Notes under the pieces: generated by a model | What the model was told of the DNA's origin: nothing | What the model saw: the letters and a program-made list of their open reading frames with translations, nothing else | Databases searched by the model: none | Position numbers and translations under genes: made by a program | Assembly: GCF_001698225.1 (NCBI RefSeq) | Contig: NZ_CP016594.1 | Span: 4,836,001-4,900,000, forward strand | Reading direction: 5' to 3' | Length of the DNA stretch: 64,000 nucleotides | Origin: Gordonia terrae | GTDB taxonomy: Bacteria; Actinomycetota; Actinomycetes; Mycobacteriales; Mycobacteriaceae | Shown here: positions 1 to 64,000 of the stretch, piece by piece | Numbering within the stretch: position 1 is the first letter of the stretch | Layout of the letters: the number at the start of each line of letters is the position of its first letter

Positions 1-843
1 GCGTCGTCACACGGCGGCGCGTTTCCCTACGGCAACACCGTCGTCGTCCGCGGCTCCGCTGCGACCCTGGTGATCGATCCCTCCCTCGAGGTCGACCACG
101 ATCCTGTGCACCCTGACGCGGTGATGATCAGTCACGCCCACGAGGACCACATCGCCGGCCTCCGGCACTTCGCCGCGGACAAGTTCGCCCACCACGCCGA
201 TGTCGACGGCGTGCGATCCCTCCAGGTCCTCCTCGACAACTACGGTCTGACCGACGAGCAGCGAGCAGGTGTCGACGCCCAGATCGGTGACACCTTCGAC
301 CTGACGCCCGGCTTTCCCGACGCCGCCGGAGTCGACGATGGGCACGTCTTCGACCTGGGCGGCGTCACGGCAACGGTCGTACACCTGCCCGGCCACACCG
401 CGGGACATTCCGGCGTACTCGTCGAGCCCACCGGCTTCCTCTATCTCGCCGACATCGACCTCACCTCGTTCGGCCCTATGTACGGCGACCTGGGGAGCAG
501 CGTCGACGACTACCTGGCGTCGATCGCGCGGGTCCGGGACATCGATGCCCGTTGGTACGGGACCTTCCATCAGAAGGGTGTCGTCACCGGCGCCGACGAC
601 TTCCGCGCGCGGCTCGCGGACTACGAGGGCGTCATCCATCGGCGCGACGATCGGCTGCTGGAACTGCTGAAGCGGCCGCGCACCGTCGACGAGATCGTCG
701 TCGAACGGCTCGTCTACCGCCCGCATGTGCGGCTGCCCTTCGTCGACGCGGTGGAGAAGCGCACGGCCGAACTCCATCTCGAGCGGCTGATGCGCCACGG
801 GCAGGTCATCCGCTCCCCGGAAGGTGTCTACCACCGCACATAG
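1..843 (+). CDS. MBL-fold metal-dependent hydrolase (5' end outside window)
   Basis: The reading frame is open from base 1, and the first visible residues (a GGAFPYGNT stretch followed by TLVIDP) already belong to the beta-lactamase fold, so the true start lies upstream; the GTG at 70 would cut off the first strands. The metal-binding HAHEDH motif is at visible residues 45-50. Further ligands are the His of LPGHTAGH near 131, the Asp of YLADIDL near 150, and a His in GTFHQKG near 189. This is the full di-zinc set of the glyoxalase II/beta-lactamase superfamily. After the catalytic domain, about 80 residues form a helical tail resembling a small winged-helix, as in many MBL hydrolases of the LACTB2 type. 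The substrate cannot be told from sequence. The fold is certain, the exact role is not. Confidence 0.85.
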   Translation, partial: ASSHGGAFPYGNTVVVRGSAATLVIDPSLEVDHDPVHPDAVMISHAHEDHIAGLRHFAADKFAHHADVDGVRSLQVLLDNYGLTDEQRAGVDAQIGDTFDLTPGFPDAAGVDDGHVFDLGGVTATVVHLPGHTAGHSGVLVEPTGFLYLADIDLTSFGPMYGDLGSSVDDYLASIARVRDIDARWYGTFHQKGVVTGADDFRARLADYEGVIHRRDDRLLELLKRPRTVDEIVVERLVYRPHVRLPFVDAVEKRTAELHLERLMRHGQVIRSPEGVYHRT

Positions 844-928
844 ACGATCGCCTGCTCTCCGCACGTTTACCGGATGTCCGGTTCGGTCACCCTGTGTCGA
901 CGACACGAGCGAGAGTGAGGAGCTACAA

Positions 929-2365
929 GTGCCCACCGACACCACGCGCCCGAACAGCTGGGACTTCGGCCTGGACAGCGCGATCCCCGACCTCGGCAGC
1001 TCCGGCGACGTCGAGGTCTCGTCAACCGATTTCAGCGACACCTACTATGACACCGAGGACCGGGACCTGCTCGCGCACGGTACGACCGTCGTCTTCCTCG
1101 ACGGCGGGGACGAGGAGGGCCGGGAACCGGGGTGGCGGGTCACGACGCCGTCCACCGGCGAGGACATCGCCGAGCAGATCGACGCACCCTCCACCGCCGT
1201 GCCGTCGGTGATCGCCGACGCCCTGTGGGGTCTGAGCGGCGGCAAACCGTTACGCGTGGCGGCGATCGTGCACACGCACCGGACCCGCCACCGGCATCTC
1301 GACGCGACGGGGGAACACGCCTACGACGTCGTCGACGACACCGTCTCGGCCACGGTCACCGGCCCGGTGGCCACCGCCACGTCGTGGCGCGAGGTCGGGG
1401 TGCAAGCGGAGTCGAACGCGATCCCGAAGAGTGTGCGCAAGCGGATGGCCGGGGCCGGCGCGCGACCCGCGTCGGCATCGTCGACCTTCGAGCGCGCGAT
1501 CGGCCACGAGGTCCCGCGCCCCGCTGCCCCTGCGTCGCCCGCCGCAGGCGCGGTTCTCGACTACGTCCGGGAACAGATCGCGACGATCTTCGCCGGTGAC
1601 GTCGCCCTCCGACGCGGCGCGAACCCGGTGCACGGCGTCCGTGTGGCCATCCGGCGGCTGCGCAGCACGCTGCGGACTGCCGCTCCCCTCTTCGTGCCGG
1701 AGGGTCTGTCGGACCTCGACACCGAACTCCAGTGGTTCGCGGGTGTGCTCGGCGAAGTGCGCGACCGTGAGGTCTTGCGCGCGCGATTCGCCTCGGCGGT
1801 CGCCGATCTCCCTGACGAGTTGGTGCTCGGGCCGGTCGCGGCACGGATCGAGGAGGAGCTCTCCGCGCAGCAGCACCATCACCGGCAGACCGTCACCGAC
1901 GAGATGCGGTCGGACCGGTACCGCGGACTGTTGTCGACCCTCGGGACCTGGAACGAGTCGGTCCCGCTCGCCGACGACCAGATCTCGACGAAGCAGGTAC
2001 GTCAGATCGCCACTCGCGCGGCGCGCAAGGCGGACAAGCGTCTTGCGCACGCGCTGGAGACCGGGAACGAGGAGGACCTCCACCGGGCGCGCAAGGCGGC
2101 GAAACGGGCCCGGTACGCGGGTGAGCTGGCCGCGCCGGTCGTCGACAAGTCGATGGGTCGGTCGCAGGCCAAGCGATACAAGAGGATTCAGACCGTCCTG
2201 GGCGAACACCAGGATTCCGCGGTGGCCGCCCGCGCGCTCCGTGAACTCGGCGCGGGCGCCGGAGTCCGCAAGGGAGAGAACGGCTTCACCTACGGGATCC
2301 TGTATCAACGTGAACTCGCCGCCGCTGCCGCGGCGCGCGAAGCCGTGCTGTCCGGGAAGAACTGA
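929..2365 (+). CDS. CYTH and CHAD domain protein
   Basis: About 478 residues. Residues about 10-200 resemble a CYTH (triphosphate tunnel metalloenzyme) domain, although the usual N-terminal ExExK signature is not intact (GDVEVSST is in its place). Residues about 205-470 form a CHAD domain, a helical bundle rich in conserved His/Arg/Lys, seen in HGVRVAIRRLRS and LHRARKAAKRARYA. CHAD domains bind polyphosphate and often accompany CYTH domains, so a polyphosphate-associated role is the family expectation. The GTG at 929 is preferred because GAGTGAGGAG lies just upstream. An in-frame start at 824 would overlap the previous gene and add low-complexity residues. It is convergent with the MurE-like gene, 18 bases away. 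The degenerate CYTH motif suggests binding rather than catalysis, which is inference. Confidence 0.82.
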   Translation: MPTDTTRPNSWDFGLDSAIPDLGSSGDVEVSSTDFSDTYYDTEDRDLLAHGTTVVFLDGGDEEGREPGWRVTTPSTGEDIAEQIDAPSTAVPSVIADALWGLSGGKPLRVAAIVHTHRTRHRHLDATGEHAYDVVDDTVSATVTGPVATATSWREVGVQAESNAIPKSVRKRMAGAGARPASASSTFERAIGHEVPRPAAPASPAAGAVLDYVREQIATIFAGDVALRRGANPVHGVRVAIRRLRSTLRTAAPLFVPEGLSDLDTELQWFAGVLGEVRDREVLRARFASAVADLPDELVLGPVAARIEEELSAQQHHHRQTVTDEMRSDRYRGLLSTLGTWNESVPLADDQISTKQVRQIATRAARKADKRLAHALETGNEEDLHRARKAAKRARYAGELAAPVVDKSMGRSQAKRYKRIQTVLGEHQDSAVAARALRELGAGAGVRKGENGFTYGILYQRELAAAAAAREAVLSGKN

Positions 2366-2383
2366 CGTCGGCCGCGCCGCCCG

Positions 2384-3892
2384 CTACGACGTCTCGAGGA
2401 TCGCGCGCCGCAGCTCGGTGTGATCGTCGAAGAACGTCGTCGCCGGTCCGTACCGCCGGAAGGTGTCACTACCCCGGCCGGTGACCACGACGACATCGTC
2501 GTCACCGGCCATGGTCGTGGCGATCGCGAAGGCGGCCTGCCGGTCGGGTTCCTCGATGACGAGCGCCGACGCCGCGCGGCGTGCACCCCGGAGCACCCGG
2601 GCCCGAATGGCATTCGGGTCCTCGTCTTCCGGGCTCTCATCGGTCACGATCACCACGTCGGCGTACTGTGCCGCGACCTCGCCCAGGGGTTCTCGCTTGC
2701 CCGGGTCACGCCCGCCGGTCGCGCCGACGACCACGATCAGTCGCCCGCCCTCGGTCAGCGACCGCAGATACGGGAACAGCGCATGCTGACCAGCGGTGTT
2801 GTGCATGTAGTCCACGATCGCCCGGTAGGGCTGCCCCGCGTGCACGGGTTCGCAGCGGCCCGAGATGCCGGTCACCGCCGAGATCCCCTCGGCCGCGGCA
2901 GCGAGGTCGACGCCGTCGGCCACCGCGGCGGTGAGCGCGAGCAGGGCGTTGCCGACCTGGTGCGGACCCAGCACCTGCAGGCCCATCCGGGCCCGCCCGT
3001 GCGGCGTGTGGACGGTGAACTCGGTCCCGAGCCGGCCGGTCCGGATCTCGGTGGCGACGACATCGGCATCCGGGCGGGAGGTCGAGCACGTCCAGGTCTC
3101 CGTCGTGGTGCCCGTGGCCAGTCGCGCGCCCCAGGCGTCGTCGATGTCGATCACGGCGATCTGCGTCCGTTCGGCGGTGAACATCGCGGCCTTGGTCGCG
3201 AAATAGTTCTCCACCGAGTCGTGATAATCCAGGTGATCATCGGACAGATTGGTGAACGCCATCACCCGGAACACCGTGCCGTCGACCCGCCCCTGGTCGA
3301 TTGCGTGAGACGAGACCTCCATGGCGCAGCAGGTGACGCCGTGGCGCCGGAACATCGCCAGTGTCCGTTGCAGCATCGGCGCCTCCGGCGTCGTGCGCAG
3401 CGGGACGACGTCGCATCCGGGTCCTCGGATGCGCGCGCCGGAGATGAGTCCGGCGGCCTCACCCCCCCGCAGCCAGCGCGGCGTCGACGAAATGAGTGGT
3501 GCTGGTCTTCCCGTTCGTTCCCGTGACACCGAAGACCCGCAGGTCTCGCGACGGCTCGCCGTGGAACCAGGAGCTCAGCGGCCCCATCACGCGACGCGGT
3601 TCATCGACGAGAAGTGGGGCGGCCGAAACGCCGGCCGGTCGCTGATCACCAGCACGGCACCGGCGGCGGCCACCTCTCGCTCGAAGTCGAGTCCGTGCCA
3701 GCGGCTGCCGGGTATCGCCAGGTAGGCGTCCCCGGGACGGATCGTCCGGGAATCGTCGTCGATGTCGCGGACGATGATCGAACCGACGTCGGGTCCGCCG
3801 ACGATCGGCGTTCGGAGATGGTCGGCGATCTGCGCAACGGTGAGATGCGCACCCGGATGGGGGTCCATCCTGCGACTCCGCTCCGGGTTCAT
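2384..3892 (-). pseudogene. MurE-like Mur ligase broken by two compensating frame changes
   Basis: Three pieces together make a full Mur ligase. The N-terminal domain runs from ATG 3892 to a TGA at 3587 (start IADHLRTPIVGG...). A middle piece in another frame carries the ATP-binding GVTGTNGKTSTTHF and stops at 3459. The central and C-terminal domains (MEVSSHAIDQGR, FTNLSDDHLDYH, GISGRCEPV) return to the first frame and end at 2384. One base appears missing near 3620-3630, in a C-rich stretch, and one G is extra in a seven-G run at 3462-3468 on the gene strand; removing it restores AALAAGG-EAAGLISG. Both sites are homopolymer-like, so sequencing error is as likely as true decay. The position of the DAP-recognising DNPR motif reads TDESPEDEDP, so this may be a MurE paralogue with other specificity. 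The family is sure, the functional state open. Confidence 0.8.
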
Positions 3893-4173
3893 CGCGCCGA
3901 GGTACCCGGGCCGCGGGCGAGCCCAAACCTCGACGTCGGGGTGCCGTTCGGTCGGTATCCGCCCCGGTACCGAGCAAAGCTCGACAATCGGACATGGACC
4001 GCCCGGTCGGGCGCAACTGTGACACGCTTCACATACGTTCGGAAACGTTGTGACACTTGCTCTTTGCCGACCCGACCAGGGCCGATTCCGGCCGAGGTGT
4101 TACATCTGCCCTCGTCGTGGCAACACTCGGGTTGTAGCCCATTCCGACCCGCACCAGAGGGGAGCAAGAACCG

Positions 4174-5190
4174 ATGACCGTTTCCACCACCACCGTTCAC
4201 CAGCAACTTCGCGCGATCCTCGCGCTGACCCACACCGAGATCCAGATCGCCGAGACCCGGCAGGCCCAGGCACGCACCGACGCCATCCGCAAGGAACTCG
4301 CACAGAATGCCGAGAACGCACGCGAGCGTGCCCTGACCATCGAGAACGCGCTGCGCGACCGCGGCGGCCTCGTCGATGTGGTCCGACCGGTCCTCGGCCG
4401 CTTTGGAGCCGTCGCCAAGACCCTGGCCGAGCAGGCCCAACCGCTGGACGAGGCCCTGCTCGACGACCTCGCGCTCGAACAACGACTCGTCGCACGCGCC
4501 ACCTACCTGAAGGCATTGGCCACCGGCCAGGAGGACCAGGCACTCGTCGCGCTGGCCGATCAGCTCATCGACGCGCACACCGCCACTGTCCACTGGCTCA
4601 CCACCGTGCTCGCCGAGGAGGCGCTGGGTGGCCCGGCTGCCCTGCGTCGCGGGCCCTCGCAGTGGGCCAGCGGCCTCGCCGCGCGCGCTCTCACCGCTCC
4701 CGCACTCGGCGCATCGTGGGCGATCGACCGGACCGCCGAATTCGCCCGCCAGCTGCCCGACCCGGTGGACTCGATCCGCAGCCGATTCGGGCGCGCCGTC
4801 GACGACGCATCGGAGACCGCGGCGCGGGCGACCGACGCCGTGAGCAACGCCGGCGCAGCCGTCTCCAAGACGGTCGCGGCGGGACGCGACGCGGCCCTCG
4901 AAGCCGTCGAGGACAGCGCCCGCGACAATGGCGCCGACGGTGCCGCCGACGCGCTCCACCAACTGCGCGAGATCACCGGAACCGTTGAGGCCGAGGACCT
5001 CCCGATCGAGGGATACGTCGACCTCAACGTCACCGACGCGGTCGCCGCGGTCAAGGAACTGACCAAGCCGGCCGACCTGCGGGTCACCCTCGCCTACGAG
5101 GAAGCACACAAGAACCGCCAACGCGTGGTCTCGGCGATCGAGATCCGATTCGCCGAACTCGCGAAGGACCTGGTCGGCATCGACAGCTGA
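4174..5190 (+). CDS. hypothetical helical protein (338 aa)
   Basis: I do not recognise a named family with confidence. The product is acidic, Ala-rich and almost entirely helical by composition. Residues 1-150 could form a four-helix, ferritin-like bundle (HTEIQIAETRQAQAR, with further Glu/His-bearing helices near DQLIDAHTATVHW), but I cannot assign metal ligands. Residues about 200-260 are an Ala/Asp/Ser-rich coiled-coil-like stretch. The C-terminus is a compact helical segment (LRVTLAYEEAHKNRQRVV). No signal peptide or membrane segment is visible. A GGGGAGCAAG ribosome binding site precedes the ATG. It stands alone, divergent from the MurE-like gene and followed by a strong terminator before furA. 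The gene is sure, the function unknown. Confidence 0.7.
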   Translation: MTVSTTTVHQQLRAILALTHTEIQIAETRQAQARTDAIRKELAQNAENARERALTIENALRDRGGLVDVVRPVLGRFGAVAKTLAEQAQPLDEALLDDLALEQRLVARATYLKALATGQEDQALVALADQLIDAHTATVHWLTTVLAEEALGGPAALRRGPSQWASGLAARALTAPALGASWAIDRTAEFARQLPDPVDSIRSRFGRAVDDASETAARATDAVSNAGAAVSKTVAAGRDAALEAVEDSARDNGADGAADALHQLREITGTVEAEDLPIEGYVDLNVTDAVAAVKELTKPADLRVTLAYEEAHKNRQRVVSAIEIRFAELAKDLVGIDS

Positions 5191-8031
<2,841 letters not shown>

Positions 8032-8055
8032 TCAGCCACGGCCGTCACGACACAG

Positions 8056-8088
8056 AACACCCCGCGGGCCCGTTGCCCGCGGGGTGTT
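8056..8088 (+). terminator. 14-bp hairpin terminator of furA-katG
   Basis: Perfect inverted repeat AACACCCCGCGGGC with its complement, loop CCGTT, 24 bases past the katG stop. No U-tract. It closes the furA-katG unit before the DUF2231 gene. Confidence 0.8.
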
Positions 8089-8132
8089 CCGCATTCAGCA
8101 GCCCTTCAACTCGGCCGAGCTAGGTTCACGGT

Positions 8133-8612
8133 GTGGACACCATCAACGGGCTCCCCCTTCACCCACTCCTCGTGCACCTGGTCGTGGTCCTCGTTCCCCT
8201 GACCGCGCTGATGGCGATCGCAGGTGTGGTGTGGCCGGCCGCGCGTCGTCGGCTCGGCATCCTCACCCCGCTGGTCGCGCTGGGCACCCTCGTCGCGGTC
8301 CCGCTGACCACCTCCGCGGGCGAATCGCTGGAGGAACAGGTGCCCGCGAGTGCGGCGGTCGAACGTCATGCAGGCCTCGGTGACCAGCTGATCTACTGGG
8401 TCGGGCCTCTCGTCGCCCTGACCGTGCTGTGGTGGGCTGTGCACGACGACCGGTTACTCACCGCCGTCCGCACGAGGGTGTCCAGAACGACGATCCCGAC
8501 GAGCCGACCCGTCGCCATCGCTCTCGGCGCGCTGCTCGTCGTCGTGGCCGTGGTGTCGGTGATCATGGTGTACCGCATCGGCGAGAGCGGGGCACGCGCC
8601 GTCTGGACATGA
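8133..8612 (+). CDS. DUF2231-type membrane protein
   Basis: 159 residues with four hydrophobic segments (about 8-32, 45-62, 88-104 and 127-147), a cytochrome-like integral membrane protein of the DUF2231 family. The opening INGLPLHPLLVHLVVVLVPL carries the His residues typical of the family (PLHPLLVH); a further His is in VERHAGLGDQL. The biochemical role of the family is not settled. GTG start at 8133, with no clear ribosome binding site. It lies 57 bases ahead of the response regulator gene on the same strand and could be co-transcribed with it. Confidence 0.75.
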   Translation: MDTINGLPLHPLLVHLVVVLVPLTALMAIAGVVWPAARRRLGILTPLVALGTLVAVPLTTSAGESLEEQVPASAAVERHAGLGDQLIYWVGPLVALTVLWWAVHDDRLLTAVRTRVSRTTIPTSRPVAIALGALLVVVAVVSVIMVYRIGESGARAVWT

Positions 8613-8669
8613 GACGCGCGGGGTCGACGGGTCCGCGGGCTGCGACCCCAGCCGGTGATACTGGGACGC

Positions 8670-9359
8670 ATGCGCGTGCTGGTGATCGAGGACGACCCGC
8701 GGGCCGCCGAGACCCTCCGCCGCACCCTGGCGGCCGAGGGCTGGACGGTCGACACGGCCGACAACGGGGTCGACGGCGTCGAGTGCGCCTGCACTCGGAC
8801 CTACGACGTGATCGTCAGCGACATCATGATGCCGCGCCTCAACGGGTACGAGGTCGTCCGCGAGCTCCGCAGGCGCGCCGTGTGGACGCCGGTCCTGATG
8901 CTCACCGCGAAGGACGGCGAATACGACGAGGCGGACGCCTTCGACCTCGGTGCCGACGACTATCTCGTCAAACCGTTCTCGTTCGTCGTGCTGTCGGCCC
9001 GCCTCCGGGCGCTGGTGAGACGCGGTGCGCCCGAGCGTCCCGCCGTGCTCCGTGCCGGTTCGCTCACCCTCGACCCCGCGACGCGGGAGGTCCGGCGCGG
9101 CGACACCCCGATCCGCCTCACCGCCCGTGAGTTCGCCGTGCTCGAGTTCCTGATGCGGCACAAGGGAACAGTCGTCAGCAAGACCGAGATCCTGCAATCG
9201 GTGTGGGACGCGCACTACCGGGGCGACGACAACATCGTCGAGGTGTACGTCGGCTATCTGCGCCGGCGCATCGACACCCCGTTCGGTTGTCGAACCATCG
9301 AAACCGTCCGGGGCGCAGGCTATCTCCTCGCCGGTGACGGCGGGGGCCCGCTGTCGTGA
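8670..9359 (+). CDS. OmpR-family response regulator
   Basis: 229 residues. Receiver domain 1-115 with the acidic pair Asp8/Asp9, phospho-acceptor Asp51 in VSDIMMP, and Lys101 in LVKPFS. A winged-helix output domain (about 130-225) ends YLRRRIDTP...TVRGAGYLL, typical of OmpR/PhoB regulators. The ATG at 8670 gives the canonical RVLVIEDD opening. Its last 40 bases overlap the 3' end of the histidine kinase gene on the opposite strand (9320-9359). The two are therefore convergent rather than one operon, though adjacency suggests they are partners. Confidence 0.93.
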   Translation: MRVLVIEDDPRAAETLRRTLAAEGWTVDTADNGVDGVECACTRTYDVIVSDIMMPRLNGYEVVRELRRRAVWTPVLMLTAKDGEYDEADAFDLGADDYLVKPFSFVVLSARLRALVRRGAPERPAVLRAGSLTLDPATREVRRGDTPIRLTAREFAVLEFLMRHKGTVVSKTEILQSVWDAHYRGDDNIVEVYVGYLRRRIDTPFGCRTIETVRGAGYLLAGDGGGPLS

Positions 9360-10741
9360 GGTGTCGTGCGCGGTAGCGACAGCTCGATGGCGAACCCGTC
9401 GCCCCCGGTGTCGGCGACCGCGACCGTCCCGCCGTGCGCGTGCACGATCTCGGCCACTATCGACAGGCCGAGACCCGTCCCGCCGCCGCGTTCACGAGCT
9501 GTGTCCAGGCGGACGAACCGGTCGAAGATCCGATCCCGGTCCTCGTCAGGAACGCCGACACCGTCGTCGGCGACGGTCACCGCCACCCGCTCCGGTCCGA
9601 CCGCCATCGTGACACTGACCGCGCCGTGGGCGTGCCGGGTCGCGTTGTCGCCGAGATTCCGCAACGCTCGCGCGAGTTGTCGCCGGTCGCCGGTCACCCG
9701 CACCGGGAGAACCGTGGCGTCGACGTCGAGTTCGGTCGTCAGGTCGAGCCGGGTCACCTCGTCGTTGACGATGTCGTCGAGATCCACGTCCTCGAACTCG
9801 GGGCGCAGCCCGTACTCATCGGCGCGCGCGAGCAGCAGCAGGTCGTCGATGAGGTCTCGAAGGCGGTACGCCTCGGGTAGCAGAAGCGTCGACACCGAAT
9901 CGTCGTCGATCGGCTCGCCGGTCCGGTCGGCCAGCTCGAGCAGTCCGATGATGGTGACGAGCGGGCTCCGCAACTCGTGCGACGAATCACCGACGAAACG
10001 GAGCTGCTGGTCACGAGCGAATGCGAGCCGGTCCAGCATCTCGTTCATCGTCTCGGCGAGGGTCGCGATCTCATCTCCGGTGTCGGGGACGGGCACCCGA
10101 CGGGCGACGCCCGCACGGGAGATGTCGGCGACTTCGGCGCGGATGGACTCGACCGGACGCAGCGCTCGCCGTAGCAGCTGATCGGTCGCGATGACGGCCG
10201 CCGCGAGAATGATCGGGAACACGACGCACAGCACGGCGAACACCGTCCACACGGTGGCGTGGATGCTGCCCTCCCCGGCTCCGACCACCACTGTGACGAG
10301 GTCACCGGACACCTCGGCACCCTGGACGGTCGCGCGATACTCGGTGTCGCTCCCGGGGAATGCGGCGTCGATCACGTGGCTCACACCGGCCCGGCCCGCG
10401 GGCGGGACGAGCGCCCGGTCCTGCTCGACACCGGGCGTGGCGGCCAGCACGTCGCCGTTGCGACCGACGATCTGGACGATGTCGACGGCCTCCGTCCGTT
10501 CCAACAGCGACGGATCGAGTCCGGCGACGCCCGACCGCGACATCGCATCGACGATCTCTCCGCTGCGTGCGGCGGTCGCGCCATCGGCGGCGGTGTTCAA
10601 CGAGTGGTACAGGACGAACAGCACGATCGCGCCGGCGATCAGCAGTGCGGTGAACAGCATCGCCGCGCCGACGACCGTCAGTCGCATGCGAACGCTGGCC
10701 GCCCGGAATCGCCGTCGGCGGTCGGGCACCGCGGGTGTCAC
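9320..10741 (-). CDS. membrane sensor histidine kinase
   Basis: 473 residues. A short basic N-terminus, membrane segment about 21-45, an extracytoplasmic sensor region about 46-160, second membrane segment about 163-187, HAMP about 188-242, HisKA with His255 in GDSSHELRSP, N-box RNLGDNATRH (361-370), G1 ADDGVGVPD (391-399) and G2 GGGTGLGLSIV. All catalytic boxes are intact. The GTG start at 10741 shares a GTGA with the stop codon of the NRPS gene upstream, so it is translationally coupled to that gene; a longer frame into the NRPS gene is open but is composed of shadow residues. Its 3' end overlaps the convergent response regulator by 40 bases. The sensed signal is unknown; cell-envelope status is a guess from the NRPS and mycolyltransferase neighbours. 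Confidence 0.9.
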   Translation of the reverse strand: MTPAVPDRRRRFRAASVRMRLTVVGAAMLFTALLIAGAIVLFVLYHSLNTAADGATAARSGEIVDAMSRSGVAGLDPSLLERTEAVDIVQIVGRNGDVLAATPGVEQDRALVPPAGRAGVSHVIDAAFPGSDTEYRATVQGAEVSGDLVTVVVGAGEGSIHATVWTVFAVLCVVFPIILAAAVIATDQLLRRALRPVESIRAEVADISRAGVARRVPVPDTGDEIATLAETMNEMLDRLAFARDQQLRFVGDSSHELRSPLVTIIGLLELADRTGEPIDDDSVSTLLLPEAYRLRDLIDDLLLLARADEYGLRPEFEDVDLDDIVNDEVTRLDLTTELDVDATVLPVRVTGDRRQLARALRNLGDNATRHAHGAVSVTMAVGPERVAVTVADDGVGVPDEDRDRIFDRFVRLDTARERGGGTGLGLSIVAEIVHAHGGTVAVADTGGDGFAIELSLPRTTPHDSGPPPSPARR

Positions 10742-13700
10742 GCCCGGCGCACGCACGCGACGACCTCGGCGAGGACCTGCTCGACCCGGGATTCCGCGAG
10801 GGCGGAGGCCGCACCGGTCACCAGGACCTGCAGCTCCCCCTGCGCGGTCGGCGAGCCCTCGATCTGCAGCATCCATCGCGTGATCCGCGGGGGGAACACG
10901 TACAGATGACCACCCGCGCTCGGCCGGGTGATCGTCGGGACCCAGCCCAGGAGAACCGGAACCGGGAAGAGGCGACCGTCGACGACCGGGCGTCCCAGTG
11001 CGTCCAGCACGTCTTCCATCGGCCCCGTCGCCGCGCCGATGCACCGGCGGGTCCGCTCCACCGAGTCGCGCGCATCCGCTCGGGCGTCCAGCGGCGTCAT
11101 CGCGGAGATCACGAAGTCCCCCACGGTGTGCTCGGCACCCGCCGGCCGCGTCGACGCCGCGGTGGCCGCCATCACCCGATCTTGTCCGGTCAGCCTCGCC
11201 AACGCCTCGGACACCGATCGACCGAACGCCTCGAACGACGTCATGCCCCGCTCGGACGCGTCGGCGTGGAATCGTGTGTGGACATCAGCGTCGACGAGGG
11301 CTCGACGGCGGATCGCCGCTGACTGTGTGCGCGAGACCGGGTTCACCCCGTCCAGCGTGAACGATTGCTCGGGCGGCAAGCCGAGCAGCTTCTGCCACGA
11401 CGCACCGTCGACGCCGCGGTCGGCGCAGGGTGCGGGCGGCGAGATGGATTGCACGGCCGGGACATCGGCCCTGCGAGCGATCAGGTCCGCCTCCCGAGCC
11501 AGTGTTCCGAGCGACTGACCGTCGACCGCGATGTGATGGAACACCGCGACCGCGGCCTCCACATCGCCGTCGGCATCCGACAGGATGCGGACGCTGAACG
11601 GCGGAGTCACCCGGACGTCGAGCGTCGCCGACATCTGCTCGGCCAGTGCACTCAGCCGCTCGCGTGTCGGGTTCGGATTCGACTCCGAAACCACCTGCAC
11701 GGCACCATCGATCGCGGCGTCGGCGCCCCCCGCCAGCGCCCGCTGGACCGGCCCGGCGGGGGTGTCGGGGTAGATCGACCGCAGGGCAGGGTGCCGAACG
11801 GCCAACGTGCGGAGCAGTTCCCGCAGTTCGGCTGAGGTGGGTCGCCCGGTTTCAGGGGGAACCCATGCGACGCGGACGAGCTGCCCGTGCGGGTGCCCCG
11901 GCGCGCGTTCGACCGTCCGTTCCGCGGACGTGAGCGGCCGGTCGTCGTCGGACCCGGCCTCCCGCGGTGAGGCGATGTCCGAGTACACCGGCGCGACCAT
12001 CCGCCCGGCCAGTGTCTCCAGGTCGGGGGCGGTGAGTATGTCGTCGGGCCCGATCTCGGAATGCCCCGCCGCCGTGAGCGAGCCGACGACCCGCATGACC
12101 GCCAGAGAGTCACCGCCCTGCTCGAGGAAGCCGGCGAACAGGTCCACCGCGTCGGTTCCCAGCGCCTCACCCACGACCCGCACCAGGAGGGTCTCGTGCG
12201 AGCCGATGGGTTTACGCGCCGACCGGCGACCGGGGATCGGGTGGTCCGCCAGCTTTCCGACGTCGAGCTTGTTGTTGCTGGTACGGGGCAGCGCGTCGAT
12301 GCCGACGACGAGCGCAGGGACCATGTACGACGGCAGCACACCGGCGACCGCGCGACGCAGCCCGGGTGCGTCGACGTCCGTTCCGGTTCCCTGCGGCACG
12401 ACGAATGACACCAGCGCGGTACGGCCCGACGGCAACTCACGCAGGATCGTCGCGGAACTGCGCACACCGGTGCATCGCCCCAGCGCGGCGTCGATCTCGG
12501 CGAGTTCGATGCGCAATCCTCGCAGGGTCACCTGGCTGTCGCGCCGTCCGAGCACACGGACTTCACCGGCCTCGGTCCACTGGGCAAGGTCCCCGGTCCG
12601 GTACATGATCTCGTCGTCGGAGAACACACTCTTCGCGAAGACCTCGGCCGTCGACGCCGGGTCGTCGAGGTAGCCGTCGGCCAGTTGCGGACCCACACAG
12701 TGCAGGGTGCCGAGCGCACCAGGAGGCTGTGGCCGCCCCCGGCGATCGAGGACCGCCTCGCCGACCCCGACCATCGGCGGGCCCACCGTGATCGCCCCGC
12801 CCGGAGACAGCGGCGCGGAGATATTGATGCTACATCGAGACTCGGTGGGTCCGTACGCGTTTCGTAGTCGGACGCGCCCTGCCCACCGGTCGACCAACCG
12901 CGGCGAGGGCGGTTCGCCGCCGATGATCACCTGCACCAGGTCGTCGGCGAGATCCACGGGCAGGGTGTCGAGGACCGACGGGGTGACGATGAGATGGGTG
13001 ACGCGATGGCGTCGGATCAGGTGTGCGAGACCATCCCCGCCGGGAGTCGAGTTCGGCGCGACGACGACGGTCGCCCCACAGACGACCCCGCACAGCATCT
13101 CGACGATCCCGGTGTCGAAGGTCGGGGACGAGGCGTGCAGGATGCGTGACCCGGACGTGAGCGCATACGTCTGTCGGATCTCCGCGATCAGGGCGGGCAG
13201 GCCGCGGTGGGTCATGATCACGCCTTTGGGGGTTCCCGTCGACCCCGATGTGAACAACAGGTAGGCCGCGTCGTCGGGCCCGCAGTCCAGTCCCGGCCTC
13301 CGGTCGGCCTCCGGGGAATCGGGGTCGCTGTGCTCGAGATCCAGCCACCGGATCGAGCCCGGGCGTGGGGCGCCCGGCACGCACAACCCGACCTTGGCGC
13401 CCGAGCGATCGAGCAGATCACGCGTTCGCGCCTCCGGTGCGAACGGGTCGCCGATCGGCACCCATACGCCGCCCGCACACAGCACCGACCAGAACGCGAC
13501 GACGGAGGCCGCCGACCTCTCGATGGACACCGCCACCCGGTCGCCCGCACCGACCCCGGCCTCCACGAGCAACCGGGTCCCGCGATCCACCCGGCGGGCG
13601 AACTCGCGCCGGGACACCGAGACCTCTCCGTCGATGATCGCGATGGCCTCGGGGTCCGACGTCCAGTGGTTCTCGAGGTGGCTCACGGTCGGCGTGAAGG

Positions 13701-14991
13701 GCGGCGTCGGCGGCCCGCTCACGCACCGGAACCGCTCCCATTCGCCGTCGACGAACACCGAGTCGTCGGGAATCGTCGGGCCGCCATCCAGTTCAAGGAG
13801 GGTGGCGGTGAGATGTCGGTCGAAGCGTCGGGCGAGGGTGGCCAGCGCGTCGCTGTCGAAAACGGCAGCCGGGGCTTCCCAGGTCACCGCCTGACGCCCG
13901 TCCTGGTCCGCGGGGTGCAGGGTCACCGCGACGTCGGAGATCGGACCGGTCCGCATCACCTCGAGTCCCCAGTGCAGACCGTCGACGGCGGGCGGATCGA
14001 AACCCGGCAACAGGTTGACCACCGCGCCGAAGTCGTTGAGCTCCTTCCGGTTCCGCAGCATGTCCTCACGATGAAAACGCTGATGGCGCAGCGCGTCGAC
14101 CAGGGCCGACGACACGTCGGCGAGGGCCTGACCTGCGCCCCGGTCGCCGATTCCGGCGAGGCGCAACGGCACGACGTTCGAGACGGGTTGCACCGCCCGT
14201 AGACGCGCCGCCGAGGTACGTGCCGCCACCGGAAGACTCAGACCCACGTCCGGGGTGTCGAGGAGCCGGGCGCACAGACCGGCGAACCCGGTGACGAACT
14301 CCGCCGATGACGCGGTGCGCGGACCGGTCAGGGTGTGGGTGACGCGCACGATCGACGACGTGAGGCGCGGGACGGTACCGGCGAGCCGAGAGGGTTCGAG
14401 GGCGTCGAGTCGTCGCGCCCAGTGTTCCTCGTCGACTCCTCGGCGTCGCGAGTCGCGATACCTCTCCTCTTCGGCCTCGAGTTCGAGGTCGTCGGCGAGG
14501 GGCATTTCATCCGCCCGCGCGGCACCCGCGTAGACGGCGGCGATGTGCGCCATCACCCGCAAGGCGCCGGCGCCGTCGGTGAGCACGTGATGAACACGCA
14601 CGATCCACCGGTGGAGGTCGGGAGCGAGAACGTGCAGTTCACTGCGGAACAGCGGGAGTCCGAGGTCGGCGCCCGCGGGATCATCGAGGAAACGCTGCGC
14701 TCGCGACTCGCTCTCCGCCGCCGGGTCGGCACACGCGGACAGGTCCACGCACGCCACCGGGTCCAGTCCGGAGCCGGCGGGTTGCACGGGATGCGGATGA
14801 CCGTCGGCCGGCGAACGGTCCGGACTCAGACGTACGTCGCACCAGCCGACGTGGTCGAGCACTGCGCCGGCCGTGCGGCGGAGTAGTTCGGCATCGAGCG
14901 GGCCGGACAGGGTCAGGCCGAAGGCGACGACGTGCGAGACCTCGGGATGCAGCAGTTGCGACAGCCACAGGCCGCGGCGGGTGACGGTCAT
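10738..14991 (-). CDS. single-module non-ribosomal peptide synthetase (C-A-T-C)
   Basis: About 1417 residues. Domains in order: condensation about 1-405 (HHVLTDG near 134), adenylation about 430-905 (LFTSGSTGTPKG near 577, NAYGPTES, YRTGDLAQW, a Lys-bearing TSNNKLD), thiolation with the phosphopantetheine Ser in GGDSLAVM near 961, and a second condensation-like domain about 1035-1415 with HHIAVDG near 1150. There is no thioesterase or reductase, so release must be by the last domain, perhaps by transfer to an acceptor as in PapA-type acyltransferases. Aligning to GrsA by eye gives specificity residues near D-T-V-V-I-G-A-C-S, which I cannot tie to an amino acid. The ATG at 14991 has AGGGGG nine bases upstream; ATG 15012 lacks one. 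The stop overlaps the kinase start. The product is unknown. Confidence 0.9.
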   Translation of the reverse strand: MTVTRRGLWLSQLLHPEVSHVVAFGLTLSGPLDAELLRRTAGAVLDHVGWCDVRLSPDRSPADGHPHPVQPAGSGLDPVACVDLSACADPAAESESRAQRFLDDPAGADLGLPLFRSELHVLAPDLHRWIVRVHHVLTDGAGALRVMAHIAAVYAGAARADEMPLADDLELEAEEERYRDSRRRGVDEEHWARRLDALEPSRLAGTVPRLTSSIVRVTHTLTGPRTASSAEFVTGFAGLCARLLDTPDVGLSLPVAARTSAARLRAVQPVSNVVPLRLAGIGDRGAGQALADVSSALVDALRHQRFHREDMLRNRKELNDFGAVVNLLPGFDPPAVDGLHWGLEVMRTGPISDVAVTLHPADQDGRQAVTWEAPAAVFDSDALATLARRFDRHLTATLLELDGGPTIPDDSVFVDGEWERFRCVSGPPTPPFTPTVSHLENHWTSDPEAIAIIDGEVSVSRREFARRVDRGTRLLVEAGVGAGDRVAVSIERSAASVVAFWSVLCAGGVWVPIGDPFAPEARTRDLLDRSGAKVGLCVPGAPRPGSIRWLDLEHSDPDSPEADRRPGLDCGPDDAAYLLFTSGSTGTPKGVIMTHRGLPALIAEIRQTYALTSGSRILHASSPTFDTGIVEMLCGVVCGATVVVAPNSTPGGDGLAHLIRRHRVTHLIVTPSVLDTLPVDLADDLVQVIIGGEPPSPRLVDRWAGRVRLRNAYGPTESRCSINISAPLSPGGAITVGPPMVGVGEAVLDRRGRPQPPGALGTLHCVGPQLADGYLDDPASTAEVFAKSVFSDDEIMYRTGDLAQWTEAGEVRVLGRRDSQVTLRGLRIELAEIDAALGRCTGVRSSATILRELPSGRTALVSFVVPQGTGTDVDAPGLRRAVAGVLPSYMVPALVVGIDALPRTSNNKLDVGKLADHPIPGRRSARKPIGSHETLLVRVVGEALGTDAVDLFAGFLEQGGDSLAVMRVVGSLTAAGHSEIGPDDILTAPDLETLAGRMVAPVYSDIASPREAGSDDDRPLTSAERTVERAPGHPHGQLVRVAWVPPETGRPTSAELRELLRTLAVRHPALRSIYPDTPAGPVQRALAGGADAAIDGAVQVVSESNPNPTRERLSALAEQMSATLDVRVTPPFSVRILSDADGDVEAAVAVFHHIAVDGQSLGTLAREADLIARRADVPAVQSISPPAPCADRGVDGASWQKLLGLPPEQSFTLDGVNPVSRTQSAAIRRRALVDADVHTRFHADASERGMTSFEAFGRSVSEALARLTGQDRVMAATAASTRPAGAEHTVGDFVISAMTPLDARADARDSVERTRRCIGAATGPMEDVLDALGRPVVDGRLFPVPVLLGWVPTITRPSAGGHLYVFPPRITRWMLQIEGSPTAQGELQVLVTGAASALAESRVEQVLAEVVACVRRA

Positions 14992-15135
14992 CGCGGATCG
15001 CCCCCTGGACATCGTCTGGTGGAGCCGTGCCCCGAGATCACGTCCCGACCGTAGGTCCGGCGAGTTGAACGGACGCTGAAACGCGAGGTCCGGCGGTCGA
15101 CGGCGACCGCCGCCCGCGGTGCATCTCCCGCGGCG

Positions 15136-16227
15136 TCACGCCCCGAGCGCGCGGGCGAACATCGGCCAGGACTCATGCATCTGGTCCTCCCAGTACCCCC
15201 AGGAATGCGTACCGGTCGCCGGGAGCCGGACGACGGCCGGGATGCGGAGCGCGGCGAGACGATTCGCCATCGTCACCGTGCACGATCGTGCGGTCGCCTC
15301 CGCGAAACCGCCGGCGGCGACCTGCTCGGCGAGTTCGCCCACGTTGCCGGCAACTCGCCGGTCGGACAGGTTGTCATGCGCGCCGGGCAGACCGGTCGCC
15401 GCGCTGATCCACAGGGCGGGGGTGCGGCGAGCGAGCTTGTAGGCGTTGATCACCGGGTCCTGTGCCGCCCACTGCGGATCGCCGGGCGGCCCGTACATGT
15501 TGCTGGCGTCGGCGAGTCCGGGCACGAACGCCACATTGCGCAGGAGCAGCTGTCCGGTGGGCGACGCGGTGTCGGCGCATCCCGAGTAGGAGCCCACCGC
15601 CCGGTAGAAGCCCGGGTGGTTCTCGGCGATCCGGAGCACCGCCGTACCTGCCATCGAGATCCCCGCGACGCCGCGCGAGCGCCCCGGACCAGATCGTCCC
15701 CCGTGCGCGTTCTCGAACGCCGCGGGCAATTCCGACGTCAGGAAGGTCTCCCACCGCAGGGGCCGGGACGACTTCACGCCGAAGCGGAAGTTCGCGGCCG
15801 GATCGACGCGGCGCCAGTCGGCGTAGTAGCTCGCGGCACCGCCGATCGGGGTCACGGTCCACACGTTCTTGTTGGCGTAGAAGGAGTTGGCGTCGGTGGC
15901 GTGCGTCCAATCGTCGTTGTCCTCGCCGCCCGTCGATCCGCTGAGCAGGTACATCACCGGTGCGGCCTGGTTCCGGTTGGCCGGCGTCTGTACCAGCGAC
16001 GGGACCTGGGTCTGCATGGACCGCGACCACACCGACACCACCAGGTTCCGCGGCGACACCCAGGTCTCCCGGTACGGCGCGCCCGCGGTCGCCTTGGCGT
16101 AACGGACCCCGGCGAGGGTGTCCGCGGCCGCGGTACCGGCCGACGGCACCAGCAGCCCCGTCACACCGAGCACCGAGCAGAGGAGGGCAGCGCCGACGAC
16201 GATCGCGACATGGGACAAGCGAGACAT
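15136..16227 (-). CDS. secreted mycolyltransferase / antigen 85-like esterase
   Basis: 363 residues with a signal peptide (hydrophobic stretch about 8-30, cleavage expected near GTAAAD). Alpha/beta-hydrolase of the antigen 85 family, which transfers mycolic acids between trehalose monomycolate and arabinogalactan or trehalose outside the membrane. Nucleophile Ser in GISMAGT near residue 192 (antigen 85 proteins have GLSM in this place) and the catalytic His in the family signature GTHSWGYWEDQM near the C-terminus. YLLSGSTGGEDNDDW forms the oxyanion/substrate loop. ATG 16227 is chosen because AGGGAG lies six bases upstream; starts at 16257 and 16314 would add non-signal residues. Followed after 144 bases by the NRPS gene on the same strand. 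Family secure; which acceptor it uses is not known. Confidence 0.88.
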   Translation of the reverse strand: MSRLSHVAIVVGAALLCSVLGVTGLLVPSAGTAAADTLAGVRYAKATAGAPYRETWVSPRNLVVSVWSRSMQTQVPSLVQTPANRNQAAPVMYLLSGSTGGEDNDDWTHATDANSFYANKNVWTVTPIGGAASYYADWRRVDPAANFRFGVKSSRPLRWETFLTSELPAAFENAHGGRSGPGRSRGVAGISMAGTAVLRIAENHPGFYRAVGSYSGCADTASPTGQLLLRNVAFVPGLADASNMYGPPGDPQWAAQDPVINAYKLARRTPALWISAATGLPGAHDNLSDRRVAGNVGELAEQVAAGGFAEATARSCTVTMANRLAALRIPAVVRLPATGTHSWGYWEDQMHESWPMFARALGA

Positions 16228-16388
16228 CCACGGCTCCCTGGGTTCGGGCCGGGTCATCGACCCGGCTCCGCCATCGTAGGCACATCGACCTGTACCCAGA
16301 ACCGTTCGGGTCAATCGTCCAGAGCTGTCCCCCAGCGGAATCGGACGAATCGGTTATCCCCTCCGCCCGGTCGACGTACGGTCGGACG

Positions 16389-16871
16389 ATGACACCTCTC
16401 CTGCGCACCGCCGTCGCGACGCTCGCCGCCGCGGCCGCTCTCCTTACACCCCTCGCGATGTCGTCGACGGCGGCGAATGCCACGCCCTCGTCCGGGATCT
16501 CGGCGGTCAGCCTGGCCAAGGCGGACATCCCGGCGGATCTGCTGCCCTTCGTGCCCGACGGCGTGCACGTCGAGGTCCGCGAGATCACCATCGCTCCCGG
16601 CGGCACCACGGGCTGGCACTACCACGACGGCACGCTCATCGGCCTGGTCCGCCAGGGCACGCTCACCCATCCCGGCTCCGACTGCAAACCGGTCGTCTAC
16701 CGGACCGGCGAGATCATCCAGGAGCCCGGGGGCAAGGCGAACACCCATGAGGGAACCAACCTCGGGACCACCCCGGTCGTCCTCGACGTCCTGTACCTGA
16801 TGCCGCTGAACAAGCCGCTCTCCGAGGACGCCCCGGCACCCCCTTGTGCGACAGGCCCATCCGCTCCCTGA
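16389..16871 (+). CDS. secreted cupin-domain protein
   Basis: 160 residues. An N-terminal signal peptide (MTPLLRTAVATLAAAAALL..., cleavage near ANA-TP) is followed by a single cupin barrel: APGGTTGWHYHDGTLIGLVRQGTL holds the first metal-binding motif, and GKANTHEGTNLGTTPVVLDVLYL the second. Exported, probably periplasmic or cell-wall located. The substrate is unknown; many such proteins are annotated only as cupins. The last codons and the stop lie inside the first arm of an interspersed palindromic repeat, so the C-terminal PSAP may be repeat-derived. Divergent from the mycolyltransferase gene, with a 161-base spacer. Confidence 0.82.
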   Translation: MTPLLRTAVATLAAAAALLTPLAMSSTAANATPSSGISAVSLAKADIPADLLPFVPDGVHVEVREITIAPGGTTGWHYHDGTLIGLVRQGTLTHPGSDCKPVVYRTGEIIQEPGGKANTHEGTNLGTTPVVLDVLYLMPLNKPLSEDAPAPPCATGPSAP

Positions 16872-16994
16872 GGTGCGAGGAGCGCAAGCGACGAGCCACG
16901 AAGGGCCTGGTGAGGCACTTCGCGTGACCCTTCGAGGCTCGCTTCGCTCGCACCTCAGGGAGCAAGGAGCCTCGTCGCTCGCACCTCAGGGAGC
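16863..16994. repeat. interspersed palindromic repeat, three arms
   Basis: Left arm 16863-16905 begins GCTCCCTGAGGTGCGAG and ends CACGAAGGG. After a 22-base loop, the inverted arm 16928-16963 begins CCCTTCGAGG and ends CTCGCACCTCAGGGAGC. A second inverted partial arm follows at 16967-16994. The same element recurs near 29942, 31733 and 36714-36863. It lies between convergent genes, where its hairpin could end transcription from both sides. Confidence 0.8.
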
Positions 16995-17001
16995 GGGGGG
17001 G

Positions 17002-18303
17002 TTACGTCAGCAGCCCTCCGAGTTCGGTTGCGAGCGTGCGGGATTCCGCGGTGAGGAGTCTGCCGTCGCGCACCACCCACCGTCCGCCGACCATGACGTC
17101 GCGGGGTCGACGGCCCGGGCCCGCCCAGAGCAGTCCGTCCACCGGGTCCGGGACCCCGGCGTCGAAGACGTCCGAGCAGTCCCAGACGCACAGGTCGGCC
17201 GCGGCGCCGGGCCGCAGGTGCCCCAGCTCGGCGCGGCCGAGTCCGGCCGCCGAACCCTCGGAGGCCATCGCGAGAGCCGCACGGGCGGTGACGGGTTCAC
17301 CGATCAGTCCCGAGACCTGCACGGCCAGACGGGCGTCGGCGAGCAGGTGCCCGGCGTCGTTGCTTCCCCCGCCGCTGGTGCCGAGCCCCACCCGCACGCC
17401 CGCCGACATCAGCGCGGACACCCGCGCGACACCCCAGCCCATCGGCACGTCGCATCCGGGGGCATGAGTCGCCGACGCGCCTGATCGCGCGAGCACGCCG
17501 ACTTCGTCGTCGGTGATGTCGCACAGGTGCGCCACCGTGACGTCGTCATCGAGCCAACCCCACTCCTCGAGGAGGGCGAGGGGGCGTCGACCGTATCGTT
17601 CCGCGGCGACCTGCACATCGATCTGCTCGTTGGCCTGCGTGCGGCGACGGAGGCGGAGCCGGGCCGCCACCTCGGCGAGCGTCGCGAACGTCTCCGGCCC
17701 GTCGGCGTGTACACCCGACGGCCCGACGGCCAGCTGGAGCATGCCGTCAGCGCTCGTCCCTCCCGCTGCCGCACCGAGATACATCCGATGGATGTCCTCG
17801 ACCGATGCGGCAGCCAGATCCGGGTCGTCACGAGCGGTGCCCCGCACGAACACGAGCCGTGCGCCGACCCGCGCGGCGGCACCGATCGTCGCACCCGCCA
17901 GCGCGACCGGGTCCTGATCCCGTGGCCAGGTGAGGTGGTGGTCGGCCACCGTGGTCACACCGCACAGCAGCGATTCCGCGAGTCCGACGGACGCCGCCGC
18001 GGCGGTGAGTTCAGGGTCCACACCGATCGACGAATAGCGCTGCGCCATCGAGTCGAGCCACTGCGACATCGGGACGGATCGACTCTCCGGGCGCGATCGG
18101 AACGCGGTCTGCAACAGATGATGGTGGGCGTTCACCAGGCCGGGGGTGACCACGCACCCCGAGACGTCGACGACCTGATCTGCCCCGTCCTGTCGGTCGG
18201 CGCCGTTGCCGATCCACCCGTCCACCACGACGACCGGGTCCCGCGCGACCGTCGAGGCGTCGCGCAGCACCGCCGCGGCCCCGGTGAGCACGGTCGTGGT
18301 CAC
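17002..18303 (-). CDS. TrzA/AtzB-type amidohydrolase, 8-oxoguanine deaminase-like, with altered metal site
   Basis: 433 residues, amidohydrolase superfamily subtype III (aminohydrolases acting on purines, s-triazines and related rings). The HxH metal motif is in VNAHHHLLQTAFR, a third His in VAHLCDI, and HAPGCDVPMG follows as in 8-oxoguanine deaminases. The metal-binding Asp normally found in the GVDGSxSND motif is absent: the sequence reads LGTSGGGSND, with Ser in its place. The enzyme may therefore be inactive or use a different centre. The GTG at 18303 shares a GTGA with the stop of the reductase gene upstream, which fixes the start and shows co-translation. Third gene of the minus-strand arm of the catabolic island. 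Family sure, substrate unknown. Confidence 0.83.
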   Translation of the reverse strand: MTTTVLTGAAAVLRDASTVARDPVVVVDGWIGNGADRQDGADQVVDVSGCVVTPGLVNAHHHLLQTAFRSRPESRSVPMSQWLDSMAQRYSSIGVDPELTAAAASVGLAESLLCGVTTVADHHLTWPRDQDPVALAGATIGAAARVGARLVFVRGTARDDPDLAAASVEDIHRMYLGAAAGGTSADGMLQLAVGPSGVHADGPETFATLAEVAARLRLRRRTQANEQIDVQVAAERYGRRPLALLEEWGWLDDDVTVAHLCDITDDEVGVLARSGASATHAPGCDVPMGWGVARVSALMSAGVRVGLGTSGGGSNDAGHLLADARLAVQVSGLIGEPVTARAALAMASEGSAAGLGRAELGHLRPGAAADLCVWDCSDVFDAGVPDPVDGLLWAGPGRRPRDVMVGGRWVVRDGRLLTAESRTLATELGGLLT

Positions 18304-19265
18304 AGTTCGAGAACCAATCGGCCACTCGTGCACCGAGACACGCAGATCATCATGGACTCGTTCTCGGACCTCTCCTCCGGGGACAGGATCGAGTCCCGAT
18401 GGTCCACCTCGCCGCTGACAACCCCCGTCTCACAGGTTCCGCACACCCCCTCGCGACACGACGAGGGTGCCACCACCCCACGCCCATCCAGGACGTCGAG
18501 GATGGTGCGGTCCGCCGGCACCGTCACCGTCACACCCGAGAAGGCGAGCGAGAGTTCGAACTCCGCGTTGGCCTCGGACTCCGTCGACGTCGCGGTGAAC
18601 TTCTCCGCGAACGAATCGACCGCCGGTTGCGGTTCACACACGCGCGCAACCGCATCCAGCATCGACGGCGGGCCGCACGTGTACACGGCGGTACCGCGTG
18701 CCAGCCCGGCGAGCACGTCGCCGACATCCAGGCGACCCGATCTACCCGACTCGTGGACCGTCACCTGCCCGGGGTACCTGGACTCGACGTCCTCGACGAA
18801 GGCCATGTCCGCGCGGGACCGCCCGACGTACACGAGCCGCCACGGCCGGCCCGAGCGGTGGGCCTCGTCGACGAGGGCGAGGACGGGAGTGATGCCGATG
18901 CCGCCCGCCACGAACACGTACCCGAGTGCGCGTGTCAACGCGAAGTGGTTGCGCGGCATACTGATCGTCACCTCGGCGCCGACCTCGACGTCGTCGTGCG
19001 CGGAGACCGAACCCCCGCGGCTGTCGAGCCGGCGTTCGACGGCGATCCGATACTTGTCCGTGTCATCGGGCGCGGACAGCAGCGAGTACTGCCTCACCGG
19101 TCCGGCAGGCGTGTGGAGATCGATGTGCGAACCGGCGGTCCACGGCGGCAGCGCCTCACCTCCGGACGACGTGAGGACGAATTCGTCCACCCGCCGGGCG
19201 ATCCGGCGCCGAGACACCACACGAACACGTACGGTGTCCTGGATGTCGTTCACTGACAATGACAT
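18300..19265 (-). CDS. VanB/phthalate dioxygenase reductase-type ferredoxin reductase
   Basis: 321 residues: FMN-binding barrel about 10-110 (RQYSLLSAP), NAD-binding domain about 110-225 (FVAGGIGITPVLAL, YTCGPPSML) and a C-terminal plant-type 2Fe-2S ferredoxin domain about 235-320 with CREGVCGTC and a fourth Cys in CVSRC. This is the class IA order (FMN, NAD, 2Fe-2S) that feeds electrons to Rieske oxygenases such as vanillate demethylase. No oxygenase component is encoded next to it, so its partner is elsewhere or it serves another enzyme of the island. ATG 19265 has GAGGAG seven bases upstream. Its stop overlaps the start of the downstream amidohydrolase. Confidence 0.88.
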   Translation of the reverse strand: MSLSVNDIQDTVRVRVVSRRRIARRVDEFVLTSSGGEALPPWTAGSHIDLHTPAGPVRQYSLLSAPDDTDKYRIAVERRLDSRGGSVSAHDDVEVGAEVTISMPRNHFALTRALGYVFVAGGIGITPVLALVDEAHRSGRPWRLVYVGRSRADMAFVEDVESRYPGQVTVHESGRSGRLDVGDVLAGLARGTAVYTCGPPSMLDAVARVCEPQPAVDSFAEKFTATSTESEANAEFELSLAFSGVTVTVPADRTILDVLDGRGVVAPSSCREGVCGTCETGVVSGEVDHRDSILSPEERSENESMMICVSRCTSGRLVLEL

Positions 19266-19334
19266 CGGAGATCTCCTCGATACTTCGACCTCCGCCGGAA
19301 TCCCAGCCACGGGAACCAGCCCCACCACCGCGGG

Positions 19335-19940
19335 TCAGGGCACCTGCGCCGACGCCTGGACAACGATCAGGCGAGCAGCCACGGCACCGATGAGCCGCCA
19401 TCGGTGGGGAATGCCGCCAGCGTAGTAAAGGCTGTCGCCTCTTCGCAATTCGAGAACACTGTCATCCCCGAGGTCCACCTCGATCTCGCCGTCGACGACG
19501 TGCAGCCATTCGTCCTGCTCGTGCTGGAAGTACTCGCCGTGGTCCCTCCTGTTCAACAACTGCTCCTGCGGGAAGAAGACGGCGTCGCCGCGGACGAGCA
19601 GGCGCGCATATCCGGCGTTGTCCCCGGCCTGCGGGAGGGTCGCGCCCTCTCCCGCGCGTACCAGTTGTGCCCCCATCGGTGCCGCGGGCGGGACTCCTGC
19701 CACGTGCGTGGGATCGGCGGCCAGCATGAGACTCACCTGCGTGGTGTCCAGGGCTCGGGCGATCCGTTCCAGCGTCGTCATGCTCGGACGCGCGTAACCG
19801 CGCTCGAGCTGGGACAGGAACGGGTGCGAGATACCGGCCTGTGCAGCCAGATTCGCCAGTGTGAGGCCGTGCTGCTTACGGCGTCGGCGGATTTCGGTAC
19901 CGAGTGACACCTGCGCGAGATCCGGCTCATCGAGCGCCAT
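19335..19940 (-). CDS. XRE-family regulator with C-terminal cupin
   Basis: 201 residues. Helix-turn-helix about 14-68 (IRRRRKQHGLTLANLAAQAGIS, then FLSQLERGYARPSMTTLERIARAL) and a cupin sensor domain about 125-195 (EYFQHEQDEWLHVVDGEIEV, GDSLYYAGGIPHRWR). Regulators of this type usually bind a small ligand in the cupin and control a neighbouring catabolic operon. It is divergent from the eight-gene operon starting at 20158 and 69 bases ahead of the reductase gene, so control of both arms is the natural inference. ATG 19940; GGAGG lies about 13 bases upstream, which is rather far. Confidence 0.88.
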   Translation of the reverse strand: MALDEPDLAQVSLGTEIRRRRKQHGLTLANLAAQAGISHPFLSQLERGYARPSMTTLERIARALDTTQVSLMLAADPTHVAGVPPAAPMGAQLVRAGEGATLPQAGDNAGYARLLVRGDAVFFPQEQLLNRRDHGEYFQHEQDEWLHVVDGEIEVDLGDDSVLELRRGDSLYYAGGIPHRWRLIGAVAARLIVVQASAQVP

Positions 19941-20039
19941 GCGGCCACCCCTTCCTCCGGCGAGAAATCGCCACCGATGGTTACACGCCCGCAGCGCTGG
20001 TTAACGTCGCGGCAACAGCGCATTCCTATATTCGGTCGT

Positions 20040-20054
20040 GTTGACGTGATCAAC
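20040..20054. promoter_or_regulatory. candidate operator in the divergent catabolic promoter region
   Basis: Inverted repeat GTTGA-N5-TCAAC in the 217-base spacer between the XRE-cupin gene and the amidohydrolase operon. A TATATT sequence lies a few bases before it. Symmetry and position suit a binding site for the divergent regulator, but short repeats also occur by chance. Confidence 0.35.
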
Positions 20055-20157
20055 AAGTATCACGAACCGCCCCACCCCCGCCGACCCCAGCCACAGCGGG
20101 ACCACCGACCTCTCGTGCACCGTCGCACGCCATCGCACCGTCTCGAGGAAGTTCCGT

Positions 20158-21477
20158 ATGCAGGCTCCGCAGACCACGCCCGCCCCGGGCATCACCGGGT
20201 CGCTCGCCGATGGATCAGTGGTCGACGTCGAGTTGTCGACCGATGTCGACGGTATTCGTCGGGTACGGGCCGTCACACCGTTCGCGCCCGACGCGTCGCG
20301 TCCGGCCGATTGGCTCGATCTCCGCGGCCACCTGCTGCTGCCGCCCGCGGCCGAACCCCACGCACACCTGGACAAAGCCCTGTCCTGGCCGGAATTGTCG
20401 CCTCCGAGTGGTGATCTCGCCGATGCGATCGCCTCATGGCGGGCGGGCAGCATCTTTCTCGACGAGCAGTCCTTCCGGACGCGTGCGCTACAGGCGACCT
20501 CGTCCATGCTGGCCAACGGCATCACCGCGGTGCGCACCCATGCCGATGTGCTCGCACACGAGGATCCCCTGCGTGCCGTACGTGTGCTCACCGAGGTCCG
20601 GGACTCCGTGAGTGGACTCATGGACATCCAGATCGCCGTCCTGGTCAGCCCGTCGACGCCGACCGCACACATCGAGGCCGCTCTCGACGCGGGCGTCGAT
20701 CTCATCGGCGGCGCACCACACATCGCCGACGATCCGCTCTACGAGCTCACGAGGCTGCTCGACCTGGCCGAGGAGCACGGCATCGGCGCCGACCTGCACG
20801 TCGACGAGTTCCTCGACGGCGACCACCTGACGATCGAGGTCTACGCCGACCGTGTCGCCGACTGGCCCGAGGACCGGATCCGCACGGCAGGCCACTGCTG
20901 TCGCCTCGACACCCTGCCCACCGACGCCCTTCAGCGCGTCGCACGGGCGCTCGCGCGCGCCCGCGTCTCGGTGGTCGCGCTGCCGGTGACGAATCTGTAT
21001 CTGCAGGGCCGCTCCGGTCCCTCGGCCGGGCGTCGGGGGATCACCCCGATCGACGTACTGCGCGACCACGGCGTCCGTGTCGCCGGCGGCGCCGACAACA
21101 TCCGCGACCCGTTCAACCCCGTCGGCCGGGCCGACCCCCTGGAGACTGCCGCCCTGCTGATCACCGCAGCACATCAGAGTCCCGACACAGCAACGGATCT
21201 GGTGACCGGCCAAGCGCGTGCCGTGCTCGGACTCGAGCCCGCGGGACCAGTTGTCGGTGCGCGAGCCGACTTCGTCGCGATTCGCGGCGCCGACCTCACC
21301 GAGGTGATCGCGACCGCCCCGGCCGACCGCGTCGTCATCGTGAACGGCATCACGGTGGCGCGCACGGAGACGACGACCTGGTCGGCGTTCCCGTCGCTAC
21401 CGGATCTTTCCCCAGCAGGAGTGACCCGACCACAAGTGATCCAGCCAGCCATGTCCCCCGTCGGTATGGAGAGATGA
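20158..21477 (+). CDS. CodA/AtzC-like amidohydrolase (cytosine deaminase family)
   Basis: 439 residues. Amidohydrolase superfamily member of the cytosine deaminase/N-isopropylammelide hydrolase group: HAHLDK metal motif near 73-78, HVDEFLD and AGHCCRL with further His ligands, and the Asp-containing GGADNIRDPFNPVGRADPL that matches the conserved loop of CodA and AtzC. Such enzymes hydrolyse exocyclic amines or ring amides of pyrimidines and s-triazines. ATG 20158 follows GAGGAAG. First gene of the operon; its stop overlaps the ABC ATPase start (ATGA). The last 30 residues are a Pro/Ser-rich tail outside the fold. Family secure, substrate not determinable from sequence. Confidence 0.87.
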   Translation: MQAPQTTPAPGITGSLADGSVVDVELSTDVDGIRRVRAVTPFAPDASRPADWLDLRGHLLLPPAAEPHAHLDKALSWPELSPPSGDLADAIASWRAGSIFLDEQSFRTRALQATSSMLANGITAVRTHADVLAHEDPLRAVRVLTEVRDSVSGLMDIQIAVLVSPSTPTAHIEAALDAGVDLIGGAPHIADDPLYELTRLLDLAEEHGIGADLHVDEFLDGDHLTIEVYADRVADWPEDRIRTAGHCCRLDTLPTDALQRVARALARARVSVVALPVTNLYLQGRSGPSAGRRGITPIDVLRDHGVRVAGGADNIRDPFNPVGRADPLETAALLITAAHQSPDTATDLVTGQARAVLGLEPAGPVVGARADFVAIRGADLTEVIATAPADRVVIVNGITVARTETTTWSAFPSLPDLSPAGVTRPQVIQPAMSPVGMER

Positions 21478-22247
21478 TGAGTTCACCCGCAACGACCCCC
21501 AGACCGGCACTCGGTCACCCGCTCGTCGGCTTCGAACACGTGGAACTCACCTATCCGGACGGCACCCATGCCCTCCGGGATGTGAACCTCACCGTGCGCG
21601 AGGGCGAATTCGTCAGCGTCGTGGGCCCATCCGGCTGCGGCAAGTCGACCCTGCTGCGCTTGTCGTCGGGATTGGAGACGATCACCGACGGCTACCTGCA
21701 GAGCGGAGCCGAGCGGATCGGTTACGTCTTCCAGGACGCCACCCTGCTCCCGTGGCGGACGGTGGCCGACAACGTCGCACTGCTCGGCGAGCTCGACGGC
21801 GCACCGAAAGCCGAACGGCGCGAGCGAGTTCGCGCCGCGCTCGAGACAGTCGGCCTGACCGGCTTCGACAAACACCTTCCGCACATGTTGTCCGGCGGGA
21901 TGCGGATGCGGGTGTCGCTGGCCCGGTCACTGACCCTCGACCCCGACCTGTTCCTCTTCGACGAGCCGTTCGCCGCCCTCGACGAACTCACCCGCGAGCG
22001 ACTCGGCACCGATCTGACCGAACTGTTCGCCGTCAAACGCTTTGCCGGCCTGTTCATCACACACTCGGTGGCCGAGGCCGCGTTCCTGTCCACCCGCGTC
22101 CTGGTGATGTCCGGACGTCCGGGGACCATCGTCGACGAGATCGAGGTCCCGTTCGACTACCCCCGGTCGCCCGACCTGCGCTTCGAACCGGAGTTCGGCG
22201 CGATCGCAGGCAGGATCTCCCGCGCACTCCGAGAGGCACATTCATGA
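21474..22247 (+). CDS. ABC transporter ATPase (nitrate/taurine/pyrimidine type)
   Basis: About 257 residues. Walker A GPSGCGKST, Q-loop in YVFQDATLLPW, signature MLSGGMRMRVSLARSL (a LSGGM variant), Walker B DLFLFDEPFAALD and switch His in FITHSVAEA. This is the SsuB/TauB/ThiZ-like subclass that pairs with a single-type permease and an NMT1-like binding protein. ATG 21474 makes an ATGA overlap with the preceding stop; the in-frame ATG at 21477 is better spaced from GGAGAG and may be the real start. The next gene also overlaps by ATGA. It energises import of the island's substrate. Confidence 0.94.
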   Translation: MMSSPATTPRPALGHPLVGFEHVELTYPDGTHALRDVNLTVREGEFVSVVGPSGCGKSTLLRLSSGLETITDGYLQSGAERIGYVFQDATLLPWRTVADNVALLGELDGAPKAERRERVRAALETVGLTGFDKHLPHMLSGGMRMRVSLARSLTLDPDLFLFDEPFAALDELTRERLGTDLTELFAVKRFAGLFITHSVAEAAFLSTRVLVMSGRPGTIVDEIEVPFDYPRSPDLRFEPEFGAIAGRISRALREAHS

Positions 22248-23149
22248 CCGCCCCCGAGACCGACACCGACACCACCGCGAGCGTGCGAACCCCGAAGCCC
22301 GGCAAGGCCGGGACCCCGGACCCTGGATCCACCACCGAGCTCGCCGTGGCGGCGCGCACGAGCCGACGCGGACGATCTCGCTCGAAAGCAGTGGGGGTCG
22401 CCGCACCGCTCGTCGTCCTGGCACTGGTCATCGGTGTCTGGTACCTCGTGAGCTACGCGGTCCTCGATCCCGGGCGACGATTCCTGATGCCACCTCCACA
22501 TCAGGTCGTCACCGACGGCCTGCTCGGCGATGCCGCGCCGGCGATGTGGGAAGCGTTGAGCCGTACGGCGACCGTCGCACTGACCGGTCTGGTGATCGCC
22601 GCCGCCATCGGCATCACCTGGGCCGTGATCATGTCGCAGTCGCGCCTGATGGAGAACGCCCTGTTCCCGTATGCGGTGGTCCTGCAGTGTGTCCCGATCC
22701 TCGCACTCGTTCCGCTGGTCGGATTCTGGTTCGGATTCGGTTTCAGCGCCCGCGTTTTCGTCTGCGTGCTGATCTCGCTGTTCCCGATCGTGTCCAACAC
22801 GCTGTTCGGCCTTCGGTCCGTCGATCGGCAGATGCGCGACCTGTTCGCCCTGCATCATCCGAGCCGCCTCACCATCTTGCGCAAACTCGAGTTCCCTGCC
22901 GCGATGCCGGCGATCTTCGCCGGCCTGCGGATCTCGGCCGGCCTGTCGGTGGTAGGCGCCATCGTCGGGGACTTCTTCTTCAAGCAGGGAAATCCTGGTA
23001 TCGGCATCCTGATCGACAACTATCGGTCTCGGCTGCAGGCCGAGGAGTTGTTCGCCTCGATCGTGCTCGCCTCTCTTCTCGGCGTCGCCGTCTTCTGGTT
23101 CTTCGGGTGGCTCGGCAACCGCATCGTCGGACGCTGGTACCAGCACTGA
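22244..23149 (+). CDS. ABC transporter permease (nitrate/taurine/pyrimidine type)
   Basis: 301 residues. A long hydrophilic, Thr/Pro-rich N-terminus of about 48 residues precedes six hydrophobic segments. The family EAA loop, which contacts the ATPase, is seen in MRDLFALHHPSRLTILRKLEFPAAMPAIFAGLRIS. Membrane component of the importer, SsuC/TauC-like. ATG 22244 overlaps the ATPase stop by ATGA. The N-terminal extension is longer than usual but is forced by the overlap and has no better internal start. Confidence 0.92.
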   Translation: MTAPETDTDTTASVRTPKPGKAGTPDPGSTTELAVAARTSRRGRSRSKAVGVAAPLVVLALVIGVWYLVSYAVLDPGRRFLMPPPHQVVTDGLLGDAAPAMWEALSRTATVALTGLVIAAAIGITWAVIMSQSRLMENALFPYAVVLQCVPILALVPLVGFWFGFGFSARVFVCVLISLFPIVSNTLFGLRSVDRQMRDLFALHHPSRLTILRKLEFPAAMPAIFAGLRISAGLSVVGAIVGDFFFKQGNPGIGILIDNYRSRLQAEELFASIVLASLLGVAVFWFFGWLGNRIVGRWYQH

Positions 23150-23237
23150 CCACCCTCGATCTCCGATCCGCCCCTGCCTCTTTCCTCACCCCTGACCACC
23201 TCATCGCCCCGAATCCCCCTGCACGAAGGAAGAACTC

Positions 23238-24416
23238 ATGAGCACACACGTCTGGCGTCGTCTGTCCAAGACCACCGGTGTCGCGGCACTGGCCGCCGCC
23301 CTCGCGTTCACCGCAGCGTGCGGTTCCGGTGAGAGCACCGAGTCGTCCGGTTTCAGCGGGGCGGTCGGGCCGGTCGATCTGAGCGCGAACTGCCCGGAGA
23401 AGATCGTGGTCCAGACCGACTGGAACCCGGAAGCCGAGCACGGCCACCTCTATCAGCTTCTCGGCCCCGAGCCGACGATCAACGCCGGCAACAAGCGCGT
23501 CGTAGGGCCGCTGTTCGACCGCGGGGAGTACACCGGAGTCGACATCGAGATCCGCTCCGGCGGACCGGCAATCGGCTTCCAGTCGGTGACCTCGCAGATG
23601 TACTCGGATCCGGAGATCCTCCTCGGCTACGTGGACACCGACCAGGCGATCCAGAACTCGAAGGACAACCCGACGACCGCGGTGATGGCACCGCTCGACA
23701 TCAGCCCGCAGATGATCATGTGGGACCCCGCCACCTATCCGCAGGCGCAGGGCATCGCCGACCTCAAAGCCGCGAACGCGCGCGTCCTCTACTTCGAGGG
23801 CGCCACCTACATGGACTACCTGACCGGTTCGGGCGTCCTCTCCCCCGATCAGGTCGACGGCAGCTACGACGGGTCACCGGCGAACTTCGTCTCCGACGGC
23901 GGCAAGACCGCCCAGCAGGGATTCGCGAGCTCTGAACCGCAGGTCTACCAGGAGGAGGTCGAGGGTTGGCAGAAGCCGGTGAAGTACCAGCTGATCCACG
24001 ACGTCGGCTTCCCGTCCTACAAGTCGGCGGTCGCGGTTCGATCGGCGGCACTGGAGGAGAACGCCGCCTGCCTCGAGCAGCTCGTCCCCGTGTTGCAGCG
24101 CGGGTCCGTCGACTACCTGGCCTCGCCGCAGGCCGCGGACGCGGTCATCCTCGACGCCGTCGAGCAGTACGACACGGGCTGGGTGTACTCCCAGCGCAAT
24201 GCCGACTACGCCCGCCAGACGATGGCCGACCTGAACCTGATGAGCAACGGCACCAACCAGACCATCGGCGACTTCGACACCGCCCGCGTCGCCCGCGTGA
24301 TGGAGGTGACCGGTCCGATCTTCACCGAGCAGGGCACCCCGGCCGCCGACGGCCTGACCCCCGAGGCGATCGCGACCAACCGCTTCATCGACACCTCGGT
24401 GGGCCTGCCGTCATGA
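23238..24416 (+). CDS. ABC transporter substrate-binding lipoprotein (NMT1-like)
   Basis: 392 residues. Lipoprotein signal: basic start, hydrophobic core, then lipobox FTAAC with Cys near residue 29. The mature part opens with IVVQTDWNPEAEHGHLYQLL, the DW-PEAEHG pattern of the NMT1/ThiY-like binding proteins that carry pyrimidines and related heterocycles. The length is somewhat above the family norm. AAGGAAG precedes the ATG. This is the only gene of the operon with a real gap before it (88 bases), which is common where a binding protein is made in excess. Its stop overlaps the next start by ATGA. It defines the substrate of the island, and an aromatic N-heterocycle is the best guess. Confidence 0.9.
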   Translation: MSTHVWRRLSKTTGVAALAAALAFTAACGSGESTESSGFSGAVGPVDLSANCPEKIVVQTDWNPEAEHGHLYQLLGPEPTINAGNKRVVGPLFDRGEYTGVDIEIRSGGPAIGFQSVTSQMYSDPEILLGYVDTDQAIQNSKDNPTTAVMAPLDISPQMIMWDPATYPQAQGIADLKAANARVLYFEGATYMDYLTGSGVLSPDQVDGSYDGSPANFVSDGGKTAQQGFASSEPQVYQEEVEGWQKPVKYQLIHDVGFPSYKSAVAVRSAALEENAACLEQLVPVLQRGSVDYLASPQAADAVILDAVEQYDTGWVYSQRNADYARQTMADLNLMSNGTNQTIGDFDTARVARVMEVTGPIFTEQGTPAADGLTPEAIATNRFIDTSVGLPS

Positions 24417-25744
24417 CCGCGCCGGTGGTCGCCGTCGGCACCGATGAGGGTCGCCCCGACTTCGGACCCGACGACGTCGACGCGCTGGCCGACGACCTGC
24501 TCGCCATCGTCGGCCCGCGCGGCATCAGCTCCCTGCCCCGCGCACTCGAGCGGGCGGGGCGCGACGGCTCCGGAATGAGTCCGATCCTGTCGGCGCAGGA
24601 CCTCGGGCAGCCCGACCTCGTGTGCTACCCGCGCTCGGCCGATGCGGTGCCCGCCATCGTGCGCGCAGCGGTCGCGCGCGGGGTGCCGATCACCACGCGC
24701 GGCAAGGGCACCGGCAACTACGGTCAGGTCATCCCTCGCTTCGGCGGCCTCGTCCTCGACATGACATCGTTGACCGAGATCAGCGACGTCACCGAACGTT
24801 CGGTCACCGGACAGGCCGGCGCGCGGATGATCAACCTGGAACAAACCGCCTGGGCCCACGACCGCCAACTGTGGATGTATCCGTCGACGGTCCAGTCGAC
24901 GCTCGGCGGGTTCCTCGCGGGCGGCTCGGCAGGCACCGGCACGATCGTGCACGGACGCAACCACCAGGGCTTCGTGGACGCGCTCGACGTCGTCCACGCC
25001 ACCGGCGATGCCGAGGTGGTCCATCTCGAGGGCGACGACGCGACTCCCTTCGTACACACCTACGGCGTCGCCGGCATCATCGTCGGCGCCACCATCCGCA
25101 TCGAACCGTTGCAGCAGTGGCGTTGTGTCTATGCGAGTTTCGAATCCGGGCGGGAGGCGTTCGACGCGGCATACCAGCTGGCGGCGGTCGAGCCGAAGCC
25201 GCGTCTGCTGTCCGCGGACGGTCCGGTCATCACCGCGGCGCTGCCCGACGACCCCGCACTCGTTCGTGGACGCGCCAGCGTGCGCGGGATCATCGACGCT
25301 CGGGCGCTGACGGAGACCGCCGACCTGATCGCGGCCGCAGGCGGCCGCGTCGAAGCGATCCGGGAGGGTATCGCCGAGACGGTCAAGCTGTCGACGCTGT
25401 CCTACAACCACCCGACGTGGTGGTTACAGAAGTCGCAGCCGGACAGGTGGTTTCACATGGAGGTACGCGGCGATGCACTTGTCACCCGGCTCGACGAGGT
25501 CGAGCAGGTCTACGAGGGCGGGATGCTGCACCTCGAGGTCGGCCACGAGATGATGTTCGGGATGCTCAACGGGATCTACCGCAGTCCCCAGCAGGTCATC
25601 GACGGGGTCGCCGCACTCGAGGAACTCGGGGTCGGGGTCCACTCCCCGCACCAGTGGTACGTCGATCTCGACGCCGAGCGCGTGCGCGCGCTCGCTCAGC
25701 AGACCGATCCGAAGGGGTTGCTCAACCCGGGAAGGTGGATGTGA
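24413..25744 (+). CDS. FAD-binding oxidoreductase (PCMH/VAO-type)
   Basis: 443 residues. The N-terminal PCMH FAD-binding domain spans about 65-240, with PITTRGKGTGNYGQ and STLGGFLAGGSAGTGT forming the flavin pyrophosphate loop; the rest is a substrate-binding cap and a C-terminal LLNPGRWM typical of glycolate oxidase/VAO relatives. No covalent-flavin His can be assigned with confidence. Likely oxidises or dehydrogenates a ring or C-N bond of the substrate. ATG 24413 overlaps the binding-protein stop; the next gene overlaps by GTGA. Cytosolic, with no signal peptide. Reaction unknown. Confidence 0.86.
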   Translation: MTAPVVAVGTDEGRPDFGPDDVDALADDLLAIVGPRGISSLPRALERAGRDGSGMSPILSAQDLGQPDLVCYPRSADAVPAIVRAAVARGVPITTRGKGTGNYGQVIPRFGGLVLDMTSLTEISDVTERSVTGQAGARMINLEQTAWAHDRQLWMYPSTVQSTLGGFLAGGSAGTGTIVHGRNHQGFVDALDVVHATGDAEVVHLEGDDATPFVHTYGVAGIIVGATIRIEPLQQWRCVYASFESGREAFDAAYQLAAVEPKPRLLSADGPVITAALPDDPALVRGRASVRGIIDARALTETADLIAAAGGRVEAIREGIAETVKLSTLSYNHPTWWLQKSQPDRWFHMEVRGDALVTRLDEVEQVYEGGMLHLEVGHEMMFGMLNGIYRSPQQVIDGVAALEELGVGVHSPHQWYVDLDAERVRALAQQTDPKGLLNPGRWM

Positions 25745-26559
25745 ACGTGGTGGACACGGTGAACACTGCGAACCCAGGGACCGCGAGTCCGGCCGCGCAT
25801 CGGCGGTACGCCGAGTTGACCACCGACGAGATCGACACCGCCCTGACGCGGGATTCGATCCTCGTCCTGCCCACGGGCGCAATCGAACCGCACGGACCCC
25901 ACCTCCCGCTCGCCACCGATCTCATCGTCGCGGAGTCGGTTGCCGAGGCCGTCGTCGACCGCGGTGCCGCGGCGGGGCACGACGTCTGGCTGCTACCCGC
26001 GCTGGGATACACCAAGTCCGACGAGCATTCGCGGTTGCCGGGCACGATCTGGCTGCGCGCGACGACCCTGTTCGAGACGATCGTCGACATCGGCGCCTCG
26101 CTCGCACAGACCCCCGCGCGGCGGGTGCTGTTCCTGAACGCCCACGGCGGCAACTCCGCCTTGATCGAGGTCGCGGCGCGCGAGCTCCGGCGGCGGTTCG
26201 ATCTGCAGACGTTCTTCTCCTCCGGCCCGGGGCATCCCGGCCCCACCGAACGCGGCCTCGGCATCCATGCCGGGTGGGCGGAGACGTCGATGATGCTGCA
26301 CCTCCGACCGGATCTGGTGCACATGGACAAGGCCGTGGCATCGGTGGCGGACGCTGTCGCCGACGCCACGCACATAGGATTCGCCGGGACCGTCCGATTC
26401 GGCTGGCTCTCCACCGATTTCGCGGAGTCGGGCGTCATCGGCGATCCCACCGGCGCCGATGCATCGATCGGCGCGGAACTCTTCGACGAGCGCGTCGACG
26501 CCCTGGTCGCCGCGCTCCCGGAGATCGCCACATTCGACCCGGGCCGGGTCGGGCGGTGA
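25741..26559 (+). CDS. creatininase-family amidohydrolase
   Basis: 272 residues. Metal-binding signatures of the creatininase fold are all present: GAIEPHGPHLPLATD near 45-60 (Glu, His, Asp ligands), LNAHGGNS near 136-143 and HAGWAETS near 180. Family members open cyclic amides (creatinine), deformylate FAPy in F420/flavin biosynthesis, or trim the mycofactocin precursor. Here the neighbours are catabolic, so ring-amide hydrolysis is the likely job. The GTG at 25741 shares GTGA with the preceding stop. The next gene overlaps by GTGA. Confidence 0.9.
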   Translation: MNVVDTVNTANPGTASPAAHRRYAELTTDEIDTALTRDSILVLPTGAIEPHGPHLPLATDLIVAESVAEAVVDRGAAAGHDVWLLPALGYTKSDEHSRLPGTIWLRATTLFETIVDIGASLAQTPARRVLFLNAHGGNSALIEVAARELRRRFDLQTFFSSGPGHPGPTERGLGIHAGWAETSMMLHLRPDLVHMDKAVASVADAVADATHIGFAGTVRFGWLSTDFAESGVIGDPTGADASIGAELFDERVDALVAALPEIATFDPGRVGR

Positions 26560-27167
26560 TCACCAGCGGCACCGGATTCGGAACCGACTGCGCGACCGAG
26601 GATCAGCTCACGATCCACCCGATGAGACTACTGCGGGAGTGGCTGCCGGCACCGCACGAGCCGCGTCCGTTGATGGCACTGGCCACGTGCGGGCGCGACG
26701 GCTATCCCCGGGTTCGGCACGTGCTGATCACCGAAGCCGACGACACCGCGGTGTACTTCCACACCGACACCAGGTCGGCAAAGGTCGCCGAACTCGCCGA
26801 GAGTCCGCGCGCCTCGGTCGCGATCGCCTGGCCCGCCGCCGGCCGTCAGGTCGTCGCACACGGTGACGTCCGGCGGGCGCCGGATGATGAGCTACACGAG
26901 GCGTATTCGCGTCGGTCTCGCTACCTGCAGCTGTTGGCGTGGCTGAACGACGACGACCTCGCTGCACTGTCACCCGACGAGCGACGGCGACGCTGGGCCG
27001 ACTTCGACGCGACTCACCCTCGACTGACCGCACCGCCGACCTGGACCGGGTACGCCGTCGACCTGCGCGAGATCACCTTCTGGCGCGGCGACCCGGATGG
27101 ACCGTCGCAGCGAGTACGGTTCACCCACAACGGAAATCATTGGACATCGGAGGTTCTACCGGGATGA
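26556..27167 (+). CDS. pyridoxamine 5'-phosphate oxidase-like flavoprotein
   Basis: 203 residues with the split-barrel FMN-binding fold: PRPLMALATCGRDGYPRVRHVLI, then FHTDTRSAKVAELAESPRASVAIAW, close to the PdxH pattern. The C-terminal part (TGYAVDLREITFWRGDPD...RVRFTHNGNHWTSEVLPG) also follows PdxH layout, so a true PNP oxidase activity cannot be excluded. In this operon it may instead reduce or oxidise a ring intermediate, or use FMN from the flavin reductase nearby. GTG 26556 and stop 27167 overlap both neighbours by four bases. Confidence 0.84.
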   Translation: MITSGTGFGTDCATEDQLTIHPMRLLREWLPAPHEPRPLMALATCGRDGYPRVRHVLITEADDTAVYFHTDTRSAKVAELAESPRASVAIAWPAAGRQVVAHGDVRRAPDDELHEAYSRRSRYLQLLAWLNDDDLAALSPDERRRRWADFDATHPRLTAPPTWTGYAVDLREITFWRGDPDGPSQRVRFTHNGNHWTSEVLPG

Positions 27168-28579
27168 CCGGCACTTATCACAACGCCCTGATCCTGCCGG
27201 TCAGCGGAGAGAAGCCGTGGTTCTGGGGATGGCTGTCGGTCGGGGACGACGGCCGGATCTCCGGGATGGGCGAGGGCTCTCCCCCCGCCGACGCGCCATT
27301 TCCCCGTCACGACCTCGACGGCGCCTTCCTCGCACCCGGTTTCGTCTCGGCGCACAGCCACATCTACACCGCCGGGATGCGCGGGGTCGCCCCGAACAGT
27401 CCGTTGTACGAATGGGTCACGCTCAACAGCACGATGCTGCTCGGCGCCGAGGCGGAGGACCTGTATTGGATGACGCTGGCCGGCGGGCTCGACCACCTGT
27501 CCTCCGGCATCACGTCCGTGTACAACTTCACCCAGTCGCGCGTCCTGGCCCTCTTCGACTACGACGAATCCGTCTTGAAGGCGGCACGGGTGCACCCACC
27601 GGAATTCGTCACCTCCCAGGTGGACGGCCTGGCGGCCAGCGGAATCCGGTTCGTCACCAGCGTGCGACTCGACGACGAGCAACTCGGCGAGGATGCGGCC
27701 TTCGCCGGTTTCGACGAGGTGATGACCCACCTGGCAACAGTCGACCGCGGCCTCGATCTGGGCGGTTCGGTCTACGGCTCGGTGCAGTGGTCGTCGTCAC
27801 AGGCGACCGCGGAACGCGAACGCGCCCTGATGGATCGGTACGGGATCACCAATCAGGCGCACTTCGTCGAGACCGCCGAACAGATCGAGATCCAGCAGTC
27901 GAAGTTCGACTGGTACGACGCCGCGGGCGTGTTGGGTCCCGACTTCGCGTTCGGCCATTTCGTCCATCCGACCGAGGACATGTTCACGCGCGTTCGCGAG
28001 ACCGGGTCGGCGGTGGTGTGGCAACCGATGTCCAACGGACGCCTCGGCTCCGGGATCGCCGATGTACCCCGCCTGCTGCGGGATTCGGTCACCGTCGGCA
28101 TGGGCGTCGACGACCAGTCGTGCACGGACGTGTCCGACCCGTTCGAGAACATGCGCACCGGGCTGTTCCTCCAGCGCGGAAAGCGCAGTGACGCAGCGAT
28201 CCTGACGCCGATCGAGGCGCTCACGCTGCACACACTCGGTTCGGCGTCGGCGATGGGCGTGGCCGACCGGGTCGGTTCGCTGGAGGTGGGGAAGTTCGCC
28301 GATCTCCTCGTCGTCGATCCACGCTCGCCCCATCTCGGACCGATCTGGGACCCGATCGCCACCTATGTCCTCGGGTGCGGATTGCGGAACCTGCGCGAGG
28401 TCGTCGTGGGCGGTCGGTCGGTCTGGCACCGCGACGTGGCCGACCCCCGACGTGCACAGGCGGATTCCGAACTCACCGAACGGATGATCGCGTCAGCGGC
28501 GCAGTCCGGGATTCATCCGGTCGTGCCTGCGCTCCGCGGTCCGGACCGCACGAGCGCCGATGACCAGCGGTCGGTGTAG
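27164..28579 (+). CDS. TrzA/AtzA-like amidohydrolase
   Basis: 471 residues, amidohydrolase superfamily subtype III. HxH in SAHSHIYTAGMRG near 64-66, third His in NQAHFVET, the next conserved His in FGHFVHP, and the metal-binding Asp in GMGVDDQSCTDVSDPF. Unlike its relative at 17002, the metal set looks complete. C-terminal strands LEVGKFADLLVVDP are the family's closing beta-sandwich. Last gene of the operon, overlapping the PNPOx-like gene by ATGA. Its 3' end overlaps the convergent flavin reductase gene by 67 bases. Likely a deaminase or dechlorinase-like hydrolase of an N-heterocycle; substrate unknown. Confidence 0.88.
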   Translation: MTGTYHNALILPVSGEKPWFWGWLSVGDDGRISGMGEGSPPADAPFPRHDLDGAFLAPGFVSAHSHIYTAGMRGVAPNSPLYEWVTLNSTMLLGAEAEDLYWMTLAGGLDHLSSGITSVYNFTQSRVLALFDYDESVLKAARVHPPEFVTSQVDGLAASGIRFVTSVRLDDEQLGEDAAFAGFDEVMTHLATVDRGLDLGGSVYGSVQWSSSQATAERERALMDRYGITNQAHFVETAEQIEIQQSKFDWYDAAGVLGPDFAFGHFVHPTEDMFTRVRETGSAVVWQPMSNGRLGSGIADVPRLLRDSVTVGMGVDDQSCTDVSDPFENMRTGLFLQRGKRSDAAILTPIEALTLHTLGSASAMGVADRVGSLEVGKFADLLVVDPRSPHLGPIWDPIATYVLGCGLRNLREVVVGGRSVWHRDVADPRRAQADSELTERMIASAAQSGIHPVVPALRGPDRTSADDQRSV

Positions 28580-29025
28580 TCGGCGATCCGGGAATCGGTG
28601 GTGTAGGTGGAATCCATCAGGTACAGGCCCGGAGCCGGGCACACCGCGCCGAGTTCGACCAGGACCGGTTTGAGCAGCAGGTCGGGTGCCATCGCATGCG
28701 CCGGCCCCGCCCCCAGCATCAGTGGGACGGCCGTGACATCGCGCAGGCCCTCGCCGGTGGCGAACTGGTCGAGGAAGAGTTTGAGGACGCCGGTATAGGT
28801 CGCCTTGAAGGTCGGGCTCGCCACCACGACGAGGTCCGACGAGGCGACGGTCTCGACCGCACCCTGGACCGCGGTGTCACCCCACGCGAGCACGCCCGGC
28901 CCGAGTCCGATCACGTCCACGACATGGTCGGGTTCGGTTCCGGTCAGCGCTCTCGCCAACCGGCGGGCGGCGTCGAGCGTGCGCGAACCGGGCTTGGGGT
29001 TCCCGGCGACAACGGTGGTGGTCAT
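28513..29025 (-). CDS. NAD(P)H-dependent FMN reductase (SsuE/MsuE-like)
   Basis: 170 residues with a flavodoxin-like fold: VVAGNPKPGSRT is the FMN phosphate loop, and VVVASPTFKATYTGVLKLFLDQF is the conserved flavin/dimer segment of SsuE, MsuE and related reductases. These supply FMNH2 to two-component monooxygenases. ATG 29025 has GAGAGGCGG upstream; an upstream extension would run into the membrane-protein gene. The last 67 bases overlap the convergent TrzA/AtzA-like gene, so transcription of the two may interfere. No FMNH2-dependent monooxygenase is encoded nearby. Confidence 0.88.
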   Translation of the reverse strand: MTTTVVAGNPKPGSRTLDAARRLARALTGTEPDHVVDVIGLGPGVLAWGDTAVQGAVETVASSDLVVVASPTFKATYTGVLKLFLDQFATGEGLRDVTAVPLMLGAGPAHAMAPDLLLKPVLVELGAVCPAPGLYLMDSTYTTDSRIADYTDRWSSALVRSGPRSAGTTG

Positions 29026-29053
29026 GGTCCGCCTCTCGCAGTATCGGTCTCGC

Positions 29054-29836
29054 CTATCGTGCCGCAGCCGGAGCGGGCGCACCCGCCCGGCGCCGCAGTA
29101 TCGTCACCGCCGCCGTGGTGACGACCAGCGCGACGATCGTCCCGACCGCGACTCCCACGACGGCCGTCGACTCACCCTGCGCGGACACGATGATCCCGAC
29201 GAGCGCCCAGATCAGCGTGAGCGGGTAGGCGACGAGCACCGACCCGACGACGGCGGTGACCGCCAGCCCGACCAGGGCGCACGCGAGCAGGACGGCCAGC
29301 TGCCATCCCAGGGACTGCGGATCCGCCAGGTCGGCGCCGATCGCCGCGGCCCAGTTCTGGAACACAGCCGCGGTCGCCCACGCCGCGTAGACACCCACGA
29401 GGACCCGGGTCAGGACCGTGAGCCATCGAGGCGCCGAATCGTCGGCCGGCCTCGCGGCGATCCGGGCCGCGTCGAGCAGGACCACCGTCATGACCGTCAG
29501 CACGATCGGTGTCACCCATGTCCACTCCGCCGCCGACACGAGAATCCACACCGCTGCGCCGGCGAACGCGACTTCGAGGTCGACGAGCAACCGCCGCGGG
29601 TCACCGGTCCCGGTGGCCCCCTTCCACACCACGGCGACGGCGAACACGATCGACAGCAGGTAGATGAGGCTCCAGATAGAGAACGTGTAACCGGCCGGGG
29701 TAATCAGCAGATCGGTCGTCGACTCGTTGGGCGAGGCGCCGAAACCGGAGAACGGGACCACAGGCGCGAGTACCTGCGCCACGGCGAGCACTACGGCGAG
29801 CCAGGTGATCGGACCGGAGATGCGCGTGGGTGTCAT
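29054..29836 (-). CDS. TspO/MBR-related membrane protein
   Basis: 260 residues with seven or so hydrophobic segments. The signature ITPAGYTFSIWSLIYL near 48-63 is typical of actinobacterial tryptophan-rich sensory protein-like families. Integral membrane protein of unknown function. ATG 29836 is chosen over a TTG at 29845. No Shine-Dalgarno is evident, and TACGTT lies about ten bases upstream, so the mRNA may be leaderless or have a short leader. It ends 28 bases before the flavin reductase start on the same strand. Confidence 0.78.
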   Translation of the reverse strand: MTPTRISGPITWLAVVLAVAQVLAPVVPFSGFGASPNESTTDLLITPAGYTFSIWSLIYLLSIVFAVAVVWKGATGTGDPRRLLVDLEVAFAGAAVWILVSAAEWTWVTPIVLTVMTVVLLDAARIAARPADDSAPRWLTVLTRVLVGVYAAWATAAVFQNWAAAIGADLADPQSLGWQLAVLLACALVGLAVTAVVGSVLVAYPLTLIWALVGIIVSAQGESTAVVGVAVGTIVALVVTTAAVTILRRRAGAPAPAAAR

Positions 29837-29941
29837 GTGTCCCAACGTAGGCGTAATTTGTCGGATTCACGCGCGGAGTGTCGTCGAGATGCGAGCGAAT
29901 CCCCTTGCTGCCTGGTCCGAGAGAAACCACAGAAAAACTGA

Positions 29942-29972
29942 TCCCTGAGGTGCGAGGAGCGCCGACGACGAG
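29942..29972. repeat. truncated copy of the interspersed palindromic repeat
   Basis: TCCCTGAGGTGCGAGGAGCG followed by CCGACGACGAG matches the left arm of the element at 36821-36863 (read on the other strand) and then stops matching. The expected CCTCGAAGGG end is missing. The copy lies 54 bases from the end of the IS110 transposase gene. Confidence 0.65.
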
Positions 29973-30025
29973 CTGGTCCTACACCCGGTCTCACTGCCTC
30001 GAAGACATCCCAGGGGTGCAGGGTG

Positions 30026-31243
30026 TCAAGCGGCGAGGTTGGTGCGGTGGTTCCAGGCGGTGTGTTCGTTGTAGTGGGTGCGGTGGGCCAGGCAGCCGTG
30101 GAGGATGCCGACGAGCCGGTTGGCGACCGCACGCAATGCTTGGCTGTGGGACTTTCTCTGGTCGCGGAGAGTGTCGTAGTAGACGCGGGCGCCGGGACTG
30201 CCGGTCAGAGCGCTTTGCGCCATGCACAGTGCGGCGGCGTTGAGTCGGGTGTTGCGGATGTGGCGGGCCAACACGACGTGCCCTTTGCCTGAGGCGATGG
30301 TGCGTGGTGAGGTGCCGGCATAGTTTCTGCGAGACTTGGCAGTGGCATAGCGTTCGGGGTCATCCCCGAACTCGCCGAGCATCCGGGCGCCGGTGATGTC
30401 ACCGACTCCGGGCATGGACAGGTAGATCTCGGCGTCCGGATGCGCTCTAAAAGACTGGGCCATAGTGGTTTCCAGTTGGATGATCTGGGTGTTGAGAGCG
30501 GCCAGCATTTCCACGGTCGCTGTCACGGTCGCCGCGTAGGCGGCGGTGAGTGCCTCGGGTGCGCCCAGATGGCCGCCACCGCGTAGGGCGTGCTGGATGT
30601 CGCGGGCACGGGTGTCGATATTGCGTTGTCGGCCACCCTTTTTCAGAGCCGATCGGATCGCCGCGACCGATAGTGCCGCACCCTGTCGTGGGGTGGGAGC
30701 GCGACGCAACACCGCCAGACAGTCTTTGTGGGCGAGGTCGCCGCCGAAGGCATCGACCGCGGCCGGGTAGTAGGCGCCCAGTTGGGAGCGCAACACATTC
30801 TGTTGCGCTGAACGCGCCCACACCAGGTTCTGGTGCGTGCGGGCCATCACCGTGATCGCGTCCGCGGCGACGGTATCGGCGGCGACGAGCCGATGGTTGT
30901 GCCGGTCGGTACGCACCAGATCAGCCAGCGTTTTCGCATCAGCCTTATCGGATTTGGTGCCCCCGACATGGTGGCGGTCGCGGTACCGCGATACCGACAA
31001 CGGATTGATCGCGAACACCTGATAGCCCGCGGCGACCAGGGCGGTGACCCACATGCCGTGATCGGTTTCGATCCCGATCACTACCTCGCCAGGCTCTTGG
31101 GCATACCGGGCGATCAGTTCATGCATGGTGGTGGCGCCGGCAGCGTTCTCGGGTATTCGGCGGGTGGCCAGGGTGGTGCCGTGCTCATCCATCACGCACA
31201 CATCGTGATGATCTGATGCCCAGTCGTTGCCCACAAAGATCAT
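30026..31243 (-). CDS. IS110-family transposase (intact)
   Basis: 405 residues, full length for the family. The N-terminal RuvC-like DEDD domain has Asp7 in VGNDWASDHH, Glu in IGIETDHG and Asp in KSDKADAKTLADL. The C-terminal Transposase_20 domain carries LSMPGVGDITGARMLGEFGD and SPRTIASGKGH, with the conserved Ser region used for strand cleavage. ATG 31243. The frame is unbroken, so the enzyme could be active. IS110 elements move without DDE chemistry, guided by a bridge RNA transcribed from a non-coding end of the element. No gene partner is expected. Confidence 0.95.
   Translation of the reverse strand: MIFVGNDWASDHHDVCVMDEHGTTLATRRIPENAAGATTMHELIARYAQEPGEVVIGIETDHGMWVTALVAAGYQVFAINPLSVSRYRDRHHVGGTKSDKADAKTLADLVRTDRHNHRLVAADTVAADAITVMARTHQNLVWARSAQQNVLRSQLGAYYPAAVDAFGGDLAHKDCLAVLRRAPTPRQGAALSVAAIRSALKKGGRQRNIDTRARDIQHALRGGGHLGAPEALTAAYAATVTATVEMLAALNTQIIQLETTMAQSFRAHPDAEIYLSMPGVGDITGARMLGEFGDDPERYATAKSRRNYAGTSPRTIASGKGHVVLARHIRNTRLNAAALCMAQSALTGSPGARVYYDTLRDQRKSHSQALRAVANRLVGILHGCLAHRTHYNEHTAWNHRTNLAA
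30026..31243 (-). mobile_element. IS110-family insertion sequence, minimal extent
   Basis: Only the coding part is bounded here; IS110 elements lack clear terminal inverted repeats and I could not place the ends. Non-coding sequence on both sides probably belongs to the element, especially 31244 to about 31500, upstream of the transposase. Directly oriented copies of the palindromic repeat occur on both sides (29942 and 31733). Confidence 0.7.
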
Positions 31244-32042
31244 GACACTCGTTCACCTCGTCTTCGGTCGTCTCGACGATCTCGATGTGAACCTTGTGTG
31301 ATCACCCTGACGCGGCCTAATGGATCAGTGCTCACCCACACGTTCAACGGGGCACGACATCCCAGAAGCGTTCTAGCGGGTGATCCTCGCCCGGCCGGGC
31401 CACGGTCTTCGTGTAGAAATCCGACACCGTTTCAGGGCCTGGCAGTGGTCACCGACCGGGAAGGCTCACACGACCAGCATCCCCCAAAAGGAAGCCGATC
31501 CACCCCCATTAGGGTCGCGCGAGCAACCCGCCGACTGATGAACCTCATCTCGACCGATCGACTTCGATCGAGGTTCATCGGTCGAGTTCGAGTTCATCGG
31601 TGAAAGGTGCAGTGCCGCAGGACCGGGTCGGCCCGGCGAGGGTCGTGCATCACATTTCCACACTGAATGGCGCCGCAGGAACCATCAGTCCGCGTCCCGA
31701 ACCCGACGGCGCCGACCTCGGCGCGCCCTTCTGCTCCCTGAGGTGCGAGCGAAGCGAGCCTCGACGCGCTCCTTCTGATTGGAGACCGGTGGTGGGCGAT
31801 ATCGGCCGCATCGGCGCAGCAACTGTCGTGTGACGGCGGAGTCGCCGAGATCGTCGTCGACCCCGATGCCACAGGTCCTTTGACAACTCCACAGTGTGAC
31901 ACCTCCGTCGCATCAACGGGATCCCGTGGATCGGGAGGATGAACCATCCCCGGAAGCGCTTGCCAGAACATGGATTCCACGATCGGTTCTCGGAGCAGTT
32001 GTCATCGGAGAACTCGAACCGATGGTGTGACACCGGGAGTGA
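31244..32042. other. 800-base stretch with no convincing gene
   Basis: The open frames here are short, and some read through the palindromic repeat. The part next to the transposase start (31244 to about 31500) is the expected place for an IS110 left end and its bridge RNA. At 31537-31579 GATGAACCTC is followed by its inverted copy GAGGTTCATC, with a nested GATCGA/TCGATC hairpin between. A repeat copy lies at 31733-31765. I see no tRNA or other recognisable RNA. Confidence 0.6.
31733..31765. repeat. copy of the interspersed palindromic repeat
   Basis: GCTCCCTGAGGTGCGAGCG followed by AAGCGAGCCTCGACG: the same left-arm motif and orientation as at 29942, with the arm ending in CCTCGACG rather than CCTCGAAG. 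It lies in the gene-free stretch upstream of the IS110 transposase. Confidence 0.7.
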
Positions 32043-33158
32043 TCAACCCACCGGGCGGAGGTCCGAGGTCGTACCCGGACGCGGTCCCCAGTACTTCTCG
32101 ACCCAGCTGTCCGACCCGGCCCGTGGATCGGTCTCGGTGATGTCCCAGTCCACGAAGTCGTAGAGGTCGTGCGACATCTCGACGATGACGTCGTGGAGTT
32201 CGAGGGACTTCAGCCATCGCGGCGGGATCGCTGCCGCGCCATCGCGGGCCCCCAGCAGATTACCGGCGATCGCGCCCGTGGAGTCCGAGTCGCCGTCGTG
32301 GTTGACCGCGATGATCACCGCGTCCTCGAGGTCATCGGCCACGAGCGCGGAGTAGGTCGCGATCGCGAGTGCTTCCTCTCCGACCCAGCCTTCGCCGAGG
32401 CGTGCGATCGCCGCGTCGTGGGACAGGCCCGAACCGGCCAGTGCCTCGGCGGCGTCGAGCGCCGCCAGGGTCTCCCCGTGCCCGGCACGAGTCCGGAGAA
32501 CCCCTTTCGCGACCGACAGCGCGTCGGGCAGGCTCGCCCCGCCGACCAGATCGCGGATCGCGACCGCGAGGACTCCGGCGGGGAGCGACCCGGAGGGATG
32601 TCCGTGAGTGAGCGAGGCGAGGGTGGCCGCGAGATCGAAAGTACCTGCGGCAGACCACTCTGCGCGTGCCGCGAACAACCCCACGGGCGCAACGCGCATC
32701 ACGCCGCCGCACCCCTTGCTGTCATTGTCGGCGCGGGCTCCGGGGCGAGTGGTCACCCGGAGCGCTTCCAGACAGGTGGTGCCGGGTGCGCGACGGTCGT
32801 GCAACTCCTGGTGTCCGGACAGCCAACTCGACCTCTCGGCCGTCGCCAGCACACCGTGCCGGGGGTGACCGCCCTGGGTGATGAACCAGCGCAGATAGGC
32901 GCGGGCGGTCGTGGCCGCGTAGCAGGAGATTCCTCCCGCACAGTCGCGCGCCCAGGAACGCAGCAGACCCTCCGCGGTGAAGAGCGTCATCTGCGTGTCG
33001 TCGGTGACGGTGCCGACACCGCCGTACGCCTCGGCGTACGAGGTGATCCCGGTAGGCCCGAACGCGTCGAGAATCGCATCCCGCGTCGAGAACTCGACCG
33101 CTCCGCCGAGAGCGTCGCCGGCAGCCCCGGCGAGTAGACATCCGGTGTATCGATCCAT
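32043..33158 (-). CDS. ADP-ribosylglycohydrolase family protein
   Basis: 371 residues. The all-helical ADP-ribosyl-glycohydrolase fold with its magnesium ligands: GDALGGAVE near 15-23, TVTDDTQMTLF near 50-60 and NHDGDSDSTGAIAGN near 284-298, the last being the hallmark Asp pair. Members remove ADP-ribose from protein (DraG, ARH) or act on small nucleoside conjugates. The ATG at 33158 has AGGGGG six bases upstream. It stands alone; no ADP-ribosyltransferase is seen beside it, so the substrate is open. Confidence 0.93.
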   Translation of the reverse strand: MDRYTGCLLAGAAGDALGGAVEFSTRDAILDAFGPTGITSYAEAYGGVGTVTDDTQMTLFTAEGLLRSWARDCAGGISCYAATTARAYLRWFITQGGHPRHGVLATAERSSWLSGHQELHDRRAPGTTCLEALRVTTRPGARADNDSKGCGGVMRVAPVGLFAARAEWSAAGTFDLAATLASLTHGHPSGSLPAGVLAVAIRDLVGGASLPDALSVAKGVLRTRAGHGETLAALDAAEALAGSGLSHDAAIARLGEGWVGEEALAIATYSALVADDLEDAVIIAVNHDGDSDSTGAIAGNLLGARDGAAAIPPRWLKSLELHDVIVEMSHDLYDFVDWDITETDPRAGSDSWVEKYWGPRPGTTSDLRPVG

Positions 33159-33275
33159 GGTCGCCCCCTAGAGTTCTCCCCGGCGTTTCCCCATGGTCAC
33201 ACGCGCGGCCGAAACCTGCTGAACAGCGGACCGGCGGGGTATTTTCGGAGAACCTCGAGACGAAGGGGCCGGTCG

Positions 33276-34268
33276 GTGCTCTCCCTCATCCCCGATTCAC
33301 AGCGACGCACACTCGACGAGATCGGTGAACGTCTCGACTTCTCCGTCGGCGACCGCACCGCCAAACGCAGCGCCTTCTGGCTGATGCTCACCCTGTCCGG
33401 GATCATCGCGGTGTCCGGAGTCGTCGCCGACAGCACGGTAACGGTCATCGGCGCGATGATCGTCGCGCCGCTGTCGACTCCGATCCTCGGCGTCGGCCTC
33501 GGGATCGTCACCGGCCGCGGCCGGCTCGTGCTCGCGAGCCTGGGTTACGTGCTCGCCGGGGTGATCCTGGTGACGATCCTCGGCGTCGTGTTCGCGCAGT
33601 TGCTGCCCAATCCGACCAGCGTGCTGTCCAATTCGCAGGTTCTGGGCCGGACATCACCGACGCTCGTCGACCTTCTGGCCGCACTGGCCACCGGCATGGC
33701 CGGCGCGGTCGCCATCACGCGTCGCGACGTCGGCGACGTGTTGCCCGGCGTGGCCATCGCAATCTCCCTGGTGCCGCCGCTCGGGGTCGTCGGGGTCTGC
33801 CTCGGGTCGGGGGCGCCGTCGCTCGCGATGGGAGCGCTCGTGCTGTTCGCCTCGAACGTCGTCGCGATGATCATCACCAGTCTGATCGTGCTGACTGTCG
33901 CGGGTTACGGCCGGGAAGCCGCCGAACACGCCCGCGAGCACCACTCGAGACCCTCGCCACGACGGGCCTACGCGGTACTCGCCGTCGCGCTCGTCGTCGT
34001 CACCGTCCCGATGGTCGCGAACTCGCTCTCCTCGCTGTGGTCCCGCCAGATCGCGACCGCGGCGGACTCCTGGCTACAGGCAGGCGGGAACGACACCGCG
34101 CAGGTCACCGACGTGTCCTGGACGGGCAGCACCGTCACCGTCAGTGTGCTGTCCCCGCAGGATCTGCCATCGGTCGGCGAACTCCAGACGACGGTCGATG
34201 ATCTCGTGCCCTGGAACCCGGAGGTGGTGGTCGTGCACACGGTCGGCGAACGCGCGACCGCCGATTGA
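33276..34268 (+). CDS. DUF389 membrane protein
   Basis: 330 residues. Residues about 30-215 hold five to six membrane segments with the DUF389 core (GAMIVAPLSTPILGVGLGIVTGR, then GMAGAVAITRRDVGDVLPGVAIAISLVPPL). A further membrane segment near 232-252 is followed by a soluble C-terminal domain of about 80 residues that looks like a small alpha/beta unit (DVSWTGSTVTVSVLSPQDLPS). The function of the family is unproven. GTG 33276 with GAAGGGG upstream. Divergent from the ADP-ribosylglycohydrolase gene. Confidence 0.85.
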   Translation: MLSLIPDSQRRTLDEIGERLDFSVGDRTAKRSAFWLMLTLSGIIAVSGVVADSTVTVIGAMIVAPLSTPILGVGLGIVTGRGRLVLASLGYVLAGVILVTILGVVFAQLLPNPTSVLSNSQVLGRTSPTLVDLLAALATGMAGAVAITRRDVGDVLPGVAIAISLVPPLGVVGVCLGSGAPSLAMGALVLFASNVVAMIITSLIVLTVAGYGREAAEHAREHHSRPSPRRAYAVLAVALVVVTVPMVANSLSSLWSRQIATAADSWLQAGGNDTAQVTDVSWTGSTVTVSVLSPQDLPSVGELQTTVDDLVPWNPEVVVVHTVGERATAD

Positions 34269-34358
34269 GAAACCCGAACCCAGGCAAGGCACGTCGACCT
34301 CTGCAAGAGTCGTACCCACGCAGTCGGACACCCACATCAGAATGGCGAGGTCAAGTAC

Positions 34359-36260
34359 ATGGCACTGTCTCGAGACGCAAGCCCCGCAGTGGCAGAAGCG
34401 AATTCGGTCGCCCGCGCCGAGCTTCCCTTCGAGGACACGCGAGACCTCGACGCCACCACCCGTGGATTCATCGCCGAACTCGATCCCCCGGCCATCGCGG
34501 ACGCCGACGGTAACCCGGTGTGGGATTGCGATGAGTTCTCCTTCCTGAACGACGAGGCGCCGTCGACCGCACACCCCAGCCTCTGGCGGCAGTCGAGGCT
34601 CGTCGCCCAGCAAGGGCTGTTCGAGGTGACCGAACGGATCTACCAGGTCCGCGGGCTGGACTTGTCCAACATGACCGTGGTCGAGGGGGACACCGGCGTC
34701 ATCGTCATCGATCCGCTCATCTCCGAGGAGACCGCAGCCGCCGGGCTTCGCCTGTACCGCGAACATCGTGGCCATCGCCCGGTGACCGCGGTCATCTACA
34801 CCCACTCGCACATCGATCATTTCGGTGGCGTCAAGGGAGTCACCTCTCAAGAGGCCGTCGATGCGGGCAGGTGCCTGGTCATCGCACCTGCAGGCATGGT
34901 CGAGCACGCGGTCGCCGAGAACGTGTACGCGGGAACCGCGATGGGGAGACGGGCCGCCTACATGTACGGCGCCGCGCTGCCGAGAGGCCCACGAGGTGCC
35001 ATCGGCGCCGGGCTCGGCCAGTCCACATCGACCGGAACGGCGACCCTGATCGCGCCGACGCTCGACATCACCGCCACCGGACAGACCGAGACCGTCGACG
35101 GCGTCACCATAGAGTTCCAATTGACCCCCGGGACCGAGGCGCCTGCGGAGATGAACTTCTACTTCCCGCAGATGCGCGCGCTCTGTATGGCCGAGAACGC
35201 CACACACACCCTGCACAACCTGCTCACGTTGCGCGGTGCCCTGGTGCGCGATCCGCACGTGTGGTCGCGCTACCTGACCGAGGCGATCAACGACTTCGCG
35301 GCGCGTTCGGACGTGCTCTTCGCCTCCCACCACTGGCCGACGTGGGGCACCGAGGAGCTGACAGAGTTCCTGTCACTCCAGCGCGATCTCTACGGCTACC
35401 TCCACGATCAGACCCTGCGGCAACTCAACAAGGGGAGGACCGGCCTCGAGATCGCCGAGGACATCGAGTTGCCTCCCGCGCTCGAGAACGTCTGGCACAC
35501 ACACGGTTACTACGGCTCGGTGAGCCACAACGTCAAGGCGATCTATCAGCGCTACATGGGATGGTTCGACGGCAATCCGGCACATCTCTGGGAGCATCCG
35601 CCGGTGGAGTCCGCGACGCGGCACGTCGAATTCATGGGCGGCGCCGATGAGGTCGTGCGAAAAGCCCGCCGCTCGTTCGACGCCGGCGATTTCCGTTGGA
35701 CGGCACAGGTTCTGAACTACGTGATCTTCGCCGACCCGTCGCACGAGGAGGCGCGGGAGCTTCAAGCGGACACACTCGAGCAGCTGGGCTACGGCTCCGA
35801 GAACGGTACCTGGCGCAACTTCTTCCTCATGGGGGCGTACGAGTTGCGCAACGGACCGATCGGGACCCCCACCACCGCCGCAGCCGCCGACATCGTCGCC
35901 GCCATGTCGGTCGACCAGCTCTTCGACGCTGTCGCCCTGCGGGTGGACGGACCGGCGGCCTGGGACGCCCACATCGTCCTCGACTGGCACATCACCGATG
36001 TCGACCGCCACCATCGGTCCGAACTCCGTAACGGCCTCCTCGTGCACTTCGACGTCGATCAGCCCGACACCGACGATCGTGCAGCGGCGACGTTCACGCT
36101 GACGAAGCAGACCCTGCTGGCACTACTCCTCGGGCTGGTGGACCTGAGCACCGCCGTCGACGCCGGAAACGTCGCAATCGAGGGCGATGCAGGTGCGTTC
36201 GGCGAACTGGCCGGCTACCTGGACAACCCCGATCCCGACTTCGCCATCGTGACACCCTGA
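34359..36260 (+). CDS. linear primary-alkylsulfatase (SdsA1-like, class III)
   Basis: 633 residues, the usual size for class III sulfatases. Hydrolyses primary alkyl sulfates such as dodecyl sulfate to the alcohol and sulfate. The MBL domain carries THSHIDHFGG near 147-156, a second metal set including Glu in CMAENATHTLHNL and His in FASHHWPTWG. A dimerisation domain and a C-terminal SCP2-like lipid-binding domain (about 510-630) follow. No signal peptide is visible, unlike Pseudomonas SdsA1, so it is probably cytoplasmic. Separated by 90 bases from the DUF389 gene. Family assignment is firm. Confidence 0.93.
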   Translation: MALSRDASPAVAEANSVARAELPFEDTRDLDATTRGFIAELDPPAIADADGNPVWDCDEFSFLNDEAPSTAHPSLWRQSRLVAQQGLFEVTERIYQVRGLDLSNMTVVEGDTGVIVIDPLISEETAAAGLRLYREHRGHRPVTAVIYTHSHIDHFGGVKGVTSQEAVDAGRCLVIAPAGMVEHAVAENVYAGTAMGRRAAYMYGAALPRGPRGAIGAGLGQSTSTGTATLIAPTLDITATGQTETVDGVTIEFQLTPGTEAPAEMNFYFPQMRALCMAENATHTLHNLLTLRGALVRDPHVWSRYLTEAINDFAARSDVLFASHHWPTWGTEELTEFLSLQRDLYGYLHDQTLRQLNKGRTGLEIAEDIELPPALENVWHTHGYYGSVSHNVKAIYQRYMGWFDGNPAHLWEHPPVESATRHVEFMGGADEVVRKARRSFDAGDFRWTAQVLNYVIFADPSHEEARELQADTLEQLGYGSENGTWRNFFLMGAYELRNGPIGTPTTAAAADIVAAMSVDQLFDAVALRVDGPAAWDAHIVLDWHITDVDRHHRSELRNGLLVHFDVDQPDTDDRAAATFTLTKQTLLALLLGLVDLSTAVDAGNVAIEGDAGAFGELAGYLDNPDPDFAIVTP

Positions 36261-36306
36261 CGCCGACCGCCCCTGCTTCTGCTGCCGTGCGGTCCCTCGA
36301 CCGGAG

Positions 36307-36699
36307 GTGACACCACTCGAACACACGTGCGAAACTGTGCGGGTGGGCATGCAGTGGATTGGCGGGGACAACGGCCAACCACACCGGCCCGCCTTCGTGC
36401 GGGTCGGCCACAAAGCCGTGCTCATCGACCTCGGCGCGCTGTATCCCACCGCACCGCACTTCAGCGGCGAGTACCACCCCGACGGGTTACAGATCCGGTC
36501 CGTGCACCTCGGGGTCCTCACCGAATGGGGGCGGGACGAGTGGGGCGCCTGGTACGGCAAGGTCACCTACACCATCACCTCCAAGGACCGGCAGGAGAAG
36601 GTCACACACTGGGTGCCGTCGTGGGCACTACGCCCGGCCGGTGACCGGCCGCCCGGGCGACGAAGGAGCGACAAAACCACTGGTCCCCAACCCGAGTGA
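36307..36699 (+). CDS. hypothetical protein (about 115-130 aa)
   Basis: I do not recognise it. The middle (MQWIGGDNGQPHRPAFVRVG through KVTHWVPSWALRP) has the mixed, Trp-rich composition of a real small beta-protein, while the last 25 residues are basic and low in complexity. The GTG at 36307, a GTG at 36343 or the ATG at 36349 could each be the start; the internal ATG begins the well-ordered part. It follows the alkylsulfatase gene after 46 bases and ends just before the palindromic repeat cluster. No signal peptide or membrane segment. Confidence 0.5.
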   Translation: MTPLEHTCETVRVGMQWIGGDNGQPHRPAFVRVGHKAVLIDLGALYPTAPHFSGEYHPDGLQIRSVHLGVLTEWGRDEWGAWYGKVTYTITSKDRQEKVTHWVPSWALRPAGDRPPGRRRSDKTTGPQPE

Positions 36700-36713
36700 C
36701 CTGTTGCCCCCTT

Positions 36714-36863
36714 GCTCCCTGAGGAGCGCCTGGAGCTTGCGGAGGCCGTCTTACTGCTCCCTGGGAGGCCGGAGCTTGCGGAGGCCGTCACGAAGGGTCT
36801 TGGTGAGATGTGTCGCCAGGCCCTTCGAGGCTCGTCGCTATCGCTCCTCGCACCTCAGGGAGC
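36714..36863. repeat. interspersed palindromic repeat cluster
   Basis: A partial left arm at 36714-36724, a diverged left arm 36756-36797 ending CACGAAGGG, a loop of 23 bases, and a clean inverted arm 36821-36863 (CCCTTCGAGGCTCGTCGC ... CACCTCAGGGAGC). Within it, a 19-base direct repeat GGAGCTTGCGGAGGCCGTC occurs at 36732-36750 and 36771-36789. It lies between convergent genes, like the copy at 16863. Confidence 0.78.
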
Positions 36864-36923
36864 AAGGGGCTGGGACCTTTAGTTTGCGGTTCTTTCGGAT
36901 CAGGGAGCAGAGGGGACGGCGTC

Positions 36924-39077
36924 TCAGCGGATGAGCGGGTCGCGCGGCAACCCGAGGATGCGCTCGGCGATCTGGTTGCGGGTGATCTCCGACGTCCCGC
37001 CCGCGATCGACATCCCGCGGGCCCCGAGTATCAGCAGGCCGGCCAGCTTGCCGGGGCCGGCCGAGAACGCGACATCGGGTCCGAGCAGTTCCGCCGCGAG
37101 ATGGGCACGATCGCTGAGGTGTTCGGCGAGCAGCAGTTTCGTGACGTTGCCCTCGGGTCCGGGGGCCGCGCCGACGACGGACCTGGCGGCGCGACGCAGA
37201 TTCAGCAGTCGCAGCGCATCCTCGACAGCGAGGAACTCCCCGACCTTCGTCGCCGCCCCCTCGACCCGGTCCCCGTAGCCCTGGACGAGCGCCACCATCT
37301 GCTGCACCGCGCCATCGCTGCCCGGTGCTCCGCCGCCGATGCTGACCCGCTCGTTGCCGAGGGTCGCGCGGGCCACGGCCCAGCCATCGTTCGGGGTGCC
37401 CACCACGTCGGCGTCGGGGACGAAGACGTCGGTGAAGAACACTTCGTTGAACTCCGATCCGCCGGTGATCTGACGCAGCGGCCGCACCTCGACCCCGGGC
37501 GCCTCCATGTCGATCAGCACCGCGGTGATGCCCTTGTGTTTGGGAGCTTCCGGGTCGGTCCGGACCGTCGCCAGGCCGCGGCGACACAGGTGCGCGCCGC
37601 TGGTCCACACCTTCTGGCCATTGATACGCCAGCCACCGTCGACGCGTGTGGCCCTCGTGGTGACCGCCGCCGCGTCCGACCCCGCGCCCGGCTCGGAGAA
37701 CAACTGACACCACACCTCGTCACCGAGCAGCGCCGGCCGTACGAGACGGTCGATCTGGTCCTGCGTGCCCTGTTGGATGAGGGTGAGGATGACCCACCCG
37801 GTGATGCTGTAGTCGGGCCGCTTCACCCCCGCCGCCGCCATCTCTTCGTCGATGACGAGCTGTTCGACCGAGTCCGCGGCGCGTCCCCACGGCGTGGGCC
37901 AGTGCGGCATCACGTACCCGGTGTCGATCAGCTTCTCGCGCTGCTCGGACTCGTCGGCCGCTGCGATCTCGGCGATGTCGGCGCGCACGCGCGTCCGCAG
38001 TTCCTCGGCCTCCGGCGGGAGGTCGAGGCTGTTGGCACGGGTGATGCCGGCCGCGGAGAAGGCATACACATCGTGCGCCGGCCGCTGCCCTCCGAAGAAG
38101 GCCTGCAGCACGGTGGCCCGACGCAGGTGCAGGTGCGCGTCGTGCTCCCAGGTGAAGCCGATGCCGCCGTGCACCTGGATGTTCAGTTCCGCATTCCGCG
38201 TGTACGTGGGCAACGCAAGCGCCGCGGCCGACGCCGCCACCAGTCCGAGGGCGTCGGCGTCCTCGTCGGCTGCCCGCGCGGCGTCCCACACGACCGCCGT
38301 GGCGGCCTCCGCGCCGACGAGCATGTTCGCGCAGTGGTGTTTGACGGCCTGGAACGACCCGATGGTCCGACCGAATTGTTCGCGGACCTTCGCGTAGGCG
38401 ACCGCGGTGTCCAGTGCATCGCGTGCCCCGCCCACCGCTTCGGCGGCGACCAGCGTCCGCGTGAGGGCCAGGGCGGTGGCGGCGAGTCTCGGCAGACGGA
38501 CGACGGCGGCATCGGTCAACGACACCCTGGCCGAGCGCCGGGTCGGATCGAGGTCGGCCTGCGCACCCACGTCGACGCCGGCCGCCGTCGATTCGATCAC
38601 CAGTACGTCGTCATCGGTGATCAGCACCAGAAGGTCGGCGAGCGGTGCGCCGAGCACCGCGTCGACGACACCGGACGACTTGCCGTCGGACTCGGTCAGC
38701 CCCGGGGCGAGTCCGAGACCCGCGGTGATCGTGCCGTCGACGAGTGACCGCAACCAGCGGGCACGCGCCTCGTCGTCGGCACGGGCCAGGATCGCAGAGG
38801 CGAGCACGGTGGGCAGGAACGGCCCGGGTGCCACAGCGCGACCCAATTCCTCTGTCACCACGACCAACTCGGCCACACCGAAGCCGGACCCGCCGTACTC
38901 CTCGGCGACGTGCAGGCCCAACCACCCGAGGTCGGCGATCTCCTGCCAGAAGGTGGGCCTGGCCTCCTCCGACGCGTCGAGACGATCTCGCGCCTGCGCT
39001 CGCACCTTGCGGTCGACGGCGAATTCGCGTACCACCGAGGCGAGTTCGACGTGGTCTTCGGTCAGGGCAATACTCAT
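36924..39077 (-). CDS. two-domain fused acyl-CoA dehydrogenase
   Basis: 717 residues, about twice a normal acyl-CoA dehydrogenase. Residues 1-345 form a first ACAD unit (LGLHVAEEYGGSGFGVAEL, YAKVREQFGRTIGSFQAVKH, IQVHGGIGFTWEHDAHLHLRRA). Residues about 355-717 form a second with LFSEPGAGSDAAAV, INGQKVWTSGAH and IAGGTSEITRNQIAERILGLPRDP. Each half lacks some elements of the other, as in fused mycobacterial FadE proteins (FadE6 and FadE22 size class), where the two halves act like an alpha-beta pair. FAD-dependent dehydrogenation of an acyl-CoA, perhaps a bulky or steroid-derived one. Stands alone. Confidence 0.9.
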   Translation of the reverse strand: MSIALTEDHVELASVVREFAVDRKVRAQARDRLDASEEARPTFWQEIADLGWLGLHVAEEYGGSGFGVAELVVVTEELGRAVAPGPFLPTVLASAILARADDEARARWLRSLVDGTITAGLGLAPGLTESDGKSSGVVDAVLGAPLADLLVLITDDDVLVIESTAAGVDVGAQADLDPTRRSARVSLTDAAVVRLPRLAATALALTRTLVAAEAVGGARDALDTAVAYAKVREQFGRTIGSFQAVKHHCANMLVGAEAATAVVWDAARAADEDADALGLVAASAAALALPTYTRNAELNIQVHGGIGFTWEHDAHLHLRRATVLQAFFGGQRPAHDVYAFSAAGITRANSLDLPPEAEELRTRVRADIAEIAAADESEQREKLIDTGYVMPHWPTPWGRAADSVEQLVIDEEMAAAGVKRPDYSITGWVILTLIQQGTQDQIDRLVRPALLGDEVWCQLFSEPGAGSDAAAVTTRATRVDGGWRINGQKVWTSGAHLCRRGLATVRTDPEAPKHKGITAVLIDMEAPGVEVRPLRQITGGSEFNEVFFTDVFVPDADVVGTPNDGWAVARATLGNERVSIGGGAPGSDGAVQQMVALVQGYGDRVEGAATKVGEFLAVEDALRLLNLRRAARSVVGAAPGPEGNVTKLLLAEHLSDRAHLAAELLGPDVAFSAGPGKLAGLLILGARGMSIAGGTSEITRNQIAERILGLPRDPLIR

Positions 39078-39192
39078 GGCGACTCCCGGGATCGTCGGTC
39101 ACCCGATCACACCATCTACCCGGCCCGCGGCGGGCCGCCTTGGGACAAAACGTCCGAGTTCGTCCCATCAGAGCCGGTTGCGATGAACGTCC

Positions 39193-40035
39193 TCAGGGCC
39201 GGTCGCCCTCGGCGACCGGCCGCTCCGGGTCCGACGACCACTGCGAGAACGACCCCGGGAACAAGGACGCGTCGATGCCGGCGACGGCGAGGGCCGCGAT
39301 CTGGTGCGCCGCGTTGATCCCGGAACCGCAGTACACCACCACCCCGGTTCCGGCCTCCGCGTCGATGCCGACACCCGCGAACCGCCGCCGTAGCTCGTCG
39401 GCCGGATGAAATCGGCCGGACGTGTCGACGTTGTCCGCGGTCGGGGCGTTGATCGCCCCGGGAATGTGACCCGCACGCGGATCGACCGGTTCGACATCGC
39501 CCCGGTAGCGTTCGGCGGCCCGGGCGTCGAGCAGGTGGTCCGGTCCGGCCGCCACATCGTCGATGGTCGCGACCGGCAGGTGTCCGGCGGTGAGCGTCAC
39601 CCGACCGGCCCGCGGGCGACCGCCGTCTCCCGTCGTCGTCCGCAGACCTTCGGCGCGCCACGCCGCGAGACCACCGTCGAGGAGTCGCACGTCGGCGACT
39701 CCCGCCCAGCGCAGCAGCCACCAGGCCCGGGCGGCGGCAAGATTGCCGGAGTCGTCGTAGACCACCACCGGGACGCCGTCGTCGATCCCCCATCGCCGGG
39801 CCGCCTCCTGGAGATCGGCAACGGCAGGCAGCGGGTGCCTACCCCCGACCGGCCCGGAGGGCGGGGCGGCCAGTTCGGAGTCGAGGTCGACGTAGACCGC
39901 GCCGGGGATGTGCCCCTCGCGGTAGGCACCCCGGCCGTCGAAGTCGCCCAACTGCCAGCGCACGTCCAACAGGACCGGTGGAGTGGACAGGAGCATCTCG
40001 GCCAGTTCGAGCGGGGCGATGAGGACCTCAGCCAT
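39193..40035 (-). CDS. two-domain rhodanese-like sulfurtransferase
   Basis: 280 residues, two rhodanese domains (about 1-135 and 145-275). The active-site Cys is in VVYCGSGINAAHQ near 237, and CGSG-type loops are usual in SseA/mercaptopyruvate-thiosulfate sulfurtransferases. The first domain lacks the Cys (VVYDDSGNLAAAR), as in the family. Transfers sulfur from thiosulfate or 3-mercaptopyruvate to a thiophile. ATG 40035 (MAEVLIAPLELAEML) is preferred to the GTG-like start eight codons upstream, and it sits 26 bases from the divergent metallophosphoesterase gene. Confidence 0.9.
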   Translation of the reverse strand: MAEVLIAPLELAEMLLSTPPVLLDVRWQLGDFDGRGAYREGHIPGAVYVDLDSELAAPPSGPVGGRHPLPAVADLQEAARRWGIDDGVPVVVYDDSGNLAAARAWWLLRWAGVADVRLLDGGLAAWRAEGLRTTTGDGGRPRAGRVTLTAGHLPVATIDDVAAGPDHLLDARAAERYRGDVEPVDPRAGHIPGAINAPTADNVDTSGRFHPADELRRRFAGVGIDAEAGTGVVVYCGSGINAAHQIAALAVAGIDASLFPGSFSQWSSDPERPVAEGDRP

Positions 40036-40061
40036 GGCGGCGAGGGTACCAACGCACACCG

Positions 40062-41312
40062 ATGGCAGAATTGGAGCAATCCGCCCATGCCCGGGCGCTG
40101 GCCATCCGCCGCCCTGTCGTCAACACCCTCAGGAGTCCATCCGTGGCGTTGTTTCCTGCCGTCGTCTTCGGACTCATCACGTTCTGGCTGCACCGGCGCA
40201 TCGTGCGAGCGACTGCGATGCCACGTCCCTGGTCGATCATCGCCGACGTCGCGCTTGTCGTCCTGTGGGCGCTCGCCCTCATCGGCTTCGCCACCGGACG
40301 CGTGCTCGACCCGTCGTGGGCGCGACCGATCGGCACCATCGGGCTGATCTGGCTCGCCGCCGTTTTCTACCTGTTCCTGGGCCTCGCGGTGGTGGGTCTC
40401 GTCTCGTTCGCCGCGCACGTCATCCGCTCGATCCGGCGTCGCCGTTCCGGCGTGCAGGACACCCCGGCCCTCGCCGCGCGTCGGGTCAGCAAGCTCCGGT
40501 TCGCAACCGCCGCGGTCGTGGTCGTCGCGCTCGGAGTCACCGGCTACGGCGTGTACGAAGCGTCTCGCCCCCAGGTCGTCGACGTCGACGCCACATTCGC
40601 GAGCCTGCCCCAGCAGTTCGACGGAACGCGCATCGCGGTGATCTCCGACCTCCACGTCGGTCCGGCCCGCGACGCGTCGTTCACCCAGCGCGTCGTCGAC
40701 GAGGTCAACGAGCAAAAGCCCGATCTCGTCGTCCTCGTCGGCGACCTGACCGATGGCACGATCCCGAACGTTCGCGACACGCTGGAACCCCTTGCAGACC
40801 TGCAGGCACCGCTCGGTGTGTTCGGCGTCAGCGGCAACCACGAGTACTACGCCGACGACGGCGGCCGGTGGCTCGACGTCTGGGAGGAACTCGGCGTGCG
40901 CACGCTGCGCAACTCGCGGGTCCCCATCGAGGTCGACGGCGCGACCATCACACTCGCCGGTATCTACGACGCCACCGCCCCGGAACCATATGAGCCGGAC
41001 CTGCCGGCGGCCCTGGCCGGATCGTCCCCCGACGACTTCACCCTCCTTCTCGCCCACCAGCCCAAGCAGGCGGTGGAGGCCTCCGATCTCGGCGTCGACC
41101 TGCAGCTGTCGGGGCACACGCACGGTGGCCAGCTCTGGCCCATCCGCTATCTGGTGCGCGCCCAGCAGCCGACGATCACCGGGCTCGACCAGATCGGCGA
41201 CACCGTCATCTACACGACCCGTGGCGCCGGCGCGTGGGGCCCGCCGGTCCGCGTCCTGACGCCGCCCGAGATCACGATCCTCACGCTGCGATCGGCGCCC
41301 GCTGCGCCCTGA
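40062..41312 (+). CDS. membrane metallophosphoesterase (YkuE/YaeI-like)
   Basis: 416 residues. Four hydrophobic segments in the first 165 residues (near 27-45, 62-80, 92-118 and 148-168), then a calcineurin-like phosphoesterase domain with ISDLHVG, LVGDLTDG, GNHEYY, LLAHQP and SGHTHGGQ: all five metal and phosphate motifs intact. The catalytic domain should face the periplasm or the cytoplasm next to the membrane. Substrates in the family include UDP-diacylglucosamine and other lipids, but this one is undefined. It ends just before a hairpin shared with catC. Confidence 0.9.
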   Translation: MAELEQSAHARALAIRRPVVNTLRSPSVALFPAVVFGLITFWLHRRIVRATAMPRPWSIIADVALVVLWALALIGFATGRVLDPSWARPIGTIGLIWLAAVFYLFLGLAVVGLVSFAAHVIRSIRRRRSGVQDTPALAARRVSKLRFATAAVVVVALGVTGYGVYEASRPQVVDVDATFASLPQQFDGTRIAVISDLHVGPARDASFTQRVVDEVNEQKPDLVVLVGDLTDGTIPNVRDTLEPLADLQAPLGVFGVSGNHEYYADDGGRWLDVWEELGVRTLRNSRVPIEVDGATITLAGIYDATAPEPYEPDLPAALAGSSPDDFTLLLAHQPKQAVEASDLGVDLQLSGHTHGGQLWPIRYLVRAQQPTITGLDQIGDTVIYTTRGAGAWGPPVRVLTPPEITILTLRSAPAAP

Positions 41313-41328
41313 GGTTTCGCGCACGAAA

Positions 41329-41366
41329 TCCGTTCCCGATCACCTTCTTCGATGAGCGGGAACGGA
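41329..41366. terminator. bidirectional hairpin between convergent genes
   Basis: TCCGTTCCCG and its inverted copy CGGGAACGGA, loop 18 bases, lie in the 57-base gap between the metallophosphoesterase stop and the catC stop. Confidence 0.65.
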
Positions 41367-41369
41367 CCG

Positions 41370-41650
41370 TCAGCCGTTGATGTCCGATGGATGGGTTGCC
41401 AGCGGGGTGACCTTGATCTGCATGTACGGGAACAACGGCAGACCCGAGAGCAGGGTGTGCAGTTCGTCGTTCGACTCGACGTCGAATATCGAGTAGTTGG
41501 AGTACTCGCCGACGATCCGCCAGATGTGCGGCCACTTCCCTGCACGCTGTAGATCCTGGGAGTACGCCTTCTCCCGCGCGACGGTTTCCGCACGTACCTC
41601 GGGATCGAGGTCGTCGGGGATGGCGACGTCCATCCGCACGTGGAACAGCA

Positions 41651-41651
<1 letters not shown>
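41370..41651 (-). CDS. catC: muconolactone delta-isomerase CatC
   Basis: 93 residues, the normal length. Converts (+)-muconolactone to 3-oxoadipate enol-lactone in the catechol branch of the beta-ketoadipate pathway. The family pattern is clear: MLFHVRMDVAIPDDL at the N-terminus, KWPHIWRIVGEYSNYSIFDVESNDELHTLLSGLPLFPYM in the middle and the closing VTPLATHPSD. It forms decamers of small ferredoxin-like subunits. ATG 41651 shares a base with the catA stop (TAATG), so the two are co-translated. Last gene of the catR-catB-catA-catC run. Confidence 0.95.
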
Positions 41652-42580
<929 letters not shown>

Positions 42581-43684
42581 TCAGTTGTCGGTGCGGTACT
42601 TCTCGAGCTTCTCCGGGTCGACCTCGAAGCCGATGCCCGGCGCGGTCGACCGGTGCAGGTGGCCGTCGCGGATCTGCAGCGGCTCGGTCAGCAGGTCGTC
42701 GCTCATGTCGAGGAAGTTCGACAGCTCACCCGCGTAACGCGAGGTCAGCTCGAAGGCGCTGCCGAAGGCGAGAGTGCAGGCGGTCCCGATCTGGCCGTCG
42801 ATCTGGTTGCCCATGACGACCGGGACGCCGAGACCCTCCGCGAGATGGTGCGTACGCCGCGAGGTGGTGAAACCCGAACGCGCGGTCTTGATGCTGATGG
42901 CGGTCGCCGATCGGCCGAGGACCTCGCGGGTGACGTCGGCCGGCGTGGGCACCGATTCGTCGGCGATGAACGGTACCGCCAGCTGTTCGACGAGCCAGCG
43001 TCGGCCGAGGACATCCGCTGCGTCGCACAACTCTTCGGCGAACAGCAGATCGAGGTCGGCCATCTCCCGCATGGCGCGCGCCGACTCGGCCGCCGTCCAA
43101 CCCCGGTTGCCGTCGACGTACAGTTCGACGTCGCCGCCGAACCGCTCGCGCAGCGCGCGGACGACCGCGGTGTCGAGGGAGGCGGGATGACGTCCGACCT
43201 TCACCTTGAACGTGCGGATCCCGTAGGTGTCCACCATCTTCTCGGCTTCGGCGACCATCGCGGCAGGCTCCGCGAAACCGAGCATGTGACTGACCCGCAA
43301 CCGATCGGTGTACCCGCCGAGCATGTCACCCACCGGAAGCCCGAGGACCTTGCCGAGTGCATCCCAGATCGCCATGTCCACAGCGGATTTCGCAGCGGGG
43401 TTGCCGACCGTCCGGGCCATCCGGGCGGCGACCACCTCGCGTTCCAGCAGGGTGAGGCCGACGACCGCGGGCGCGAAGATGCCCTCGATCACGGCGATGA
43501 TGCCGTCCTGGGTCTCGCCGTAGGTGAACGGACGGGGCGGCGCCTCGGCGACGCCGACCGCGCCTGCGTCGGTGTGCACCCGTACCAGCACGTGGGTGGC
43601 GGCGTGCACCTCGCCGGAGGCGAACCTCAACGGCTTCACATACGGGATGGCGAACGGGATCGCCTCCACAGCGGTGATTTTCAC
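42581..43684 (-). CDS. catB: muconate cycloisomerase CatB
   Basis: 367 residues, enolase superfamily (MLE subgroup). Cyclises cis,cis-muconate to muconolactone. The base pair and metal ligands are visible: FKVKVGRH (Lys-x-Lys), YVDGNRGW (Asp), FAEELCD (Glu), IADESV (Asp) and SIKTARSG (Lys). The GTG start at 43684 shares a GTGA with the catR stop, so the two genes are translationally coupled. Gene order B-A-C after catR differs from the catA-catB-catC order usual in Rhodococcus. Confidence 0.96.
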   Translation of the reverse strand: MKITAVEAIPFAIPYVKPLRFASGEVHAATHVLVRVHTDAGAVGVAEAPPRPFTYGETQDGIIAVIEGIFAPAVVGLTLLEREVVAARMARTVGNPAAKSAVDMAIWDALGKVLGLPVGDMLGGYTDRLRVSHMLGFAEPAAMVAEAEKMVDTYGIRTFKVKVGRHPASLDTAVVRALRERFGGDVELYVDGNRGWTAAESARAMREMADLDLLFAEELCDAADVLGRRWLVEQLAVPFIADESVPTPADVTREVLGRSATAISIKTARSGFTTSRRTHHLAEGLGVPVVMGNQIDGQIGTACTLAFGSAFELTSRYAGELSNFLDMSDDLLTEPLQIRDGHLHRSTAPGIGFEVDPEKLEKYRTDN

Positions 43685-44673
43685 GATTTCTCTCCAGATC
43701 GAGCACCTGTCCGGGCACTCAGGGAACGATGGTCGGCGACCCGATCGCCGCCGGCTGCGGTGACGAAGGCCGGATCGGTGTCGATGGCGTCATCCGGGGC
43801 GAAGGCTGCGGCGATGACGTCGGCGACCGCGGCGACGACCGGGTCGCCGGATCCCGATCTCCGGGCGAGTGCGACCTCGACGGTGTCGGCGTCGGCGAGG
43901 TCGCGCACCACCAGCCCGTCGAGCGGGAGCGAACGCACCGAAGCCGGGAGCAGGGAGACCCCCAGCCCCGCGGCGACGAGGGCCAGCAGCACCGCGGTGC
44001 CCGGCGCCTGGTGCGCCCGATGCGGGACGAATCCGGCTGCGCGACAAGTCCGCATCGCGGCATCGTTGACCGCCGAGTCCCGGCTGTCGTAGAGCACGAA
44101 CGGTTCGTTGCGGAGGTCGGCGACCGAGACCACCGGCTCGACGGCCAGACGGTGATCGACCGAGACCGCGAGCACCATCGGCTCGACGTCGATGACCCTC
44201 GTCTCGATGTCCTCGCCGATCGCCGGCGGGCGGAGCACCCCGAGGTCGAGGACACCGGCACGCAGGGCGTCACACTGGCCCGGTGTGAGCATGTCGGACT
44301 GGATGCGGAGATCCACGTCAGGCAACTCCCGTTTGACCACCCGAGCGATGCGCGGGAGGTGCGAGAAGGCGGCGATGCCGGTGATGCCGACCCGGACGAC
44401 GCCGCTGCGGCCGGCGGCGATCCGACGCACGCCGTCCACGGCCTCGTCCACGCCCGCGAGAATTCGTTCGGCCTGGACCCGAAGGTATTGCCCGGCCGGG
44501 GTGAGCGACACCTGGCGGGTGGTCCGCGTGAACAGCGTGACGTCGAGCTCGGCCTCGAGCTGGCGAATGGCGTAGGACAGCGCGGGTTGCGCCACGTGCA
44601 ACGACTCCGCCGCCTGTCCGAAATGGCAGGTGTCGGCGACGGCGGCGAAGTACCGCAAGTGCCGTAGCTCCAT
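43681..44673 (-). CDS. catR: LysR-type regulator of the cat/ben genes, CatR-like
   Basis: 330 residues. N-terminal winged helix-turn-helix (MELRHLRYFAAVADTCHFGQAAESLHVAQPALSYAIRQLEAEL) and a periplasmic-binding-like effector domain from about 92. LysR regulators of cat operons respond to muconate. ATG 44673 with GAGGCAGG upstream; frames further upstream are rejected because they would run across the operator. It is divergent from benA with 220 bases between, and, unlike the usual divergent catR, it is transcribed ahead of and overlapping catB. Assignment as CatR is from context and fold. Confidence 0.88.
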   Translation of the reverse strand: MELRHLRYFAAVADTCHFGQAAESLHVAQPALSYAIRQLEAELDVTLFTRTTRQVSLTPAGQYLRVQAERILAGVDEAVDGVRRIAAGRSGVVRVGITGIAAFSHLPRIARVVKRELPDVDLRIQSDMLTPGQCDALRAGVLDLGVLRPPAIGEDIETRVIDVEPMVLAVSVDHRLAVEPVVSVADLRNEPFVLYDSRDSAVNDAAMRTCRAAGFVPHRAHQAPGTAVLLALVAAGLGVSLLPASVRSLPLDGLVVRDLADADTVEVALARRSGSGDPVVAAVADVIAAAFAPDDAIDTDPAFVTAAGGDRVADHRSLSARTGARSGEKS

Positions 44674-44770
44674 GACCTGCCTCGTCTCGTACCGATCGAC
44701 ACCGCGGCTGTGACCGCGGACACGTCTCACGGTAGAGCGTCGATCCATACATGACAAAGACACAAATTGC

Positions 44771-44801
44771 GTCGATTGATGAATCAGATCGATCAATCGA
44801 C
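44771..44801. promoter_or_regulatory. candidate regulator-binding site between catR and benA
   Basis: Perfect 10-base inverted repeat GTCGATTGAT / ATCAATCGAC, arms separated by 11 bases, 93 bases before the benA start and 98 before catR. The A/T-rich arms and the spacing suit a LysR (T-N11-A type) or LuxR-type operator controlling both directions. Confidence 0.65.
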
Positions 44802-44893
44802 TACTGGGCCAGGACTGGCAATAACCCCGGTGTGATCGCCACCACGTGCTGCCACAGTGCAGAGAGCAGCCCACTTTCTGGAGGTATACGACC

Positions 44894-46273
44894 ATGACCG
44901 CGTCAGTATCGGAACACCTGAACCATGTGAACTCGGTCCTCGGCGACGCGGTCGTCGACGACCGTGACGCCGGTGTCTACCGCGCCAACCGGCGGATCTT
45001 CACCGATGAGGACATCTTCGAGCTGGAGATGAAGCACATCTTCGAGGGCAACTGGATCTACCTCGCACACGAGAGTCAGGTCCCCGAGCCCGGCGACTAC
45101 TTCACCACCTACATCGGCCGGCAGCCCGTGGTCATCACCCGCGACAGGAGCGGCGAACTGCACTGCCTGATCAACGCCTGCGCGCACCGCGGCGCGATGA
45201 TCTGCCGGCGCAAGACCGACAACCGGATGACCCTCACCTGTCCGTTCCACGGGTGGACCTTCCGGAACGACGGCACGCTGCTCAAGGTCAAGGATCCGGA
45301 CGGCGCCGGGTACCCGGACAGCTTCGACGTCGACGGTTCGCACAACATGACCAAGGTCGCCCGCTTCGACAGCTACCGCGGCTTCCTGTTCGGCAGCCTG
45401 AACGACGACGTCAGTTCGCTCGGCGACCATCTCGGCGACACACGCGTCGTCATCGACATGCTCGTCGACCAGTCCCCCGAGGGACTCGAGGTCCTGCGCG
45501 GCGCATCCACCTACACCTTCGACGGGAACTGGAAGGTGCAGGCGGAGAACGGCGCTGACGGCTACCACGTCACCGCCACCCACTGGAATTACGCGGCCAC
45601 CACATCTCGACGCGGCACCGGCGAGTCGAAGAACGACACCAAGGCACTCGACGCCGGCGGCTGGGGGAAGTCCGGCGGCGGCTACTGGTCCTACCCCAAC
45701 GGTCACCTGTGTCTGTGGACCTGGGCGGCCAACCCGCAGGACCGTCCGCTGTGGGATTCGCTGGGGCAGCTCAAGGAGATACACGGCGACGCCAAGGGCG
45801 AGTTCATGGTGAAGGGTTCGCGCAACCTGTGCCTGTACCCGAACGTCTATCTGATGGACCAGTTCTCGACGCAGATCCGCCACTTCCGCCCGATCTCCCC
45901 GGACAAGACCGAGGTCACCATCTACTGCATCGCCCCCAAGGGGGAGAGCGACTCCGCACGGGTGCACCGCATCCGCCAGTACGAGGACTTCTTCAACGCC
46001 TCCGGCATGGCCACGCCCGACGACCTCGAGGAGTTCCGCTCGTGCCAGCTCACGTTCCGGGCCCAGGCCGCCCCGTGGAACGACATGAGCCGCGGTGCCG
46101 AGCACTGGTTGACCGGACCAGACGCCGTCGCCGAATCGCTGGGCATGTCCGGTGTCATCTCGGCCGGCGTCAAGAACGAGGACGAAGGCCTCTACCCCGT
46201 CCAGCACGGCTACTGGCTCGAGACCATGCGTGCTGCCGCAGCCGCCGAAGAACACGCCGCCGCGAAGCACTGA
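44894..46273 (+). CDS. benA: benzoate 1,2-dioxygenase large subunit BenA
   Basis: 459 residues, alpha subunit of a Rieske non-haem iron oxygenase. The Rieske cluster motifs CAHRGAMIC and CPFHGW (CxH...CxxH) are at about 96-123, and the mononuclear iron 2-His region lies in [16 protein letters not shown] near 219-234, with the Asp expected later. With BenB it adds O2 to benzoate to give the cis-diol carboxylate. GGAGG ten bases before ATG 44894. benB follows after 11 bases. First gene of the divergent ben operon opposite catR. Confidence 0.96.
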
Positions 46274-46284
46274 AAGGGACGGCC

Positions 46285-46842
46285 ATGACGAACATCCGCA
46301 CCGATTCCACTGCACCGATATCCACCGGAAGCAACGCCGAAGCGCCCGGAAAACTCATCACCCAGAACATGATCGAGCAGTTCCTCTACCGCGAGGCGCG
46401 CCACCTCGACGATCGCGAGTTCGAGAAGTGGCTCGACTGCTACGCCGACGACGTCGTCTACTGGATGCCGTCGTGGGACGACCGGGACCGTCTCACCGAG
46501 GACCCGCACCGTGAGATCTCACTCATCTACTACGGCAACAAGGGTGGCCTCGAGGACAGGGTGTTCCGGATCCGTACCGAGCGGTCCTCGGCGACGTCAC
46601 TGCCCGAGCCGCGGACGAGTCACAACATCACCAACGTGGAGGTCATCGACCGCCGCGGCGACCTCGTCGACGTCCGATTCAATTGGCACACGATGTATTT
46701 CCGGTACAACACGGTCGACCCGTACTACGGGACCTCGTTCTACACGATCGACTTCTCCGGCGAGCAGCCACTGATCCGGCGCAAGACGGTCGTGTTGAAG
46801 AACGACTACATCCATCACGTCGTCGACGTGTACCACTTCTGA
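46285..46842 (+). CDS. benB: benzoate 1,2-dioxygenase small subunit BenB
   Basis: 185 residues, beta subunit of the Rieske oxygenase (NTF2-like cone fold). The family sequence is clear in FLYREARHLDDREFEKWLDCYADDVVYWMPSW and HNITNVEVIDRRGDLVDVRFNW. It has a structural role in the alpha3-beta3 enzyme, without cofactor. ATG 46285, with AAAGGGACGG upstream, 11 bases after benA. 46 bases separate it from the reductase-dehydrogenase fusion. Confidence 0.96.
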   Translation: MTNIRTDSTAPISTGSNAEAPGKLITQNMIEQFLYREARHLDDREFEKWLDCYADDVVYWMPSWDDRDRLTEDPHREISLIYYGNKGGLEDRVFRIRTERSSATSLPEPRTSHNITNVEVIDRRGDLVDVRFNWHTMYFRYNTVDPYYGTSFYTIDFSGEQPLIRRKTVVLKNDYIHHVVDVYHF

Positions 46843-46888
46843 TCCAACACAATCGATCACCGATCCCTATCTGAGCGAGGACCGACCC

Positions 46889-49729
46889 ATGACTGTCACC
46901 ACCGAGGCGGGTGTCCGCAGCGGCACCGGCGACGCCGACACGGCCACCCACCAGGTGGCGCTCTCCTTCGAGGACGGGGTCACCCGATTCATCACGTGCC
47001 GGGAGGATCAGACCGTCGCCGACGCATCGTACCGCCAGCGCATCAACATCCCACTCGACTGTCGCGACGGCGCATGCGGCACGTGTAAGTCGTTGTGCGA
47101 GTCCGGGGACTACGACGGCGGTACATACATCGAGGATGCGCTCACCGACGACGAGTCGGCACAGGGCTACGCGCTGCCCTGCTGCATGAAGCCCCGATCC
47201 GATCTGGTACTGCAGATCCCGGCGACGTCGGACATCGCCAAAACACAGGCGGCCAGATTCACCGGGACCGTCGCCGAACTCGACCGACTGTCGGAATCGA
47301 CCTTCCGGCTGGGCATCCGGATCGAGAACCGCGGCCGGCTGGCGTTCCTGCCGGGACAGTACGTCAACATCGAGATCCCCGGTACCGACGACGAGCAGGG
47401 CAACCCGGTCACCCGGTCCTACTCGTTCGCCAACGGACCGCACGAGGATCGGCTGATCTTCCTGATCAAACTGACGCCCGGCGGTGCCATGTCGACCTAT
47501 CTCACCCAACGTGCCACACGGGGCGAGCCGATCGCCTTCACCGGGCCGCACGGCTCCTTCTTCCTCCGCGAGGCGGACCGGCCGGTGTTGTTGCTGGCCG
47601 GCGGAACCGGCCTCGCCCCCATCCTGTCCATGCTCCGGAAGATGCACTCGGACAACAGCCGGCGCAAGGTCCACCTCATCTATGGAGTGTCGACAGATAC
47701 CGACCTGGTGGCAGTCGACGAGATCGACTGGTTCGTCGGCAAACTGCCTGGATTCACATGGGAACACTGCGTCTCCGATCCCGCGAGCTCGGCACCCAAC
47801 AAGGGTTACGTGATGAGTCTGATCGAACCGGCCCACCTCAATGACGGCGACGTGGCGATCTACCTGTGCGGGCCTCCTCCGATGGTGGAGGCGGTACGAC
47901 AGCACGTCGCGCAGGCGGGTATCGAGCCGACCGGCTTCTACTACGAGAAGTTCGCACTCGCCGCGCACACGGCTCCGGATACCGAGGCCGGCTCAGACGC
48001 CGGCAGCGAGATCAACACGGAGGTCGTTCGCGACGAGGTGTCCGAGGTCGCCGCGCCGGAAGCCGCTCTGTCGCACGATGCTGACGCCTCGGGTTTCGTG
48101 GATACCCTTCTACTCGCACCGGACGCACGGGCCATCGCGGGACAAGAGACGCTCCCGTCCTCGGACCTCGACGCGTGGTCTGGCCCCCGCCCGGTCGCAA
48201 CCGAGGACACCCGCACCTGTATCGGTGGTCAACCCGTCTGGCGCAGCGGTTCTGGCGCCACTGCACTCGACTCGGCGACGGATTGGTTGCAGGCCACCGC
48301 CGCGCAACCGGGTGGAGCGGCCCGGTCGATAGCCGGGCAGGAGATGTTCGCCGCGACGGACATCACCCAGCTTTACGAGTCCATCGAGGCGACCACCAAC
48401 CCGCCGGTGAGTCCCGACAACGAAGCGCCGCCCGCGTCGACCGTCGTCGGATCACACGGATATCAGATCGGCGAGGAGCATCCGGGGATCTCGGAGTCCG
48501 ACGCACTCTTCGAGGCGCGGGCCGCCCTCGAATTGGGCGCACTGGAACTGACTTTCGGCCGGTTGTCCACCCAGCAACTCGTCGGCTACCGACTGCTCGC
48601 CGACGCCACGGCGCCCTACGTCGACGGTGACCGGTTCGTGGATTCCGCCGAGTACACCGAGACCAACGCCGCGTTCCACGACTATCTGTTCACCCTCACC
48701 GGCAACGACCACCTACTCGAGGCCTACAAAGCTCTCGGTGTGAAGGGCCGGATGAGCGAGGTGTTGCGGAACGCGACGTGGTGCCATCCCCGTTGCGCCC
48801 AGGACCACCTCGACATCGTGACCGCGTTCGAATCCGGCGATCACGACGCTGCGCGCGGGCTGATCGTCGCCCACGCCGACCGCTCGAAGCAGACCATGCG
48901 ACGAGCGATGTCCGACGAGATCGGCTCGCCGCGTCCGCGTTTCGTCACGCCGGGTCGGTTCGCGGGCAAGGTCGTGGTGATCACCGGTGCCGCGCAGGGC
49001 ATCGGGGAGCAGACCGCGCGACGGATCAGCGCCGAAGGCGGGCGGGTCGTGCTCGCCGATCGTTCCGACCTCGTCGACGAGGTCGCTCGCGATCTCGCCG
49101 ACACGGGCTCCGGGGCGGTGTCGGCCGTCGCCGATCTCGAGACCTTCGCCGGAGCCGAGGCCGTCGTCCGGCGCGCCGTAGACACCTTCGGTCGCGTCGA
49201 CGTCCTCATCAACAATGTGGGCGGCGCGATCAACTTCAAACCGTTCACCGAGTTCACCGACGAACAGATCCGCGCCGAGATCGACCGGTCACTGATGACC
49301 ACGCTGTTCACCTGCCGCGCGGCGCTGCCGTCGATGGTGCGGTCAGGACGCGGCGTGATAGTCAACGTCTCGTCCGCCGCCACCCGGGGAGTTCATCGAA
49401 TTCCCTACTCCGCGGCCAAGGGTGCGGTCAACGCGCTGACCGCGTCGCTGGCGCTCGAGTACGCCGACCACGGCATCAGGGTTGTGGCCACGGCACCGGG
49501 CGGAACCGAGGCACCACCGCGTCGCATCTCACGCGGCACCCCGGAACCGCGCAGCGTCACCGAAACACAGTGGTACCAGGCGCACATCGACCAGACCCTG
49601 TCGTCGTCGACGATGCACCGGTACGGCACGCTCGACGAGCAGGCGGCAGCCCTCTGTTTCCTCGCCTCGGACGAGGCGTCCTACATCACCGGGACCGTGC
49701 TCCCTGTCGCCGGCGGTGACCAGGGTTGA
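46889..49729 (+). CDS. benCD: BenC-FCD-BenD fusion: benzoate dioxygenase reductase plus cis-diol dehydrogenase
   Basis: 946 residues in one unbroken frame. Residues 1-100: 2Fe-2S ferredoxin (CRDGACGTCKSLC). About 115-355: FAD/NAD reductase (RSYSFANGP, LLAGGTGLAPILS, LCGPPPMVEAV). About 356-520: a low-order, Ala/Glu/Asp-rich linker with the recurring motif ARxIAGQE at about 412 and 477 and a related RTCIGGQ near 440. About 525-680: an FCD-like helical domain (FHDYLFTLTGNDHLLEAY, ARGLIVAHADRS) with the His residues that bind metal in GntR regulators. About 690-946: short-chain dehydrogenase (GAAQGIGEQTARR, NNVGG, SSAA and YSAAKG), the BenD part that oxidises the cis-diol to catechol. BenC and BenD are normally separate proteins, of about 340 and 260 residues. 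The next gene starts 29 bases on. Confidence 0.92.
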   Translation: MTVTTEAGVRSGTGDADTATHQVALSFEDGVTRFITCREDQTVADASYRQRINIPLDCRDGACGTCKSLCESGDYDGGTYIEDALTDDESAQGYALPCCMKPRSDLVLQIPATSDIAKTQAARFTGTVAELDRLSESTFRLGIRIENRGRLAFLPGQYVNIEIPGTDDEQGNPVTRSYSFANGPHEDRLIFLIKLTPGGAMSTYLTQRATRGEPIAFTGPHGSFFLREADRPVLLLAGGTGLAPILSMLRKMHSDNSRRKVHLIYGVSTDTDLVAVDEIDWFVGKLPGFTWEHCVSDPASSAPNKGYVMSLIEPAHLNDGDVAIYLCGPPPMVEAVRQHVAQAGIEPTGFYYEKFALAAHTAPDTEAGSDAGSEINTEVVRDEVSEVAAPEAALSHDADASGFVDTLLLAPDARAIAGQETLPSSDLDAWSGPRPVATEDTRTCIGGQPVWRSGSGATALDSATDWLQATAAQPGGAARSIAGQEMFAATDITQLYESIEATTNPPVSPDNEAPPASTVVGSHGYQIGEEHPGISESDALFEARAALELGALELTFGRLSTQQLVGYRLLADATAPYVDGDRFVDSAEYTETNAAFHDYLFTLTGNDHLLEAYKALGVKGRMSEVLRNATWCHPRCAQDHLDIVTAFESGDHDAARGLIVAHADRSKQTMRRAMSDEIGSPRPRFVTPGRFAGKVVVITGAAQGIGEQTARRISAEGGRVVLADRSDLVDEVARDLADTGSGAVSAVADLETFAGAEAVVRRAVDTFGRVDVLINNVGGAINFKPFTEFTDEQIRAEIDRSLMTTLFTCRAALPSMVRSGRGVIVNVSSAATRGVHRIPYSAAKGAVNALTASLALEYADHGIRVVATAPGGTEAPPRRISRGTPEPRSVTETQWYQAHIDQTLSSSTMHRYGTLDEQAAALCFLASDEASYITGTVLPVAGGDQG

Positions 49730-49746
49730 GCCGCCCGGCGAGCCCC

Positions 49747-49752
49747 TAGTAT
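49747..49752 (+). promoter_or_regulatory. possible -10 element for a leaderless benR mRNA
   Basis: TAGTAT lies six bases before the ATG at 49759 in the 29-base gap after the benCD stop. That spacing fits transcription starting at the first codon, so the regulator could be expressed apart from the ben operon. There is no clear Shine-Dalgarno. Confidence 0.4.
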
Positions 49753-49758
49753 GGACCG

Positions 49759-52491
49759 ATGATGGTCACCGGCGGGTGTGTCGGCCGCGACCGCGAGATC
49801 GAGTTGCTGTCCTCGCGGCTCGATGCCGTGTCGGAGGCAGGTGTGCTGGCCGTCACGGGAGATCCCGGCATCGGCAAGTCGACACTGCTGAGGCACCTGG
49901 TCCGGCGGCGATTGTCCGCTCCGACAACCGGTCCCACGTTGTGGGCCGCGGTGTCACCATGGCGAGCGCACACGCCCGGCGCGCTCATCCGGCAGCTGGT
50001 ACAGGACCGGTCCGACGTCACACCTGCGACCGATACCGTCCCGTCCCCGGACGACCTGCTCGACGGACTGCTCGCAGCGGTCGCGGCTCCCGCGGAGCCA
50101 TCGAGCGAGATGACGAGTGACATGGCCGCACTCATCGCCATCGACGATGCCGACCTCGCCGACGAGGAGTCCCTGCAGACGCTGGTCTCGCTGACGCGTG
50201 AGCACCGGGATCGTCGAATCCTGGTCATCGTCACCATGTCTCGTCCGGGCGCCCGGCTCATCGGCAGTGCGCTCGAGGAGTTGCGGCTCGACGGCCTGGA
50301 CACACAGGGCACGGCGGACATCGCCGCGCAGCGTGGCATCGTGCTGCACCCGTCGATGCAGACGGAACTGGCCCGGCACACCGGCGGTAATCCACGCGAC
50401 ATCGTGGCCCTGCTCGACGAGGTCCCGGCGCTCACCTGGTCCCGCACCGGCGTGGCGCTGCCTGCACCGTCCCACGTCGTCGTCGCGGTCCGAGACCGAT
50501 TGCCGGACAACGGCACGCCCGCCCGATCGCTGATCGAGGCGCTCGCCATCCTCGACCCTGCCGAACCCCTGGCCACCGCGATCGCCCTCGCCGGGATCAC
50601 GGACCCGCTCGGCGCCATCGACGACGCGCAGGCGACCGGACTGGTGACGGTCGACCGAGCGCTGACACCCGCAGAGGCGCAACCGCGCCTGGCCGGCCCG
50701 CTGGTCCGAGCCGCCGTCCTCGAGGTCCTCGGCACGAAAGCAGTGGGCGAGGCCCACCGCCGGGCCGCGGACACGGTCGACGACCCCGCCCGGCAACTCC
50801 ATCACCGCGTCGCGGCCACCTCGACCGTCGACGCCACCCTCGCCGACGACCTCGCCGCTCTCGCACGGGCCCGCGGCGCCGACGGCGCGTGGGCCGAGGC
50901 CGCCGGGCTGTACCGGCAGGCGGGCCGACTCACCCCCGACCCGCTGCGGCGCGACACCAGGATGACGCTCGCGGTCGATTCGCTACTCGCCGCGGGAGAT
51001 TGCACAGGCGCCGGCGCCCTGGTCCCGACCGTGGAGAGCCTGCGCGAGACACCCCTGCGCAACGCGACCCTGGCGTACCTCGCCATCCTGCGGGGCCGGT
51101 CGGCGGAGGCACAGCTGCGTCTCGACCGGGCGTGGGCGATCGTCAACGTCGAGCGCGAACCCGATGTCGCCGCCCTGATCGCGCAGCGTCACGTCCTGCA
51201 CAATCTGGTCCGATGCCAGGGCACCGAACTGGTCGACTGGGCCGATCGCGCGAACGCGATGGCCGACGCCGGGTCGGCCGCCCGAGTGGAGGCCGCCGTC
51301 ATCCGCGGGCTGGGACTGGCGTGGTCGGGACACCCGGATGCCGCACGCGCCGAGTACGAGACGGTCTCGGAGCGCGTCCGCTACGGAGCGCAGGCGCAGC
51401 GCGCGATCATGGGACGCGGCTGGCTGCGCCTCGGTCTCGACGAGATCGACGCCGCCCGCAGCGATCTCGAGACCGCCGTGTCGATGGCACAGCTCGGCGG
51501 GTCCACCCGGATCACCCTGTGGGCACTGGCCTGGCTCGCCCGCGTCCAGTTCCTCACCGGCGACTGGGATGGCGCCCTGCGTGGCGTCGAGGCCGGTCGC
51601 GCTCTGGCCCGCAGCAGTGGCATCGCGTTGACCACTCCCCTCCTCAACTGGACTGCGAGCCAGATCCATTCGCTGCGCGGCGACTGGGAGGACGCCCACC
51701 GGAGTGTGGCACAGAGCAGCACCTCCATCGGCGACTACGAGATCATGCGGATACCCGACCTGCTGGCCCGGGCCCAGCTGGCCGAGGCCGCAGCGGATTA
51801 CGGCAAGGTCCGACGAGTACTCACCCCGCTGGTCGCAATGGCCGAGTCCGTCCCGGCGCTCTCCGAGCCGGGCTTGTGGCCGTGGGTCGACGTCCTCGCC
51901 AACGCACTGGTGCTCGAGGGGCGACACGACGACGCCGACGATCTGCTGTGTCGCTACGAGTCCCGGTCCGCCGAGCGGGGACACCGATCGTCGGCTGCCC
52001 GGATGAAGTACGCACGTGGTCGCCTCCTTGGCGCGACCGGTGACATCCACGGCGCACGACGGACCTTCGAGGAGGGCATCGAACTCCTCGACGGTCTCGG
52101 GCTCCGCTACGACCAGGCACGGGTGAACTTCGCCTACGGCCAGACGTTGCGACGCGCCGGCAAGCGCCGCGCCGCGGACGCCGTCATCGGGACTGCCCGC
52201 GATCTGTATCTGTCGCTGGGCGCCACCACCTATGTCGAACGCTGCGAACGCGAACTGAAGGCCGGCGGTCTCGCGACGTCTCGTGGCGAGAACCACACCG
52301 TCGCAACGGGTGCCGTCGAACTCACGCCCCAGGAGGAGGCGGTGACCGCCCTCGTCGCGCGTGGCCTGTCGAACCGGGAGGTGGCGGCCGAACTCTACAT
52401 CTCACCGAAGACGGTGCAGTACCACCTGACCCGGATCTACGCGAAACTCGGCGTGAAGTCCCGCGCCGAGCTGGCGGCCTCGCGCCGGTGA
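49759..52491 (+). CDS. LuxR-family LAL regulator, BenR-like
   Basis: 910 residues, size and layout of the large ATP-binding LuxR (LAL) regulators. Walker A GDPGIGKSTLL near 34-44, Walker B-like ALIAIDDAD near 123-131, a long helical repeat section (TPR-like) about 330-820, and a C-terminal LuxR helix-turn-helix about 850-905 (LTPQEEAVTALVARGLSNREVA, ISPKTVQYHLTRIYAKLGV). In Corynebacterium and Rhodococcus a LAL regulator next to benABCD activates benzoate catabolism. Context supports the same role here, but I leave the symbol empty because it rests on position. The ATG at 49759 is followed by a second ATG. Confidence 0.88.
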   Translation: MMVTGGCVGRDREIELLSSRLDAVSEAGVLAVTGDPGIGKSTLLRHLVRRRLSAPTTGPTLWAAVSPWRAHTPGALIRQLVQDRSDVTPATDTVPSPDDLLDGLLAAVAAPAEPSSEMTSDMAALIAIDDADLADEESLQTLVSLTREHRDRRILVIVTMSRPGARLIGSALEELRLDGLDTQGTADIAAQRGIVLHPSMQTELARHTGGNPRDIVALLDEVPALTWSRTGVALPAPSHVVVAVRDRLPDNGTPARSLIEALAILDPAEPLATAIALAGITDPLGAIDDAQATGLVTVDRALTPAEAQPRLAGPLVRAAVLEVLGTKAVGEAHRRAADTVDDPARQLHHRVAATSTVDATLADDLAALARARGADGAWAEAAGLYRQAGRLTPDPLRRDTRMTLAVDSLLAAGDCTGAGALVPTVESLRETPLRNATLAYLAILRGRSAEAQLRLDRAWAIVNVEREPDVAALIAQRHVLHNLVRCQGTELVDWADRANAMADAGSAARVEAAVIRGLGLAWSGHPDAARAEYETVSERVRYGAQAQRAIMGRGWLRLGLDEIDAARSDLETAVSMAQLGGSTRITLWALAWLARVQFLTGDWDGALRGVEAGRALARSSGIALTTPLLNWTASQIHSLRGDWEDAHRSVAQSSTSIGDYEIMRIPDLLARAQLAEAAADYGKVRRVLTPLVAMAESVPALSEPGLWPWVDVLANALVLEGRHDDADDLLCRYESRSAERGHRSSAARMKYARGRLLGATGDIHGARRTFEEGIELLDGLGLRYDQARVNFAYGQTLRRAGKRRAADAVIGTARDLYLSLGATTYVERCERELKAGGLATSRGENHTVATGAVELTPQEEAVTALVARGLSNREVAAELYISPKTVQYHLTRIYAKLGVKSRAELAASRR

Positions 52492-52501
52492 ACTCCCGGT
52501 T

Positions 52502-53560
52502 TCAGTCCTCGATCGCGTCGACAAGGCCCCACGACAACGCTCGAGAGGCCTCGATGGTCTCGCCGGTGACGAAGAGATGCAGCGCCCGCCACCGGCCGAT
52601 GCGCCGGGGCACACTCACGGTGCCACCGGCACCGGGGATGAGTCCCATGGACACCTCCGGCAGTCGGAGCCGAGTGTCCGGTCTCGCGACGACCCGTCGC
52701 GCAAACGCGGGAATCTCGATACCTGCGCCCACACAGTGCCCGTGCAGCCGGACCTCGACGCGATCGGCCAGAGCAGCCATCATCCGTCCGGCCCCGCCCC
52801 GCGTGCGAACGAGATGTGCCGTCGTCGCGTCGGGCATGTGACCGAACTCGTCGAGATCGCCGCCCGCACAGAAGGAGCTTCCCGCGCCGTCGAGGACGAC
52901 ACGGCGGATCGTGCCGTCGACGACCGCGACCCGCAACGACTCGACCAGTGCGTCGCGCACCGCCATGCCGTAGGCGTTACGGCGCTCGGGCCGGCTGAGG
53001 GTGATGTACAGGGTGTCGTCGACACGATCGAGCAGGACGGGGTCGACCGTCATCGGCGGAAGTGGTCGTCCCTGGGCGCGCCGCGCGGTGAGCCACGCGC
53101 CGAACTCGGGGCCCGCCTGCAGTGTCGAGTACGCGAACGACTCGACGTCGATGGCCGGGATCGGTTCGAGGGGCTCGGCGGCTCGGAGCACCTGTGCCGC
53201 CACCAGAGCCGCGGTCGGGGTCCGGCCGACCGATTCCAGGAACCGTCCGATCGCCGCATCCACGTCGTCGACGGCGACGACGGCCCGGTCGTCGCACCCG
53301 GGCGCGTACGTGACATCGAGTGCGGCGAGGACGGGGCGCAGCGCGGGGTCCGGCGTCCGTCGAGAAACACCGACGAGGATGGTCTCGGCGGTCGCCGCCC
53401 GTTCGGCGGCGCCGGCGATGTCGGTGACCGACCGATCGTCCGCATCGAGGTCGACCACGACAACCGGGTCGGTCAGCGCCGCGTGGTGACCGAAGAGCTC
53501 GCCCCCGCCGATGGCCGGTGTGCCCGCCAGATCGGCGATCGAGAGACGGCGACTGCCCAT
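52502..53560 (-). CDS. enoyl-CoA hydratase/isomerase with N-terminal extension
   Basis: 352 residues, about 90 longer than an ordinary crotonase. The C-terminal 175 residues hold the crotonase fold: LSRPERRNAYG, FCAGGDLDEFG and HGHCVGAGIEIPAF (oxyanion hole), and LPEVSMGLIPGAGGT. The Glu in PEVSMG fits a catalytic position. The N-terminal 170 residues (a GGGELFGHHAALTDPVVVVDLD stretch onward) do not resemble a crotonase and contain Ala-rich, acidic repeats of unknown role. ATG 53560 has AGGAGG seven bases upstream. Divergent from the CoA-transferase gene 44 bases away; the pair may act in one CoA-thioester pathway. Confidence 0.85.
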   Translation of the reverse strand: MGSRRLSIADLAGTPAIGGGELFGHHAALTDPVVVVDLDADDRSVTDIAGAAERAATAETILVGVSRRTPDPALRPVLAALDVTYAPGCDDRAVVAVDDVDAAIGRFLESVGRTPTAALVAAQVLRAAEPLEPIPAIDVESFAYSTLQAGPEFGAWLTARRAQGRPLPPMTVDPVLLDRVDDTLYITLSRPERRNAYGMAVRDALVESLRVAVVDGTIRRVVLDGAGSSFCAGGDLDEFGHMPDATTAHLVRTRGGAGRMMAALADRVEVRLHGHCVGAGIEIPAFARRVVARPDTRLRLPEVSMGLIPGAGGTVSVPRRIGRWRALHLFVTGETIEASRALSWGLVDAIED

Positions 53561-53604
53561 GCCATGACCTCCTGTGTGCCCGTGCGGACGGTAGCATTTC
53601 GGCC

Positions 53605-54837
53605 GTGCACAGCGACGCGCCCCGTGACCCGGTGCGTGCATGGGCAGACAGCGGGATTCCCCACCTGACCGGCCGCCCCGACGGCCCGCCCGTGATACCG
53701 ATGGGTGACGCCGCGGCCCGGGCACGGGATCTCACCGACCACATCCGGCTGGCCAGCGACGGCGCGGTCGACGTCGACGGGGCCGTCCTGCTGTCCGAAC
53801 GAGCCGCTCTGACCGGATTCCACCGCCGCGGTGCGGTGACCCTCGGCGGGACGGGACGACTGCTGCCGGCCACCGACGGGTGGGTCGCGGTGAACTGTGC
53901 CCGCCCCGACGATGTCGCGCTTCTCGGCGCTGTCGTGGGACGCGACATCGGGAATGATCCCTGGCCGGCGGTCGCGGACTGGCTCGGCGAACACAGCCGG
54001 GCCGAGTTCGACGAACGAGCGGCGATGCTCGGCGTCGCAGCCGGTTCGGTGGCCCGCGACGACGAGGTGACTGCCGCCGCGTGCGGTGCCCCGACGCCGA
54101 CGGGCGACCCGCGTTCGGTCGCGGACATGCTGGTGGTCGACTTCAGCGCGCTGTGGGCCGGCCCCTTGTGCGCACACCTGCTGGGTTCGGCGGGTGCGCG
54201 CGTGGTGAAGGTGGAGACCCCGCAACGCCCCGACGGGGCGCGCAGCGGGAACGCCGACTTCTACCGGCTACTTCACGGCGGCCACGAGTCCGTCGTCCTG
54301 GACCCGGCGGTGGCGGCCGAACGCGGCGCTCTGCATCGGCTCGTCGCATCTGCCGACATCGTCATCGAGGCGTCGCGTCCACGAGCCCTGCGCGGGTTCG
54401 GTCTGGACAGCGCGGAGTTCGTGTCGGCCGGCGCCACGTGGATCTCGATCACGGCCGCGGGACGTGGTTCGGAGCGAATCGGTTTCGGCGACGACGTCGC
54501 CGCGTCCGCCGGTCTCGTCGCCTACGACCACACCGGGGCGATGTTTGTCGGGGATGCCATCGCCGACCCGTTGGCCGGACTCACCGCCGCGGCTCTCGCC
54601 ATGAGTGCCACCGACGGCGGTGTGCTGTGGGACGTCTCGATGCGCGCGACCGTGGCCGCGACGGTCGGCGCGACACCCACACCGGCGGCCCGTTCCGACG
54701 CCGGGCGATGGATTGTCGACACCGCATCCGGTCCCGCGGTCCTGGCCCCGCCCACGCGACGTCCCACGGCTCGGCACGCACCGCGGTCCGGACGCGACAC
54801 GTCCGCGGTCCTCGACTCTCTCGGGATCCGGCTGTGA
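53605..54837 (+). CDS. CaiB/BaiF (type III) CoA-transferase, apparently circularly permuted
   Basis: 410 residues. The segment normally at the N-terminus of family III CoA-transferases (VVDFSALWAGPLCAHLLGSAGARVVKVE) starts only near residue 175. Before it lie residues like the family's C-terminal half (LLPATDGWVAVNCARPDD near 88-105). The order of the two halves seems exchanged. A GDAIADPLAGLTAA segment follows, and the catalytic Asp is expected in this stretch. GTG 53605 is the likely start; TAGCAT at 53592-53597 places a -10 element at leaderless distance. The next gene overlaps by GTGA. It transfers CoA between acids; the pair is unknown. Confidence 0.8.
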   Translation: MHSDAPRDPVRAWADSGIPHLTGRPDGPPVIPMGDAAARARDLTDHIRLASDGAVDVDGAVLLSERAALTGFHRRGAVTLGGTGRLLPATDGWVAVNCARPDDVALLGAVVGRDIGNDPWPAVADWLGEHSRAEFDERAAMLGVAAGSVARDDEVTAAACGAPTPTGDPRSVADMLVVDFSALWAGPLCAHLLGSAGARVVKVETPQRPDGARSGNADFYRLLHGGHESVVLDPAVAAERGALHRLVASADIVIEASRPRALRGFGLDSAEFVSAGATWISITAAGRGSERIGFGDDVAASAGLVAYDHTGAMFVGDAIADPLAGLTAAALAMSATDGGVLWDVSMRATVAATVGATPTPAARSDAGRWIVDTASGPAVLAPPTRRPTARHAPRSGRDTSAVLDSLGIRL

Positions 54838-56231
54838 GTCGGCTCGTGATCACGAACGTGACACTCCACGAGGGCATTCGGGACGTGGCGGTGGAGAACG
54901 GACAGATCTCCGAGATCGGGGTGGGCCTGCCGACGACCGGCGCCGAGGTCATCGAGGGCCGCGGCGGCGCGCTCATCCCCGGCCTCCACGACCACCACAT
55001 CCATCTGCACGCACTGGCCTCGGCACGCAACTCGGTCCGGTGCGGCCCACCACACGTGACCGGCCCCGAGGAACTCGCGGCCGCGCTCGCCACCGCACCG
55101 TCATCGGACAATCAGGGATGGGTGCGGGGCGTCGGTTACGTCGAAACCGTTGCCGGACTTCTCGATCTGGCCGCGCTCGACCGATTGCACGCCCGGCGGC
55201 CCGTCCGCGTGCAACATCGGAGCGGTGCGGTGTGGTTCCTCAACTCTGCCGCCGCAGCCGCGGTGGACCTCGCGTCCGGAGACCACCCCGGCATCGAACG
55301 CGACGAGTCGGGTTCACCGACCGGGCGCCTCTGGCGCGCCGACACCTGGCTGCGCGAGCGACTCGGCGGCGCGGGCCCGCCCGATCTGGCAGGCGTGGGA
55401 GCCGAACTCGCCCGGTTCGGTGTCACCGGCGTCACCGACGCGACGCCGGATCTCGCTCCCGGCAGCCTGGTCCACCTGATCGACGAGCACGTCACAGGTG
55501 CACTGCCCCAGCGTCTTCATCTCCTCGGCGCCGAGCAGGGGACCCCGCTGCCGCGTCCGACGGTGACCCTCGGACCCCACAAGATCGTGCTCGCCGACTC
55601 CGCCCTCCCCGACTTCCCCACCCTGTGCCGCGCCATCCGCGACGTCCACCTCGGAAACCGAGGGGTCGCCGTGCACTCGGTCAGCCGAGAGTCCCTGCTC
55701 CTGTTCCTCGCGGCACTCGACGAGACTGGCGGTCACCCTCAGGACCGGGTCGAACACGGCGCGATCATCGCCGCCGAGACCGTCCACGAACTACGGCGAC
55801 GAGGCCTCACCGTGGTCACCCAGCCGGGTTTCATCTCCGACCGCGGCGACGACTACCTCGACCGGCTCGACGGCGATGACATCGACGATCTGTACCGGTG
55901 CCGCTCTCTCGTCGACGCCGGCGTCACCGTCGCCCTGTCGAGCGACGCCCCATACGGACCCACCGATCCCTGGTCGGTCATCGCGGCCGCGGCCGACCGA
56001 CGAGCTCCGGACGGGCGCGTCGTCGGACCCGGTGAGCGAGTGGACCACGCCGGCGCCCTGGGCATGTATCTCGCTCCGCCGGAGGCACCGGGGAAATCCC
56101 CACGCACCGTTGAAGTGGGCCGGCCCGCCGACCTCGTCCTCCTCGCGGAATCTCTCGAACACGCGCTGACCGACGGATCAGATGCAGTGCAATGCACCAT
56201 GATCCGTGGCGAGGTCAATTATCATCGCTGA
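54834..56231 (+). CDS. YtcJ-like amidohydrolase (family 3)
   Basis: 465 residues. Amidohydrolase_3/YtcJ layout: [11 protein letters not shown] near 52-62, an [10 protein letters not shown] segment, HSVSRESLL, then [16 protein letters not shown] and [13 protein letters not shown] with the Asp typical of the group. The group includes enzymes removing N-acyl or exocyclic groups of many compounds. The GTG at 54834 shares a GTGA with the CoA-transferase stop, so the two are co-translated. The 3' end overlaps catJ, convergent, by 10 bases. Substrate unknown; the pairing with a CoA-transferase suggests an activated acid whose amide or ester is cleaved. Confidence 0.85.
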
Positions 56232-56875
56232 CTCGTGGCCAGGGTCCGGTCGACCACAGGCGCACCGGTCTTGTCCGCAACGACTTCCAGGTCGACACCC
56301 GGGGCGAACTCCACGACGTCGAAACCTGTTCCGGCGATGTCGAACACACCGAGGTCGGTGATCACGCGACTCACCACACCGCGGCCCGTCAGCGGGAGCG
56401 CGCAACCCTCGAGCAGCTTGGGTTCACCCTTCTTGGTGACGTGGTCCATCAGCACGATGACCCGGCCTGCGCCGTTGACCAGGTCCATGGCGCCACCGAT
56501 GCCCTTCACGAGGGCCCCCGGCACCATCCAGTTGGCCAGGTCGCCGTTCATCGCGACCTGCATGCCACCGAGGACCGCGACGTCGACGTGGCCGCCCCGG
56601 ATCATCGCGAAGCTCGTGGCCGAATCGAAGTACGACGCCCCGGGCAGCACCGACACGGTCTGCTTGCCGGCGTTGATGAGGTCGGGGTCGACCTCGTCGT
56701 CGTAGGGAAACGGTCCGACGCCGAGGATGCCGTTCTCGGCGTGCAGGTGAACACCCGAGTTGTCGGGCATGAGGTCGGGAATCATCGTGGGCAACCCGAT
56801 TCCCAGGTTGACGTAGTCGCCGGGGGCGAGTTCGCGGGCGGCGCGGGCGGCCATCTCGGTGCGGTTCCAGGTCAT
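56222..56875 (-). CDS. catJ: 3-oxoadipate CoA-transferase subunit B
   Basis: 217 residues, beta subunit of family I CoA-transferases (PcaJ/CatJ). [13 protein letters not shown], then [14 protein letters not shown] with the active-site Glu, and a long conserved [17 protein letters not shown]. Transfers CoA from succinyl-CoA to 3-oxoadipate together with the next gene's product. ATG 56875 starts 10 bases after the catI stop (GAG-like site upstream). Last gene of the pcaF-pcaD-catI-catJ unit. Confidence 0.93.
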
Positions 56876-56885
56876 CTCGACACTC

Positions 56886-57722
56886 CTAGGCTGACGGTGA
56901 TGCGGTGGGACGTTCACGGACGGTGCGCTTCTCGATCCCCTTGCGTGCGACCTGCTCCGGGGCGAGTTCGACGATCCGCTGCACGAAGATGCCGGGCAGA
57001 TGGATCTCGTCTGGTCCGAGTTCGCCGACCTCGACCACCTTCTCGGCCTCGACGATCGTGACGCGGCCGGCCATAGCCGCCGGCGGGTTGAAATTGCGTG
57101 CGGCAGCGTGGAATCGGCAATTACCGTCGGTGTCGACGACCGCGGCTCGGATGAGTGCGTAGTCGGTGACGATCGACTCCTCGAGGACCATCTCCCGACC
57201 GTGGAAGGTCCGAACCTCCTTGGGCGGCGACGCCTCGGCTATGGTGCCGTCGGAGTGGTACCGCCAGGGCAGTCCGCCCTCGGCGACGAGCGTGCCGACC
57301 CCGGTGGGGGTGAAGAACGCACCGATCCCGCTTCCGCCGGCGCGCATGCGTTCGGCGAGGGTGCCCTGCGGGGTGAGTTCGACGGTGACCTCGCCGGACA
57401 GGAACTGGCGCCCGAACTCCTTGTTCTCCCCGATGTAGGACGCGACCACCCGGTCGATGCGACGGGCCTCCAGGAGCAGCCCCAGGCCCGCACCGTCGGC
57501 TCCGCAGTTGTTGGAGACGATGGTCAGGTTCGCCGCACCCTGCTCGAGAAGCGCGTCGATCAGGAAGCCTGGGATCCCGGCCAGCCCGAAGCCGCCGACC
57601 GCGATACTCGCACCGTCGGGGATGTCGGCGACCGCGACGGCCGCCGACGCCGCTAGTTTGGCCGGACCGCCGCCGAGACGGTCGACGACCGTCGTCGTGG
57701 CGGCACTGTCGCGAGTGCTCAT
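56886..57722 (-). CDS. catI: 3-oxoadipate CoA-transferase subunit A
   Basis: 278 residues, alpha subunit of a family I CoA-transferase. [58 protein letters not shown] and [14 protein letters not shown] are the family's CoA-binding and subunit-contact stretches. The first 30 residues are a variable extension. ATG 57722 shares an ATGA with the pcaD stop. Forms the alpha2-beta2 enzyme with catJ. Confidence 0.93.
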
Positions 57723-58486
57723 TGCTGCTCCAGGTGTTCGAGAAGTGCGGGTGTGATGGCGCCGGGTTGTTCGGCGTTGGCGAGGTGGGCCGAGTCCGGT
57801 ACCACCAGCAGGCGCGCGTGCGGCACGGCATCGACGATGTCGCGCAACAGATCCGGCGGGGTGGCCGGGTCGTCGGCGCCGGCGATCGCCAGTGTGGGCG
57901 CGATGATCGACGACAGTTCGGCCCGCTGATCCATCGCGGCGATCGCCTCGCAGCAGGCCGCGTACCCCTCGGCGGGGGTGGCGGCGACCATGGCCTCGTA
58001 CCCCTGTTGCGCTTCGGTGTTCGCGGCGAGGTATCCGGGGGTGAACCACCGCTGGACCACGGCCGCGGCTACCGCCGATGTACCGTCGTTGCGCACGAGC
58101 GCGGCCCGGTCCGTCCACCCCCGTGCGGGAGGCAGATACGCCGCAGTGCACAGGAGGGCGAGCCGATCCACACGTTCGGGATTCCGCGCGGCGGCGCGCA
58201 TCATGGTCATGCCGCCCAGCGAGAGTCCGACGAGGTGGGCACGTTCGATATCGAGTCGATCGAGAAGCCCGATCACGTCGTCGGCCAGTTCGTCGATCGA
58301 GTACGGGCCCGGTGGTACAGGCGAAGCTCCGTGCCCGCGGGTGTCGTAGCGCACGACGCGGAATCGCTCTTCGAGCGCGGCGATCTGGGCGTCCCACATC
58401 CGATGTGTCGACCCCAGCGAGTTGGACAAGACGACGGCCGGTCCGTCGGGACGACCCGTGACGACGGCGTGGACCTGCTCGCTCAT
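57719..58486 (-). CDS. pcaD: 3-oxoadipate enol-lactone hydrolase PcaD
   Basis: 255 residues, alpha/beta hydrolase. Nucleophile Ser in GLSLGGMT near 97, the N-terminal oxyanion loop SNSLGSTHRMWD (21-32), the His in DSAHLANAEQP near the C-terminus and an Asp in AGADDPATP. Opens the enol-lactone to 3-oxoadipate, the meeting point of the catechol and protocatechuate branches. ATG 58486 shares ATGA with the pcaF stop; its stop overlaps catI. Confidence 0.95.
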   Translation of the reverse strand: MSEQVHAVVTGRPDGPAVVLSNSLGSTHRMWDAQIAALEERFRVVRYDTRGHGASPVPPGPYSIDELADDVIGLLDRLDIERAHLVGLSLGGMTMMRAAARNPERVDRLALLCTAAYLPPARGWTDRAALVRNDGTSAVAAAVVQRWFTPGYLAANTEAQQGYEAMVAATPAEGYAACCEAIAAMDQRAELSSIIAPTLAIAGADDPATPPDLLRDIVDAVPHARLLVVPDSAHLANAEQPGAITPALLEHLEQQ

Positions 58487-59721
58487 CGGGTCGCCTCGAA
58501 GATCGCGGCGAGGCCCTGTCCGCCGCCGATGCACATCGTCTCCAGGACGTACCGAGAGTCGCGGCGGCGCGCTTCGTACGCCGCCGTGGCGAGGATGCGG
58601 GCGCCGGTGGCTCCGATGGGATGACCCAGCGAGATACCGGACCCGTTGGGGTTGAGCCGTTCGTCGGTCGGGTCGATCTTCCACTCCGCCAGGCAGGCGA
58701 GCACCTGGGCGGCAAAGGCTTCGTTGAGTTCGATGAGGTCGATCTCGTCCAGCGTGAGGCCGGCGCGGTCGAGGGCGGCGGCGGTGGCCCCGACCGGGCC
58801 AATGCCCATGACCTCGGGCTCGCAGCCGGTGACCGCCCAGGAACGCAGCGCCAGAAGGGGTTCGAGCCCGCGGCGCTCGGCCTCGGCGCGCGTGGTGACC
58901 ACGGCCATGGCCGCGCCGTCGTTCTGCCCGGATGCGTTTCCGGCCGTGACCGTCGAGTCAGCGTCGACCTTGAGTCGCACGGGGCGCAGGGCCGCAAGCG
59001 ATTCGACTGTGGCGTCGGCGCGCGGGTGCTCGTCACGATCGACGATGGTGTCGGGGCGGCCGCGGCGGCCGGGGATGGTGACGGGCACCAGTTCGTCGGC
59101 GAAGCGGCCGCTGTCGTGCGCCGCGATCGCCCGTTCGTGGGAGCGGGCCGCGAACTCGTCCTGCTCGATCCGCGAGATGCCGTATCTCGCACGCAGGTTC
59201 TCGGCGGTCTCGATCATCCCGCCCGGAACCGGGTGCGACTCGCCGCTGGCCGTCAGACGCCCGCGATCGAGACGATCGCGGAGGTCGACGCCGCCTTGCC
59301 TGATTCCCGACCGGAGACCGAGCGCGTAGTGCTCGACGGTCGACATCGACTCCGCGCCACCGGCGACGACGAGGCGGGCACCACCGGCGCCGACGGCCGC
59401 GGCCCCGGTCAGGATCGCCTGCAATCCGGATCCACAGCGACGGTCGATCTGCATCCCCGGTACTCCGACACCGAGACCGGCGTCCAGCGCGGCGATCCGC
59501 CCGAGCGCCGGTGACTCGCCGTTGGCGTAGCCCTGCCCGAGGATCACGTCGTCGATGTCGCCCTCGCCGAGTCCGGTCCGATCAGCGAGCTCGCGCAGGA
59601 GGTCGGTGGCCAGGCGGGTGACGGGCACCGTCGACAGCGCGCCGCCCATGCGCCCGACCGGGGTGCGCAGCGGAGAACAGACGACGACGTCGGTACCGGC
59701 GGCCGTACTGGAAGAAGCCAT
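58483..59721 (-). CDS. pcaF: beta-ketoadipyl-CoA thiolase PcaF
   Basis: 412 residues, thiolase. Nucleophile Cys in QIDRRCGSGLQ near 95, the His in SLGHPIGATGAR, NEAFAAQ, and the second Cys in MCIGGGQG near the C-terminus. Cleaves 3-oxoadipyl-CoA to succinyl-CoA and acetyl-CoA, the last step. ATG 59721 precedes MASSSTAAGTDVVV. First gene of the four-gene unit, divergent from the LysR gene with a 91-base spacer that holds a clear operator. Confidence 0.93.
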   Translation of the reverse strand: MASSSTAAGTDVVVCSPLRTPVGRMGGALSTVPVTRLATDLLRELADRTGLGEGDIDDVILGQGYANGESPALGRIAALDAGLGVGVPGMQIDRRCGSGLQAILTGAAAVGAGGARLVVAGGAESMSTVEHYALGLRSGIRQGGVDLRDRLDRGRLTASGESHPVPGGMIETAENLRARYGISRIEQDEFAARSHERAIAAHDSGRFADELVPVTIPGRRGRPDTIVDRDEHPRADATVESLAALRPVRLKVDADSTVTAGNASGQNDGAAMAVVTTRAEAERRGLEPLLALRSWAVTGCEPEVMGIGPVGATAAALDRAGLTLDEIDLIELNEAFAAQVLACLAEWKIDPTDERLNPNGSGISLGHPIGATGARILATAAYEARRRDSRYVLETMCIGGGQGLAAIFEATR

Positions 59722-59774
59722 GCGTCCACCCTAGGGACCAGGGTCGATATGGAGAAGTATCCGTATCGGGACGT

Positions 59775-59795
59775 TTGATATGCAGCAGATATCAA
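59775..59795. promoter_or_regulatory. LysR-type operator between pcaF and its regulator gene
   Basis: Perfect inverted repeat TTGATAT-N7-ATATCAA with the T-N11-A pattern of LysR sites, centred in the 91-base spacer. TAGACT at 59801-59806, seven bases before the LysR ATG, could be its -10 element, again for a leaderless transcript. The site sits where a dimer could control both directions. Confidence 0.75.
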
Positions 59796-59812
59796 GCGCC
59801 TAGACTGGCAGT

Positions 59813-60700
59813 ATGGAACTGCGACACCTGCGGTACTTCCGCGCCGTCGCCGAGGAGCTGCACTTCGGCCGGGCCGCCCAGCGCCTTCACATGGCCCAGC
59901 CACCGCTGTCTCAGCAGATCCGCCAACTCGAGGACGAGCTCGGTGTCGCGCTGCTGGTCCGGTCGACGCGGCGCGTCGAACTGACCCCGGCGGGCGCGGA
60001 TTACCTGCAGCGAGCCGTCGCGATCCTGGACTCGGTCGACGCCGCATCCCGGCAGGCGCAGCGGATTGCCGACGGGCGTCAGGGCAACCTCGCGATCGGC
60101 TGCGTGGGTTCGGCCACCTACTCGCTGCTGCCCGCACTCGTGCGCGCACTGAGCGACGAACTGCCGGATGTGGACGTCAGCGTTCGCGGCGAGATGCTGG
60201 CGCCCGCCCAGATCGCCGCGCTCGCATCGGGGGACATCGACCTCGCGTTGCTGCGCATGCCGATCGACACGAGCGGACTCCAGGTCGAATCGATCCGCAG
60301 CGACCGCCTCATCGTGGCACTGCCCCACGACCATCCGCTCGCCCACGGCGCACCGGATGCGACCGTCGACCTCGCACTGCTGGCCGGTGACGACTTCATC
60401 GTGCACGCGGGCGGCGGGAAGTCGATCATGCACGGGGTCCTGTCGGCGGCCGCCGGACGCGCGGGATTCGTCCCGCGCATCCGGCACGAGGTCGAGGAGA
60501 CGTCGACCCTCGTGACACTGGTCGCCGCCGGGGTGGGGGTCGCCCTGGTGCCCGAACCCACCTCGGCGCTCGGGGTACCCGGCGTCGTCTACCGGCCGCT
60601 GGCCACCGACGACGAGGTCGAACTGGCCGTCGCGTTCCCGGACGGGCGCCGGACCCCGCTCGTCGACCGGGCCCTGGCGGTGCTGCGCACCCTCTCCTGA
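59813..60700 (+). CDS. LysR-type regulator beside pcaF-pcaD-catIJ
   Basis: 295 residues. N-terminal winged helix-turn-helix (MELRHLRYFRAVAEELHFGRAAQRLHMAQPPLSQQIRQLEDEL) and a C-terminal effector domain from about 90 (GCVGSATYSLLPALVRAL, VALVPEPTSALGVPGV). Divergent from pcaF, with the inverted repeat above between them, so it probably controls the lower beta-ketoadipate genes, perhaps in answer to oxoadipate or muconate. No Shine-Dalgarno is visible before the ATG. Distinct from the CatR-like protein at 43681, though both begin MELRHLRYF. Confidence 0.92.
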   Translation: MELRHLRYFRAVAEELHFGRAAQRLHMAQPPLSQQIRQLEDELGVALLVRSTRRVELTPAGADYLQRAVAILDSVDAASRQAQRIADGRQGNLAIGCVGSATYSLLPALVRALSDELPDVDVSVRGEMLAPAQIAALASGDIDLALLRMPIDTSGLQVESIRSDRLIVALPHDHPLAHGAPDATVDLALLAGDDFIVHAGGGKSIMHGVLSAAAGRAGFVPRIRHEVEETSTLVTLVAAGVGVALVPEPTSALGVPGVVYRPLATDDEVELAVAFPDGRRTPLVDRALAVLRTLS

Positions 60701-60703
60701 ACG

Positions 60704-60779
60704 CCGCAATCCCACCCCTTTTCGGCAGATCCACCCACCGCACAGGGGGTGGAGATACCGAAAATGGGTGGGTTTGCGG
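60704..60779. terminator. large bidirectional hairpin between convergent genes
   Basis: CCGCAATCCCACCCCTTTTCGG pairs, with small bulges, with the downstream CCGAAAATGGGTGGGTTTGCGG (60758-60779). A smaller CCACCC/GGGTGG hairpin (60731-60736 and 60747-60752) sits inside. It fills the 89-base gap between the LysR and enoyl-CoA hydratase stops. Confidence 0.7.
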
Positions 60780-60789
60780 ACGTTTCGAC

Positions 60790-61566
60790 TCAGCGGTGGG
60801 TGAAGTTCGGGTCCCGCTTCTCGACGAAGGCGGCCATGCCCTCGGTCTGGTCGTCGGTCGCGAACGTCGAGTAGAACAGCGCGCGTTCGGCGCGGACGCC
60901 TTCGACCAGGCTCGACTCAAAGGCGCGGTTGACCGCGTCCTTGGCGGCCGCGGACGCGATGAGCGACTTCGAGGCGATGACCTCGGCGACCTCGATGGCG
61001 GCGGCGCGGCAGTCCTCCTTGGGAACGACCCGCGACACGAGGCCGAGGCGTTCGGCCTCGTCGACCTTCATCTGCCGGCCGGTCAGCACCATGTCCATCG
61101 CCTTGGCCTTGCCGACGGCGCGAGTGAGACGCTGCGAGCCGCCGATGCCGGGGATGACACCCAGGTTGATCTCGGGCTGGCCGAAGACGGCGTTGTCGCC
61201 GGCGATGATGGTGTCGCACAGCATCGCGAGCTCGCAGCCGCCGCCGAGTGCGTAACCGGTGACCGCGGCGATGATCGGGGTGCGCGCCCGCGACAGCTCA
61301 TCCCAGGCGCCGAAGAACTGCTCGTTCACCACGTCCGCGTACGACTTCGACGACATCTCCTTGATGTCGGCGCCCGCGGCGAACGCCTTCTCCGAACCGG
61401 TGATCACGATCGCGCCGATCCCCTGGTCGACGTCGAATTCGCGGACAGCGCCGACCACTTCGTTCATCAGCTCGGTGTTGAGAGCGTTCAGCGCCTTCGG
61501 GCGGTTGAGGGTGATAATGCCCACCCGGCCGCTGGTCTCGACGACGATGGTCTGGTGTTCGGTCAT
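60790..61566 (-). CDS. enoyl-CoA hydratase (EchA8-like)
   Basis: 258 residues, ordinary crotonase length. Motifs: [21 protein letters not shown] and [12 protein letters not shown] (oxyanion hole), and [16 protein letters not shown] with the catalytic Glu positions. Close to mycobacterial EchA8/short-chain enoyl-CoA hydratases acting in beta-oxidation. GAGGA nine bases before ATG 61566. An adjoining crotonase-family gene lies 121 bases upstream on the same strand. Confidence 0.92.
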
Positions 61567-61687
61567 GGTGAGTCCTCTTTCGGTCGGTGACGGCCCGGGA
61601 TCGTACGGGGCTGGTCGTACGGGGCGGGATGCTACGGGTTGATCGCGAACGCCGGAAGGTCCGGCGTCGGACCGGGGAGTGCCGCGG

Positions 61688-62749
61688 TCAGCGTTCGCCG
61701 AACGTGAGGTCGTCGGGAAGCGGCGCGAAGAAGGCGTCGACGGCATCCTCGGAGAATGCCGCCCACTTCGGATTTCGGTCCTTGTCGATGACCTGGGCGC
61801 GGATGCCCTCGGCCATGTCGGGATGCAGCAGGCACCGCACCGAGACGCGGAATTCACGGACGAGCGTGTCCTCGAGGGTCGCGTCGCCGGCTGCCTCACG
61901 CAACGATCGCAGCGTGACGGCCAGTGCGGTCGGGCTCTTCGCGGCGATGGCGTCGGCGGTCTTGTCGGCGAAAGGTGTACCGATCGCGCGGCAGCGTTCG
62001 ATGATCTCCGAGACATTGTCGGCCGCAAACGCTTCCGCGATCCACTCACGCTGCTCGGCGAGTTCGGAGGCCGGCGCGTCGACGGCGTGGGCGGACAACG
62101 CCGCCTCGACACCCGACTCGCCGATCGCGGCGAGAAACGCCGGGAGGGACTCGGACGGGACGAAGTGGTCGGCCAGCCCCATCGCGATGGCGTCGGCGCC
62201 GCGCAGGTGACCGGCGGTGAGACCGGCGTACGTTCCGAGTCCGTCCGGAACGCGCGAAAGAAGATGAGTGCCACCGACATCGGGAACGAATCCGATACCC
62301 ACCTCGGGCATCGCGAGCTTCGTGCGGTCGGTGACGACACGGATGTCGCCGTGCGCGGAGACTCCGACACCGCCGCCCATCACGATGCCGTCCATGATCG
62401 CGACGTACGGCTTGGGGTAGCCCGAGATCAGCGCGTTCAGCCGGTATTCGTCGAACCAGAACTTCGCCGACGGCGACTGCTCGGCATCACGGTCGGTCGA
62501 CTCGGGATTCCCGCTGAGCGCGGACGCGTCGCGATGGATGGCGACGATGTCGCCACCGGCGCAGAGCCCCCGTTCACCGGCACCGGAGAGAACGACGGCC
62601 TCGACCGCGTCATCGTCGGCCCAGGCCGCGAGGTGTTCGGCCATCGAGCCGACCATCTCGTGATCGATTGCGTTGATGGACTTCGGACGGTTCAGGACCA
62701 GCGACCGCGCCGACCCGTTCTTCTCCGTCACGACCGATGGTTCCGACAC
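61688..62749 (-). CDS. 3-hydroxyisobutyryl-CoA hydrolase-like protein
   Basis: 353 residues, crotonase family of the HIBCH group, larger than enoyl-CoA hydratases. [61 protein letters not shown] and the C-terminal [33 protein letters not shown] are typical. Hydrolyses 3-hydroxyisobutyryl-CoA in valine breakdown. GTG 62749 is preferred because GGAGAGGAG lies seven bases upstream; GTG 62767 would add six residues before the ordered part. Divergent from the siderophore-interacting protein. Confidence 0.88.
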
Positions 62750-62834
62750 GGACGAACTCCTCTCCACACCGACAGACGTCGCAGATGGTTCTTCTCAGAT
62801 AGTTGCATATCCTAGTAACCCGGGTCCAGACAAG

Positions 62835-62853
62835 TCAGGTTAGGGTTACCTCA
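62835..62853 (+). promoter_or_regulatory. IdeR/DtxR-type iron box over the start of the siderophore protein gene
   Basis: TCAGGTTAGGGTTACCTCA matches the 19-base IdeR consensus at 15 positions and ends on the A of the ATG. The repressor bound here would cover the start of the transcript. TAGGGT inside it (62841-62846) lies at leaderless -10 distance. Confidence 0.85.
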
Positions 62854-63725
62854 TGGGCTACTCCAGAGCACGCGTTGCCGACGTCGCCGACCTGACGCCC
62901 AATCTGCGTCGTATCGTCTTCGACGTGGCCGATCTGCCAGGACTCGGCTTGCCCGGCGGCGCCGACGAAGCCGTGGGCATCTACTTCCCACACGACCCCG
63001 AGCGTGTCACACCGGATATGGAATGTCGTGACGGCACGTGGGCCTACTACGACATCGACCCGGCACCCGACGGCCGGAACTACTCGATCCGGTCGGTCGA
63101 CCACTCCGCCTGCACCATGGTCGTCGACTTCGTCATCCATGCGGCCGGCCCCGCGACGCTGTGGGCGCAACGCGCCGAGGCGGGGCATGACGTGGTGATG
63201 ACGCATGCGCGGAGCTGGTACGCGCCACCCGCCGGCGTCGAACGCCTGATCCTCGCCGCCGATCTCGCCGGGCTCCCCGCTCTGGCACGCATCCTCGACG
63301 AACTGCCGTCGACCGACGGGGTGACCGCCGTGGTCGAGGTGCCCGCGCCGAGCGAACTGTCCTACCTACCCGAGCGGGATGTCGAGTTGATCACGCTCGT
63401 CGGCGGAAACTCCCGTACGCCGAGCCGGCTTGCCGACACGGTCTGCGGGCTCACCCTGCCGGACTCCGGCGCGTACTGCTGGTTCGCCGGCGAGGCAGCG
63501 GAGTCGCGCGCGATTCGCAAGCACCTGCGCGGCAATCTTCGCTGGGACCGCGGGTCCTACGACGTCATCGGCTACTGGCGTGTCGACGCCGAGCGCTGGA
63601 CGCAGGCCTATGTACAACGAGGCGCCGAACTGTTCGCCGTCTATCGTCAGGCGCTCGAAGACGGCAAGAGCGAGAAGCAGGCTTCGGAGGAGTTCGACGA
63701 GGCGCTCGAACGGGCGGGGCTGTAG
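62853..63725 (+). CDS. siderophore-interacting FAD/NAD(P)H oxidoreductase (ViuB-like)
   Basis: 290 residues. FAD-binding domain to about 115 with GRNYSIRSVD; then a NAD(P)H-binding part with ILAADLAGLPALARIL and YCWFAGEAAESRAIRKHLR; the C-terminal YDVIGYWRVDAERW is the family's closing motif. Reduces Fe(III)-siderophore complexes in the cytoplasm to release iron. The ATG at 62853 overlaps an IdeR-like box, so iron repression is expected. It stands alone; no siderophore genes are in this window apart from the distant NRPS, which lacks typical siderophore partners nearby. Confidence 0.92.
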   Translation: MGYSRARVADVADLTPNLRRIVFDVADLPGLGLPGGADEAVGIYFPHDPERVTPDMECRDGTWAYYDIDPAPDGRNYSIRSVDHSACTMVVDFVIHAAGPATLWAQRAEAGHDVVMTHARSWYAPPAGVERLILAADLAGLPALARILDELPSTDGVTAVVEVPAPSELSYLPERDVELITLVGGNSRTPSRLADTVCGLTLPDSGAYCWFAGEAAESRAIRKHLRGNLRWDRGSYDVIGYWRVDAERWTQAYVQRGAELFAVYRQALEDGKSEKQASEEFDEALERAGL

Positions 63726-63738
63726 GCGCGACCCACCA

Positions 63739-64000
63739 CTAGTACTCCGCGACCATTCCCCTCCTTGGGGCGCGGTACATCGTCCACAGGAACCGTGGCA
63801 CCGCCCGCAGTGGCAGCCGAGACGGCCAGTCGCGTGCGCGCATGAGGGCATCGGTGCCGCCGTCGACGGTGACGACCGCGCCGGCCATGAAATCGGCCGC
63901 CGGCGACAGCATGAGCAGGACCCAGGACGCGAGTTGCCCTGGAGTCCCGTACTCGCGCACCGGCACCGGGAACGACTTCACGTGTCCGCCCTGCGGACTG
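63739..64000 (-). CDS. short-chain dehydrogenase, C-terminal part (5' end beyond window)
   Basis: Frame open to the window edge. The visible 87 residues begin SPQGGHVKSFPVPVREYGTPGQLASWVLLMLSPAADFMAGAV, the substrate-loop and C-terminal core of an SDR, followed by VVTVDGGTDALMRARDWP and a basic tail. The catalytic Ser/Tyr/Lys lie outside the window. Convergent with the siderophore-interacting protein gene, 13 bases apart. Family sure; substrate unknown. Confidence 0.85.
   Translation of the reverse strand, partial: SPQGGHVKSFPVPVREYGTPGQLASWVLLMLSPAADFMAGAVVTVDGGTDALMRARDWPSRLPLRAVPRFLWTMYRAPRRGMVAEY

Follow-up and report, generated by a model that had tools for sequence, protein, structure and literature searches.

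The genes benA, benB, benC and benD occur in the same order, and encode the same enzymes, in Pseudomonas, on Paracoccus plasmids and in the Gordonia terrae locus described here. In Pseudomonas and on the Paracoccus plasmids, however, BenC and BenD are separate proteins lacking an FCD domain, the Paracoccus benC and benD genes overlapping by 4 bases. The FCD domain is best known from GntR regulators. Those with a bound metal include NanR, TM0439, CitO and DgoR, which by the partial accounts available share the FCD fold with the Gordonia fusion but are DNA-binding regulators, whereas the fusion has no DNA-binding part. In NanR, according to the accessible portion of its description, the zinc-bound ligand is held by a carboxyl and a hydroxyl, and the helical bundle serves both effector binding and dimerisation (PMC8012715). 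The reductase component C1 of the Acinetobacter baumannii 4-HPA 3-hydroxylase (HPAH) carries a C-terminal MarR domain which, in the available portions of the reports, binds the substrate and thereby relieves autoinhibition (PMC10816480, PMC6165268). It resembles the Gordonia fusion in that a ligand-binding domain of regulator type is attached C-terminally to an oxygenase reductase. C1 is nevertheless a flavin reductase with MarR and measured gating, whereas the fusion is a 2Fe-2S/FAD reductase with FCD and putative gating; neither Flavin_Reduct nor MarR was among the Pfam matches of the fusion, and only the logic is common to both.

A benC-benD fusion with a named FCD and a stated GntR character was reported for Gordonia alkanivorans YC-RL2 in AMB Express in 2019 (PMC6362181), and a Rhodococcus benC product was termed an FCD domain-containing protein in 2025 (PMC11858498), so that the fusion itself had been described before. 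The YC-RL2 report is, in the portion available, a genome-annotation remark with no survey, history, residues, linker repeats, mechanism or functional work (PMC6362181). In the open-licence literature, supplements aside, no study was found that addresses flavin reductase-FCD fusions or what the FCD does in BenC. New here are the proposed joining order, the invariant site, the kinship with flavin-reductase FCDs and the linker repeats.

The window, the whole stretch of 64,000 nucleotides of G. terrae that was analysed, contains the features collected in Table 1. The fusion frame runs from ATG to stop without interruption over 946 codons. BenC was identified by the equivalog NF040810 (478.4 bits, cut-off 430) and BenD by NF040811 (cut-off 380), both of NCBIfam, and the FCD by PF07729 of Pfam (54.2 bits, cut-off 24.3, E 2.5e-14). 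The triple fusion in a single frame proposed by the sequence-only reading is therefore borne out, with an open frame and all three profiles above cut-off, and the FCD that it expected in residues 525-680 was found there by the profile search. An enzyme with a regulator-type sensor domain, as also proposed, is the best-supported reading, in which the ligand and the tuning of activity are putative.

Table 1. Features of the ben locus in the window, and related fusions at other loci
Feature	Position	Strand	Basis
benA, benzoate dioxygenase large subunit	44894..46273	+	TIGR03229 788.5 bits vs cut-off 780.95; start chosen by eye
benB, benzoate dioxygenase small subunit	46285..46842	+	TIGR03232 268.2 bits vs cut-off 225.55; start chosen by eye
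benC-FCD-benD fusion gene, 946 aa	46889..49729	+	ORF, NCBIfam/Pfam, homologues
BenC part (2Fe-2S, FAD, NAD domains), residues 21-356	46949..47956	+	
Linker, residues 357-522, mostly low predicted confidence	47957..48454	+	AlphaFold2; conservation
Linker repeat 1, RAIAGQ, residues 414-419	48128..48145	+	motif statistics
Linker repeat 2, degenerate, TCIGGQ, residues 443-448	48215..48232	+	alignment; position counted by hand
Linker repeat 3, RSIAGQ, residues 479-484	48323..48340	+	motif statistics
Strongly conserved pre-FCD segment HGYQIGEEHPGISESDA, residues 523-539	48455..48505	+	conservation
FCD domain, residues 540-664	48506..48880	+	Pfam; conservation; fold match
BenD part (SDR cis-diol dehydrogenase), residues 690-946	48956..49726	+	NF040811 412.4 bits
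Large LuxR-type regulator with ATPase domain, downstream of ben	49759..52491	+	Pfam AAA_16 + GerE
Flavin reductase-FCD fusions	L133:5541-6752; loci L136-L141; Dietzia lutea plasmid L181	- (L133)	

The triple fusion is widespread in actinobacteria. At least 119 homologues (best 120 of 1032, including the query) have the whole make-up, being 64-87% identical over 98-100% of the query, and FCD, BenC-type and SDR domains are precomputed on the listed homologues. Since all parts lie in one protein in these homologues the frame is genuine, and their conservation together with the open long frames in other genomes rules out a frameshift or assembly artefact. The genera among the matches listed are Gordonia, Aldersonia, Antrihabitans, Mycobacterium, Mycolicibacterium, Nocardia, Nocardioides and Skermania. 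BenC over cut-off was identified in 30 of 298 genomes of the order, 27 of them with open frames of at least 868 aa, which carry the FCD signature, and the others with frames of 661, 483 and 408 aa. At the level of the phylum BenC was identified in four of 396 sampled genomes, three of fused length (two fused genomes also belong to the order sample, besides the G. terrae genome itself, counted in both); the fourth has 538 aa with an FCD-like tail as judged by eye. An FCD-profile scan of named genomes gave 209 relatives, and the best 80 of these comprise 77 full BenC-FCD-BenD frames, assigned by script, and three frames that measure 881-908 aa and contain the linker motif.

Two architectures were distinguished. 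From 276 sorted proteins 220 had recognisable BenC and FCD parts, comprising 155 BenC-FCD-BenD, 63 BenC-FCD and 2 unclear among the matches listed, counts which come from two listings (one queried with the fusion, the other with a BenC-FCD protein) and regular expressions and are not frequencies. Proteins ending after the FCD belong, among the matches listed, to named Rhodococcus, Dietzia and Arthrobacter and to assembled genomes labelled Aldersonia and Nocardioidaceae. Automatic annotation names such proteins BenC or BenD alone, going by the names among the matches listed, and would be refined by the architecture.

The two architectures were placed in a tree of the BenC part with 84 rows, in which the outgroup was formed by two proteobacterial BenC with long rows. 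The 13 BenC-FCD rows stood together with a support of 96/45 only, and the 67 fused rows formed one clade (98/98) with two rows lacking the FCD, the BenC of genomes G314 and G240 (loci L043 and L044). As these two are nested in the fused clade, the missing FCD of their ben locus is most simply explained by later loss. The sequences suggest, as the simplest history, that the FCD joined BenC first and that BenD was fused once, later; alternatively, an early fusion may have been split later. In the one locus examined for this junction, L013, BenD is a separate gene and the benC-FCD stop overlaps the benD start as ATGA, so that the loss of one stop could create the fusion; the BenC-FCD protein of L013 is identical, in the region compared, to the Rhodococcus phenolicus entry P0161. 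In G314 and G240 BenC has one RCIAGQ motif close to its end, and BenD follows immediately in a different frame. An FCD carried along from an old gene fusion with no present function would agree with its loss in these two genomes while BenC remained, but in 67 fused proteins the FCD is as strongly conserved as the catalytic parts, which makes a mere passenger very improbable.

The FCD has a putative metal site. The all-helical FCD fold is present, with DhdR, alike by fold only, as the top match. R544, N593, H597, H640 and H662 show no variation among the 80 aligned proteins, and the last four align to the zinc ligands of NanR in a comparison of the FCD profile with the PDB where NanR is a weak match (E 0.14) among chance rows; the single FCD sequence gave no PDB match up to E 1. 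The D/N-x3-H, H, H pattern of the metal-binding FCD subgroup is present at the right spacing, the first ligand being Asp in NanR and Asn (N593) in the fusion, and the 22-residue interval of H640/H662 recurs, in the accounts partly available, in NanR (H222/H244) and TM0439 (H174/H196). The metal-ligand histidines noticed by the sequence-only reading are accordingly in place, three in number as is typical of metal-binding FCDs. Such an invariant pocket would be needless in a module that merely dimerises or tethers, keeping reductase and dehydrogenase in one assembly with the pocket unused; this alternative has the double use of the NanR helical bundle (PMC8012715, in the part available) and the docking-like appearance of the linker repeats in its favour, and is considered unlikely.

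The fold matches of the FCD are to GntR regulators, and a trigger enzyme that moonlights as a transcription regulator through this part would be conceivable. Nevertheless, no GntR or HTH family was matched in the 946-aa protein by Pfam up to E 1, and no winged helix precedes the FCD in the full AlphaFold2 model, where the sole helix between residues 357 and 538 has five residues. The N-terminal winged-helix DNA-binding domain of GntR regulators is thus absent, and a moonlighting DNA-binding regulator was rejected as extremely improbable. The FCD piece, searched against proteins (lengths of about 0.55-1.75 times 179 aa), gave 40 matches, 21 with an FCD domain and none with a GntR domain; at 51-93% identity they look like pieces of ben proteins.

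Before the second histidine, C632 and C636 (window positions 48782-48796) are Cys in most fused proteins. They appeared almost invariant in an initial sample, with Cys in 65 of 67 proteins at either position, and in the larger set of fused proteins the pair reads C-C in 129, C-V in 19 and V-C in 3, with 11 more that are probably regex misreads; in 64 of 69 BenC-FCD-sized proteins residue 632 is Val or Ile. A disulfide or redox switch was dropped, as the cysteines are not a strict pair in the larger set.

The nearest FCDs found to the ben FCD are likewise carried by oxygenase reductases. When the ben FCD profile was compared with 41 relatives, the best non-ben match (E 2.4e-14) fell on a frame of 404 aa in G052, followed by matches of E 9.6e-9 and weaker, three of which were inspected and are regulator-like. 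A loose-threshold scan identified the G052 protein as a flavin reductase (PF01613) with FCD, with a weak GntR/winged-helix match (E 0.0007, below cut-off) and with no SDR domain found. An order-wide search at a looser threshold than the class-wide one (E 1e-60, 0 of 246) identified full-length proteins of this type in at least 6 of 298 genomes, among them G052; another is encoded on a Dietzia lutea plasmid and annotated as flavin reductase. A flavin monooxygenase was identified near the gene at all six genomic loci (13-18 kb inspected), luciferase-type in five and HpaB in one, and is the divergent neighbour in G052, G219 and G235. In two genomes the gene adjoins one for DHBP synthase/GTP cyclohydrolase II of riboflavin synthesis (L187:4271-5581 and L183:7205-8443). 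On a Pseudarthrobacter chlorophenolicus plasmid (L182:3019-3798) a flavin reductase of about 260 aa was identified, whose match to the flavin reductase-FCD fusion passes the reductase part and ends before the FCD.

In an FCD tree of 45 rows and 144 columns, with several long branches flagged by the program, 20 ben and 7 flavin reductase FCDs split from 18 GntR-type FCDs with a support of 99/97, the latter having been selected from a few genomes because they matched the ben profile, and classed as GntR-type because a reductase motif is absent. The kinship holds within this sample. The ben rows alone were grouped (98/97) and the flavin reductase rows formed no clade of their own, so that the ben FCDs may nest among them. 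All seven flavin reductase FCDs retain the Arg of the first helix. They differ from the ben fusion in the Flavin_Reduct domain, in the weak winged-helix match of the one scanned and in the three-His site, complete in two of seven (G209 and G057) and partial in five.

The sensor therefore belongs with the reductase, since many BenC-FCD proteins have no BenD and related FCDs sit on flavin reductases; the earlier proposal that the fusion links electron donor and product oxidation is replaced by this. The same distribution weighs on the alternative that the FCD is a holder or channel, binding the cis-diol made by BenABC and passing it to the fused BenD. The FCD does directly precede BenD, and metal-FCDs with alpha-hydroxy-acid ligands are known, among them NanR and the top fold match DhdR, the cis-diol being such an acid; but a channel would want the FCD beside BenD, and it is found on BenC with no BenD in the 63 of 220 proteins classified among the matches listed and with no SDR domain in the one kin flavin reductase scanned loosely. 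We regard it as quite unlikely.

The sensor reading, in which the protein is a benzoate 1,2-dioxygenase reductase with an effector-binding FCD gating the electron flow and with the next enzyme of the pathway attached, is given about an even chance. Gating of BenC is suggested because the steady partner of the FCD is a reductase feeding an oxygenase, with the HPAH reductase as measured precedent. The FCD, free of a DNA-binding domain, would hold a divalent metal, most likely via N593, H597, H640 and H662, and its ligand would be a small carboxylic acid of the pathway, the carboxylate lying near R544. Ligand binding would move the FCD relative to BenC and alter the oxidation of NADH or the passage of electrons to BenAB; reductase activity would then track substrate supply or product build-up, with less NADH and oxygen wasted. 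Among benzoate, the diol and catechol only the cis-diol is an alpha-hydroxy acid. There is a slight lean to it as ligand because of metal chelation through carboxylate and hydroxyl, as in NanR, while benzoate is possible by analogy with the substrate-stimulated HPAH reductase.

Electron flow that is not coupled to turnover of the substrate can make Rieske oxygenases waste NADH and form peroxide. If the reductase does have a built-in ligand gate, this would be a natural answer to such waste and an engineering part, and would represent a transcription-factor sensor domain converted into a regulator of an enzyme, one FCD lineage being common to two types of reductase. More tentatively, and rather doubtful as a whole, these FCDs could form a distinct family of reductase-associated effector-binding domains which, on two unrelated oxygenase reductases (the 2Fe-2S/FAD BenC and the flavin reductases), gate the electron supply by ligand, the roughly three RxIAGQ repeats of the ben linker also docking the threefold oxygenase in a tethered benzoate-to-catechol assembly.

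The 165-residue linker described by the sequence-only reading is present but is not plain, containing conserved RxIAGQ repeats. Its mean pairwise identity is 0.305 in 67 fused homologues. Fused proteins (156 examined) average 2.01 copies of the strict motif R-x-[IV]-[AG]-G-Q per linker, vs 0.0008 after shuffling, with a spacing mostly of 29-37 residues; the motif is absent from 8 of the 156. It is absent from 62 of 66 BenC-FCD-sized proteins; the remaining four (661-717 aa) have three copies each, and two of them, P0230 and P0246, match SDR domains and seem to be truncated fusions. The repeats are almost confined to the fused clade. Each repeat forms a short strand-turn-strand in both AlphaFold2 models, a tentative structure given a block pLDDT of 51-74, and docking or hairpin elements are possible roles. 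In 41 genomes the linker profile gave 13 strong matches (E 3e-19 or better), each in a frame of at least 930 aa, the next-best match standing at E 0.0016; a general targeting tag was rejected, as the strong matches are confined to these frames. In 80 named loci only six other frames had the motif, as RLVGGQ-type look-alikes. A different repeat, IxARPxG(Y/F), was identified in two or three copies in place of the IAGQ repeats in P0207 and 19 other BenC-FCD proteins, of which the named ones belong to Dietzia.
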